Below, piece by piece: positions 1 to 33,934 of a DNA stretch of 33,934 nucleotides (its first letter is position 1; the number at the start of each line of letters is the position of its first letter). The DNA is from an uncultured Clostridia bacterium (lineage in GTDB: Bacteria; Bacillota; Clostridia; Christensenellales; UBA1242). Made by a program: the position numbers and the translations under genes. Where the stretch lies: the NCBI GenBank assembly GCA_946484195.1, contig CAMLSW010000010.1, forward strand, positions 1-33,934, written 5' to 3'. The notes below the pieces were generated by a model. That model saw only the letters and a list, made by a program, of their open reading frames with translations. It did no database searches and was not told the origin of the DNA.

Positions 1-14
1 TAAAGTTGTGCTTG

Positions 15-166
15 GTTCGGCTTCCGATATTATAGACTATGTGATGTTAAAATTTAAACAAGTTAAATTTTAATTTTGCTAAACGCAAAAACACAATAAA
101 TTGTGTTCATCACATAGTATGTAAAATCATCAGCCTCACCCTTGCAAGCAAGTTCGGCTTCCGATA
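15..166. repeat. 15-bp direct repeats flanking cloverleaf copy 1
   Basis: The sequence GTTCGGCTTCCGATA occurs at 15-29 and again at 152-166, on either side of the cloverleaf at 36-118. Each copy also contains a small dyad, TCGG-CTT-CCGA. The repeat may be a target-site duplication, a recombination site, or two units of a longer array that starts outside the window. The rest of 1-245 is AT-rich with no coding sequence that I can support. Confidence 0.6.
36..118. repeat. Cloverleaf (four-way-junction) intergenic element, copy 1
   Basis: An 83-bp stretch folds into an outer stem and three inner hairpins with only one unpaired base (T107) at the junction. P1 pairs 36-46 with 108-118 (ACTATGTGATG, 11 bp). 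P2 pairs 47-57 with 63-73 (11 bp, all A/T). P3 pairs 74-79 with 85-90 (TTTTGC/GCAAAA). P4 pairs 91-96 with 101-106 (ACACAA/TTGTGT). It lies beyond the 3' end of the leftward gene at 246-1514. Its architecture matches copies at 11419-11516 and 16695-16794. Either DNA strand can fold this way, so it could act as a cruciform or as RNA; the sequence does not decide which. Confidence 0.75.
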
Positions 167-245
167 ATACAATATATTAGAATATAAACCTTATTTTTAT
201 CGATTTTATTAATAATAAATATTTTATTTAAAATTAATTTTTAAC

Positions 246-1514
246 TTAAATTATAAAACTTGCGACCAAATCTTTCAAGCATTCGACAACATCTTTAAGT
301 CTTTCGTCATCGTCAATGAGCCTTTGGTTGAAGCAAATTTGCAATTTAAAACAGTCATTTTTAATTTGATTAACCGTTCTTGTCTTTTTGTACGAGTCAA
401 AGATTGAATTGATAGAGAAGTATTGCAAGTTGTGATTATTTAAGATGTTGATTATCTGGTATAGTTTTTCTTTGTCGTAATCATCTGGCAAAAACAGCGT
501 TACATCTTGCACTCTGTCTTTATTCAAAACGTGAAGCTCAAGATAGAGTTTGGTGCTTGGCTTTAGCACTTTTTTGAAAAGGGTGGTTTTATACTCGTTA
601 GTTTTGGTGTTGAAATAGTCTTGGTCGTTATCTCTGCTCTTATAGATGATTGAGAAGCCAAATTCCTTATAGAAGAGTTTGCAAATACTGCCCGTTATGC
701 TTTCGCTTGGCTTAAGCTTGCCGTTTAAGACGCTATTTTTTGCGTGCGGAGCAGCTAGCACTATATCACTTATACCGTCAACATACTCAAAATCATTCAA
801 ACTTTGTGTTTTAGAAAAAGCGTCGTCAATCTCGCGCAATCTTTCAAGGCTAATTTGCCTTGACTTAATTTCATTACGTTTGCGGATTGTCTGGCAGAAA
901 GAGTGCAGAGCGTTTACAATCTTGACAAGATTTTGCGGAGAATACTCCAAAAAGCCATTATTTATCTCAATTTGCACTGCTTTTTGCCCAAGTTTGTTTG
1001 AAATAAAGTTTGACACCGTCTTTTGCTCTAGGCTATAGCCCTGGTCAATAGCAACCTTATAGATGCCAAAGTTTTTGAAGGTGCCAGCAAGCTCTCCAAT
1101 CATACCGTTATCATCTTGCAAAGTTTTACCGTAGCTTGAACAAACATTGACGACAAAATCACTTTCACTTGTCGTGCAATGGAGGTCAAGCACAACAATC
1201 GGTGAGTATTTTCGGCAAATCGTGGCAAGCTGATTTTTGTAATCAGACTTCTCATCGCTGTTTGCATCGTCACCACAATTTTTGGTTTTGCAAAGTATGC
1301 TGTACCCAAAATACTTATTTAAAAGCTTTGCGATAACCCCGCTATTGCACTCTGCTGGCATATTTTTCCCATCTTTTGTAAAAGAGCAGGAGTGTGGCGC
1401 GCTGATAATAACGTCGCTTCTATTGCCTAAGATAAACTCATAAGAGGATTCACCTTCATTTTTAAAGCCCTCTTGTAATATTTCAATTTGATTTTTCGTA
1501 AGATTTTTTAACAT
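246..1514 (-). CDS. Tandem N-formylglutamate amidohydrolase-like protein
   Basis: A 422-residue protein made of two related domains. The first (about 33-210) shows the metal-ligand pattern of N-formylglutamate amidohydrolase/zinc-carboxypeptidase-like hydrolases: APHS with His41, LDLH with Asp110 and His112, and QIEIN with Glu183. The second (about 250-400) repeats the layout as AAPHA (His257) and LELH (Glu326, His328), but the third element reads LQICFN, so the Glu is gone. I infer one active and one degenerate domain. No signal peptide is seen, so it is probably cytoplasmic. The start is supported by AGAGGATG just upstream and by a promoter shared divergently with the Fic gene. The substrate cannot be read from sequence; a formyl- or acyl-amino acid amide is the family expectation. 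Confidence 0.7.
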   Translation of the reverse strand: MLKNLTKNQIEILQEGFKNEGESSYEFILGNRSDVIISAPHSCSFTKDGKNMPAECNSGVIAKLLNKYFGYSILCKTKNCGDDANSDEKSDYKNQLATICRKYSPIVVLDLHCTTSESDFVVNVCSSYGKTLQDDNGMIGELAGTFKNFGIYKVAIDQGYSLEQKTVSNFISNKLGQKAVQIEINNGFLEYSPQNLVKIVNALHSFCQTIRKRNEIKSRQISLERLREIDDAFSKTQSLNDFEYVDGISDIVLAAPHAKNSVLNGKLKPSESITGSICKLFYKEFGFSIIYKSRDNDQDYFNTKTNEYKTTLFKKVLKPSTKLYLELHVLNKDRVQDVTLFLPDDYDKEKLYQIINILNNHNLQYFSINSIFDSYKKTRTVNQIKNDCFKLQICFNQRLIDDDERLKDVVECLKDLVASFII

Positions 1515-1532
1515 ATTTTCATCCTCTTTAGT

Positions 1533-1560
1533 ATTATAACAAATTTCAAAAAAAAGTCAA
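1533..1560 (-). promoter_or_regulatory. Promoter of the amidohydrolase-like gene
   Basis: On the minus strand, TTGACT (1560-1555) and TATAAT (1538-1533) are separated by 16 nt, about 20 nt before the ATG and ahead of an AGAGGA ribosome site. Confidence 0.6.
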
Positions 1561-1567
1561 AAAAATA

Positions 1568-1596
1568 TTGAAAAGTATATGATTTTATAGTAAAAT
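1568..1596 (+). promoter_or_regulatory. Promoter of the Fic gene
   Basis: TTGAAA (1568-1573), a 17-nt spacer and TAAAAT (1591-1596) precede the AAGGTGG ribosome site at 1605-1611. Confidence 0.6.
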
Positions 1597-1616
1597 ATAT
1601 TTATAAGGTGGTTTTT

Positions 1617-2828
1617 ATGGACGAAAGAAGGGATATCGGCTTTAAAGGGTATTATTTGAGTGGCGATTTGGATTTGAGTAAGATAAGAGAGCAACATAGA
1701 CTTATCGAGCAGTATAGAACGGGCGACCTGTCAAGGTTTATCGACCCCTTTTTAAAGGCGTTTAGCAATCTTATCAACCTTGACTATGTAATCAAGAGCG
1801 ACAAGCTTGAAAACGTCGATTACGGTGACATTGAGGAGGATTTAAAGGGTATCAAGTACGCCCTCATTACCAATAGCGGTGTGCTTGCCTTTCAATACGG
1901 AAAGAGCAAAAAATTGGTCGGTGAAGATGGGGTATACGGCTTTAGGAATGACACAGATTTTGGCGACGTCTTTAAAGAGATAATCAAGTCAAAAAATGGT
2001 AGATTTAAGATAATTTCTTTTGACAACTTGCAAAATTTTTACAAGAAAAGCAAGGTTAATGACGGCTTTAGAACTTGTCAGCTTCAAGATAGTTTTGTCA
2101 AAAATACCCACTTAATCTTTATAAACCCTGTTTCAAATGAGTTTAAAGTGCTTCCAAACAAAAATCATATGCTTGCAATCGAGCAAATTATTGAGATGGC
2201 AAAGCGCGCAAGTGAAAGCGGTGAAAAACTTAACAAAAAGGCACTTGAAAGCATAAATAAATTGTTGTTTGCAGGCTCCGAACGCGATGGCGAAACTGGT
2301 ATTGGCAAGTTTAGGCAGACCAACGTCCTCGTAGGTTGGCCGCCAATGTGGGATACAATAGTAATTCGTCAAGTTGTGAAAAGAGATGACCTTGGCAATC
2401 CAATTGAGTATAATAATGAGCCTCTTTTAAAGGAAATTGACGAGCTTTTTGATTGGTACAATTCAACAAATCTTTCACCCGTTATCAAGGCTGCAATAAT
2501 GAATTTAGAACTTGCAAGAATACAGCCATTCAGAGATGGAAATAAGCGAGTTTCAAGATTGTTTACAAATTATGAGCTTATCAAAAATGGCTATCCAACG
2601 ATAACTTTTAGAGCAAAATCAAAATTAGAATATGATGAACGTTTAGCAAGAGGGATAAACAGCAAGGATATCACTGAATTTGCGCAGTATCTAATTGATA
2701 TGATCTATCTTCAACAAAATGCCTATCTAAATGAAATAGAGACGTTAAAGTTATATCTTGAAGATGATATGCAAAAAGAAAATAACGTAAATTTTGAAAT
2801 TGCGAGCAGTGATGAAGAAAGATATTAA
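1617..2828 (+). CDS. Fic-domain protein with Gln in place of the catalytic His
   Basis: A 403-residue Fic-family protein. Fic enzymes normally transfer AMP from ATP to a target hydroxyl using the loop HxFx(D/E)GNxR. Here the loop (residues 303-311) reads QPFRDGNKR: everything but the initial His is kept. Upstream, GIGKFRQTNVLVG matches the conserved G-x-F-R-x-x-x-V segment of larger Fic proteins. I see no obvious (S/T)xxxE(G/N) inhibitory helix. The first 200 residues are unassigned and may be a target- or ligand-binding region. I chose ATG 1617 because a GTG at 1608 lies inside the ribosome site AAGGTGG. The gene stands alone, divergent from the amidohydrolase gene, with no visible antitoxin. 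It may be inactive as an AMP-transferase or use different chemistry. Confidence 0.8.
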   Translation: MDERRDIGFKGYYLSGDLDLSKIREQHRLIEQYRTGDLSRFIDPFLKAFSNLINLDYVIKSDKLENVDYGDIEEDLKGIKYALITNSGVLAFQYGKSKKLVGEDGVYGFRNDTDFGDVFKEIIKSKNGRFKIISFDNLQNFYKKSKVNDGFRTCQLQDSFVKNTHLIFINPVSNEFKVLPNKNHMLAIEQIIEMAKRASESGEKLNKKALESINKLLFAGSERDGETGIGKFRQTNVLVGWPPMWDTIVIRQVVKRDDLGNPIEYNNEPLLKEIDELFDWYNSTNLSPVIKAAIMNLELARIQPFRDGNKRVSRLFTNYELIKNGYPTITFRAKSKLEYDERLARGINSKDITEFAQYLIDMIYLQQNAYLNEIETLKLYLEDDMQKENNVNFEIASSDEERY

Positions 2829-2890
2829 AAAAAGTTTTTAAATTTTAAAAAAAGTGCTACAATATATGTCAAGGGTAAAAGAGGTGACGA

Positions 2891-3505
2891 ATGGAAATTA
2901 AAAAACTTCACGGCTTGCTACTTGACGCCAATGAATATGTTGTATGTAGCGATAAGGAGTGTTTGCTTATAGACTGCGGTGCGCGCCTTGACGATGTCAT
3001 TATGGCAACAGGTGGCAAAAAGGTGGTTGGCATATTGCTCACTCACGGGCATTATGACCACTCTTTAAATTGTTTGGAGCAGGCAAAGCACTTTGATTGT
3101 AAAATCTATGCAAATGAAAATATTAAAGACACACTTATGGACCCAGAGGCGTCTTACAGTGAGGACGGTATTATAATTGATGATTTTTCTCGCTTTGAGT
3201 TTATAGAAGGGGATAAAAAAATTAAGGTGGGCAGGTTTATCATTGACTGCTATTATTGCCCTGGGCATAGCAATTGCTGCGAGTGCTATATGATAGATGG
3301 CTTGTTGTTTGCCGGAGATGTACTCTTTGAAAACGGAGTAGGGCGTACCGATTTGAAGTCTTCAAGCCGTGAGAAGATGTATAATAGCCTTTGCAAACTT
3401 GAAAAAATAAAATTTGACAAGGTTTATAGCGGTCACGGCAATGCCAGCGATTATGACTTTCAGATGAAAAATATATCAATATTCAAAAGATTTTTATCAA
3501 GATAA
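2891..3505 (+). CDS. Metallo-beta-lactamase-fold hydrolase (glyoxalase II-like)
   Basis: A 204-residue single-domain member of the metallo-beta-lactamase superfamily. It carries the two-metal site HGHYDH at residues 52-57, His126 in PGHS, Asp143 in AGDVLF and His182 in SGHG. Size and motif spacing fit the small YcbL/hydroxyacylglutathione-hydrolase-like group, which hydrolyses thioesters such as lactoyl adducts; the true substrate is unknown. The usual PGHT-x-G is PGHSNC here. A GAGGTGACGA ribosome site supports the ATG. The stop codon lies in the left arm of a hairpin terminator shared with the convergent dnaI gene. Confidence 0.85.
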   Translation: MEIKKLHGLLLDANEYVVCSDKECLLIDCGARLDDVIMATGGKKVVGILLTHGHYDHSLNCLEQAKHFDCKIYANENIKDTLMDPEASYSEDGIIIDDFSRFEFIEGDKKIKVGRFIIDCYYCPGHSNCCECYMIDGLLFAGDVLFENGVGRTDLKSSSREKMYNSLCKLEKIKFDKVYSGHGNASDYDFQMKNISIFKRFLSR

Positions 3506-3533
3506 AAAGCTTAGCACGTATGCTAAGCTTTTT
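3504..3533. terminator. Bidirectional intrinsic terminator
   Basis: A perfect 13-bp stem (AAAAAGCTTAGCA, 3504-3516, with 3521-3533) has a CGTA loop and T runs on both strands. It overlaps the stop codons of both convergent genes. Confidence 0.9.
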
Positions 3534-4425
3534 TTAAGCGTATATCATCACCTTTAACATATACGCAAATTGAGGTGGCTTTGTCTATTATTCTGCTTGC
3601 GATACGCTCGTCGTAATAGTCCTTTATGTTGTAAAGGTCAAGGTTAGAGGTTATGATTGTTGGAAGTCTTTTCATCTTTCGCTCATTGATAACCTGATAG
3701 AGATAGTTGAGGGTAACATTTGGCAAGCGAAGTTCTGTGCCAAGGTCGTCAATAAACAAAAATTCGCAGTTTAGATAGCGGTCAAGCAGTTGATTTTTTT
3801 GTTCCAAATCTCTTGTCGAGTAACTTTTCACAAAATCTTGATGCATAGCAAAGGAAGTTGTAAGGTAGACAATGTGGTTAAGTTTGATAAGCTCATTTGC
3901 CATACATTTTATAAGATGTGTTTTTCCAACACCTGTTTCGCCGGCAATAAAAATTAGGTTTTTATGGAAGTCAGAGTGGCACCAACTTTTCATTTTGGCG
4001 TAAAGTTTTTTCATAAAATCATCTTCACCGAAAACATCAAATTTAACATTATCAAAGTCTTCAAAACTCAAAAAACCACTTTCTTTTTTAAGAATATTAT
4101 TAATTTCCCTTATAAGACACTGACAATATTTGCCGTCAACAAAACCTGTGTCGTTGCACTTTTTGCAGGTATAATTTGGGTCAATAGAAGGAAGTTTAAG
4201 TTCCTTTAGCCTATCATAATACCTTTGTTTAAGGGCTTTAACTTCAGAATCAATCTCCTTGCCAAGCCTTGCATACTCTATCATATTTTCGGTATATTTC
4301 TGATAAAGCTCTTTAAAAATAGGGTCCTCAAATGCCTTTGCCTTGTTTTTGATGGCATAACTATCGGCATAAAACCTTCTTTTGTCAATGATTTCTTTTG
4401 CTTTTTCAATGATTGTTGATTTCAT
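3523..4425 (-). CDS. dnaI: Primosomal helicase loader DnaI/DnaC-type AAA+ ATPase
   Basis: A 300-residue AAA+ protein of the DnaI/DnaC/IstB group that loads the replicative helicase. Residues 1-80 are helical and charged, as expected for the helicase-binding part. They are followed by a zinc site CKKCNDTGFVDGKYCQC (Cys87, Cys90, Cys101, Cys103). The ATPase shows Walker A GETGVGKTH (162-170, Lys168), Walker B LFIDD (223-227) and an arginine-rich DERIASRI near 272-279. AGGAGCC precedes the ATG. It follows a DnaD-family gene on the same strand, the usual pairing of primosome genes in Gram-positive bacteria; a 158-bp AT-rich gap leaves open a separate promoter. Confidence 0.92.
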   Translation of the reverse strand: MKSTIIEKAKEIIDKRRFYADSYAIKNKAKAFEDPIFKELYQKYTENMIEYARLGKEIDSEVKALKQRYYDRLKELKLPSIDPNYTCKKCNDTGFVDGKYCQCLIREINNILKKESGFLSFEDFDNVKFDVFGEDDFMKKLYAKMKSWCHSDFHKNLIFIAGETGVGKTHLIKCMANELIKLNHIVYLTTSFAMHQDFVKSYSTRDLEQKNQLLDRYLNCEFLFIDDLGTELRLPNVTLNYLYQVINERKMKRLPTIITSNLDLYNIKDYYDERIASRIIDKATSICVYVKGDDIRLKKA

Positions 4426-4583
4426 TTTGGCTCCTATTAAAATGGATTATAAATTAATCTTAAAGATAGAAAAATTTACTAAATTATGCAAAAATTTAAC
4501 AAATTTTGTGTAAATTAAGTAAAAAATTGTGTAAAATCAAAAAATACATATAAAAATTCATAAAAAATGAAATTTTAATGTAA

Positions 4584-6026
4584 TTAAACATCTATCTCTT
4601 CGATAGACTGGAAAAGCGCGTTAATTTCATTCTTTGAGTATTTTCTTTCATTAAAACTATTACCGCCTGTCTGTTCTTCTTTTATTGGCGAGTTATTTTT
4701 TGCCTCATCTATTGTCTTTATGCCTTTATCTCTATAATCGGCAAGCACACGTGAAAGATATTTTATAGGGTTGTCTTTCCCTTTTGCAAGGGTGAGGGCA
4801 TAATCAATCAGCTCATCGCTAATTTTCCACTCCTGCGTCCATATTTTGTAATTGCTTCGGTCATAGGTGCTGACTGCGCGGTCTATATTCAAGCTTGTTA
4901 ATATAGCTTTTATTCTTTTATCGTCTGATAATATTTGTCCCATATATTGGTTGAAAGCAGGTAGGGTGAGAAGTCCAAGTTTATAGAACTTTTGCACGGT
5001 TTTATCCATACCCTCAAGCGTTCTTATAGAGTTTTTAAAGCAGTATGAAGCAATTTCGACAAGAAGTCCTCTCTCAAAGCCCATATTTATCCATTTTAAG
5101 ATGTAAGAGTCAACAACAACCTCAAGATTTTCATAGTAAACACCAATCGTGCGGTTTATCTCTTTTGCAAGGTCGTAGTAGGATTGTTTTTGGTTTTCAT
5201 AATTTTCTATCTCACTTGCTGAGAGAAGTTTCATCTCATAATATTTGGAGATAATGCCGTCAAGCCTTTCAAAAGAAAAATATGACCTTTTCTTGTACTT
5301 TTTACATAGATACAATATAACCTCAAGGCTAAAACCATAGTCTTGTAGCCATTTGTTAATAAGCGCTCGCTCTTCAACATAAGGCGCTCTCTTTATGCCC
5401 GCGCTTGCAAAAATCTCTTTTATCTGAGAATTATTTTCTTCAAAGGATTTAAGCCTCTCTTCAACTTGAAGTGTAGTTGTTATACCTTCGTTTGCCCAAT
5501 TTTTTGCGACGGTCAAAATGTAGTTATATCCAACCGCACTCTTCTTGGTATCCACGCAGTACTGCATAATCATAAGTAGCGCCTCTTGCTCAAAGTGGTA
5601 GCGCTCCAAAAAGTCATAATACTGCTCATACTCGTGCTTAGTTATAGCGCGTTTGCCCTTGAAAACCTCTTGCGCCTGCTGATTGAAAACTTCATATTTC
5701 TCTGGCTTATACAATTTGTTCGCCGATAGCACGTTTTTAAGCGGTATGAAAGTTACTTGAATAGGCTCTACATTTAAAATTCTTACAAGCCCTTGCTCTT
5801 GCCAGTACTCAAATGCCTTAAGCACATCATCTTCACTTTGATTTAAGGTCTTTGCAAAACTTTCAAGACTGTTGTCAAAAGAGGTGCTACTGCAAATATA
5901 CAGCCCGTACAAATAGACCACCACATACTGGGGTGGCGCAAAAGGGAGGTAATCATTTATAAAGATATTGTCAACTTCTGTTTTAGAACTTGCTATATAT
6001 TCAGTTGAGTATTTACAAAAAGCCAT
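4584..6026 (-). CDS. DnaD/DnaB-family primosome protein with repeated modules
   Basis: A 480-residue replication-initiation protein. The N-terminus (about 30-90) looks like the winged-helix domain of DnaD: a membrane-free helical region ending SLESFAKTLNQSEDDVLKAF. The rest appears to contain four tandem copies of the DnaD/DnaB C-terminal helical module, at roughly 128-195, 220-275, 300-355 and 390-445. The last, ending IKYLSRVLADYRDKGI, is the most typical. Ordinary DnaD has one such module and is about 230 residues. I moved the start to ATG 6026, which has GCGGAG seven bases upstream; the frame stays open 15 codons further. It probably acts with the neighbouring dnaI product in loading helicase at origins or stalled forks. 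Confidence 0.8.
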   Translation of the reverse strand: MAFCKYSTEYIASSKTEVDNIFINDYLPFAPPQYVVVYLYGLYICSSTSFDNSLESFAKTLNQSEDDVLKAFEYWQEQGLVRILNVEPIQVTFIPLKNVLSANKLYKPEKYEVFNQQAQEVFKGKRAITKHEYEQYYDFLERYHFEQEALLMIMQYCVDTKKSAVGYNYILTVAKNWANEGITTTLQVEERLKSFEENNSQIKEIFASAGIKRAPYVEERALINKWLQDYGFSLEVILYLCKKYKKRSYFSFERLDGIISKYYEMKLLSASEIENYENQKQSYYDLAKEINRTIGVYYENLEVVVDSYILKWINMGFERGLLVEIASYCFKNSIRTLEGMDKTVQKFYKLGLLTLPAFNQYMGQILSDDKRIKAILTSLNIDRAVSTYDRSNYKIWTQEWKISDELIDYALTLAKGKDNPIKYLSRVLADYRDKGIKTIDEAKNNSPIKEEQTGGNSFNERKYSKNEINALFQSIEEIDV

Positions 6027-6153
6027 AGTTTTCTCCGCTATTATTGTAACACAACTTTTCTTAGATTGCAAAACATTTTCAAAGTGATTTTTTTATAATG
6101 CCCAGTTAAAAAAAGTGGTTATTAAATTAAAAGGCTGTAAATACAATATAAGT

Positions 6154-7674
6154 ATGAAAAAATTAAAGTTAAAAAAGATATCGATCAACAAAAAAACAAA
6201 GATTATTGCGCTGAGCCTTCTTTTTGCGCTGGTCATAGCAATCGTAGTGATGCTATGCCTCTCTGCCACCAAAGATGAGGACAGCCCTCGCACTAGTTAC
6301 AAGATGACGCTTGCCTATGACGCGCAAACGCGCACTTTATCAGGAAGTGAAGAGGTCACCTATATAAATAATAATGAAAATATGTTCACATATTTATATT
6401 TGCATCTCTATCCAAACGCCTTTAGAGAGGGCGCCAAAAACAGTCTAGCGTCGGTTTCAACCCAAGATGAGCTTTATGTCAATGGTTTAAGCTATGGTAA
6501 CATCACAGTTTCCTCGGTGGAGTGCGAAGGCGAAGCGCTTGAGTTTAACGTTGAAGGAGAGGACGAGAATATCTTGCGCGTCGATTTGCCTTGCGAGCTT
6601 TATCCCGACGAGCAAATAACCTTTTCTATAGACTTTTCTGTCACCCTTGCAAATGTCAATCATAGGCTTGGCTACGGCAATAACACCATAAATTTTGGCA
6701 ATTTTTATCCTATTTTATGTGTCTATGAGGATGGAGTAGGCTTTAAAACCGACCTTTATCACTCAAATGGCGACCCTTTCTATAGCGAAGTGGCAAACTA
6801 TGAGGTCTCTTTAACCTATCCAAGCGAATATACTCTTGCAAGCTCTGGCAAAGTTTTGTCGTCGCAGGAAGGTGAGGACATAGTTACTGCCAATATCTTA
6901 GGCGAAAATATCAGAGATTTTTGCTTTGTGCTCAGCGATATATTTGAGGTGGTCTGTGCAAGCGTTGACGGCACTCAAATAAATTACTATGGCTATCGTG
7001 GCGACAACAATTTGCAGACCAACTTGACCACAGCCCAAGAGGCGCTCTCAACCTTCAATAACCTCTTCGGCAAGTATCCATATGAGGTTTTAAACGTTGT
7101 CAAAACCAACTTCGTTCACGGCGGAATGGAGTATCCAAACCTTGTCTATATAAGTGATAGCCTCTCTCAAGAGGATATTGCCTACGTCATTGTTCACGAG
7201 ATTGCTCATCAGTGGTGGTATGGTGTTGTCGGCAACGATGAAAATAGTCACGCTTGGCTTGATGAAGGGCTTGCCGAGTATAGCGCACTGCTATTTTTTG
7301 AGAATAACACAAAGTATGGTGTAGATTGCGATGCGATGATAGATAGCGCTCTTACAAGCTATAAAACCTTTGTGCGAGTGTATAGCTCTGTCAATGGCGA
7401 GGTTGACACTTCGATGGATAGACCGCTTAGCGACTTTGCCACCGAGCCAGAATATGTGCAGAACACCTATACAAAAGGGCTCCTTATGTTTGATAGCCTT
7501 CGCAAATCGACAGGTGACCGCAAGTTTTTTAAGGCATTAAAGAACTATTACAAAGATTTTTCCTATAAAAATGTTACGCCTGCCGAGTTTATAGCCTCGT
7601 TTATTGATAGCACGGGCTATAACCTTGAAAACTTTATTAACAGCTGGCTAAACGGCGAAGTTGTTTTCCAGTAA
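6154..7674 (+). CDS. Membrane-anchored M1-family metallopeptidase
   Basis: A 506-residue zinc aminopeptidase-like protein. After a Lys-rich start, one hydrophobic helix (about 17-37) acts as a signal anchor, placing the enzyme outside the cell. The catalytic part contains GGMEYP (323-328), the exopeptidase signature of M1 enzymes, then HEIAHQWW (His348, Glu349, His352) and WLDEGLAEY (third ligand Glu371). It is shorter than typical M1 aminopeptidases (about 600-900 residues) and lacks the long C-terminal helical domain. A GTG 13 codons upstream would extend it. I prefer ATG 6154, which lies 7 nt after a TACAAT box (6142-6147) and has no ribosome site, so the mRNA may be leaderless. It probably trims extracellular peptides. 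Confidence 0.85.
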   Translation: MKKLKLKKISINKKTKIIALSLLFALVIAIVVMLCLSATKDEDSPRTSYKMTLAYDAQTRTLSGSEEVTYINNNENMFTYLYLHLYPNAFREGAKNSLASVSTQDELYVNGLSYGNITVSSVECEGEALEFNVEGEDENILRVDLPCELYPDEQITFSIDFSVTLANVNHRLGYGNNTINFGNFYPILCVYEDGVGFKTDLYHSNGDPFYSEVANYEVSLTYPSEYTLASSGKVLSSQEGEDIVTANILGENIRDFCFVLSDIFEVVCASVDGTQINYYGYRGDNNLQTNLTTAQEALSTFNNLFGKYPYEVLNVVKTNFVHGGMEYPNLVYISDSLSQEDIAYVIVHEIAHQWWYGVVGNDENSHAWLDEGLAEYSALLFFENNTKYGVDCDAMIDSALTSYKTFVRVYSSVNGEVDTSMDRPLSDFATEPEYVQNTYTKGLLMFDSLRKSTGDRKFFKALKNYYKDFSYKNVTPAEFIASFIDSTGYNLENFINSWLNGEVVFQ

Positions 7675-7933
7675 ATAAGGAAGTTTTCTTAGGCTGACGT
7701 GTTTTTAATTTGATTTTATTTTGTATATCGCTCCGCTTTCGTTATGTGTCCGCTCTTCGCTCCGCTCGCGCCCGCGAGACCTCTGACCTCGCGAGGCACG
7801 TCGCTCCGCTCATCTCTTCGAACAGGCAGACAAAAAGTAAAATTGCACTTATCTCATCTAACAATAGAAGATAGGATTATAAAAACTTATCAAAACGAGT
7901 TGCAAAATCAAACAAAACAAAAACTAAAAACCT

Positions 7934-8062
7934 AACAAAACCTAACCATAACCGAACAAAACCCAACCATAACCCAACAAAACCCAACCATAACCGAACA
8001 AAACCCAACAAAACCTAACTGTAACTGATACTGATACTGTAACTAATACTGTAACTGATACT
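7934..8062 (+). repeat. Tandem repeats: 21-bp units, then 12-bp units
   Basis: Three complete 21-bp units lie head to tail at 7934-7954, 7955-7975 and 7976-7996. Each begins AACAAAACC, and they differ at two or three positions; a partial unit follows. From 8021 the pattern changes to a 12-bp unit GTAACTGATACT with variants at 8021, 8039 and 8051. The repeats are contiguous with no spacers, so this is a satellite-type array and not a CRISPR. Confidence 0.85.
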
Positions 8063-8167
8063 ATTACTGCTAATGGTACTGTAAATGATAGACAAACAGA
8101 CAGTTAGCTAGTCAATCAATAAAAAATAATCTATCTTTCTTGAGCGCACGCACGTGAGGAAGAGATT

Positions 8168-8242
8168 TTGAAAATCAATAATTTTAAACTATATGGCGAG
8201 CAAAATTCTACTAGCAAGGCGATTAAAGTTAAGTCAAAATAA
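8168..8242 (+). CDS. Possible 24-residue peptide or gene remnant
   Basis: A TTG start follows GAGGA at 8156-8160 with 7-nt spacing, and the frame encodes KINNFKLYGEQ then a Ser/Lys-rich end. Its TAA stop sits at the base of the hairpin terminator at 8241-8269, as in other genes of this window. The frame is also open upstream to 8144, so it could be the tail of a decayed gene. Too short to assign. Confidence 0.25.
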   Translation: MKINNFKLYGEQNSTSKAIKVKSK

Positions 8243-8269
8243 GACGGCTAAATTTTAAATATCCGTCTT
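8241..8269 (+). terminator. Hairpin terminator
   Basis: AAGACGG (8241-8247) pairs with CCGTCTT (8263-8269) across an AT-rich 15-nt loop and is followed by a T run. It lies between the low-complexity region and the convergent SPOR-like gene. Confidence 0.7.
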
Positions 8270-8334
8270 TTTTGATTGTTGCAATTTTTAGTTCTGAAAA
8301 AGTAATCCGAAAAAGTATAGGTGTTTAGACAATG

Positions 8335-9105
8335 TTAACACTCCTTCACAAACTCATAGTACAGCGAAAGGACAGAAGTGTAACGATATTTTAAAAGCGA
8401 GGAGTAGGTCTGCGACTGATTTTCTAGCGTTCCTCCGCACAGCTTTTGGCTTTCTTCTAGCGCCTTTTCGAGGGTTTGCGAAAGTTCTTTTATCGCGCCG
8501 GCTGACTCAGGGAAGAGGGTACTTAGGTTGTCAATAACGCCATTTAGGGTGTTGTGTGCGCTGTTCACGGCAAGACGTGCCGAGATTTCATTGTATACAT
8601 TTGTGTCAAGGGCAATGGCGCAATCATAGATGTTAAGGTAGTACTCGTATATGGCGCCAAGAGCCTTTGTTAAAACCTTTTTCTCGTCAGAGGTGAAGTT
8701 TCCGCTCAGCGTAACACTTTTAAAACTTACCGTGATTATCTCGCTATCAAGTCCTTGATTTGCTTTGACGCTGTTCTGCACAAGAGTGGCGTCATTTTTG
8801 TTTTGATAGACCGATGAGACGACGTAGTAATAATCATTTTGTTTCCAAATAAAACCGCCTGCGCCAATTTTTTGAAAGTCGCCCGCCCTTGACTTTGCCT
8901 CGTCCTCAACCTGGCTTTTGGCAAGTGAGAGCATATACACCTCATAGGAGCTAGAGCGAACACTCTCTGTCGAGCTGTCAGTTTTGACAATGAGAAGGGA
9001 TAGGAAGCTTGCAATTATCGTGCATATGACTAAAAATATCAAAAAAGCTGTAATAATCATCATTTTTTTTGAATTTTTTGGGCTAAATTTAAAAATAGTT
9101 GGCAT
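8335..9105 (-). CDS. Single-pass membrane protein with SPOR-like segment
   Basis: About 256 residues. A short basic cytoplasmic tail is followed by one hydrophobic helix (MIITAFLIFLVICTIIASFLSLLIV) and an extracellular part. Just after the helix, a segment with GGFIWKQNDYYYVVSSVYQNKNDA resembles the start of a SPOR domain (peptidoglycan-binding, sporulation/division proteins); the similarity is partial. The C-terminal half is helical and unassigned. The frame is open to a TTG at 9153 without a ribosome site. I chose ATG 9105, preceded by AGAGGAG at a rather long 16 nt, so the start is uncertain. A role in sporulation or wall metabolism is an inference only. Confidence 0.6.
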   Translation of the reverse strand: MPTIFKFSPKNSKKMMIITAFLIFLVICTIIASFLSLLIVKTDSSTESVRSSSYEVYMLSLAKSQVEDEAKSRAGDFQKIGAGGFIWKQNDYYYVVSSVYQNKNDATLVQNSVKANQGLDSEIITVSFKSVTLSGNFTSDEKKVLTKALGAIYEYYLNIYDCAIALDTNVYNEISARLAVNSAHNTLNGVIDNLSTLFPESAGAIKELSQTLEKALEESQKLCGGTLENQSQTYSSLLKYRYTSVLSLYYEFVKEC

Positions 9106-9191
9106 AAGACGTTGCGTTTTACTCCTCTTATATGATATTGTAGTGTATGACAAAAAACAACAAACTATGAAAGATTTATTGATAAAAAAGT

Positions 9192-9220
9192 TTGGATAGT
9201 TTTGTCAAAAGTAGTATAAT
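9192..9220 (+). promoter_or_regulatory. groESL promoter
   Basis: TTGGAT (9192-9197), a 17-nt spacer and TATAAT (9215-9220). Transcription would start near 9227, just before the inverted repeat at 9236-9260. Confidence 0.7.
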
Positions 9221-9235
9221 TTATATGTAAATTTT

Positions 9236-9260
9236 AGGTGACAAAAAGGGATTGTCGCCT
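9236..9260. promoter_or_regulatory. CIRCE-like inverted repeat in the groES leader
   Basis: AGGTGACA (9236-9243) and TGTCGCCT (9253-9260) form 8-bp arms (one G-T) around exactly 9 nt. The position, between the transcription start and the ribosome site of groES, and the 9-nt spacer are those of the HrcA operator CIRCE. The arm sequence is not the CIRCE consensus TTAGCACTC. It may be a divergent HrcA site or another heat-shock operator. Confidence 0.45.
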
Positions 9261-9295
9261 TAAAAAACGTATAAATATTTTGCAGGAGGAAAAAT

Positions 9296-11208
<1,913 letters not shown>

Positions 11209-11418
11209 AATGTCGCCACAATTTAATGATAATAAATTTGACTATCGAGGCTGAAGTTTGTTGATATAACGCTTAATGATGATAGAAGATAATTTATTAA
11301 TAAATAGTGTGAGATTGATTTATTAAGAAATAATTTAAATAGTAAGGGGTTTCTTAGTAAATTGTATAAAACTGATTTATCAGCAAATTTGTTAAAGAGC
11401 TTTATAGCAAACCCTAGG

Positions 11419-11516
11419 TGGCGAGAAAACAAAATTTTTAACACGTTAAAAATTTTCGTTTTGCAAAAGGCCTTTTGCAAAAGGGCACAAAAACTTTTTG
11501 TGCCGTTTTCTCGCCA
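11419..11516. repeat. Cloverleaf (four-way-junction) intergenic element, copy 2
   Basis: P1 pairs 11419-11430 with 11505-11516 (TGGCGAGAAAAC, 12 bp). P2 pairs 11431-11441 with 11446-11456 (AAAATTTTTAA, loop CACG). P3 pairs 11459-11468 with 11473-11482 (TTTTGCAAAA, loop GGCC). P4 pairs 11484-11491 with 11497-11504 (GGCACAAA, loop AACTT). Only three junction bases are left unpaired. The outer arm GGCGAGAAA is shared with copy 3, and the CACAA/TTGTG core of P4 is shared with copy 1. It sits in the convergent gap after groEL. Confidence 0.9.
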
Positions 11517-11558
11517 TAACTGACACATAGGATTACTTATTAAAATCCATAAAAACAT

Positions 11559-11594
11559 AAAAATAGGACTTAATAATCAAAAAGTCCTATTTTT
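11559..11594. terminator. Bidirectional terminator between groEL and SDR genes
   Basis: AAAAATAGGACTT (11559-11571) pairs with 11582-11594 around a 10-nt loop. A/T runs on both sides allow it to end the leftward SDR transcript and anything reading through from groEL. Confidence 0.85.
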
Positions 11595-11673
11595 AATTAA
11601 TTTTTATCATATTATAAATTTTTAAATATAATATCTATAAACAAATTAAAATTTATAATATATCTATCAATAC

Positions 11674-12459
11674 CTATTTATCAATATAAAACAGCTTTGT
11701 CATAACTTTTAGTACCAACGATTTTGGGAAGAATTTTTGCACTTGGTATAAAAATTTGTTTCTTGCGCCCATCACATATTGTGGCTTTAACTTCTTTTTG
11801 TCAATGATTTTTGTCATTATTTTGACAGCTTTTTCAACGCTCATACGTTTGTCCTCACGGCTGTCAATGCGCTCGGCAGAAAGCCTTATGGCGTCCTTAT
11901 AACGCTCATTTGTTTGATAGTCCTTTTGCCTATTCTTGGTAAAATTGGTCTTTATATCACAAGGGCAGATGGCGGTTGACTGAATTTTGGTCTTACATAG
12001 CTCCATTCGCAGACAGTCACTAAGCATACTAACGGCGGACTTGCTAGAGCAGTAGTAAGCCCTAAACGGCAGAGGAAATAGTGCGCACGCAGAGGATATA
12101 TTGATAATCTTTGCCTTCTCGCTCATAATAGGCAAGGCAAGCTGGATAGCATAAACTGTGCCAAGAACGTTGACATCGTACTCCTTTTGAATTTGGCTTT
12201 CAGGGATAAGCTCGATTGCGCCAGAAAGCCCAAAACCCGCACAGTTGACAAGAATGTCAATGTTACCATATTTGTTTGCTATGTCGCTAAAAATCTCTTT
12301 TAGCGCGCCCTTGTCCGACACATCACAGTTATAGTCATCATCAGTAAGACTTATTCCGATTACGGTGTCGCCTTTCTTTTCGTAGTGTTCTCTTAAGGCC
12401 TTTCCGATACCACTAGAAGAGCCAGTTATCAAAATATTTAATTTTTCGTGTTTTTTCAT
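11674..12459 (-). CDS. Short-chain dehydrogenase/reductase
   Basis: A 261-residue classical SDR with a Rossmann fold. It has TGSSSGIG (12-19) for NAD(P) binding, NCAG (72-75), the catalytic Ser122/123 in NISSA, and Tyr136/Lys140 in YCSSK. The following PCDIKT replaces the usual PG-x-V-x-T. The C-terminal 60 residues are basic with hydrophobic patches (QYVMGARNKFLYQVQKFFPKSLV), as in SDRs that act near membranes on lipid-like substrates. AGGAGC precedes the ATG. Its genomic neighbours give no pathway, so the substrate is unknown. Confidence 0.88.
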   Translation of the reverse strand: MKKHEKLNILITGSSSGIGKALREHYEKKGDTVIGISLTDDDYNCDVSDKGALKEIFSDIANKYGNIDILVNCAGFGLSGAIELIPESQIQKEYDVNVLGTVYAIQLALPIMSEKAKIINISSACALFPLPFRAYYCSSKSAVSMLSDCLRMELCKTKIQSTAICPCDIKTNFTKNRQKDYQTNERYKDAIRLSAERIDSREDKRMSVEKAVKIMTKIIDKKKLKPQYVMGARNKFLYQVQKFFPKSLVLKVMTKLFYIDK

Positions 12460-12523
12460 AGATGCTCCTTAACATAATAATTCTATTTAAGTATATAATA
12501 AAATTAGAAATAATCAAAATAAT

Positions 12524-12552
12524 TTGACTTAATTTTTTGATAGTGCTAAAAT
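12524..12552 (+). promoter_or_regulatory. Promoter of the SHOCT membrane protein gene
   Basis: TTGACT (12524-12529), a 17-nt spacer and TAAAAT (12547-12552), 27 nt before the ATG with its AAGGAG site. Confidence 0.65.
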
Positions 12553-12578
12553 ATGTTTAATTTTTAATAAGGAGAAAT

Positions 12579-13064
12579 ATGAATTCCACAAAAAAATGGC
12601 TAATAATCACGGCAATTCTTTTCAATTTTGTCTCGATTGGTTGGGATATTTATAGGATAGTCTTGTGGTTTATGGCTGAGCCACAACACCGCTCATCAGT
12701 ATTTTACCTTGTATACGACTTTATCACAATAGCCTGTTGCATTGCGGTGATAGTGCTTTTGTCGATGGCTATTTGGAGAAACGGCAAACTCTTCCGCTCG
12801 CGCTACGGCTATTATATGACGGCGCTAGTCATATCGATAATTGTCAACTTGCTTTCTGTTTCAAGCGTGCTACTTATCATCTCAATGTTTGTATCAGACT
12901 GGGTATGGATAACACCTAAAAAGGATGACAGCAAGGTTGAAATTGACGAAAAGACCGTCGTCATCAAGAATAAAGAGGAGGAGATAGCCCGCCTTAGAAA
13001 ACTAAAAGATGAAGGCAAGATAAGTGAAGAGGAGTTCCAGGAGCGCTTAATGAAACTATTGTAA
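12579..13064 (+). CDS. Membrane protein with C-terminal SHOCT domain
   Basis: A 161-residue protein with three hydrophobic helices (about 6-30, 42-66, 80-108). A charged linker leads to a SHOCT motif, EEEIARLRKLKDEGKISEEEFQERLMKLL, at the very end. SHOCT is a short amphipathic module found at protein termini and thought to aid oligomerisation or membrane contact. TAAGGAG lies before the ATG. It stands alone with its own promoter, and its function is unknown. Confidence 0.7.
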   Translation: MNSTKKWLIITAILFNFVSIGWDIYRIVLWFMAEPQHRSSVFYLVYDFITIACCIAVIVLLSMAIWRNGKLFRSRYGYYMTALVISIIVNLLSVSSVLLIISMFVSDWVWITPKKDDSKVEIDEKTVVIKNKEEEIARLRKLKDEGKISEEEFQERLMKLL

Positions 13065-13302
13065 TAATTTTGTAATTGTTATAAAATTTTTCATATTTTT
13101 AAGAAAATTTTGATTTTTTAAATTAATTTATCAAAATTATTATAAAAATTATCAAAAACAAACTAAATTAATTTAATTTTTTAAAAATAAACTAAATTAA
13201 TTTATTTTATAACCAAATTATTATTAATTTATCAAAAAATAATAAAATTACAATAATTTTTCTAAAAATTATTGTAAAAATATCTAAATTATCTCAATAA
13301 TT
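13065..13302. other. AT-rich gap with dyads
   Basis: Almost pure A/T. It includes two copies of AAACTAAATTAATTTA (from about 13159 and 13187) and a 14-bp inverted repeat with a 2-nt centre (13248-13261 with 13264-13277). No coding sequence is seen. Confidence 0.6.
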
Positions 13303-13340
13303 AAAGAAAGCACCTTAAACGCTCGGAAGGTGCTTTCTTT
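13303..13340. terminator. Terminator overlapping the tadA 3' end
   Basis: AAAGAAAGCACCTT (13303-13316) pairs with 13327-13340 around a 10-nt loop. The left arm includes the end of the leftward tadA reading frame; the A/T runs suit termination in that direction. Confidence 0.85.
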
Positions 13341-13767
13341 TACTTTTGAAAAAGTCGGTTAGTAGCCTTTGACATTCTTTGTTTTCAATAAATTCTATTT
13401 GCGTCTTATGATTTAAACGACTGCTTTCAAGAATTTGCCTAAAAAGGTCATCATCACTTGTCGTCTGACGGCAACAATAATATACCTTTCTTATTCTAGC
13501 ATTGACGATTGCACCGGCGCACATAGGGCAGGGCTCTAGCGTAACTATGATATCGCACCCGTCAAGCCTCCACGACTTCAGCTTTTTGCAAGCTTTATTT
13601 ATTACCTCAATCTCGGCGTGTCTTAAGGCGTTCTGGCTTTTTTCTCTTCTGTTATGACCTTTTGCAATCACCTTGCCATCTTTAACGATAACCGCGCCTA
13701 TTGGCACCTCGTCTTTTTTGAGCGCCTTTCGCGCCTCAGATAACGCTATCTCAATAAATTCATCCAT
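13315..13767 (-). CDS. tadA: tRNA-specific adenosine deaminase TadA
   Basis: A 150-residue zinc deaminase that converts the wobble adenosine of tRNA-Arg(ACG) to inosine. The active site is complete: HAE (His50, Glu52) and PCPMC (Cys80, Cys83), with GAVIV and GHNRRE before it. The length is normal for bacterial TadA. No ribosome site is visible before the ATG. A weak TTTACT/TAAACT pair ends 6 nt upstream, so the transcript may be leaderless. The 3' end is embedded in a hairpin terminator. Confidence 0.93.
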   Translation of the reverse strand: MDEFIEIALSEARKALKKDEVPIGAVIVKDGKVIAKGHNRREKSQNALRHAEIEVINKACKKLKSWRLDGCDIIVTLEPCPMCAGAIVNARIRKVYYCCRQTTSDDDLFRQILESSRLNHKTQIEFIENKECQRLLTDFFKSKRKHLPSV

Positions 13768-13811
13768 ATTGTAAGTTTAATAAAATTTAATCTTAAAGTA
13801 AAGCACTTTTG

Positions 13812-13840
13812 TTGTTTTTTCTTTATTTTTATTGTATAAT
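13812..13840 (+). promoter_or_regulatory. Promoter giving a leaderless CPBP transcript
   Basis: TTGTTT (13812-13817), 17 nt and TATAAT (13835-13840). The ATG at 13847 is 7 nt after the -10 box, at the expected transcription start, and there is no room for a ribosome site. Confidence 0.65.
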
Positions 13841-13846
13841 GGTTCA

Positions 13847-14821
13847 ATGGAAAACAAAGAAGTATTTGCAAGACGCAATTTTTATAACGATGGTGACAGT
13901 GGCAAGGTCTATCTTTTTGCACTCATTTTACCAATCCTGCTTGCCATTGTTTCGGTGATGATATCAAATGTCATTGAGGGCGCAACAGGAAGCGAAAGTT
14001 TCACTGATGGAATTTTGTATAACACAATTATGCAAGTTGTCAGCAGTATCGCTCTTGTATGTATATATTTAGTATATAATAAATGTAACAATATTGAATA
14101 TAAGGCAATCAATTTAAAGTTCAAAATGAAGTGGCATACATATTTGCTAGTTATTGGCATTGGCGTTGTGTCGCTGTTTGGCTTGCAATATTTTATTGGC
14201 GCAGTCGACAACTTTTTAGAGCTTTTGGGCTATCCACTGCAGGTTGCCTCTCCAGATTTACCAGAAAGTTTGACAAATCCGAAAAGTTATGGTATATTTA
14301 GCCTTGCTGTCATTGTTGTTGCACTTTTGCCAGCCATTTGCGAGGAAATTTTGTTTAGAGGAGTGGTCTTAAACGGACTGCGTACTCGCTTTGGTGATAT
14401 AGCGTCAATATTTATGTCGGCGCTAATGTTTGCACTGATGCACCAAAACCTGCAACAACTTGTCTATCCATTTTTGCTTGGCTCGGTTATGGGTTGGATA
14501 GTTTTGAGGACGGGTTCAATCGCCTCTTCTATAATTGTCCACTTTTGCAATAACTTCTTGACGATATTGTTTACATACTTAAGTAATATCTCAAGTTTTT
14601 CACTTAGCCTTCCAAATGTGTGGTGGTTTTATTTGGTGGCGATAGCACTTCTTGCGCTCACCGCGGGCATTATTTATCTTATTGATAGGTTTTATTTTAA
14701 ACACAAAAGTAAAGAGGAGACTCAAAAGACCGCAACCAAAACATCGAAGTATATCTACATCTCACTTGCGGTGGCGGGTGTAATGTTCCTCTTTATCACG
14801 GTGTTTAACTTTGTGTCGTAG
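13847..14821 (+). CDS. CPBP-family intramembrane metalloprotease (first copy)
   Basis: A 324-residue multi-spanning protein of the CPBP/CAAX-protease (Abi) family. The three motifs are present: CEEILFRG (Glu166, Glu167, Arg171), FALMH (Phe195, His199) and VHFCNN (His232). About eight hydrophobic helices are seen. These glutamate-type intramembrane proteases cut membrane peptides and are often linked to bacteriocin self-immunity or processing; no bacteriocin gene is recognisable here. The reading frame is open five codons upstream, but those lie in the -10 box, so I place the start at 13847. It is followed by a second family member, whose divergence suggests an old duplication. Confidence 0.88.
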   Translation: MENKEVFARRNFYNDGDSGKVYLFALILPILLAIVSVMISNVIEGATGSESFTDGILYNTIMQVVSSIALVCIYLVYNKCNNIEYKAINLKFKMKWHTYLLVIGIGVVSLFGLQYFIGAVDNFLELLGYPLQVASPDLPESLTNPKSYGIFSLAVIVVALLPAICEEILFRGVVLNGLRTRFGDIASIFMSALMFALMHQNLQQLVYPFLLGSVMGWIVLRTGSIASSIIVHFCNNFLTILFTYLSNISSFSLSLPNVWWFYLVAIALLALTAGIIYLIDRFYFKHKSKEETQKTATKTSKYIYISLAVAGVMFLFITVFNFVS

Positions 14822-15018
14822 CGAAAAGGCGACTTTTGTAATTTACTATTTTTTTTGAATATCTGTTCGACATTTTTATCTATAATTTGACACAAAAATC
14901 GATAAAATTATTTTTAAAACCATCATTTTTAATAAATAAATAATAAATTGCCCCTTTACAGCGTAAAAATAATGTATTAATATATAGTTAAAAAAAGGAC
15001 GTCAAATAGGTCGGTATA

Positions 15019-16170
15019 ATGTATAGAGATTTTAAAAACAAAACAACAACAAATTCGTTAATACCATATTCAATTATAGTGCTCATTTTTGTCACTATAA
15101 GAATTTTGTCGTCCGATTTAGTAGGGGCATTTGACTTTCTGGGCACGGTGGGGAGCTATATCCTAAATGCCTTTGCTCAGATTGGTATCCTTTTTACAAT
15201 ATCTGTGTTTGTATTTAAGGGCTTGCAAAAGGCAAAACTCAAGCAGGTCTTTAAGTTCTACGGCTTTAAAAAGATGTCTTGGAAGGGTGTATTATACAGC
15301 TTTTTACTTGGAATTATAGTATATATTATAAATGTCTTTGTTGTGACACTTTTTAGCAACATCTTGGTGCTACTTGGCTACAACTATCAAAGCGGGACGT
15401 CAGGCGGAAGCTATCCATTTTGGCTTTTTTTAATCAATATTGTCACCACGGCAGTTTTGCCGGCAATTTGTGAGGAGACGGCGCATAGAGGAATGCTCTT
15501 GCACGGACTATCAAGCTTTGGTACAACAAAAGCCATAATCTTTTCTTCGATTTTGTTTGGGCTTATGCATATGAATATAGAACAGTTTTTCTATACTACA
15601 GCCATAGGCTTTGCACTTGGTTATCTTACAACCTTCTGTGATACAATATATCCTGCAATAATTATTCACTTTACAAATAACGCGCTGTCAACCTTTATGG
15701 CCTTTTCACGTGCAAACGGGCTTGGCTTTGAGGGGATGTTTACTTGGGTTGAATACAATCTTCAAAATAATGTAGTCATCGCATTTATATTCTTAATTTT
15801 ACTTTTTGCACTTCTTATAATCTTGGCAAGAATGCTAGTAAAAGCACTACTCAAGGAGTCTATCTTGCGTAAAGTCAACGATATGCAAGAGCAGATTATG
15901 GAAAAGGTTGTAAGACAATCCTTTTACGAAGAGGTTAAAACTCTATCTGAAGGCAAGGTCAATCTCAGTGAAGGGGAGAATAACTTAGAGAAAATAATCA
16001 GCGAGGTGGCGATTGAAACCGACAACTCTGATGAGATAACAAATAATATGCTAAGAGAACCTACAAGGTATAAGCCAAACACACTCACAAAAGTGTTGCT
16101 CATCTGCTGTTTTGTGCTGATGGGGCTTGTCACGCTTGCGACATTTTTCATAGGTGTTTTATGCAGATAA
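15019..16170 (+). CDS. CPBP-family intramembrane metalloprotease (second copy)
   Basis: A 383-residue relative of the preceding gene. Motifs are CEETAHRG (Glu152, Glu153, Arg157), FGLMH (Phe180, His184) and IHFTNN (His217). Hydrophobic helices cover residues 15-285. A charged, probably cytoplasmic segment of about 70 residues follows (290-355, rich in Glu and Lys), and a last helix ends the protein. The tail-plus-helix is absent from the first copy. The ribosome site is weak (AGGTCGG). A 197-bp gap separates the two copies; the end overlaps rlmH by 10 bp, so those two are co-transcribed. The substrate is unknown. Confidence 0.87.
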   Translation: MYRDFKNKTTTNSLIPYSIIVLIFVTIRILSSDLVGAFDFLGTVGSYILNAFAQIGILFTISVFVFKGLQKAKLKQVFKFYGFKKMSWKGVLYSFLLGIIVYIINVFVVTLFSNILVLLGYNYQSGTSGGSYPFWLFLINIVTTAVLPAICEETAHRGMLLHGLSSFGTTKAIIFSSILFGLMHMNIEQFFYTTAIGFALGYLTTFCDTIYPAIIIHFTNNALSTFMAFSRANGLGFEGMFTWVEYNLQNNVVIAFIFLILLFALLIILARMLVKALLKESILRKVNDMQEQIMEKVVRQSFYEEVKTLSEGKVNLSEGENNLEKIISEVAIETDNSDEITNNMLREPTRYKPNTLTKVLLICCFVLMGLVTLATFFIGVLCR

Positions 16171-16616
16171 GACTTGTATGCATTGGCAACTTAAAAGAAA
16201 AATTTTGGCAAAGCGCAACCGAGGAATATAAAAAGAGATTGCAAAAATTTTGTAACCTTCAGATAATTGAGCTTGACGAGCAGAACAAATATCAAGACGT
16301 AAACAAAATTCTAAGCGAAGAGGGTAAAAGTATAATAGCAAATCTTGGCGGGTACAATATTTTGCTAGATATTGAAGGTAAAGCTTATTCAAGCGAGGAC
16401 CTTGCAAATAAAATTAAACAAACTTTGCTTTCTTCCAGCACAATAACCTTTATAATAGGCGGGTCGTATGGCGTCAGTGATGAGGTCAAAAGGAGTGTGC
16501 AAGAGCGAATTTCATTTGGCAGAATTACGATGCCACATAACTTGGCACGAGTGGTCGCGCTTGAGCAAATTTACAGGGCGTTTATGATAAATAGCGGTGC
16601 TAAATACCATAAATAG
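16161..16616 (+). CDS. rlmH: 23S rRNA pseudouridine-1915 N3-methyltransferase RlmH
   Basis: A 151-residue SPOUT-class methyltransferase, normal length. It uses SAM to methylate pseudouridine 1915 in helix 69 of 23S rRNA on assembled ribosomes. Family marks are the start MQIRLVCIGNLKE, the glycine loop FIIGGSYGVS, and the C-terminal knot MPHNLARVVALEQIYRAFMINSGAKYHK, where the usual PYHK is KYHK. Its start lies inside the end of the upstream protease gene, with AGGTG four bases before the ATG, so translation is probably coupled. Confidence 0.96.
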   Translation: MQIRLVCIGNLKEKFWQSATEEYKKRLQKFCNLQIIELDEQNKYQDVNKILSEEGKSIIANLGGYNILLDIEGKAYSSEDLANKIKQTLLSSSTITFIIGGSYGVSDEVKRSVQERISFGRITMPHNLARVVALEQIYRAFMINSGAKYHK

Positions 16617-16694
16617 CTTGACTAAAGTATAATTGATATGTATTTGTCAATGTATCTGTTGTTTTTATGTGATAAATATGGAGTTTTTCGGGGA

Positions 16695-16794
16695 GGCGAG
16701 AAAGTAAAATTTTAAACGCGTTTAAAATTTTGTTTTTGCAAAACTAAAGTTTTTGCAAAAACGCTCAAGCATACGCTTGAGCCACTTTCTCGCC
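16695..16794. repeat. Cloverleaf (four-way-junction) intergenic element, copy 3
   Basis: The clearest copy. P1 pairs 16695-16705 with 16784-16794 (GGCGAGAAAGT, 11 bp). P2 pairs 16706-16716 with 16721-16731 (AAAATTTTAAA, loop CGCG). P3 pairs 16732-16743 with 16751-16762 (GTTTTTGCAAAA, 7-nt loop). P4 pairs 16763-16770 with 16775-16782 (GCTCAAGC, loop ATAC). The stems are all Watson-Crick, and only C16783 is unpaired at the junction. A T8 run begins five bases after the element (16799), so it could also end rlmH transcription. It lies in a convergent gap. Confidence 0.92.
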
Positions 16795-16872
16795 CTCATT
16801 TTTTTTACCTCAAAATCTTTTAGAATTTCATACAATTTCACATATTGTTAAAAATAGTTTTTTAAAAAGCAC

Positions 16873-16956
16873 TTACATCAAATTAAAAAACAGCATTGAA
16901 AAGAGACATCCAAAGAGGATGGTTAGTATTGTTAAAATTGCTAAATTTTTATACAT
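16873..16956 (-). CDS. 27-residue single-helix membrane peptide
   Basis: A very short gene with a strong ribosome site (GAGGTGA at 16967-16961) four bases before ATG. The product starts MYKNLAILTILTILFGCLFS and is one hydrophobic helix ending NLM, with a single Cys. It lies 38 bp after the DUF378 gene on the same strand, suggesting a two-gene unit of small membrane proteins. The ribosome site and position make it credible; no family is recognised. Confidence 0.5.
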   Translation of the reverse strand: MYKNLAILTILTILFGCLFSMLFFNLM

Positions 16957-16994
16957 TTTATCACCTCAAGAGGAAAGTTTGCATATATTATTCA

Positions 16995-17408
16995 CTAAAG
17001 GTCATTATCTCGCTCGTCAAAATGTTCGTTAAATAGCCCGCGTGGCTCTCGTTTTGGCTCATAGTCCTCGTCGTATTCATCGTAAGAGGGACGTCTATTC
17101 TCTTGCGAGGGTAGCTCCTTACTTGCCTCAACGTTAGACTGCGAAGGCTCTTTATTTAAAACTTTATTGACATTTTTTTGCAAATCTTTTTTGTTTCTAT
17201 AAGAAAAAACAGCGATAGTACCTTTGCCTTTTATAAGTTTATACACTAAAAATAGGCTTGAAAGACCCACTATTATATAGACAATTCTTGACAAGATGCT
17301 TGACTGAAAACCAAAAATGCCTGCCACAAAGTCATATTGCAAAAGTCCGATAAGAAGCCAGTTGACAGAACCGAGTAGGGTTAAAATAAACGATAAAATG
17401 GTAAACAT
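16995..17408 (-). CDS. DUF378 (YuzA-like) membrane protein with charged tail
   Basis: A 137-residue protein. The first 60 residues match the DUF378 pattern: two helices with LGSVNWLLIGLLQYDFVAGIFG and SRIVYIIVGLSSLFLVYKL. After residue 65 comes a long hydrophilic tail that becomes very rich in Asp, Glu and Arg (YDEYDEDYEPKREPRG). Typical DUF378 proteins are about 70-80 residues, so the tail is an addition. I start at ATG 17408 because GGAGG precedes it; the open frame upstream adds 10 codons. The role of the family is unknown. Confidence 0.8.
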   Translation of the reverse strand: MFTILSFILTLLGSVNWLLIGLLQYDFVAGIFGFQSSILSRIVYIIVGLSSLFLVYKLIKGKGTIAVFSYRNKKDLQKNVNKVLNKEPSQSNVEASKELPSQENRRPSYDEYDEDYEPKREPRGLFNEHFDERDNDL

Positions 17409-17472
17409 ACAAATTACCTCCAGAAATATTTTTTGCAAATTAACAAAAAAAATTCTAAAGAGGCAAAAAAAC

Positions 17473-17501
17473 TTGACATAAAAATTAAAATTTTGTATAA
17501 T
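17473..17501 (+). promoter_or_regulatory. greA promoter (exact consensus)
   Basis: TTGACA (17473-17478), 17 nt and TATAAT (17496-17501): a perfect housekeeping-sigma promoter 33 nt before the greA ATG. Confidence 0.9.
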
Positions 17502-17534
17502 CTATCTTCGAAAACTGATAAAGGAGTGACAAAT

Positions 17535-17999
17535 ATGGTACATTTTTTAACATTAGAGGGTAAAAAACAACTTGAAGAAAAACTCAATTACTATAAGACT
17601 GTAAGAAGAGTTGAAGTTAGTAAGAAAATAGGAATTGCAAGAGAATTTGGTGATTTATCAGAAAATTCTGAGTATGACGCAGCAAAAGAAGAGCAAGCTC
17701 AGATTGAAGCTGAAATTCGCGAAATGGAAGATATACTTTTGACTTGCCAGATAATTAATAAGCAAGAAGGCACATCAGATACAGTACAAATTGGCTCTAC
17801 TGTAGAACTTTATGACGAGGAATTTGACGAAGAGCTTAAGTATAAAATTCTTGGCTCAACAGAAAGCGACCCATCAAAGGGTGTTATATCAAACATATCG
17901 CCGGTTGGTTCGGCACTTCTCGGCAAGAAAAAGGGTGACACAATCAAGGTTAAAACCGAGGGCGGAGAAATCGCCTATAAGATTTTGTCAATAAATTAA
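17535..17999 (+). CDS. greA: Transcription elongation factor GreA
   Basis: A 154-residue GreA of normal size. It rescues backtracked RNA polymerase by stimulating cleavage of the transcript's 3' end. The N-terminal coiled coil has acidic tip residues in FGDLSENSEYDAAKEEQ (Asp40, Glu43). The C-terminal FKBP-like domain includes PSKGVISNISPVGSALLGKKKGD. I start at ATG 17535, with AAGGAG eight bases upstream. The frame is open for 34 more codons, but these cover the promoter. It has its own promoter and terminator. Confidence 0.96.
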   Translation: MVHFLTLEGKKQLEEKLNYYKTVRRVEVSKKIGIAREFGDLSENSEYDAAKEEQAQIEAEIREMEDILLTCQIINKQEGTSDTVQIGSTVELYDEEFDEELKYKILGSTESDPSKGVISNISPVGSALLGKKKGDTIKVKTEGGEIAYKILSIN

Positions 18000-18024
18000 T
18001 TTTTTAACTAAAAACTAGATAATT

Positions 18025-18052
18025 AATAGGGGAAAGGCAATTTTCCTCTATT
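18025..18052 (+). terminator. greA terminator
   Basis: AATAGGGGAAA (18025-18035) pairs with TTTCCTCTATT (18042-18052), with one G-T pair, followed by T6. Confidence 0.85.
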
Positions 18053-18079
18053 TTTTGTGCAATATTATATCATTTTTCC

Positions 18080-18108
18080 TTGCAAATTGAATACTTTTAT
18101 TGTATAAT
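18080..18108 (+). promoter_or_regulatory. Promoter of the 18141 membrane protein gene
   Basis: TTGCAA (18080-18085), 17 nt and TATAAT (18103-18108). The AAAGG at 18113-18117 suits a TTG at 18125 better than the ATG at 18141: see the possible leader peptide at 18125-18151. Confidence 0.6.
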
Positions 18109-18124
18109 AATAAAAGGATAAAGT

Positions 18125-18151
18125 TTGGAATTAAAGATATATGATGTTTAA
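18125..18151 (+). promoter_or_regulatory. Possible eight-codon leader peptide overlapping the next start
   Basis: TTG at 18125 sits 7 nt after AAAGG and opens an eight-codon frame ending in TAA at 18149-18151. The ATGATG start of the membrane protein (18141/18144) lies inside it in another frame. This layout could couple translation. The evidence is limited to spacing. Confidence 0.3.
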
Positions 18152-19064
18152 AAACTCGGTAAAACTTTTGTGCGCTAATTTTGACAAAGTATGGAAACTT
18201 CTTGTTTACCATATTTTATCTATTGGCTTGTGTATCGGGCTAATCTGTGTCTTTTATAACTATTATATTGACGCAGGCACTATTGCGCTAAACGAGTCGA
18301 GTTTAAAAACCTTCACTTTAACAGGAACATTTTATGGTTCAACTCTTGCAGACGGGCTTACAGCTGTAGCAGACTTTGTGATAATATTTTTTAGAGAGAT
18401 ATTTTCAAATGTAGGCATTGGTATCTATTTTGTCATAATTGCATTTATACTTCTTCCTCTTCTATTAAATGTCGGCAAAATAGTGACTTGCGAGATGATG
18501 TACGGCTATATGTCCTCTTGCCAGAAACAAAGCTTTACAGGCACCTATCTAAAGATGCTCCGTTCGTCGTTTAGCTATGCCATTGTAAAGGTATTTTACT
18601 CAATGCCGTTTAACGCGCTTATTGTGCTAAGTATGTGGGCGTTGACACGAGTTGACAATGAAATCTTTGACTATATAATGCCATTCGCATTTGTAATAGT
18701 TCCGGCTTTATTTATGGCTTTTAAAGAAACTTTCAATGCTGGCTGGGCTCCAGCAAAAGTTGTATACAATCAAAATGTTTTCAAATCCTTTAATATTGGG
18801 ATGAGGGCGGTACTCCGCCGTGGTGCAAGGGTGTTTTCAACTTCCTTTGTTATCTTTTTGCTTGCAATAGTACTATCAATGGTGATAGGTGTTTATGCAA
18901 TCATCATCATTTTGCCTTTGATATCACCACTAATTCACATATTTGAAATGGTTATGTTCTTCTCAAGCCAAGGTATGAGATTTTACGTCGATAATGACAC
19001 AATTCTCTCTCCAAAAAGACTTGAAGAAGTTGATAGAATTGAGGACGCAAAATTTATTTTGTAA
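18141..19064 (+). CDS. Multi-spanning membrane protein, unassigned
   Basis: A 307-residue protein with about six hydrophobic helices (near 20-42, 72-118, 150-170, 178-196 and 230-275). The short basic stretch QNVFKSFNIGMRAVLRRGARVF precedes the last pair of helices. It has no recognisable catalytic motif; the layout resembles small integral membrane proteins of unknown function in Clostridia. It has a promoter of its own (18080-18108). The direct ribosome site is poor, and either ATG 18141 or 18144 could be used. No function is claimed. Confidence 0.7.
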   Translation: MMFKNSVKLLCANFDKVWKLLVYHILSIGLCIGLICVFYNYYIDAGTIALNESSLKTFTLTGTFYGSTLADGLTAVADFVIIFFREIFSNVGIGIYFVIIAFILLPLLLNVGKIVTCEMMYGYMSSCQKQSFTGTYLKMLRSSFSYAIVKVFYSMPFNALIVLSMWALTRVDNEIFDYIMPFAFVIVPALFMAFKETFNAGWAPAKVVYNQNVFKSFNIGMRAVLRRGARVFSTSFVIFLLAIVLSMVIGVYAIIIILPLISPLIHIFEMVMFFSSQGMRFYVDNDTILSPKRLEEVDRIEDAKFIL

Positions 19065-19239
19065 TAAAATATTGATGTCTGACCATCATATTTAGATAAA
19101 TTTAATCGTGAGTTTACAAAAGATTTATGGTGAACTCTACTATTTGTTTGTAAAAAATTTTGATTGTAAAAAGCTGTAAAAATTATTAGCAATTGGCAGA
19201 CCTGTCAAATTTATTAGTATTTTTAAAAGGAGAATAAAA

Positions 19240-20895
19240 TTGAATAACAAATTAAAAATTACATTTTTAGGCGGTGTTGGCGAGATAGGTAAAAATATGA
19301 CCGCACTTGAATACAATGACGAGATAATTATCGTCGATGCTGGGCTTACCTTCCCAGATGATGAGCTTCCTGGCGTTGATATAGTTATCCCTGATATGAC
19401 CTATCTAATTGAAAACAAACAAAAAATCAAGGCACTACTTTTAACGCACGGACACGAGGACCATATCGGCGCAGTGCCATTCTTGCTTCAGCAAATAAAT
19501 GTGCCAATCTACGGCACTAGACTGACGCTTGCCCTTGTTGAAAATAAGATGAAGGAGCATCCAAAGATTAAATACAAAGCCATCTCAGTAAAACCAAAGA
19601 ATGTGCTTAAGATAGGCTCATTTTCAATTGAGTTTATCAAGGTTAGCCATTCAATCGCAGGCTCACTTGCTCTTGCCATAACAACACCTGTTGGCACAGT
19701 GGTTCACACGGGCGACTTTAAGATTGACTATGAGCCAATTGACGGCGTAATGACCGACCTTCCTCGTCTTGGCGAGATTGGAAGAAAGGGCGTAAGCCTA
19801 CTTTTATGCGAAAGCACCAACGTTTGCCGTAAGGGCTACTCAATGAGTGAGAAGTCTGTTGGGCGCACGCTTGACGAAATCATCAAAAATCACGCAGACA
19901 ACCGTATTATTGTTGCAACCTTTGCCTCAAACATCCATAGAATGCAACAGATTATGGATATTGCCGAAAAGTATAAGAGAAAGATTGCCTTCACTGGCAG
20001 AAGTATGATAAATGTCAGCGAAGTTGCAATGAAGATTGGTGAGCTTAGCTTTAACCGAGAGAACATTGTGGACATTGAAAAGGTAGATAAACTTGACGAT
20101 AAAGAAATCTTGATTATGACAACTGGAAGTCAAGGCGAACCTATGAGCGCACTGACGCGTATGGCAGCGGGCGAGTTCAAGAGCGTCAAGATTAGACCGA
20201 ATGACCTTGTAATTCTCTCAGCTTCACCAATTCCAGGTAATGAAAAGAATGTCTACAACGTTATTAACGCACTGTATAAACTTGGCGCCGATGTCATCTA
20301 TGATGAGCTTGCCGAGGTTCACACCTCAGGTCACGCTTGTCAAGAAGAGCTCAAACTTATGCATAGCCTAGTTAAACCTAAGTTTTTCATACCAATTCAC
20401 GGCGAATATCGTCACTTAAAGACACATAAAGAGCTTGCAATGAGACTTGCTATGGACGAGCGAAACATCTTGCTTCCAAGCATAGGTATGCAAGTGGAGC
20501 TTGGACCAAACTCAATCAAAGAGGTCGGCTTTGTGAAAGCTGGTCAAAGACTTGTCGACGGTATGGGTATAGGCGATATGGATAGCAACGTTCTTCGTGA
20601 GCGTAAACAGCTTGCCGAAGATGGTATTTGCGTTGTCTGCGTAAACATTAACAATGTGGCAGGCGAGGTCACTGGCGACCCATTTATTATAACCAGAGGC
20701 GTTGTCTATGCGGATGAGCAAGAAAGCTTTGTTCAAGATGCTAAAGCCTGCATAGTTGCATCACTTAAAGAGATTGACCTAAGGGGCGTTGAGCCATCGG
20801 TAATAAGGGCGTCACTACGTAGAAATATATCAAACTTCATCTTTAGAAGAACAAAACGCCGACCTATGATACTGACAATTGTGTCGCTTGACTAA
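19240..20895 (+). CDS. rnj: Ribonuclease J
   Basis: A 551-residue metallo-beta-lactamase/beta-CASP ribonuclease, the main 5'-3' exonuclease and endonuclease of Gram-positive mRNA decay and rRNA processing. It has the two-zinc site THGHEDH (His70, His72, Asp74, His75), HTGDFKIDYEP, the beta-CASP motif region ending ATFASNIHRMQQI, and HTSGHACQEEL followed by FFIPIHGEYRHL, which grips RNA. The start is TTG at 19240, with AAGGAG seven bases before it. A methyltransferase gene follows after 48 bp, probably in the same transcript. The 175 bp upstream hold no clear structure. Confidence 0.95.
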   Translation: MNNKLKITFLGGVGEIGKNMTALEYNDEIIIVDAGLTFPDDELPGVDIVIPDMTYLIENKQKIKALLLTHGHEDHIGAVPFLLQQINVPIYGTRLTLALVENKMKEHPKIKYKAISVKPKNVLKIGSFSIEFIKVSHSIAGSLALAITTPVGTVVHTGDFKIDYEPIDGVMTDLPRLGEIGRKGVSLLLCESTNVCRKGYSMSEKSVGRTLDEIIKNHADNRIIVATFASNIHRMQQIMDIAEKYKRKIAFTGRSMINVSEVAMKIGELSFNRENIVDIEKVDKLDDKEILIMTTGSQGEPMSALTRMAAGEFKSVKIRPNDLVILSASPIPGNEKNVYNVINALYKLGADVIYDELAEVHTSGHACQEELKLMHSLVKPKFFIPIHGEYRHLKTHKELAMRLAMDERNILLPSIGMQVELGPNSIKEVGFVKAGQRLVDGMGIGDMDSNVLRERKQLAEDGICVVCVNINNVAGEVTGDPFIITRGVVYADEQESFVQDAKACIVASLKEIDLRGVEPSVIRASLRRNISNFIFRRTKRRPMILTIVSLD

Positions 20896-20943
20896 ATTGG
20901 GCTATATAAAGCACTTTTATCACAGTAATAGAAAAGGTTATAA

Positions 20944-21528
20944 ATGGAAGATTTAGAAGAGATTAAAAGGTACGCAAAAGAGAATTTTGTGCCTATTGTG
21001 AGAGATAAAACGGCAGAGGAGCTATGTAGGCAGGCGGGGAAATGCCAAAGTATCCTTGAAATTGGCACGGCAATAGGTTACTCTGGCTTGCTTATGCTCA
21101 CTTGCAGTCAAGCAAACCTTGACACGATTGAGAAAGACGATGGACGCGCACATCTAGCGCAAGAGAATTTTAAAAAGTTCGGCTATCAAGCTAGAGTAAA
21201 ACTATATAATGAAGACGCCTTTACCGTGCTTGAAAGGCTTGTCGAACAAAATAAAAAGTATGACTTAGTCTTTTTAGACGGAGCGAAGGGGCAGTATATC
21301 AAATATCTACCTCTTATCAAAAGACTGCTTAGCGGTGGCGGAACTTTGTTTGCCGACAATATCAACTTGCTTGGGCTTGTAAAGGGTGAGGAAAAAGTGC
21401 CTCATAAATATCGCTCTATGGTAAATAATCTGCGAAAGTTTATAAAGGCGATTGAAAGTGACCCTGACTTTGTTTGCAACTTTTATGACATAGACGACGG
21501 CTTTGTCATTTGCAAACTTAAGGCGTAA
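20944..21528 (+). CDS. trmR: TrmR-like tRNA 5-hydroxyuridine O-methyltransferase
   Basis: A 194-residue class I SAM methyltransferase of the O-methyltransferase family to which B. subtilis TrmR (YrrM) belongs; TrmR makes 5-methoxyuridine at the tRNA wobble base. The SAM loop is LEIGTAIGYSG (38-48). YDLVFLDGAKGQY gives the acidic motif and metal-binding Asp, and FADNINLLGLV fits the DNV-x-x-x-G segment. It is co-directional with RNase J, 48 bp behind it, and the pair would join RNA decay with tRNA modification. The family call is firm; the exact substrate is inferred. Confidence 0.78.
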   Translation: MEDLEEIKRYAKENFVPIVRDKTAEELCRQAGKCQSILEIGTAIGYSGLLMLTCSQANLDTIEKDDGRAHLAQENFKKFGYQARVKLYNEDAFTVLERLVEQNKKYDLVFLDGAKGQYIKYLPLIKRLLSGGGTLFADNINLLGLVKGEEKVPHKYRSMVNNLRKFIKAIESDPDFVCNFYDIDDGFVICKLKA

Positions 21529-21658
21529 AAATTTTGACCGCAACAATTCTAATAACACAAACATATGCTCAGATAAATAATATTTTATTTTTGTAAAGTT
21601 TGTTAAAATTGTAAATTTTTATGCTTTAAAGTTTTTTATATTATAAAGTGAAAATAAG

Positions 21659-21730
21659 AAAAAATAGCAAGTTTGTGATCTTTTTAAGACTACTTAAAAA
21701 AATGACGTAAATTAAAATTTGCTATTTTTT
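21659..21730. repeat. Nested inverted repeat after trmR
   Basis: An outer 12-bp perfect stem (AAAAAATAGCAA, 21659-21670 with 21719-21730) encloses an 8-bp hairpin TTTTTAAG-ACTA-CTTAAAAA (21681-21700). T-rich DNA follows on the right, so it may terminate transcription. It could also be a reduced relative of the cloverleaf elements with only one inner arm. Confidence 0.6.
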
Positions 21731-21756
21731 ATTTTTATATAATTTTTTTGAAAATG

Positions 21757-21785
21757 TTGTTTTTTTTAGACAATTTTGATACAAT
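21757..21785 (+). promoter_or_regulatory. Promoter of the PAP2 gene, probably leaderless
   Basis: TTGTTT (21757-21762), 17 nt and TACAAT (21780-21785). The only suitable ATG is at 21794, 9 nt later, with no ribosome site between. Confidence 0.6.
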
Positions 21786-21793
21786 ATAACTAT

Positions 21794-22339
21794 ATGATTA
21801 CAGAGGCAAACATAATAAGATTTTTGCAAACAAATGCGAGTGTAGGATGGATATCATTTTTCCAATTTGTCACGCTTTTTGGAAGTTATCTAGGGCTTAT
21901 AATCTTTTTTGCCATCATCTTTTTTAGAGATAAAAAGTTGAGTGTGGTCTTTGTGGTCACATTCGTTGTCGCCTCGGTTTTTAATCAACTTTTAAAGCAA
22001 ATAATAATGCGTGACCGACCTTTCGTTGCATATCCAGATATTGAAAACTACGGCGGTGCAGACGGCTATAGTATGCCTTCTGGTCATAGCGTCTGCGGTG
22101 GACTTTATGCGACCTTTTTGTTTTACACAATTTTGAAAACCTCAAGAAGAAAGAGTACAAAGGTGCTTTGTGCTATATTTTGCACATTGTTTCCGCTTTT
22201 GATAGCATACTCAAGAATGGTGCTAGGCGTGCATTATCTTAGTGATACGCTAGTGGGCGTTGCCATTGGCGTAATATTTGCTTTGCTTGCAATTTTTCTA
22301 TATAAATTTTACCTAAAAAGAAGGAAAATCGCCAGATAA
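21794..22339 (+). CDS. PAP2-family membrane phosphatase
   Basis: A 181-residue membrane phosphatase of the type 2 phosphatidic acid phosphatase family, with about five or six helices. The three catalytic motifs are complete: K-x6-RP as KQIIMRDRP (Lys68, Arg75), PSGH (His98) and SRMVLGVHYLSD (Arg141, nucleophile His147, Asp151). Likely substrates are undecaprenyl pyrophosphate or lipid phosphates at the outer face of the membrane; sequence alone cannot separate BacA-like recycling from lipid dephosphorylation. The open frame extends six codons upstream into the -10 box, so I start at ATG 21794. Confidence 0.88.
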   Translation: MITEANIIRFLQTNASVGWISFFQFVTLFGSYLGLIIFFAIIFFRDKKLSVVFVVTFVVASVFNQLLKQIIMRDRPFVAYPDIENYGGADGYSMPSGHSVCGGLYATFLFYTILKTSRRKSTKVLCAIFCTLFPLLIAYSRMVLGVHYLSDTLVGVAIGVIFALLAIFLYKFYLKRRKIAR

Positions 22340-22533
22340 ATTGCTATATATGTTTTATATAAAAGAAATTTATGTTATAATAGTTAAGGGATGAGGTCTA
22401 GCTTTAAAGAGTTTTTGGGCATAAAAACAAATACATATTAAATATAAAAATTAATACATATTAAAAATGCAAAAATTAAGATATATAAAAAACACTTAAT
22501 AAAATTAAAAATAAATACATATTCAGGAGAATT
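22340..22533. other. AT-rich leader of tsaE with a thrice-repeated 10-mer
   Basis: AATACATATT occurs at 22430-22439, 22453-22462 and 22514-22523, the last just before the AGGAG site of tsaE. A TTATAAT box is near 22373. The repeats could be protein-binding sites; nothing else is evident. Confidence 0.45.
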
Positions 22534-22974
22534 ATGGAAAAGATATTTTCAGTTATAACAAACAGTGAAGAGGAGACAATGGCTGTAGCAGAAAAGCTTG
22601 CAAGCACAGTAGGCAAGGGGGTGGTATTCACACTAAAAGGCGATTTAGGTGCAGGTAAGACCCGCTTTGTCAAAGGTTTTGTAAAGGGCGTTGGGAGTAG
22701 CGACCTTGTCACAAGTCCAACTTTTACACTGCTTAATGTCTATGAAGGGGGCAAATGTCCTATCTATCACTTTGATATGTATAGGCTTTCATCTGAGCAA
22801 GAGGCAGAAGAACTTGGCTTTAATGAGTACTTTGACCTAAAAAGTCTAGATGGCATTGTCTTGCTCGAATGGCCAGAGCAAGTGGAGGGGCTTGTAAAAT
22901 GTCCGCATATCGAAATAGAATTGCAAAAACTAGACGGGGACAGAAGAAAAATAATTGTTGGAGCAGAAAAATGA
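22534..22974 (+). CDS. tsaE: tRNA t6A biosynthesis ATPase TsaE
   Basis: A 146-residue P-loop protein. With TsaB, TsaC and TsaD it makes threonylcarbamoyladenosine at position 37 of ANN-reading tRNAs; TsaE's ATP hydrolysis resets the TsaBD complex. Walker A is GDLGAGKT (36-43). Further marks are SPTFTLLNVYEG, HFDMYRL and LLEWPEQ (Glu112). AGGAG is seven bases before the ATG. Its TGA stop overlaps the start of tsaB (ATGA), the usual gene order. Neither tsaD nor rimI follows, unlike in many Gram-positive bacteria. Confidence 0.96.
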   Translation: MEKIFSVITNSEEETMAVAEKLASTVGKGVVFTLKGDLGAGKTRFVKGFVKGVGSSDLVTSPTFTLLNVYEGGKCPIYHFDMYRLSSEQEAEELGFNEYFDLKSLDGIVLLEWPEQVEGLVKCPHIEIELQKLDGDRRKIIVGAEK

Positions 22975-23609
22975 TAGCACTATCAACAGCATATAAACAG
23001 GCACTGATTGCAGTCAAGATTGATGGCAAAAGCGCCTTTAAATCCCTAGATGCAAACTGTAAACACTCTGAGAACGTGCTTTATAGCATCGACGAGCTTC
23101 TTGACAGCCTAAATGTGAGCATTCAAGACAATGACGCACTATCGGTGGTTGTCGGGCCAGGCTCATTCACCGGCATAAGAATTGGCGTTGCACTAGTTAA
23201 GGGGCTGAATAAGGGAAACCCTTGCAAACTTATCAAACTTACCACTTTTGACCTTCTTGCATACAGTTATATAAAACGTTATCACCCAAAGGATGTCTTT
23301 TACTGCGTTATAGATGCGCTTAGCGGTTACTATTATATTTGCAAATTTGCTAAAGATGGGGAGTTACTTTCAGGCGCGCAGGTGGTGGATAGTGAAAGTT
23401 ATCAAGCCATACGCGAAATTAAGGTTGGGCTTAAGGAAGAAAATCTAGGCGACATTCAGCTTGAGCCGTCACCAGAGGAGCTTCTTGAGCTTAGCGAAAA
23501 GTATTATAGCGAGGGCAAATTTGTCAGCGATAGCGAGCTTATACCGCTTTACCTACGTAAAAGTCAGGCAGAGGTTAGCCTTGAAAATAAGGTCAAAAAA
23601 AATATTTAA
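22971..23609 (+). CDS. tsaB: tRNA t6A biosynthesis scaffold TsaB
   Basis: A 212-residue ASKHA-fold protein that pairs with TsaD in the t6A complex. The start MIALSTAYKQALIAV replaces the usual LAIDTS motif, and VVVGPGSFTGIRIGVALVKGL carries the conserved GPGSFTGxRIG segment. A Glu-rich stretch, LEPSPEELLELSEKYYSEG, sits near the C-terminus, where the protein ends shortly after LIPLYLR. I chose ATG 22971, overlapping the tsaE stop, instead of an earlier in-frame ATG inside tsaE. The two are translationally coupled. Confidence 0.93.
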   Translation: MIALSTAYKQALIAVKIDGKSAFKSLDANCKHSENVLYSIDELLDSLNVSIQDNDALSVVVGPGSFTGIRIGVALVKGLNKGNPCKLIKLTTFDLLAYSYIKRYHPKDVFYCVIDALSGYYYICKFAKDGELLSGAQVVDSESYQAIREIKVGLKEENLGDIQLEPSPEELLELSEKYYSEGKFVSDSELIPLYLRKSQAEVSLENKVKKNI

Positions 23610-23624
23610 AAAATTGCAAAAAAG

Positions 23625-23665
23625 TTGAAAAATAATTAGACATTTTTATAATATATATGTATAAT
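23625..23665 (+). promoter_or_regulatory. Overlapping promoters of the zinc-ribbon gene
   Basis: TTGAAA (23625-23630) with TATAAT (23647-23652), 16-nt spacer, and TAGACA (23637-23642) with TATAAT (23660-23665), 17-nt spacer. Both precede the GAAGGAG site of the gene at 23714. Confidence 0.55.
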
Positions 23666-23713
23666 GTGTTAAGCAAATTAAATATTGCTTGTAGTAATTA
23701 GAAGGAGAAAATA

Positions 23714-24232
23714 ATGAAAAAACCAGTTTATATTAGATGTCCTAGATGTGAACTTAACTATATTCAAAAAAAGGACAAATTTTGTCCAGTATGCAAGGCT
23801 GAAATGGAGGCTAAGAGGGACTATGTTGACGACATTGACTTAGAGCTTTGCCCAATTTGCAAAACTAACTATATTCAACCAGACGAGATTATGTGCGCAA
23901 GCTGTTTGAAAGAGCATCAAAACGAGGATGGCGAGCTCAACTCAGATTGGGAAGACTATATCATCAGAGACGACCAAGACGATATTATGACGCTTGATGA
24001 CGAAACCGGTGATATGGCGTCTGTCAATGACATCACAAAATCTACACTTCTTGACGATGATGATATCTCTCCAGATATAGACTTTGACGATGACGATGGC
24101 GATATCTCGTTTGACGATGAAGAGTTTGATGATGACGATGATGACGATGACGATGACGGCGATGATATCGACGATATAGACGATGACGACACCGATGATG
24201 ACGATTATGACTACGACGATGATGAAGACTAA
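23714..24232 (+). CDS. Double zinc-ribbon protein with poly-Asp tail
   Basis: A 172-residue protein in two parts. The N-terminus has two similar zinc ribbons: CPRCELNYIQ...CPVC (Cys9, 12, 24, 27) and CPICKTNYIQ...CASC (Cys46, 49, 61, 64). They share the C-x-x-C-x-x-NYIQ pattern, so one arose from the other. From about residue 75 it is acidic, and the last 60 residues are almost only Asp with some Glu, Gly, Ile and Tyr. The tail recalls the acidic region of the RNA polymerase delta subunit, but the N-terminus is unrelated to delta. It might bind nucleic acid or polymerase through the ribbons, with the tail mimicking nucleic acid or buffering metal. No name is justified. The gene has a strong AGAAGGAG site. 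Confidence 0.7.
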   Translation: MKKPVYIRCPRCELNYIQKKDKFCPVCKAEMEAKRDYVDDIDLELCPICKTNYIQPDEIMCASCLKEHQNEDGELNSDWEDYIIRDDQDDIMTLDDETGDMASVNDITKSTLLDDDDISPDIDFDDDDGDISFDDEEFDDDDDDDDDDGDDIDDIDDDDTDDDDYDYDDDED

Positions 24233-24260
24233 AAATTTGTCAGTAAAAAATGTATAAATG

Positions 24261-24323
24261 AAAAAAGGGCAGTATCTTGTGAAGTGAACGACGAAGTGGT
24301 CATTTTACTTACTGTCCTTTTTT
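24261..24323 (+). terminator. Long two-part hairpin terminator of the zinc-ribbon gene
   Basis: The outer stem AAAAAAGGGCAGT (24261-24273) pairs with 24311-24323 (one G-T). An inner stem joins 24279-24287 to 24300-24308 with two G-T pairs. It ends in T6. The inner arm is unusual for a simple terminator. Confidence 0.75.
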
Positions 24324-24625
24324 CGATTCTTTATTTATTTTTATTAATGATTATATTATTCTTGTAAATTTCATTATCACATTACAAAGGGAATATTGAT
24401 TAAACTTTAGTGTACTAAAAAATTTATGATTTTTAATATATTTTTGCAAATTTTTAAGCTGTCATTTAAGTTTTATTGCCATCACTTAAACTTTAGTAAT
24501 TTTATTTTTTCTTGCAAATTTTATCAATTTTGTTACAATAACTTTTCACCTTGATTATAATATAAAAATGATTAATATAAATGATGAAAATAAATGATAG
24601 AAAATTTGATAAATATATAAATGAC

Positions 24626-24656
24626 AAAAAATGCAATCATACGATTGCATTTTTTT
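24626..24656. terminator. Bidirectional terminator, serves the 24748-28158 gene
   Basis: AAAAAATGCAATC (24626-24638) pairs perfectly with 24643-24655 around the loop ATAC. It is 92 bp beyond the stop of the large leftward gene. Confidence 0.85.
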
Positions 24657-24747
24657 GATAATTACTTTATTGCTAGATTTTGCATTTTAAAAAATTAATT
24701 ATTTTTATTTTAAATAACTGCTTTTTAAGTCAAAACTTGCAATTTAA

Positions 24748-27700
24748 TTATTGCTTGTCGCTACCATCATTATCGTCAGCCTTTGCATCCTCATTTAAAG
24801 TAGCTTTTTCTTTGTTTTGTTTTTTAAGCTCTCTAAGCTCGGCTTTATATGCTTTCCTTTCATTTCTATAGATGGTATCTTCTTCTGCAACAATCTTGCG
24901 CTCAAGTACTAGCAGGTAGTCAGCTGACATAACTGTGTCAATCTTTTCAGAGATTATGTTAATCTTTTCATCGATTTTTATGATATCGTTGTTGTATTTC
25001 TTAATCTCTTTTTCAACTTCTCTAGTAACTGCGCCCTTATTGTTAAGCCTGTTATCTTTCATAAATTCTTTATGATTTTCTTCAAGCCTTACCTTATCTT
25101 CTTCAAGCATTCTCTTAGCCTTAATCAAGTCTTGAACTTCTTGGTCTCTACGTTTTTGAGCTTCTACAAGGATAATATCGTGATTTTTAGATAGTTTTCT
25201 ATCATAATTTTCTTTTCTGATTTTTTCAATCTTCTTAATCTTGATATGTCGCAGTACAAAACCTACAATTGCAACAATAATTGCAAGACCAAATATTAGT
25301 GAAGATATCAAGAGCCAAGGTGATGTTCCTTCAGGTGTGACAGGTGTTTCTTCATCAGGATTTTCGTCAGGTTCATCTTCAGAAGCATCACTCTCTGAAA
25401 GCTCTGCTACAAAAGAGGTCTCACCATTAGTAGATGCAATGCTTGCATTTGTATATTCAGCCTCTTCAACAGTGGTTACATCGATATTGGTTATAAGCGC
25501 ATTGCCAATCGTCTTAAAGCAATCTGATACGAGGGTGAAGGCAATAGTAGGAGTAATCTCAGAACTACTATGAATATAAATAGAGTAAGATTGAAGCTCG
25601 CCGGCTGTAACAATTTGAGTTATAGGCTCAAAACCGTCAATCGAAATAGTCACACCATACTTGCATTCGTGGTCTTTGTCATTTTCAATATTTGAATTGT
25701 ACTCATCGAATATTGTAGCAAGGTCAAAGGTCAATTTATAGTAGTTTTCACTTGATAAAGTTAAACTATATTTTGAAGTAAGGGTAGCTTCGCTCTCATA
25801 ATTGGTGTGAATTACAAGATAGTTTTTATCATTAACAAATTCACTTCCAAATGGGTTGTCGCTGCCACTTATGATACCTCCTTCAGCAATTAAAGGATTG
25901 TCGCTATCGTTTTGTGATACTGTGAAGTCGTAGGCAGGAGACTCGGTTATATCATTTGTTGCACTACCAAGTGAAAGGAAGTAGTCAGATAAATCAACCT
26001 TATTGCTTTGAGCTCCCGTAAATTCACTTTCACTAGAAGTTGACACGAGTACATTGTCGATATAGACAAGTCCTTGAGAAAGAGTGCCATCTTCTTCGCC
26101 AAGATTGATAACTATTTGAAGGTTGTGCGCCACGGTTTCAGCTGTGTGGATATAAACTTCAAAAGTTCTCCAAGAGCCATAGCCTGTTATACCATCTTGA
26201 TAGAAAAGTTGTATACCATTTTCATCGACAACTTCAAGGGAAATAGTCGTTCCAGTCAAGGCAGGGATATAGTAATCAAAAGTCATTTTATAATATGAAT
26301 TCTCTGATATGGGATAGCTTTCAGAAGTAATAGATTGATAGCTTGCCTTGCTGTTATACATCATATAGACATTGTTTGGCAAACTTACATTAGGTGCATC
26401 TGATGGATATCCAGGGAACGAGCCTAAATATCTATACTCGTCACTGCCATACATATCATTAAAGGTAGCCTGGTCATAGAGATATACAACACCGCTCTTG
26501 TTGTAAGCGTCATCTTCAAGGCTGGTGGTCCAGTTTGAAGCCTTTACAGGATACTCAAGCACGTCTCCGTCAAACTCAGTTGCATCAAATCTTGCATTTG
26601 GCACATTTGAAGAGGAGTTTGTTGTCAAAGACAGCGAGTTAGAGGCAGCTGCAAGCTCTTCATTTGTTGCATACTCAACCGATACATTGTCAATCACAAC
26701 GCAACCATTTGCAGAAGTACTGCTGTCGCCAAGCCAAAACTCAAGGTTTACAAAGGTGTCATAGAGCGCGTGACCTTTGATATAAAATTCAACCGTTTGG
26801 TAGTCGTTTGTAAAATTATTTTCAGAGTTTGAGCTTATTCCGCTTGTCTGACCCTCTTGAAGAGGTAGATAGTCTTTTGTAGTGTCCTCTTGGTCGCTTG
26901 TAATGACACTGCTGTATAGATTATATATAGTATCATTTTCTTTAACTTTAAGGTAGAAGGTTCCACTAGTAATCTCAGCCACTTTTAAGTTGAAGGATAT
27001 TTTATAGATGCCGTGAGCCTTTATCTCAAGTTCCTTAGACTGCACGCCAACATAGCCATCTTGACCCTTGGTGTAAAGTGCAAGAGCCTTGCTATTATTG
27101 TAACTCAAATCGTCACCAATATAAGTGTAGCCAGTAAGGTCGGCAAAATCATTTGGAGACATATTTCTAATATTTATAACTCGCGCGTGTCCATTTTGAC
27201 GAGAAAGCAAACTCCAACTGTCGCCAAGGGTGTTGGAGGAGTCATTAACTTCCTCAAAATCAAAGTTGTAGTCGCTTGTGTCGATTAGCGAGCTTTTATC
27301 AATAAGTCCATCTACAATAAAGGCGCTTTTGCCTCCGTCCTCATTAAGAAGAAGGTCTCCTTCATAATTTTTAGCGTATAGGTCCTCATAGAAGGAGTTT
27401 TCAGAGTGTCTATATAAGTTGACCTCATCAAAGAATACCGCACCACTGCTTAATGTGCTTTTGCCACCAAGATAGAGGTCAATTGTGATAGTTTGACTTT
27501 GCTCGCCTGTTGCAATATAGATAAAGTGCTCTTGCCAGGTAGTATTTTTTATATTTTCAATACCAGCGTCGGTAGCATTGCCGTCTTTATCCTCAAGTCC
27601 CGAGATATAGATTGAAGCGCTAGTAGGGTAGGAATCACCATTTGAAGAGGTCTTAACAAGCACCGAGAGAATATAGTATGAGTTTGCCTCTAATGTAACA

Positions 27701-28158
27701 GAATTAGAACAATAACCCTTCGACGTTCTAACATTTTTGTTGTTTTCATTTTGTTTTGAGTTAATCATTAGTATTCTGCTATCATTGCCAATAGAAAGAG
27801 GGTTAGACTGAAGCATATAAGCCTCTTGATTTTTATTGAAAGTTTCGTTTGAGCCTTCGCCCTCAGAGCTTGACCCACTTCCCACATCAACAAACATACC
27901 ACTTGCAGTCGAATCTTCGCTATCATCAGTAACCGTCCAGCCGTTTAGGTTGTTGCTAGCAGAGGCTACTGTGCCATTAGTAAAATCAGAGTTTGTAACG
28001 CTAATCTCTTCGTTATAACTAGGAAGGTAATCAATTGCCGTTTCAGCCCTTGCAACATTGAGGGAAGCGATACCACCAAATAATGTAAATGGGAAAAGGA
28101 AAGCCACGCAAAGCTTTAGGATTTTGTTTTTAGTTGAATCAGATTTTAATTTAGCCAT
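24748..28158 (-). CDS. Large secreted, membrane-anchored protein with four carbohydrate-binding-like modules
   Basis: A 1136-residue protein. A signal peptide (1-38, ending ARA) is followed by four beta-rich modules at about 50-250, 295-497, 520-708 and 740-900. Each ends in a similar strand: VFFDEVNLY, CVVIDNVSVEY, LVYIDNVLVST and ALITNIDVTTV. This ending and the inner YYxxxFxxxx and WxxFxxYIxT segments fit CBM4/9-like jelly-roll folds. An acidic, Pro-rich linker (922-945) leads to one transmembrane helix (948-969). The last 160 residues are a charged cytoplasmic coiled coil. There is no catalytic domain and no LPXTG. It could bind glycans outside and connect to cytoplasmic partners. AAGGTGG precedes the ATG. 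Module identity is inferred from sequence pattern only. Confidence 0.75.
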   Translation of the reverse strand: MAKLKSDSTKNKILKLCVAFLFPFTLFGGIASLNVARAETAIDYLPSYNEEISVTNSDFTNGTVASASNNLNGWTVTDDSEDSTASGMFVDVGSGSSSEGEGSNETFNKNQEAYMLQSNPLSIGNDSRILMINSKQNENNKNVRTSKGYCSNSVTLEANSYYILSVLVKTSSNGDSYPTSASIYISGLEDKDGNATDAGIENIKNTTWQEHFIYIATGEQSQTITIDLYLGGKSTLSSGAVFFDEVNLYRHSENSFYEDLYAKNYEGDLLLNEDGGKSAFIVDGLIDKSSLIDTSDYNFDFEEVNDSSNTLGDSWSLLSRQNGHARVINIRNMSPNDFADLTGYTYIGDDLSYNNSKALALYTKGQDGYVGVQSKELEIKAHGIYKISFNLKVAEITSGTFYLKVKENDTIYNLYSSVITSDQEDTTKDYLPLQEGQTSGISSNSENNFTNDYQTVEFYIKGHALYDTFVNLEFWLGDSSTSANGCVVIDNVSVEYATNEELAAASNSLSLTTNSSSNVPNARFDATEFDGDVLEYPVKASNWTTSLEDDAYNKSGVVYLYDQATFNDMYGSDEYRYLGSFPGYPSDAPNVSLPNNVYMMYNSKASYQSITSESYPISENSYYKMTFDYYIPALTGTTISLEVVDENGIQLFYQDGITGYGSWRTFEVYIHTAETVAHNLQIVINLGEEDGTLSQGLVYIDNVLVSTSSESEFTGAQSNKVDLSDYFLSLGSATNDITESPAYDFTVSQNDSDNPLIAEGGIISGSDNPFGSEFVNDKNYLVIHTNYESEATLTSKYSLTLSSENYYKLTFDLATIFDEYNSNIENDKDHECKYGVTISIDGFEPITQIVTAGELQSYSIYIHSSSEITPTIAFTLVSDCFKTIGNALITNIDVTTVEEAEYTNASIASTNGETSFVAELSESDASEDEPDENPDEETPVTPEGTSPWLLISSLIFGLAIIVAIVGFVLRHIKIKKIEKIRKENYDRKLSKNHDIILVEAQKRRDQEVQDLIKAKRMLEEDKVRLEENHKEFMKDNRLNNKGAVTREVEKEIKKYNNDIIKIDEKINIISEKIDTVMSADYLLVLERKIVAEEDTIYRNERKAYKAELRELKKQNKEKATLNEDAKADDNDGSDKQ

Positions 28159-28309
28159 ATTCCACCTTTTAAGTAATTAAGACGATCCTGTCATCTTTTG
28201 TACGATTGGTTTAGTGCCAAAAGCACCAATTTAAACATTTACCCTAGTAGTATACAACATTTATCGATTTTAATCAAATATTTTTTACATATTTATTCAT
28301 AATAGTTAT
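28159..28309. other. Divergent regulatory gap with a leader hairpin
   Basis: It lies between the large leftward gene and the permease pair. On the minus strand the leader can pair ATTGGT with ACCAAT around a small inner stem (about 28206-28235), and ATCGT is repeated just after. It matches no riboswitch that I recognise. Rightward, CATAAT (28298-28303) ends 7 nt before ATG 28310. Confidence 0.35.
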
Positions 28310-28831
28310 ATGAAAAGACAAAAATATCAGATTAAGCAAAGATGTTTCAATTTAAAATGCGCAAAAATGCAAGGCAATATCATAAAAAAGCAAAAATTCA
28401 CGATGCGTATAATGTCGAAAGATAAGGGGAAGGGGGATAAGAACAAAAGTTCTTCTTATTACGACAAAAAGTTTTCAAAAAAGCAAATTTTCTTATTGCT
28501 TATAAGCGGTGGTGTAATAGGCTTTTTGAACGGCTTTTTTGGTGGCGGAGGTGGGATGGTGTGCGTGCCAATGCTGTCAAAGGTGTTAAAGCTTGACGCA
28601 AAGCGTTCTCACGCAACAGCAATTGCCGTTATCTTTCCGCTCAGCTTAATTTCGGCATTTATCTATGTGATAAACGGCTATATCAGCTCGCTCCCTCTTC
28701 TCACTGTCGGGCTTGGCGTGATTGCAGGCGGGCTTATCGGGGCGTATGCGCTAAAGATTTTGCCACCTAAGGCTGTCAGACTAATCTTTGCAATAATTAT
28801 GTTTGTAGGAGGGATAAAGCTAATCATATGA
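28310..28831 (+). CDS. TauE/SafE-type permease, first half-size subunit
   Basis: A 173-residue protein whose last 120 residues form about four helices with GGVIGFLNGFFGGGGGMVCVPML, the glycine-rich repeat motif of the TauE/SafE (TSUP) sulfite/organosulfur exporter family. Full permeases are about 250 residues with two such halves; this gene carries only the first. The basic N-terminus (1-45) is unusual. No ribosome site precedes any candidate start. ATG 28310 lies 7 nt after CATAAT, and internal ATGs at 28403 and 28412 are possible. It overlaps the next gene (ATGA), which has the second half, so the two probably form one transporter. Confidence 0.75.
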   Translation: MKRQKYQIKQRCFNLKCAKMQGNIIKKQKFTMRIMSKDKGKGDKNKSSSYYDKKFSKKQIFLLLISGGVIGFLNGFFGGGGGMVCVPMLSKVLKLDAKRSHATAIAVIFPLSLISAFIYVINGYISSLPLLTVGLGVIAGGLIGAYALKILPPKAVRLIFAIIMFVGGIKLII

Positions 28832-29202
28832 ACATCTATTTGACTATCTTTCTATATGTGGCGTTTGGGTTAATCTCAGGCATTTTTGGCGGGCTGGGTA
28901 TGGGTGGCGGGACACTTTTAATACCACTTCTTACCATCTTTTTAGGCTTTGACCAAAAGCTGAGCCAAGGGATAAATTTGGTATCCTTTGTAGTTATGGC
29001 AATCTTTGCCCTTCTTGTCCATTACAAGAACGGCTATATTCAAACAAGAGGCATTATTTACATCATCATAAGTGGTGTAATTTTTTCGGTTTTAGGGGCG
29101 CTACTTGCGGGATTTTTGCCAAGCGACTATCTCAGAATGGCGTTTGGGGTGTTTTTATGCCTATTATCTATAGTACAAGTTATAAAAGTAATCAAAAAAT
29201 AG
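28828..29202 (+). CDS. TauE/SafE-type permease, second half-size subunit
   Basis: A 124-residue protein with four helices and the same repeat motif, GLISGIFGGLGMGGGTLLIPLL, then GFDQKLSQGINLVSF, typical of the TSUP family's half-repeat. It starts inside the stop of the preceding gene. The pair reproduces the two halves of one permease as separate chains, perhaps as a heterodimer. The transported anion is not predictable; the family handles sulfite, sulfonates, sulfolactate and similar compounds. Confidence 0.82.
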   Translation: MNIYLTIFLYVAFGLISGIFGGLGMGGGTLLIPLLTIFLGFDQKLSQGINLVSFVVMAIFALLVHYKNGYIQTRGIIYIIISGVIFSVLGALLAGFLPSDYLRMAFGVFLCLLSIVQVIKVIKK

Positions 29203-29231
29203 TTTACATTCTTGACAAAATATGATAAAAT
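29203..29231 (+). promoter_or_regulatory. Ferredoxin promoter
   Basis: TTTACA (29203-29208), 17 nt and TAAAAT (29226-29231), followed by a CGGAGG ribosome site. Confidence 0.65.
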
Positions 29232-29252
29232 GGACCTACGGAGGAAAATTCA

Positions 29253-29450
29253 ATGGTAGACCAAAGCAAATGTATAGGCTGTGGAACTTGCGTTGCAATT
29301 TGCCCAGTAGGCGCAATCAAGTTTAACAGTGAGGGGAAAGCAGAAATAGACACAAAAATTTGTATAAGATGTGGGGCTTGTCAGGCAAGCTGTCCGGTTG
29401 AGGCTATAGACTTAAATAGGAGTAAAAATGGAAAAAATAGCAATAATTGA
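29253..29450 (+). CDS. Two-cluster [4Fe-4S] ferredoxin
   Basis: A 65-residue clostridial-type ferredoxin. Both clusters are complete: Cys7, 10, 13, 17 and Cys37, 40, 43, 47, in the CxxCxxCxxxCP pattern. It carries electrons at low potential in anaerobic metabolism. The last ten residues are Asn/Lys/Ser-rich. The end overlaps the next gene by 23 bp, so the two are translated from one message. CGGAGGA precedes the ATG. Confidence 0.95.
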   Translation: MVDQSKCIGCGTCVAICPVGAIKFNSEGKAEIDTKICIRCGACQASCPVEAIDLNRSKNGKNSNN

Positions 29451-30909
29451 GCTTAATGAAAAGGCATTAAAACTATCAATTTACAAGGTTAACAACGGTA
29501 AAAGTAATCTATCACTCGTTAAAAACCAAAGTGTGGCATTAGCCGAAGAGCTTGACGAAGGCGAACTTATAAATCCAAACACCAAAAATGAGATGCTCGA
29601 GGTATTAAAGGTATACCGCAAACTCATAGAAGGCTATGGGGTAAGCAAAATCATATCGGTTGCAACCAATGTGCTTTACAAGGCTAGAAATTATAGAGGT
29701 TTCCTTGACGAAGTGTTTAATAACACCGGTCTTAACTTTATAATTCTCAGCGATGAGGATTATATCAAAAATCTCTTCAATGCAGTAGTGAACAGTATCG
29801 ACAGCGCAAAAGGGGTATTCATATATGTTGGCGCCTACAATTTATACGTTGTCAAGTACAATAGACGTGCCATACTTGGCAGTGTGACTTTGCCAGTAGG
29901 AAGTTATCTCGTTGACACAAATGTAGATATAGACGAGGCAGTCAAAGAGATAAAAAGCAAAATTGCAGTTGAAGGCTTTTTGCAAGACATTGATGACGAT
30001 AGCAAGGTGGTAGGACTTGGTGATGCCTTTATTTCACTAGGCAAGATTGCTAAGAAGATTATGAGATATCCTCTTGATGTCGACAATAACTTTTTAATTA
30101 CAAAGGAAAATATGGCCAAAACCTTTGATTTTGTCAAAGGGCTTGACCTTGAGAAGATTAAAAAGATTAAGGGCATCGATTATGATGACGCATCTCGAAT
30201 AACCTCAGGTTTTGCCATCATCAAGGCACTTTTTGAAGTGCTTGGTTTGAAAGAGGTTACAATCTCAACGGCAAACTTAAGGGCAGGGCTATTGCAGGTG
30301 AATGTGCTCAGTCCAAATCAAGAGAAGTTTAACGACCTTCTCACCAACTCGCTTGAAAACTACTATGAATTTAATAATGATGAGTTTTCAATAAATCAAT
30401 ATGTTTACAATATGTCAACCATACTTTTCAAGCAACTCAAGGTTATGCATAAACTGCCAAGATTTTATGTAAAACCGCTTAGAATTGCCTCATTTATGTA
30501 TGATTGTGGTAAATGCATCAATAGTGAGCATTATTCTAAATATGGCTTTGAAAAGATTGTATTTTCAGAGCTTGCAGGCGTCACACATAGAGAGCTTTTG
30601 ATTGCAGGTTTCATATGTGTTTGTCAAAATCTTGATGACTTTTCTCTCAATGAATGGATAAAATATAAGGATATTTTAACCGAAGAGGATATGGACGCCG
30701 TAAGAAAACTTGGCATCATAGTTAAACTTGCAGTTGCACTCAACGCCTCAAGAAAGCCAGTTGTGCAAGATATTGTCTGCGACATACTAGGCGACTCAAT
30801 AATTATGAAAACGGTTGTTGAAGGCGATGCAAGCTACGAGGTACTTGAAGGTATGAAGGTAGCCCAAGATTATAAGAAAGTCTATAAGAAAAGCTTGCAA
30901 ATCATTTAG
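29428..30909 (+). CDS. Degenerate Ppx/GppA-like protein with HD-like C-terminus
   Basis: A 493-residue protein with the layout of exopolyphosphatase/guanosine pentaphosphatase: an ASKHA N-terminal half and an HD-like C-terminal half. Recognisable parts are VATNVLYKARNYRGFL (78-93), ILSDEDYIKNLF (106-117), RITSGFAIIKALFEVLG...TANLRAGLL (257-289) and MYDCGKCIN...HYSKYGFEKIVFSELAGVTHREL (357-390). Key residues are altered: the DIGGGS loop is YVGAYN (133-138), SGEEEA is SDEDYI, and the HD box has Tyr358 for His. It is probably not an ordinary phosphatase. AGGAG lies before the ATG. It is coupled to the ferredoxin gene by overlap. Confidence 0.75.
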   Translation: MEKIAIIELNEKALKLSIYKVNNGKSNLSLVKNQSVALAEELDEGELINPNTKNEMLEVLKVYRKLIEGYGVSKIISVATNVLYKARNYRGFLDEVFNNTGLNFIILSDEDYIKNLFNAVVNSIDSAKGVFIYVGAYNLYVVKYNRRAILGSVTLPVGSYLVDTNVDIDEAVKEIKSKIAVEGFLQDIDDDSKVVGLGDAFISLGKIAKKIMRYPLDVDNNFLITKENMAKTFDFVKGLDLEKIKKIKGIDYDDASRITSGFAIIKALFEVLGLKEVTISTANLRAGLLQVNVLSPNQEKFNDLLTNSLENYYEFNNDEFSINQYVYNMSTILFKQLKVMHKLPRFYVKPLRIASFMYDCGKCINSEHYSKYGFEKIVFSELAGVTHRELLIAGFICVCQNLDDFSLNEWIKYKDILTEEDMDAVRKLGIIVKLAVALNASRKPVVQDIVCDILGDSIIMKTVVEGDASYEVLEGMKVAQDYKKVYKKSLQII

Positions 30910-30911
30910 TT

Positions 30912-30939
30912 ATAGGAGGCTATTACAGTAGCCTCTTAT
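30912..30939 (+). terminator. Stem-loop after the Ppx-like gene
   Basis: ATAGGAGGCTA (30912-30922) pairs with 30929-30939 (one G-T), loop TTACAG. The T run after it is poor, so it may be a weak terminator or a 3' stabilising stem. Confidence 0.55.
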
Positions 30940-31109
30940 TGTTAAATATTGAGTAAAAGTTTTGTAATGGGACCGAAATTTTGTGATTTGCGTTATAAAT
31001 TAGTAAATTATTATAGTTTTTTGAGGTTACTGCTTGAGGCTATAATTTAGTAAGTTTATCTAAAGTTTTAATCTTTTTAAAACAAACCTCATATACCCAT
31101 CTACTTATT

Positions 31110-31159
31110 TTTAACCAAAGGAATTCAATTTAAAAAATTTTGGTCAAAGTTTAACCAAA
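31110..31159. promoter_or_regulatory. Operator-like TTTAACCAAA sites before the mreB-like gene
   Basis: TTTAACCAAA is at 31110-31119 and 31150-31159. TTTGGTCAAA (31139-31148) is its inverse with one change, so 31139-31159 is a 21-bp dyad centred on G31149. It lies 15-20 bp before the ribosome site, a position suited to repression. Confidence 0.45.
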
Positions 31160-31181
31160 CTATAGCCTAAAAGGGGGACAT

Positions 31182-32183
31182 ATGAACAAATATAAATACG
31201 CGATAGAAATAGGCGGTTCTTACACCAAAATCTATGTGAAAGACAATGGCTTTGCACTGTGCGAGCCTACGCTTGTGTCAGCCGAGCCAACGCCACAAGG
31301 CTATCAGATAATAGGGCTTGGAAGTGAGGCTAAGGCTATGCTTGGCAAGACCAACGACAGCGTTGAGGTTTTTAGTCCCGTTTCAAATGGGCAAGTTAAG
31401 AATTACGAGTATACAAAGGCTCTTCTTATGCATTTTTTTGAAAAACTTGACTTTAAAAAGAATAGAGACTCAATACTAGTCTTAGTCAACTGCGGTCTTT
31501 CGCAGAAGGATAAAGAAACTTTTTTAAGCCTGCTCTATGAGATTGGCTTTAAAGAGGTTATGCTTGTTCCAACAGTATTTTGTTCTCTTATAGGTGCAGG
31601 CAAAAATATAAGCTCAACTAAGGCAAATATGGTAGTAAATATTGGTGGCGCTAACACCGATATTGCGGTAATCAATATGAATTCTATCATCAAGGGCGCA
31701 ACACTTGGCTTAGGTGGACGCGCTGTAGACGTGGCTGTTGCAAACACAATCGCCTATAATAACGGACTTGTGATAGGACTTGGCACCAGCGAAAAACTCA
31801 AAGCCGAGGTAGGAAGCCTCTATCCAAACGACACTCTCAATATGGAAGTTACAGGGGTTGATATAGAGAGCAAAATTCCTCGCTCCTATATTATCTCATC
31901 AAACGACTTGCTTGTTGTGCTAGAGCCATTCTTTGATGAGATTATACGAAGCATAGATGTCACAATAACCTCACTTCCGCCAGAGATTACCACAGATATA
32001 ATAAATAACGGCGTGCTTTTTGTTGGCGGAATGAGCAATATCACAGGGCTTGACTATTACCTAAAAAATCACTTCAAGTACCCATTCAAAATAGTTGAGG
32101 ACTGTGAGAATGTCTCCATCTTAGGCGCTGGGAAACTGCTTGATGACCCTCAACTTCTTGAGAAAATCTACGAAAACACATAA
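31182..32183 (+). CDS. Divergent MreB-like actin homologue
   Basis: A 333-residue bacterial actin closest in pattern to MreB, which guides wall synthesis. Matching parts are IGLGSEAKAMLGKT (44-57), MVVNIGGANTDIAVINMNSIIKG (150-172), LGLGGRAVDVAVANTIAYNNGLVIG and FVGGMSNITGLDYYL. Critical positions differ: DLGT is EIGG (9-12), the catalytic EEP before AAAIGAG is VPTVFCSLIGAG, and DIGGGTT is NIGGANT. It may bind nucleotide without hydrolysing it. No mreC or mreD is next to it; minD and a minE-like gene follow, so the gene order is a trimmed mre-min cluster. AAAAGGGGGA precedes the ATG. Confidence 0.75.
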   Translation: MNKYKYAIEIGGSYTKIYVKDNGFALCEPTLVSAEPTPQGYQIIGLGSEAKAMLGKTNDSVEVFSPVSNGQVKNYEYTKALLMHFFEKLDFKKNRDSILVLVNCGLSQKDKETFLSLLYEIGFKEVMLVPTVFCSLIGAGKNISSTKANMVVNIGGANTDIAVINMNSIIKGATLGLGGRAVDVAVANTIAYNNGLVIGLGTSEKLKAEVGSLYPNDTLNMEVTGVDIESKIPRSYIISSNDLLVVLEPFFDEIIRSIDVTITSLPPEITTDIINNGVLFVGGMSNITGLDYYLKNHFKYPFKIVEDCENVSILGAGKLLDDPQLLEKIYENT

Positions 32184-32205
32184 AACAGACAAAGTTTTTT
32201 GAATT

Positions 32206-32234
32206 TTGGTTTTGATTAATTGGCAAATTATAAT
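32206..32234 (+). promoter_or_regulatory. Promoter in the mreB-minD gap
   Basis: TTGGTT (32206-32211), 17 nt and TATAAT (32229-32234). No gene follows until after the hairpin at 32409, so it may drive a short RNA or a terminated leader of minD. Confidence 0.5.
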
Positions 32235-32240
32235 GTTATA

Positions 32241-32440
32241 GACACTTAAATTAAAAATATAGCTAGACATAATTCTAAAATGTTTTGATTATTTTAGCTT
32301 TATTTTAGAACTTGACCGCGCCTGTCACACAGTTTTTACAATATAAAGCACAATCTCGCATAAATATATAAACGCTTGCAACATTTACTTTTGACTAAAA
32401 GAGACAATAAAGGGAAGAATACGACAATTCTTCTCTTTTT
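32241..32440 (+). ncRNA. Possible ~200-nt non-coding RNA or minD leader
   Basis: It is bounded by the promoter at 32206-32234 and the terminator at 32409-32438. It has no credible reading frame, and near 32310-32330 it has a GC-rich island (TTGACCGCGCCTGTCACAC) in AT-rich surroundings. I find no long end-to-end stem as in 6S RNA and cannot name it. Confidence 0.3.
32409..32438 (+). terminator. Hairpin terminator before minD
   Basis: AAAGGGAAGAAT (32409-32420) pairs with 32427-32438 (one G-T), followed by T residues. Confidence 0.8.
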
Positions 32441-32482
32441 ATATTGCCATCAATTTGATAAAATTGTTTTCAGAGGTGCAAT

Positions 32483-33274
32483 ATGGCAAGAAAGATAGTT
32501 TTAACAAGTGGCAAAGGCGGTGTTGGTAAAACGACAATTTGCGCAAATCTTGGTATTCAACTTGCAAAACTTGGGTTTAGGGTGGTTCTGCTTGATGTTG
32601 ACATAGGACTTAACAACCTTGACGTCGTTATGAATATTGAGGACCGCATAGTATTTGATATAACCGACGTCATTATGGGCAGATGTAGACCAAAGCAAGC
32701 CCTTGTGCAAGACAAGAATATATCTTCGCTCTATGTTATGCCAAGTTTTTCTGCCTATAATAAGACTAACATTCTTGGCGAACATATCAAAAATGTTATC
32801 GACCAGCTTGATAGTAGTTTTGACTATATCCTCATTGACTGCCCAGCGGGCGTTGAGGCAGGCTTTCATAGGGCAGTTTTTCCTGCAAATGAGGCGATAA
32901 TTGTTGTAACGCCACACCTGTCATCAATTAGGGACGCCGACAAGGTGATAGGACTTCTCAATGATTATGATATAAGCTACAAAGGGCTTGTTGTCAATCG
33001 CGTAAGAGGTGACCTTCTACTAAACGGTCAAATGATGACAGTTGAGAATATAGTCAGAGCGCTAAATCTTCCTCTGCTTGGCGTTGTCCCAGAGGACGAT
33101 GCAATAGGCGAGTCCAACTCACTCGGCGAAAGGGTGCAGTCGATAGAGAGTGCAAGGGCGTTCACACTGCTTAGCGAGAACATTCACAACGGTTCAAAGA
33201 AGATATTTGATTGCACATATAAATATCGCGGACTTGTAGGCTATTTGAAGCGAAACCTTAAAAAGCACGTTTAA
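32483..33274 (+). CDS. minD: Septum-site ATPase MinD
   Basis: A 263-residue ParA/MinD-family ATPase that binds the membrane when ATP-bound and positions the division site. The deviant Walker A is GKGGVGKTT (10-18, Lys11 and Lys16), followed by DVDIGLNNLDVVM, DYILIDCPAG and a C-terminal amphipathic helix YRGLVGYLKRNLKKHV that inserts in the membrane. In many bacteria the companion inhibitor MinC is encoded next door; none is in this window. A MinE-like gene follows. AGAGGTG precedes the ATG, with a terminator hairpin 45 bp upstream. Confidence 0.95.
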   Translation: MARKIVLTSGKGGVGKTTICANLGIQLAKLGFRVVLLDVDIGLNNLDVVMNIEDRIVFDITDVIMGRCRPKQALVQDKNISSLYVMPSFSAYNKTNILGEHIKNVIDQLDSSFDYILIDCPAGVEAGFHRAVFPANEAIIVVTPHLSSIRDADKVIGLLNDYDISYKGLVVNRVRGDLLLNGQMMTVENIVRALNLPLLGVVPEDDAIGESNSLGERVQSIESARAFTLLSENIHNGSKKIFDCTYKYRGLVGYLKRNLKKHV

Positions 33275-33509
33275 AACAAAAATATTTTATTTATTTTATA
33301 AAAAAATTAAAGGACAATATGAAGCAAGAATATTTTTAAAAGGATAACAAAAAAATAATGAAAATATTTTAAAAAAGATAATAAATGGGTTAATAGAAAA
33401 TTAATCGAAGTATTAAAAAATAAAATACTAAAAAATTAATTTCAAATAATAAAAATCTATTAAAAAAAGAAAAGACAATAAAAAATTCAAAAATAAGGTA
33501 GGGTGAGAG
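33275..33509. other. Purine-rich, C-poor gap between minD and minE-like genes
   Basis: Nearly all A, T and G on this strand. Two tiny starts, each with a ribosome-like site, occur (ATG 33319 with AAAGGAC, ATG 33358 with AAAGGAT), but they end after six and four codons. It may be a decayed stretch or a long leader. Confidence 0.4.
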
Positions 33510-33740
33510 ATGGACTATAAAATAACAGAAAGAATTAAAAACATACTTGCAAGTGACAAGATGGCAGACCCGCAACATATCTGTGAGGTTTTAAAAGATG
33601 AACTAAAACCGCTTATTGAAAGCTATATAGAGCTTGACAGCGACATTCGCGTGCGTTTTAAAAAGGAGCGCGATAGAAACATTTTTTGGATAGAATTTTC
33701 AGCCGACCGCATTAAGCCTTTTGGCTATATTCCCTATTAA
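33510..33740 (+). CDS. minE: MinE-like topological factor lacking the N-terminal helix
   Basis: A 76-residue protein that aligns by eye with MinE from its MinD-binding region onward: TERIKNILASDK, then LKDELKPLIESYIELDSDIRVRFKK, matching the LRKDILEVIxKYVxIDPxxVxVxLE core, and an ending IEFSADRIK. MinE stimulates MinD's ATPase and makes it oscillate. The first 12 or so residues of typical MinE, the membrane-targeting helix, are missing. GGTAGGGTGAGAG just before ATG 33510 makes a longer start unlikely. It is 235 bp after minD. The remaining 194 bp to the window end are nearly pure A/T with no gene. Confidence 0.7.
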   Translation: MDYKITERIKNILASDKMADPQHICEVLKDELKPLIESYIELDSDIRVRFKKERDRNIFWIEFSADRIKPFGYIPY

Positions 33741-33934
33741 TTTTATTTTATATATAATTTATTAAATATTTTTGTTTTATCAAATAAATTATTAAACGGT
33801 AATTTATATAGTAATTTTGTTTTATTAAATAATTTTTTATATAATTTTATCTATATATTTTTATTTATAATAATTTTTATTTTCAAACACTAAAAAATAT
33901 TTTTTATAATTTAAAAAATTTTTAATGTTTATTT

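Follow-up and report, generated by a model that had tools for sequence, protein, structure and literature searches.

The window studied here, a 33,934-nucleotide stretch of one contig from an uncultured Clostridia bacterium, carries rlmH (16161–16616, + strand) and, facing it, an open reading frame of 147 amino acids (16995–17438, − strand). Between these convergent genes, at 16695–16794, a sequence-only reading had placed a cloverleaf of four stems of 11, 11, 12 and 8 bp, all Watson–Crick, with a single unpaired junction base, C16783. Stems and junction base were all borne out by folding. The two halves of the outer stem, 16695–16705 (GGCGAGAAAGT) and 16784–16794 (ACTTTCTCGCC), pair over 11 bp and enclose three hairpins. 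Arm A (16706–16731; helix 2) is AT-rich, with 11 bp and a loop of 4, and reads AAAATTTTAAA..TTTAAAATTTT. Arm B (16732–16762; helix 3) has 12 bp and a loop of 7, and is of the GTTTTTGC..GCAAAAAC type. Arm C (16763–16782; helix 4), richer in G+C, has 8 bp and a loop of 4 (GCTCAAGC..GCTTGAGC), and is followed by the unpaired C at 16783. The earlier reading had also proposed comparison with shuffled controls. When positions 16690–16800 were folded, the RNA minimum free energy was −50.8 kcal/mol against −21.38 (sd 3.37) for dinucleotide shuffles (z −8.73), the DNA fold gave z −9.04, and none of the shuffles folded as well, be it as RNA (0/200) or as DNA (0/200).

Several familiar identities were tried and set aside. 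The absence of tRNA features, noted from the letters, is confirmed by ARAGORN, which finds 0 tRNA genes in the window, and a tRNA reading of 16695–16794 was dropped. A known Rfam family was likewise rejected: nothing in the window reaches a gathering score, and the six matches obtained (E 0.24–0.62) fall far short of theirs and look fortuitous. Phage or plasmid origin was discarded, since neither collection, phage or plasmid, gave a blastn match at E 0.01.

The cloverleaf is one of many. We used a detector of adjacent hairpins closed by an outer stem, with a cut (score at least 28, GC at least 0.22) that excludes lower-scoring and AT-rich hits. In the 1,050,220 of 1,344,703 b scanned in the organism's own genome (G000), 28 three-arm places lie above this cut, against 0 in 1 + 10 Markov-2 randomised versions; before the cut there were 122 three-arm hits, against 16 in one control. 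Sorted by reading, the 28 places comprise 17 members of a family, 9 copies of a sister repeat that we call ACT, and 2 doubtful cases (L117 2265 and L140 5447) set aside by eye though they pass the cut. When two to five arms were allowed, ACT copies included, exactly three arms were found in 26 of 27 strong hits of the own genome (1,047,183 b) and in 18 of 18 in the related genome G063 (771,772 b); 51 more distant rlmH loci (L243–L293, 691,344 b) yielded one three-arm and one five-arm hit. A second member lies in the window itself, at 11419–11516, 3′ of groEL, and has an orthologue in G063.

Members are alike in shape more than in letters. Pairs of elements within a genome, mostly the own genome, have a mean identity of 0.52 and a highest value of 0.76 (49 pairs). 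Near-identical dispersed copies, a trait of MITEs, are seen for ACT and not for the family, two nearby copies in G064, outside that set of pairs, being the exception. Every copy has an inverted repeat in its outer stem, with a sequence that varies from one copy to the next. Among the 17 own elements we found neither common ends nor target-site duplications, the direct repeats averaging 1.7 against 1.2 under the null, with none of 5 or more. We are dealing with a family of dispersed cloverleaf DNA elements of 80–120 bp, each an outer stem bearing three hairpin arms, in one genus-level lineage of uncultured Clostridia. The sequence-only reading had spoken of a dedicated structure, and had held that a lack of other structured copies in the genome would refute it. 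Many such copies are present, and the structure belongs to a dispersed homologous family with a conserved architecture.

The same reading had suggested a covariance-model search of related genomes. MAFFT was unable to align arms of different length, hence a model, R1, was seeded from four copies. At E ≤ 0.01 it finds relatives in 28 of the 112 genomes that represent the genus, own genome included, and in 16 of the 72 high-quality ones. In an order-wide sample, four of 297 genomes have a match at E ≤ 0.001: besides the own genome, these are two congeners and a member of a sister genus; both the genus and the order searches used stricter filters, which lose weak matches. Stretches of G002, G004, G008, G010 and G024 hold only one three-armed member; it is in G010, where the detector gave five arms and the three-armed element was recognised by eye. 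The named rlmH loci that bear elements all come from metagenome assemblies of uncultured Clostridia or Firmicutes.

Elements tend to stay where they are. For ten of the 17 own elements the flanks could be matched in the stretches fetched from G063, and nine of these ten sites are filled in both genomes. The tenth, L122, is filled in the own genome, and the corresponding G063 interval, non-homologous (485 b vs 1582 b), has an ACT-type copy and no family element. Among 26 further loci from the genus search (L146–L171), eight show two-sided synteny with the own genome, and three of the eight have an own site in common (G008 at window 11419, G122 at both L005 sites, G069 at L114), to be compared with 17 elements per 328 intergenic regions of at least 120 bp (P 0.006). 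A loose search of the other five syntenic own intervals gave weak hits at four (scores 18.5–25.5) and none at one. Elements also lie within 100 nt 3′ of rlmH in four of 80 other named rlmH loci: L214 (G063), L215, L233 (G022) and L236. Collinearity between L215 and the window extends to either side of the element; the G022 element, which gives no R1 match at E 1, was kept out of the orientation counts. In species with elements in the same place (G008, G069, L215) rlmH is 67–75% identical. Of the nine G000/G063 pairs, three have an exchanged flank from the very edge of the element onwards on the 3′ side, that of arm C, and a fourth has one starting shortly beyond the edge, against none of nine on the arm A side; this is only suggestive of a real asymmetry, being confounded with gene positions. 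At one pair (L012 2526 and L190 2372) homology between the two genomes stops at the element edge, and the G000 sequence after the element has its counterpart some 3.5 kb further on in G063.

Within these conserved sites, loops and whole elements are found inverted. Between G000 and G063 the arm B loop of L140 is exactly inverted, its arms intact, and the arm C loop of L104 nearly so; a loop inverted between conserved arms is what template switching would leave behind. Over 48 orthologous hairpins from 16 homologous pairs (one of them two copies in G070), a crude string measure gives 20 identical, 13 closer forward, 7 ties, 7 closer inverted and 1 exact inversion. As for entire elements, the more distant same-site pairs between species with a readable orientation are flipped in three of eight cases and kept in five. 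Flipped are window 11419/G008, where the intergenic site is occupied in both genomes, L005b/G122, and L242 9914/L216 9933 (G066/G069). Kept are window 16695/L215, L005a/G122, L114/G069, L242 4836/L216 4890 and L306/L147. The flip between L216 and L242 is seen directly: the loci are collinear over 11.9 kb and, inside, 9936–10021 also matches 10005–9915 in reverse. Closer pairs all keep their orientation (9/9 G000/G063 pairs, L307/L153, L233/L236 and L149/L150).

Pairing is retained through extensive change of letters. We aligned 42 matches from 35 chosen sources, giving 41 distinct rows, in an alignment fitted to the structure that includes three rows reading elements already present from the opposite strand (the two window elements and L215) and one repeated locus (L152, identical with L242). 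Both sides have changed in 40 of the 40 pairs, standard pairs fill 97.5% of 1549 cells, and double changes account for 560 cells. Covariation scores 0.856, compared with 0.188 for shuffled and at most 0.197 for slid controls; 109 further pair types were counted, as many being reached in 54 of 500 shuffles. Arm A has the most uniform letters of any arm. These compensatory changes are of the kind expected across relatives of a structured RNA, though G-U pairs, summed from the per-pair table, make up just 10 of the 1549 cells, against 21 of 422 pairs in the stems of 20 tRNAs of the own genome (Fisher 2.9e-8). Under one and the same rule, cloverleaf arms of the own genome have 15 G-U in 405 pairs and terminator-like hairpins 87 in 633 (Fisher 2.7e-8), a control that may include chance G-U. 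Nine G063 orthologues located by synteny, taken with their G000 partners, have 6 in 716. Some of this scarcity is built in, since both detector and model started from perfect pairs, and the detector leans towards Watson–Crick pairing.

How is such a structure kept? One answer is that it is an RNA, folded in the 3′ regions of messengers as a terminator, an RNase shield or an RNase III site for the upstream gene, selection on the RNA fold producing the covariation. Gene positions speak for it. Intervals between divergent genes contain none of 18 own elements and one of 30 from relatives, where 15.4% would be expected from intergenic length. The count relies on crude ORF calls, one of the 18 being an ACT copy and one of the 31 relatives' elements given lying at a contig edge; the binomial probability is 0.003 pooled and 0.058 for 17 own elements, the sites being not all independent. 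The sole exception, L151, looks like a spurious ORF call, because its flanking genes, groEL and an SDR gene, are convergent in the window. The near-absence between divergent genes puts the elements at gene 3′ ends, as do the 34 of 63 distances to a gene 3′ end that are 100 nt or less, and this fits either a 3′-end role or insertion that is tolerated only there. The window element is moreover followed by 9 T within 12 nt, and its arm C is called terminator-like on the − strand, the T run being part of arm B. Against this, a scan of the + strand, that of rlmH, called no terminator at the element, the T run after it is absent in G063, and over the family a T-rich 3′ side (at least 7 of 12) is found in 2 of 17 elements and an A-rich 5′ side in 1 of 17, so that an intrinsic terminator was rejected as a family trait. 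Orientation is free, with flips inside a single site, and G-U pairs are far rarer than in tRNAs. A structured RNA of this kind is in our opinion unlikely, while it keeps a real share of the probability. Scarce G-U, inverted loops and flipped copies together favour maintenance of the structure as DNA rather than a structured RNA of the conventional kind, and this is how we would narrow the choice left by the sequence-only reading between cruciform, structured RNA and small mobile repeat.

Another answer keeps to DNA: the cruciform, or the single-stranded cloverleaf, would be selected as the target of a protein that binds junctions or hairpins and reads the shape, leaving the letters free. The fixed three-arm architecture, the almost wholly Watson–Crick pairing, the indifference to orientation and the retention at nine of ten testable G000/G063 sites would all agree with such a landmark. 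Yet no partner protein was found, Y1_Tnp being the only one searched, and presence in 28 of 112 genus genomes at the model threshold hardly befits a core function, though the filters lose weak matches. We hold this proposal to be doubtful.

The third part of the original suggestion, the small mobile repeat, applies without reserve to ACT only, the copies of the 16695–16794 family mostly staying in place between species. The window has an ACT copy at 36–118, an 83-bp cloverleaf with arm A first on the + strand. The complete unit, about 135–150 bp, consists of this cloverleaf and a tail that contains another hairpin; its end lies near GGCTTCCGATAATATAA. It is present at L019, L104, L140, L236 and other places, in tandem arrays with a spacing of about 136–149 bp and at several contig ends, and was counted at 28 places of the own genome, contig ends truncating some of them; a loose text match with its core gave mostly noise. 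In layout ACT shares the three arms of the family, arm B being similar as well, and its best copies are matched by R1 at E 1.7e-4. The ACT repeat is mobile: near window position 16989 a site is filled in G063 and empty in the own genome. ACT is without matching ends. In 16 of the 22 units listed its left neighbour is TATAA or TATAG, and its right end is similar, a resemblance that would favour head-to-tail insertion; ends of this type are missing from the family elements. Yet another repeat, of 75 bp and partly cloverleaf-like (GAGGCGAAAAC..GTTTTCGCCTC), was noticed at L113 8190–8267 and at L010 10301–10376 and 10564–10639; as judged by eye, it abuts the 3′ end of an apparent tRNA gene in L113 and adjoins tRNA-like sequence in L010.

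Could the family itself still be moving, as a non-autonomous element carried as a folded single strand by a Y1 (HUH) transposase in the manner of REP or IS200/IS605 derivatives? The mobile sister, tandem and lacking matching ends, lends some colour to the idea, and so does the distribution of Y1_Tnp, found in 13 of 112 genus genomes, nine of which are among the 28 that bear elements (hypergeometric 4e-4). It would also be consistent with site L122, mentioned above, and with two copies of one element lying 2.5 kb apart in G064 (C10 1592 and 4061; L305 and L161), 99% identical over 132 b, for which homology begins at the outer stem on one side and extends past the element on the other. Yet the Y1 association could come from common ancestry, no Y1_Tnp was found in the own genome (80% complete), the own copies are not near-identical, and the four Y1 loci read (L294–L297) end in plain hairpins and not in cloverleaves, whence IS200-type ends were rejected as a model for the element. 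Present-day mobility is quite improbable. An ACT copy just beside the Y1 locus L297 is taken as neighbourhood only. Y1 (IS200-type) matches with internal stop codons occur in G053, G058, G063, G067, G071, G107 and G122, and all of these genomes except G107 also have cloverleaf matches.

Finally, that distant species would have their common sites through independent insertion at preferred places, and not by vertical inheritance, might be argued from L114/G069, whose identity of 0.455 is matched or exceeded by 63% of different-site pairs, but this is a poor candidate when, ranked for likeness among 647 different-site pairs, four of six same-site pairs come within the top 2% and one more stands at 5.4% (opposite-strand and repeated rows of the alignment having been excluded), and when three of eight syntenic loci have a site in common.

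The account that we prefer, with moderate confidence, is that pairing is kept at the level of DNA, by hairpin-templated copying within a repeat that is old, probably derived from a transposon, and located at gene 3′ ends. The family would have begun as a small non-autonomous mobile repeat, sister to ACT, which settled mostly at the 3′ ends of genes; a mobile origin leans on the likeness to ACT, because the family itself has neither target duplication nor common ends, and it is from this likeness that we infer descent from an ACT-like mobile repeat. When replication leaves the DNA single-stranded, each arm may fold, and the polymerase may then copy one arm from its partner. Mutations would spread in this way to both arms, pairing staying near-perfect while the letters drift, and the same template switching would at times flip a loop or the whole element. 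Near-exclusive Watson–Crick covariation, inversions and turnover of letters would all follow without requiring an RNA. Homogenised arms and an inverted spacer are described as a signature of template switching between inverted repeats (PMC8604942), and the process has been put forward as a way in which RNA hairpins arise and persist (PMC8794818). Those precedents, as there presented, concern RNA genes and, within yeast coding genes, single inverted repeats. The arms kept alike by copying, the compensatory changes of several bases and the loop inversion described for them recall what we see here, in a four-helix family of bacterial intergenic DNA (PMC8794818; PMC8604942). In our case template switching is suggested by few events: one exact inversion and seven hairpins closer inverted, against 13 closer forward, among 48. 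Neither mutation nor template switching explains persistence in place, for which selection on shape or a preference of insertion site is probably needed. Selection on shape may add to template switching, the two being inseparable here, and any role in the cell would depend on the shape, cruciform or hairpin, and not on the letters.

Integron attC sites are also folded DNA, read by structure and variable in sequence, with a GTTRRRY / RYYYAAC core at their ends. The family differs from them in having no attC-like core at the ends of its elements (0/17), a full outer stem and three nearly flush arms. Closer relatives in kind are the bacterial MITEs and small palindromic repeats, such as Correia/NEMIS, ERIC, RUP, RPE and YAPL (PMC2229807). 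As these are described there, they too are about 100 bp long, mostly intergenic and dispersed, with a long paired structure closed by pairing of the 5′ and 3′ ends (PMC2229807); our family has instead three separate arms on an outer stem, own copies that are alike in shape more than in sequence, and no common terminal repeat or target duplication that we could find. CIR of Caulobacter and Brucella, in the same source, has more than one arm in its predicted structure and is conserved across species, but its two arms are joined by a linker, it exposes a GANTC motif, and the account given mentions no outer closing stem (PMC2229807). REP and BIME sequences, with their TnpA-REP (RAYT) transposases, share with the family that they are extragenic palindromes, possibly non-autonomous, with Y1 transposases in some carriers (PMC8266576; PMC3733652). 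The family has, by contrast, no GTAG/CGTC tag at the hairpin foot (0/17 elements), a four-helix cloverleaf in place of a single palindrome, and no cloverleaf at the four Y1 loci read. In the open-licence PMC literature we found no bacterial repeat of this layout described among the matches listed, and the nearest systems there, as far as the sources portray them, are MITE-like repeats and the two-armed CIR.

More speculatively, and this we think possible without believing it probable, these may be DNA elements of which only the shape counts: four-helix cloverleaves that remain long in place, their letters rewritten and flipped by copying of DNA from arm to arm, with the heritable information in the fold, and used by the cell as orientation-independent marks at the ends of genes. 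Covariation is commonly read as strong evidence of a functional RNA stem. A complete covariation accompanied by few G-U pairs and by inversions fits template switching of DNA, and would caution against equating covariation with selection on RNA. The family offers many natural replicates for measuring arm-to-arm copying in bacteria and, if the shape itself is selected, it would represent a new kind of chromosomal landmark.
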